Source of the DNA: DAOVGU01 sp030637775 [NCBI: bacterium]
GTDB lineage: Bacteria > Ratteibacteria > UBA8468
Reading direction: 5' to 3'
DNA: 5,698 nt
Assembly (NCBI GenBank): GCA_030637775.1
Contig: DAOWFY010000134.1
Location: 1 to 5,698 of the forward strand
A program made the translations under genes and the position numbers. This document shows, piece by piece, positions 1-5,698 of the stretch. The notes under the pieces were generated by a model, which saw only the letters and a list, made by a program, of their open reading frames with translations, searched no databases and was not told the DNA's origin. The stretch's first letter is position 1; each line of letters starts with the position of its first letter.

Positions 1-1632
1 CGTCAAAAATCGAGCAAAAATAAAAAAATAGGTGAGATCCTCATCGATCTCGGCTATATCAAGGAGGACGATCTTTTTGTCTCCCTTTCCGAGCAACTCT
101 CCCTTCCTTATCTAAAAGAGATTCCAACCGAGACCTCCTCCGAACTCATTTCTAAATTTCCTCTTTCTTTTCTGAAAACTTATAGAATATTTCCTTTAAA
201 AAGGGAAGGAGGGAAGATAATAGTTGTGATGGCAGATCACACCGCTCCTTCCATCGATGAATTGGAGCTAATTTTGGGCATAGGAATAAAGAGAGTATTG
301 GGAAAAGGTTCTGAAATTACAAGAGCTATTGAGAGATGCTATTATCGACCGGAAGATTCCTCGAAAGTGGAGGAGGATTTAAGCAAGGAAGCAGAGAGCA
401 CATCCTTAGCCACAGATTTTCTTCCCGATGAGCCAGGCAACCTTCTTGATCTTGCTACCAGAGCTCCGATCATCAGAGCGGTAAATCAGATTATCTTCCA
501 GGCGATAGAAAAGAGGGCAACCGATATTCATATTCAATCCTTAGAGAATAGTCTAAAGGTACGCTATCGGATCGATGGTCTTCTTTATGATGCCTTTGAT
601 TTTCCCCGGAGGTTTCAGCCGGCAATCGTCTCCCGGATAAAGGTCATCTCCAGACTCAATATTGCTGAACGGCGCTTACCCCAAGATGGAAGAACTACGA
701 TCAAGTTTGATGAGCGGGAACTTGATATCCGCATCTCGATCATGCCTACCTTCTTTGGCGAGAATGTGGTGCTTCGTCTCTTGGATAAAGCCACCTTTCT
801 TTTTGGTTTGGGATCTCTGGGACTCTGCCCTGAGAACTTCAATATCTTCAGCCATCTGATTGGGAGTGATCATGGTATTATTCTCTTGACCGGTCCCACC
901 GGCAGTGGCAAAACAACCACCCTCTATGCTGCCCTTGACCGGATTAATTCTCCCACCAAAAATATCATCACCTTAGAGGATCCGGTTGAATATCAATTAG
1001 AAGGAATAAATCAGATTCAAACCAATCCTAAGATTGGTCTTTCCTTTGCCAATGGACTTCGCTCCATCCTCAGGCATGATCCGGACATTATGATGGTCGG
1101 AGAGATCAGGGATTTAGAGACCGCCGAGATGGCGATTCAAGCCTCCCTTACAGGGCACCTGGTCTTTTCTACTCTCCATACCAACGATTCTGCTTCTGCC
1201 ATTACCAGATTGCTCGATATGGGAATAGAGCCTTACCTTATTTCCTCCTCACTTTTGGCGGTGATGGCTCAGCGACTGGTACGACTCATTTGCAAGGATT
1301 GCCAGAGTCCCTATCATCCTTCAGCAAGTGATCTCGAGGGTTTAGTAGAAATTGGCTTAAAAAAAGCTGATTTGGGTAATCGCAGACTTTTGAAAGGTGA
1401 GGGCTGTAAAACATGTCTGCAGACAGGATACCGGGGCAGGACAGGCATCTTTGAACTTTTGGTCATTAATGATGAAATCAAGAGATTAATTATGGAGAAG
1501 AAACCAGCCCATCTCATTAAGAAAAGTGCTGCTGATAGCGGAATGAAGATACTGCGGGCCGATGGGGCAGAGAAGGTCTCGAGGAATATCACCACCGTAG
1601 AGGAGGTCTTAAGGGTTACTCAAGAAGAGTAG
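1..1632 (+). CDS. gspE: T2SS assembly ATPase GspE, 5' partial
   Basis: This is the cytoplasmic hexameric ATPase that powers pseudopilus assembly in type II secretion. The frame is open from base 1 with no stop, and codons 1-75 read as a typical GspE/MshE N-terminal domain (IGEILIDLGYIKEDDL), so the gene starts before the window. A GTG at 226 is only an internal codon. Numbering from base 1 (543 codons), the Walker A motif GPTGSGKTT is at about 298-306, the Asp box ITLEDPVEY at 323-331, the Walker B region DPDIMMVGEIRD at 360-371 and the His box STLHTND at 390-396. A zinc-type tetracysteine pair, CKDC (431-434) and CKTC (469-472), is characteristic of GspE and PilB-like ATPases. All catalytic motifs look intact. 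PilB of a type IV pilus is the alternative, but the GspG-H-I-J neighbours favour GspE. Family length of about 500-570 residues suggests only a short N-terminal piece is missing. Confidence 0.95.
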   Translation, partial: RQKSSKNKKIGEILIDLGYIKEDDLFVSLSEQLSLPYLKEIPTETSSELISKFPLSFLKTYRIFPLKREGGKIIVVMADHTAPSIDELELILGIGIKRVLGKGSEITRAIERCYYRPEDSSKVEEDLSKEAESTSLATDFLPDEPGNLLDLATRAPIIRAVNQIIFQAIEKRATDIHIQSLENSLKVRYRIDGLLYDAFDFPRRFQPAIVSRIKVISRLNIAERRLPQDGRTTIKFDERELDIRISIMPTFFGENVVLRLLDKATFLFGLGSLGLCPENFNIFSHLIGSDHGIILLTGPTGSGKTTTLYAALDRINSPTKNIITLEDPVEYQLEGINQIQTNPKIGLSFANGLRSILRHDPDIMMVGEIRDLETAEMAIQASLTGHLVFSTLHTNDSASAITRLLDMGIEPYLISSSLLAVMAQRLVRLICKDCQSPYHPSASDLEGLVEIGLKKADLGNRRLLKGEGCKTCLQTGYRGRTGIFELLVINDEIKRLIMEKKPAHLIKKSAADSGMKILRADGAEKVSRNITTVEEVLRVTQEE

Positions 1633-1636
1633 GAGG
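1631..1636 (+). promoter_or_regulatory. Probable gspF Shine-Dalgarno, displaced by the palindrome
   Basis: AGGAGG overlaps the gspE stop codon and lies 74 nt before the best gspF start at 1711. If bases 1637-1703 are removed, AGGAGG is followed by ATTCACC and then ATG, a 7-nt spacing that is optimal for initiation. This suggests the palindrome was inserted between the ribosome binding site and its start codon. The last four bases of the site pair with CCTC at the foot of the hairpin. The base positions are seen; the history is inferred. Confidence 0.5.
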
Positions 1637-1703
1637 GGTCAGGTCTCAACATTTGACAAAATGTTTATGTGATAAATTGTCAAATGTTGAGACCTGACCC
1701 CTC
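1633..1703. repeat. Palindromic element between gspE and gspF, possibly REP/MITE-like
   Basis: Two perfectly complementary 27-nt arms (1633-1659 and 1677-1703) flank a 17-nt loop. The outer arm reads GAGGGGTCAGGTCTC and returns as GAGACCTGACCCCTC. The element begins immediately after the gspE stop codon. Transcribed, it would form a very stable hairpin. A perfect palindrome this long is rarely kept by chance, so I infer an inserted non-autonomous element, of the kind mobilised by IS200-like REP-associated tyrosine transposases (RAYTs). No transposase is present in the window. It could instead be an RNA-processing or stability hairpin. It lacks a following T-run, so it is not a classic terminator on the plus strand. 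Confidence 0.85.
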
Positions 1704-1710
1704 ATTCACC

Positions 1711-2925
1711 ATGAATACATTTTCTTATCAGGCGCTTAATAGAAAGGGTCGACGGGTTACCGGAACTATCAGTGCAGCGGATAGAAGAGAGTCGCGACTG
1801 CTTTTAAGAAAGGATGGCTTCTATCCAATTCAGATTGCTGAAAGAGCAAGTAAGGAAGTTTCTACACTTAGATTAGGTTTTCGCTCGCGAGGAAAGGGAG
1901 AAGAATTGGTGGTGCTCTTCCGAGAACTTTCTACCTTGGTAAGTGCTCATCTGCCTCTGGTAGAGGCACTTGGCGCCGTAGCCTCCTCCCTGAGGAACGA
2001 GTATCTAAAAAAGGTTATTTCTGAAATTAGAGAAGATGTAGCCGAGGGCAAAAGTTTCTCAGCTGCTTTAGAAAATTACCAGGGCCGCCTCTTCTCTCCT
2101 GTCTTTGTCCATATGGTGAAGGCTTCTGAGAGAAGTGGCAGTTTGCCAATAGTTCTCTCTCGGTTTGCCGATTTTCAAGAGAAATCCCTCTACCTTAAGA
2201 ATAGAATTCTTTCTATTCTTACCTATCCTATTGTAATGACTATTGTTGGACTCTCAGTACTCTTTTTCCTCTTTACCTTTGTTGTTCCTACCCTGACTAA
2301 AATATTTGCCGAGAGCAATCTTCGTCTACCCTTATTTACCACTATTTTGCTCAAGTTCAGTAATTTTCTCCGAGGATACTGGCTCTTAGTCCTTTTTCTT
2401 CCGGTTACTTTAATAATTGGTATTAGGAGGTATAGCCGAACACCTTCCGGCTCCCTAAGGTGCGATCGTCTTAAATTAAGGATTCCCTTCCTGGCCAATA
2501 TTTTGCGCAAAGCCGATATTGCCAATTTCAGTAGAACACTTTCTGCGCTTCTCTCCGGCGGGGTTGATTTGCTGACATCTTTCGCTATTCTAAAGGGGAT
2601 TGTCCAAAGCCGTCTCTTTGCCCAGAGTATAGAAAGAACAAGACAGGATCTAGGGAAAGGAATACCGTTGAGCAATAGTCTTGCCCGGGGGAAATTTTTC
2701 CCACCCGCTGCCCTTTCCCTTATTGCTGCTGGAGAGAAGAGTGGAGAGATGGAGATTATGCTTACGAAGATTGCTGACCTTTATGAAGGGGAGGTAGAGG
2801 CAAAAACGATGAGGCTGATCTCTCTTTTGGAACCAATAATGATTCTTCTGATGGGGCTGGTTGTTGGTTTTCTGGTTTTGGCAATTCTTCTCCCCATCTT
2901 TGAAATTAGTCAGACAATCAGATGA
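1711..2925 (+). CDS. gspF: T2SS inner-membrane platform protein GspF
   Basis: GspF is the polytopic platform protein that couples GspE ATP hydrolysis to extraction and assembly of pseudopilins. The product from the ATG at 1711 is 404 residues, normal for the family, and begins with the usual MNTFSYQALNRKG-type N-terminus. An in-frame GTG at 1669 and ATG at 1684 would only add residues encoded by the palindrome, so I reject them. The two homologous T2SF domains are visible at about 67-190 and 273-395, each with the repeated signature ASERSGSLPIVLSRFADF and AAGEKSGEMEIMLTKIADLY. Hydrophobic segments lie at about 171-193, 224-238 and 372-397. The stop overlaps the gspG start as ATGA. There is no good ribosome binding site directly before 1711, probably because of the inserted palindrome. 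Confidence 0.93.
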   Translation: MNTFSYQALNRKGRRVTGTISAADRRESRLLLRKDGFYPIQIAERASKEVSTLRLGFRSRGKGEELVVLFRELSTLVSAHLPLVEALGAVASSLRNEYLKKVISEIREDVAEGKSFSAALENYQGRLFSPVFVHMVKASERSGSLPIVLSRFADFQEKSLYLKNRILSILTYPIVMTIVGLSVLFFLFTFVVPTLTKIFAESNLRLPLFTTILLKFSNFLRGYWLLVLFLPVTLIIGIRRYSRTPSGSLRCDRLKLRIPFLANILRKADIANFSRTLSALLSGGVDLLTSFAILKGIVQSRLFAQSIERTRQDLGKGIPLSNSLARGKFFPPAALSLIAAGEKSGEMEIMLTKIADLYEGEVEAKTMRLISLLEPIMILLMGLVVGFLVLAILLPIFEISQTIR

Positions 2926-3446
2926 AAATGAATAGAAAAAATGGAAAAAATGGGACACATCCTAATTTTTATTTATCTACGAGGTCGGAAAAATGGGATG
3001 TGTCCCTATTTTTTAAAAAAGGGTTTACTTTGATTGAGTTGATGGTGGTGTTGATCATTCTTTCCACACTGGCGATGATTGTAATGCCCAGGATATTCGG
3101 TAGAGTGGAGCAGGCCAAAAGGACAGCAACAATGGTGCAGATCAAAAATTTTGAGATGGCACTCCGGCTCTTTTATCTTGACAATGGTTTCTATCCCGAT
3201 ACTGAACAGGGATTAGAGGCCTTAGTAAAGGAACCTGCATTTGGTCGGATTCCCGAGAAATGGCGAGAGGGAGGATACTTAGAAAAGGGAAAAGTTCCTT
3301 TAGACCCCTGGAGAAATCCCTATCTTTATCTCTCCCCGGGAATTTACAATAAGGAGTATGATATTGTCTCTTATGGAAGGGATGGTGAGGAGGGAGGGGA
3401 AGGAGCAGACAAAGATATTGAAAGTTGGAGCATTGAGGAGAGCTAA
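2922..3446 (+). CDS. gspG: T2SS major pseudopilin GspG with an extended leader
   Basis: GspG is the main subunit of the periplasmic pseudopilus. The prepilin peptidase site is KKG before FTLIELMVVL, with Glu at +5 of the mature chain, followed by a hydrophobic helix. The mature part is 140 residues, the usual size. The C-terminal region PLDPWRNPY followed by SYGRDGEEGGEGADKDIESW matches the calcium-binding loop of GspG. From the ATG at 2922, which overlaps the gspF stop (ATGA), the leader is 34 residues, far longer than the usual 6-12 or so. About 22 of those codons come from a palindromic insertion (2945-3014). Removing 66 nt (2949-3014) would leave a 12-residue leader, MKMNRKNGKKKG. An alternative GTG start at 3000 gives the 8-residue leader MSLFFKKG, but only a distant GAGGT (2981-2985) precedes it. 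The gene identity is secure; the start is not. Confidence 0.94.
   Translation: MKMNRKNGKNGTHPNFYLSTRSEKWDVSLFFKKGFTLIELMVVLIILSTLAMIVMPRIFGRVEQAKRTATMVQIKNFEMALRLFYLDNGFYPDTEQGLEALVKEPAFGRIPEKWREGGYLEKGKVPLDPWRNPYLYLSPGIYNKEYDIVSYGRDGEEGGEGADKDIESWSIEES
2945..3014. repeat. Palindromic element inside the gspG leader region
   Basis: Imperfect inverted repeat with 26-nt arms, 2945-2970 and 2989-3014, and an 18-nt loop. The core GGGACACATCC (2952-2962) pairs perfectly with GGATGTGTCCC (2996-3006). An outer A-run/T-run and an inner ATTTTT/AAAAAT also pair, with a one-base bulge near the foot and a small asymmetric mismatch above the core. The element is read through without a stop in the gspG frame. 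I infer an insertion of a short mobile palindrome of REP/MITE type. Size and loop length resemble the 1633-1703 palindrome, but the sequences are unrelated. Confidence 0.8.
2952..3014 (+). terminator. Terminator-like hairpin plus T-run (attenuator candidate)
   Basis: The GGGACACATCC/GGATGTGTCCC stem is followed by TATTTTTT at 3007-3014, which is the layout of a Rho-independent terminator, although the loop (including the inner pairing) is large. The reverse strand shows the same pattern (GGATGTGTCCC then ATTTTTT). It lies within the translated gspG leader, so ribosomes that closely follow RNA polymerase would block folding. Whether it terminates is unknown; it may be only a by-product of the inserted palindrome. 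Confidence 0.3.
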
Positions 3447-3936
3447 AGGGTTTACTCTGATTGAACTTGCTCTTGTTGCTCTTCTTATCTCCATTTCCCT
3501 TTTGATCTTTGCCCCCGCAGTTTCCACTCTTGTTTCCTCCTATAAACAAGATTCTGCACTTCTAAGGATTGAAACATTTTTAAATTATCATCAGGGGGAG
3601 GTAGAGAGATCGGGAAAGGAGAGAAGATTCTGTTTAGACTTGGAGAAAGGAGAATACTGGGCAGAACTAAAGGAGGATGACGATTTCTTTGAGGTGACCG
3701 AGGTCTTAGGAAAAAGAACGGTTCTTCCCCGAAATCTTTTCTTTGTTGACCTGCTGACCTTGGAAGGAAAGTTTAGCGAAGGGATAGGAGATTTTTCCAT
3801 TTCGCTCTTTTCTATTGAGCCCGCCATTATCCATCTCAAAGATAAAGAGGAAAGACAGTATTCTCTCTATTGGAAACCACTATCGGGCAAGATAGAAATC
3901 TACGATGGGTATATTGAAGAAGAAGAGGCTCGTTAG
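3358..3936 (+). CDS. gspH: T2SS minor pseudopilin GspH (GspH/FimT family)
   Basis: GspH is a minor pseudopilin near the pseudopilus tip. The prepilin site AKG before FTLIELALVALL is clear, with Glu at +5 and one N-terminal hydrophobic helix. The mature part is about 161 residues, within the range of GspH. The rest is diverged, and the GspH call rests mainly on position after gspG and size. The start is uncertain. The ATG at 3358 gives a 31-residue leader and overlaps gspG by 89 nt. ATGs at 3373 and 3382 and a TTG at 3418 are in frame. The TTG at 3418 gives an 11-residue leader (MKVGALRRAKG) and follows AGGAG at 3401-3405 with 12-nt spacing, so it is a plausible true start. The C-terminus is acidic (EEEEAR). 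Confidence 0.82.
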   Translation: MILSLMEGMVRREGKEQTKILKVGALRRAKGFTLIELALVALLISISLLIFAPAVSTLVSSYKQDSALLRIETFLNYHQGEVERSGKERRFCLDLEKGEYWAELKEDDDFFEVTEVLGKRTVLPRNLFFVDLLTLEGKFSEGIGDFSISLFSIEPAIIHLKDKEERQYSLYWKPLSGKIEIYDGYIEEEEAR

Positions 3937-3940
3937 AAAA

Positions 3941-4672
3941 ATGAAAAAGAATTTTTTGGCAAAAGTACTTTTTGTTTTTCTTCTTATAAATCAGTTAACT
4001 ATAGCCTGGGCAGAATTAGAGAAAGATAAATTCAGTCCGGAGGAATGGGAAAGAATGAAGAAGTTAGGAATTGTCTCTGAGGAAAAGACATTAGAAAATA
4101 AGCAGGAAGGGAAAGGGATTCTTGGAGTAGCCGCTGGTGGTCGGCTGGTTATGCGGGCTAATAACCATACGATATTGGTCATTCTTATTCCGCTAAAGAA
4201 ACTCGACGAGTGGGGAAGGTATTGGGGTCTGGATCGTTCCCGGCCTGCCTATCTTGCGATGATCGATGAAAAGTTTTCTAATGTTACCGTAGAAGGGATT
4301 ACTCCCGGGATATATGAACTTTACGCCAATATTAAATTTTCTCACTATGACTATGATGCTGTCGTCTTCAGATATAAGGTAGAGATGGAAGCCGGAATGA
4401 AGGCAAATATAGCCCTTTCCCCTATTCATGGCGATGTTCATCAAAATAACACTGCCGTTGGAAAGCATGCTCATTTTACCGATTGTCACGATCCACCCCC
4501 TCGCTCCCGTCCTCGAATTTCAATAGCCGTAAAACGGATAGAAAATCTCTGTCATTATTCTTCAATCTTTGCCCTTAAGGAGATGGAAGAAAGATGGGCA
4601 GGAGAAAAAAGTAATATCTATAAAGAATCATATGGTATAGAATTGATAGTGAAAGATCCGTATGGAAGATAA
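3941..4672 (+). CDS. Exported protein of unknown function within the T2SS operon
   Basis: I do not recognise this protein. The ATG at 3941 gives 243 residues with a standard Sec signal peptide: positive MKKN, a hydrophobic core, and a likely cleavage after AWA at residue 24. An in-frame ATG at 3905 would overlap gspH and put extra basic residues before the signal peptide, so I prefer 3941. The mature chain starts with a charged stretch (ELEKDKFSPEEWERMKKLGI), then a beta-rich middle in which VEGITPGIYELYANI (about 117-131) resembles strands of carboxypeptidase-regulatory-like or other beta-sandwich domains. Residues 163-183 hold five His and one Cys (HGDVH, KHAHFTDCH), followed by a proline-rich DPPPRSRPR, and a second Cys-His pair is at 204-205. 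It lacks a prepilin site, so it is not a pseudopilin. It starts 4 nt after gspH and overlaps gspI by 11 nt, which suggests a role tied to the secretion system or its substrate. It could be a periplasmic accessory factor or an exported cargo. Confidence 0.85.
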   Translation: MKKNFLAKVLFVFLLINQLTIAWAELEKDKFSPEEWERMKKLGIVSEEKTLENKQEGKGILGVAAGGRLVMRANNHTILVILIPLKKLDEWGRYWGLDRSRPAYLAMIDEKFSNVTVEGITPGIYELYANIKFSHYDYDAVVFRYKVEMEAGMKANIALSPIHGDVHQNNTAVGKHAHFTDCHDPPPRSRPRISIAVKRIENLCHYSSIFALKEMEERWAGEKSNIYKESYGIELIVKDPYGR

Positions 4673-5018
4673 TAAGAATAAGGGATTTACGCTTTTGGAG
4701 GTTCTCATTAGTTTGGCAATTATTGCTCTTGCCCTTACAGTAATTTTGAAGGCCCAATTTTATAACTTAAAGCTTTGCGCCGAATCAAAGAATATTCTGA
4801 TCGCAAAAATATTAGCCCAGGAGAAGATGGCAGAGGTTGAATTAACTGAGGAGTTAGAAGTAGGGGAGGGGATCTTTCCTGAAAATAAAGATTTTTCCTG
4901 GGCGCTGGGCTCTAATGAAGTTGAAGAGAATCTGAAAGAGGTCAATCTGACAATAACCTGGAAAGAAGGTAATTTAACAAAGGATTTCTGTATTACTACC
5001 TATTTACTACAAGATTAA
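4662..5018 (+). CDS. gspI: T2SS minor pseudopilin GspI
   Basis: GspI is a minor pseudopilin that in studied systems forms a tip complex with GspJ and GspK. The 118-residue product matches the typical GspI length of about 120. The leader MEDNKNKG is 8 residues and is followed by FTLLEVLISLAIIALAL, with Glu at +5. The segment KNILIAKILAQEKMAEVE fits the family pattern of a long helix continuing after the membrane part. The start at 4662 lies inside the end of the upstream unknown gene (11-nt overlap), which points to translational coupling. The GspI call rests on length, the leader and the position before gspJ. Confidence 0.88.
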   Translation: MEDNKNKGFTLLEVLISLAIIALALTVILKAQFYNLKLCAESKNILIAKILAQEKMAEVELTEELEVGEGIFPENKDFSWALGSNEVEENLKEVNLTITWKEGNLTKDFCITTYLLQD

Positions 5019-5034
5019 ATTAATCTGAAAGACT

Positions 5035-5083
5035 AATTACGTATATTACTACTGAAGACAGTAGAGAGTTGAGTGTCGTAATT
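5035..5083. repeat. Nested imperfect palindrome in the gspI-gspJ gap
   Basis: The 77-nt gap between gspI and gspJ contains an outer 7-bp inverted repeat, AATTACG (5035-5041) with CGTAATT (5077-5083), around an inner 6-bp hairpin, CTACTG (5049-5054) AAGA CAGTAG (5059-5064). The two are almost concentric. A weak AT-rich hairpin (5018-5038, 8 of 9 pairs) overlaps its left edge. This may be a decayed palindromic element like the other two, or chance in AT-rich DNA. Confidence 0.4.
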
Positions 5084-5095
5084 TGCTGGAAAGTT

Positions 5096-5626
5096 ATGAT
5101 TAAGAAAGGATTTACGCTTTTGGAGGTCCTGATTACTATCGTCATTACCTTTCTGATGATGGGGATAATTTATGGTTCCTGGAAAGCCATTTTTGGAACG
5201 ATGAAAGGAAGTAGCAAACTGCTCAGGGACTATCAGACCAGTAGCCTTCTTTTAAGGAGGGTGGGTGAGGAAATTGCTTCTGCCTATGTAGCCTCCGATT
5301 TACCATTCCAGGGAAAGAAACAGGAGATGGACTTTTTCACGACTAAAAACTCCGGTAAATCCGATCTTGCCAAGATCAGTTACTTTTTACGCCAGAATGA
5401 AGAAGAGGAACTTTTTCTTCTTCGCAGAGAATCCATTCCTCTTTCTGAAACTATTAGTAGAGCCTTTTCTCTTGCGCCAATAAAGCAGATTTCGTTTCAA
5501 TACTTTGATGGAGAAGAATGGTCTTTTTCATGGGATTCGGAAACAAAATTGCCTCGTTCAGTAGCTATTTTGCTGAAGTTGGGAGAAGAGCTCCAGTTTT
5601 CTACCATTATTCCCTTAAGGAGATGA
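5096..5626 (+). CDS. gspJ: T2SS minor pseudopilin GspJ
   Basis: GspJ is a minor pseudopilin of the tip complex. From the ATG at 5096 the product is 176 residues, with the very short leader MIKKG and then FTLLEVLITIVITFLMMGIIYG. Glu is at +5. Later segments such as LLLRRVGEEIASAY and IKQISFQYFDGEEWSFSWDS resemble the helix and the beta-rich C-terminal part of GspJ. A TTG at 5069 is in frame but gives a longer, unlikely leader and lies inside the intergenic palindrome, so 5096 is preferred. GGAAAG at 5088-5093 is a weak and close ribosome binding site. The first codons are nearly identical in DNA to those of gspI. The stop codon overlaps a possible downstream ATG as ATGA (5623-5626). Confidence 0.88.
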   Translation: MIKKGFTLLEVLITIVITFLMMGIIYGSWKAIFGTMKGSSKLLRDYQTSSLLLRRVGEEIASAYVASDLPFQGKKQEMDFFTTKNSGKSDLAKISYFLRQNEEEELFLLRRESIPLSETISRAFSLAPIKQISFQYFDGEEWSFSWDSETKLPRSVAILLKLGEELQFSTIIPLRR

Positions 5627-5698
5627 CTAAAGTTTGTTCGCTCGGGCTTTCTTATTCCTCGGCACTATCGTGCTCTGGGAGCATAACCGCCAACTCGC
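5627..5698. other. Unassigned GC-richer tail after gspJ, possible repeat
   Basis: This stretch has more G+C (37 of the last 68 bases) than the AT-rich genes before it. It contains back-to-back small hairpins: GCAC-TATC-GTGC at 5662-5673 and TGCTC-TGG-GAGCA at 5671-5683. An ATG at 5623, overlapping the gspJ stop and directly preceded by AAGGAG, opens a frame to the window end. Its translation (MTKVCSLGLSYSS...) does not look like the hydrophobic GspK N-terminus expected here. It may be the start of another inserted repeat that interrupts the gspJ-gspK junction, or a gene I cannot recognise from this little sequence. Confidence 0.3.

What the first reader, a model, noticed from the sequence alone, without database searches (positions are those of the whole stretch)
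2922..3024. Palindromic element domesticated in the GspG prepilin leader
The pseudopilin leader is 34 residues from the coupled ATGA start, and the excess is encoded by a ~70-nt palindrome read through in frame. Computed removal of 66 nt (2949-3014, 22 codons) restores a 12-residue leader ending KKG. Prepilin leaders are removed by the peptidase, which is a tolerant place for an insertion. This would be a mobile palindrome inserted into coding sequence without loss of the mature protein, a case where a cleaved peptide acts as a safe site.
Basis: partly seen in the sequence, partly recalled or inferred. Interest (0 to 1): 0.72.

Follow-up and report, generated by a model that had tools for sequence, protein, structure and literature searches.

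The report
Mobile DNA palindrome inside cleaved leader
A short hairpin-forming repeat that is scattered through this bacterium's genome has landed in the disposable front end of a secretion-machine protein, and related genes in sister species carry other such repeats in the same disposable part.

Summary
Window 2945-3014 is a palindrome read in frame within a 34-codon GspG prepilin leader. It is a repeat: GGGACACATCC has 22 exact sites in the own genome, 20 in ten inverted pairs. The three same-family relatives lack it at gspG; two have 5-residue leaders (MSKKG, MNKKG), and the mature part is 84-90% identical.

Best reading: a miniature TIR/REP-type repeat inserted in the leader. The two IS200-like transposase genes found carry inverted ends of the GGGGWSAS kind but of other sequence, so its own transposase was not found.

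The wider pattern is the interest. A second family (GGGACTGTCCC) has 5 of its 7 paired copies in four genomes in frame inside other prepilin leaders; in three of these genes no start codon avoids the repeat. The window's element also lies in a lipoprotein signal peptide, absent in two relatives.

Caveats: GspG could start at GTG 3000 inside the palindrome; in-frame repeats in genes, and a repeat-built signal peptide, are already in print.

The parts
2922..3023 (+). 34-codon prepilin leader of GspG if translation begins at ATG 2922 (second in-frame ATG at 2928)
   Evidence: open frame; relatives have MSKKG and MNKKG; no Shine-Dalgarno-like word in the 18 nt before either ATG
2945..3014 (.). palindromic repeat; half-sites GGGACACATCC at 2952-2962 and its complement at 2996-3006
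   Evidence: inverted repeat I4; folds; 22 exact half-sites in the genome
3000..3002 (+). alternative in-frame GTG start inside the 3' arm (leader MSLFFKKG)
   Evidence: no Shine-Dalgarno-like word within 18 nt; paired in the predicted stem
3024..3446 (+). mature GspG (T2SSG) after the predicted cleavage G|F
   Evidence: Pfam T2SSG and N_methyl; 84-90% identity in three relatives
1711..2925 (+). gspF, whose stop overlaps ATG 2922
   Evidence: Pfam T2SSF
1633..1703 (.). second palindrome, GGGGTCAGGTCTCAACATTTGACA type, between gspE and gspF
   Evidence: 27-nt perfect arms, DNA fold z -12.4, 53 sites of GGGTCAGGTCT in the genome

Best explanation
Window 2945-3014 is one copy of a miniature, non-autonomous palindromic repeat, a pair of inverted TIR-like GGGACACATCC units. 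It inserted into the A-rich start of gspG, most simply after this species split from its genus sister. The original start codons stayed upstream and the frame stayed open, so the leader grew from about 5 to 34 residues. Prepilin peptidase cuts before the mature Phe, so the mature pseudopilin is unchanged and the insertion is tolerated. Shown: the repeat family, its inverted-pair form, absence at this site in relatives, a conserved mature protein, and comparable in-frame repeats in other leaders. Inferred: movement by an IS200-like (TIRYT/RAYT) transposase, translation from 2922 or 2928, and cleavage of the long leader.
For: Multi-copy inverted pairs. Short leaders without the element in G001 and G002, and an unrelated leader in G003, with 84-90% identical mature protein. 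The start ATGAATA... upstream of the element resembles ATGAATAAGAAAGGT of G002. Same element in a lipoprotein signal peptide, with short signal peptides in G001 and G002. Five of 7 paired GGGACTGTCCC copies in frame in prepilin leaders; in 3 of the 7 leader genes tested no ATG/GTG/TTG lies in or after the repeat before the cleavage site. One Peptidase_A24 gene in the genome. Two IS200-like transposase genes with inverted GGGGTCAG ends.
Against: GTG 3000 offers a normal-length leader. Neither upstream ATG has a Shine-Dalgarno-like word, and the hairpin could hinder translation. 34 residues exceeds the 6-26 given in a review (PMC4471445, passages). No transposase with GGGACACATCC ends was found in this 83.5% complete assembly. 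Insertion edges are not resolved.
Confidence: 0.63

Rival explanations
1. The repeat inserted at the gspF/gspG junction and supplied a new start: GspG begins at GTG 3000 with leader MSLFFKKG, and the upstream open frame is a relic. Then the palindrome is a 5' junction element and only its 3' arm is translated.
For: In-frame GTG at 3000. The paper PMC3733652 warns that N-terminal REPs are often untranslated because translation starts downstream (passages). Different repeats lie untranslated just upstream of gspG in G001 and G002. Five of the 12 places of this element overlap ORF starts.
Against: GTG 3000 has no Shine-Dalgarno-like word within 18 nt and is paired in the predicted stem. The frame is kept open upstream, which this model does not need. 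Comparable repeats in C6, C92 and G001 C41 cannot be avoided by a later start.
Confidence: 0.22
2. The hairpin is a regulatory RNA element (attenuator or stabiliser) between gspF and gspG, and its coding is incidental.
For: Stable RNA fold. A-run and T-run on either side of the stem, as in two-way terminators (sequence). Repeats sit at four non-coding or junction places of this operon.
Against: Not conserved at gspG in three relatives. No terminator-like site was called in 1580-3100, though the scan allows loops of 3-8 only. The same element lies inside an ABC ATPase gene.
Confidence: 0.08
3. Repeat-bearing leaders spread by recombination between prepilin genes, which share a conserved start, and not by repeated insertion.
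For: G000 C92 and G001 C41 have MKKGFTLI before the repeat and KGFTLIELL after it, where the homologue G002 C40 has the motif once. Several long leaders share sequence between prepilin genes. C6, C92 and C159 products are 38-44% identical paralogues or homologues.
Against: The GGGACACATCC element was found in one prepilin leader only, the window's. Flanks of the repeat differ at C6, C92 and C159. The C161 lipoprotein and the ABC ATPase are not prepilins.
Confidence: 0.07

Closest known systems
TIR repeats of TIRYT transposases, TIRtrons (PMC3733652, passages read)
   Same: Inverted repeat pairs; the paper's motif GGGGWSAS fits the ends of both transposase genes here, and RGGGACAC of the window's family is close to it.
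   Different: No transposase with GGGACACATCC ends was found; the window's copy itself has TGGGACAC and AGGGACAC, one base off the motif.
REPINs mobilised by RAYTs (PMC3116915, passages read)
   Same: Two inverted short repeats forming a hairpin, dispersed, in a genome with IS200-like transposase genes.
   Different: Ends are not the GTAG-tagged REPs; the repeat is low-copy (10 pairs) and often at or in coding sequence.
Rickettsia palindromic elements, RPE (PMC10969869 and PMC2229807, passages read)
   Same: Palindromic repeats read in frame inside conserved protein genes without destroying them.
   Different: RPEs are about 105-150 bp and sit in many kinds of gene; here the repeat is about 55-70 nt and the in-frame cases are mostly in cleaved leaders.
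YPAL/RU-2 of Yersinia, locus YPO1552 (PMC2229807, passages read)
   Same: A miniature repeat contributes to a cleaved N-terminal peptide.
   Different: There the repeat helps form a putative new exported protein; here it interrupts leaders of conserved proteins that already had one.

Membership tests
TIR/REP-type miniature palindromic element | dispersed, multi-copy in one genome | tested here: met
   22 exact half-sites against a low control
TIR/REP-type miniature palindromic element | units in inverted pairs able to form a hairpin | tested here: met
   20 of 22 exact sites in 10 inverted pairs; folds
TIR/REP-type miniature palindromic element | TIR motif GGGGWSAS | tested here: inconclusive
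   several copies have GGGGACAC at one end, others AGGGACAC; the window's copy has neither end exact
TIR/REP-type miniature palindromic element | cognate IS200-like transposase flanked by the same repeat | tested here: not met
   two Y1_Tnp genes found, both with GGGGTCAG-type ends of other sequence; assembly 83.5% complete
TIR/REP-type miniature palindromic element | mobility | not testable with these tools
   only presence and absence between species was seen
RPE-like in-frame insertion | read in frame inside a conserved gene whose relatives lack it | tested here: met
   gspG and the C161 lipoprotein; actual translation untested
Rickettsia palindromic element (RPE) | sequence relation to RPE families | not tested
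   no RPE sequence was compared
Prepilin with class III signal peptide | leader ending in Gly, then a hydrophobic stretch with Glu5; peptidase in the genome | tested here: met
   KKG|FTLIE, N_methyl over its cut-off; one Peptidase_A24 gene
Prepilin with class III signal peptide | leader of 6-26 residues | tested here: not met
   34 residues from 2922 or 32 from 2928; 8 if GTG 3000 is used (range from PMC4471445)

The most novel reading that the evidence does not exclude
In this bacterial family cleaved leaders, above all those of prepilins, are a favoured harbour for several unrelated mobile repeat families. Lysine-rich leader codons followed by T-rich codons give the A-run and T-run setting in which these elements lie, and whatever peptide they add is cut off; so targeting and tolerance coincide, and leaders accumulate translated mobile DNA.
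Probability: 0.4. Interest if true: 0.68.

Novelty: new variant of a known kind. Interest (0 to 1): 0.55.

Why it matters
In-frame mobile repeats in bacterial genes are known from Rickettsia and some other repeat-rich genomes, but the papers read here give no rule for which protein sites tolerate them. A bias to peptides that are cut off would be a simple, testable rule. It would also give a natural test of how much extra N-terminal sequence prepilin peptidase accepts, and a warning for the annotation of prepilin starts in such genomes. If the A-rich gene start is a preferred target, it bears on how IS200-like transposases choose sites.

Tried and rejected
Terminator function: no terminator-like site was called in 1580-3100, but that scan allows loops of 3-8 only, so the test is weak.

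Origin of the G003 gspG leader MRNFERLEVWKKAHHKYG from a 23S rRNA intervening-sequence protein (IVP): the likeness was recalled. PF05635 matched one G003 place, in two pieces (C161), and nothing in G000; the leader DNA matched nothing else among the fetched loci. Left unexplained.

Wider class: GGGACWGTCCC was found in 13 of 35 genomes of the class; two sites close together occur only in G000, G001 and G002, and ten others (G003 and nine outside the family) hold 1 to 4 isolated sites. So this second pattern is a feature of one family, not of the class.

The inverted-repeat scan of prepilin leaders is noisy: 13 of 85 upstream windows and 4 of 81 mature windows held arms of 10 or more. Nine of the 13 had no stop between arm and cleavage site; one of these (gspH at C139:3436) is a fold in the end of gspG and one (G001 C209) is not a known repeat here. 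The list of 85 leaves out 6 weak rows of the 92 matches, and one duplicate.

Binomial figures (1.3e-13 for 5 of 7, 6.5e-11 for 4 of 6, 0.004 for gspG and lipoprotein together as 2 of 10) assume random independent insertion and assumed target sizes, and were set after the pattern was seen. They show direction, not significance.

Full report
What is there. The window is contig C139 of a 1.40-Mb, 177-contig assembly, 83.5% complete. The closest named relative found bears the label Candidatus Ratteibacteria (L063, 71% identity over GspF). The window holds a type II secretion operon: T2SSE, T2SSF, T2SSG, two short N-methyl-motif proteins in the gspH and gspI positions, and T2SSJ (H and I are named by position, and the H match is just under Pfam's cut-off). 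gspG can be read from ATG 2922 through 34 codons to KKG|FTLIELMVV. Codons about 9 to 31 are the palindrome, with arms 2945-2969 and 2989-3013. Folds: RNA z -4.8, DNA z -5.4; a 171-nt stretch is less extreme, z -2.8 with 1 of 200 shuffles as good.

It is a repeat family. GGGACACATCC has 22 exact sites in the own genome: 20 in ten inverted pairs (C10, C30, C40, C61, C81, C113, C119, C120, C139, C161) and two single (C46, C136). With up to one mismatch there are 38 against 8 for the reversed control. The copies share their outer arms, mostly beside A and T runs, and differ in the middle. G001, G002 and G003 have 4, 6 and 2 exact sites, with one inverted pair, in G002 C200.

Relatives at gspG. In G001 (same genus) the gene begins ATGAGTAAAAAAGGT (MSKKG), in G002 ATGAATAAGAAAGGT (MNKKG); G003 has an unrelated 18-residue leader. 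The matched part is 90, 87 and 84% identical and starts at query residues 28, 27 and 21. The junction is busy: in G001 and G002 a palindrome of the GGGGTCAGGTCT type lies just upstream of the start, in G002 with a GGGACTGTCCC unit inside it. Only in G000, of these four genomes, is a palindrome in the gspG reading frame.

Where the other copies lie. Of the 12 places of GGGACACATCC in G000, three are read in frame with coding sequence on both sides: gspG, a lipoprotein at C161 and an ABC ATPase at C40. Five overlap the start of an ORF (C61, C81, C113, C120, C136), one the end (C119), and three lie between ORFs (C10, C30, C46). Which start is real at the five was not tested. The lipoprotein reads MKGKNRDTSHFLRHFPICLCRKIRMCPYFLALAFLAGC, against MKKKKISILSLALVFLAGC in G001 and MKKLKILRSVILFVGLAFLAGC in G002. 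In the ATPase the four genomes differ in sequence and length at one loop between IGEA and the ERLLE helix; in G000 it is the palindrome. The G001 loop contains SLRAIAKQSHEIATS and LLAMT, which I recall as the translation of another dispersed repeat (not tested).

Second family, same habit. GGGACTGTCCC has 19 sites in the four genomes, 7 pairs and 5 singles. Five of the 7 pairs are in frame in prepilin leaders: G000 C6, G000 C92, G001 C41, G002 C159 and G002 gspI on C14. C92 and C41 look like one inherited event, which leaves 4 of 6. The other two are an in-frame copy within a 625-codon frame (G001 C257) and one outside any frame longer than 107 codons (G000 C131). Start codons were checked in 7 genes. 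In C6, C92 and C41 the only ATG/GTG/TTG before the cleavage site lies upstream of the repeat, and C6 has AGGAGG 4 nt before its ATG. The window gspG, G002 C159, G002 gspI and the lipoprotein have possible starts inside the repeat. A further dispersed repeat fills the leaders of G000 C134, G001 C48 and G001 gspJ (65 residues); in C48 and gspJ no start lies past it, in C134 a TTG does. For the commonest family, GGGTCAGGTCT (53 sites in G000), 0 of the 16 paired copies examined lie wholly inside an open frame of 80 or more codons (the copy in the window was not in that script and lies between gspE and gspF). A plain reason can be read from the letters: GGGACACATCC and GGGACTGTCCC and their complements hold no stop in any frame, the GGGTCAGGTCT arms do.

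Movement. Two IS200-like transposase genes were found in G000. Both lie within inverted ends, GGGGTCAGGTCTCAACATTTGACA at C119 and GGGGTCAGACCTCTACATTT at C86. This fits the TIRtrons of PMC3733652, consensus GGGGWSAS (passages). The GGGACACATCC family resembles such ends, but no transposase with these ends was found; movement is inferred.

How it most likely works. Prepilin leaders are hydrophilic, remain in the cytoplasm and are removed by prepilin peptidase (PMC4471445, passages); one Peptidase_A24 gene is present. An insertion there that keeps the frame leaves the mature subunit unchanged. The same review gives 6-26 residues for leaders, so a 34-residue form needs a test. Prepilin genes are numerous: 92 matches in G000-G003, of which 85 places were examined after one duplicate and six weak rows were left out. 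Chance estimates are post hoc.

Relation to print. In-frame palindromic repeats in genes are known from Rickettsia (PMC10969869 and PMC2229807, passages). REPs inside genes are known from several genomes (PMC3733652, passages), with the warning that N-terminal ones may be untranslated. A Yersinia repeat forms part of a predicted signal peptide (PMC2229807, passages). I saw no report of prepilin leaders as insertion sites in searches (listings only), and PMC3733652 has no hit for pilin, leader or signal peptide; the library lacks most subscription papers.

Noticed in passing
window 1633-1703: A second palindrome (27-nt perfect arms) fills the gspE-gspF gap; its half-site GGGTCAGGTCT has 53 copies in the genome and matches the ends of the transposase gene on C119.
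   Followed up: yes
window 5019-5084 and 5627-5698: Two more dispersed repeats: the gspI-gspJ gap matches 7 other fetched places (78-93% over 26-67 nt), and the end of the window matches G000 C30 (89% over 72 nt).
   Followed up: partly
L173 and L117, with L184: Prepilin leaders at G000 C92 and G001 C41 contain a doubled KGFTLI motif around the repeat, where the homologue in G002 C40 has it once.
   Followed up: partly
L005, L241, L242, L243: One loop of an ABC ATPase differs completely in length and sequence among four genomes; in G000 it is the window's palindrome, in frame.
   Followed up: partly
L036 / L063: G003 gspG has an unrelated leader MRNFERLEVWKKAHHKYG after a GGGAGTGGGGAGTAG repeat; its source was not found.
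   Followed up: partly
L163, L176, L187, L174: Several long prepilin leaders in G001 and G003 share a stretch like RINVCPKHKTG before FTLIELL; not explained.
   Followed up: no
window 3941-4669: A 243-codon frame between gspH and gspI has no Pfam match at E 0.001.
   Followed up: no
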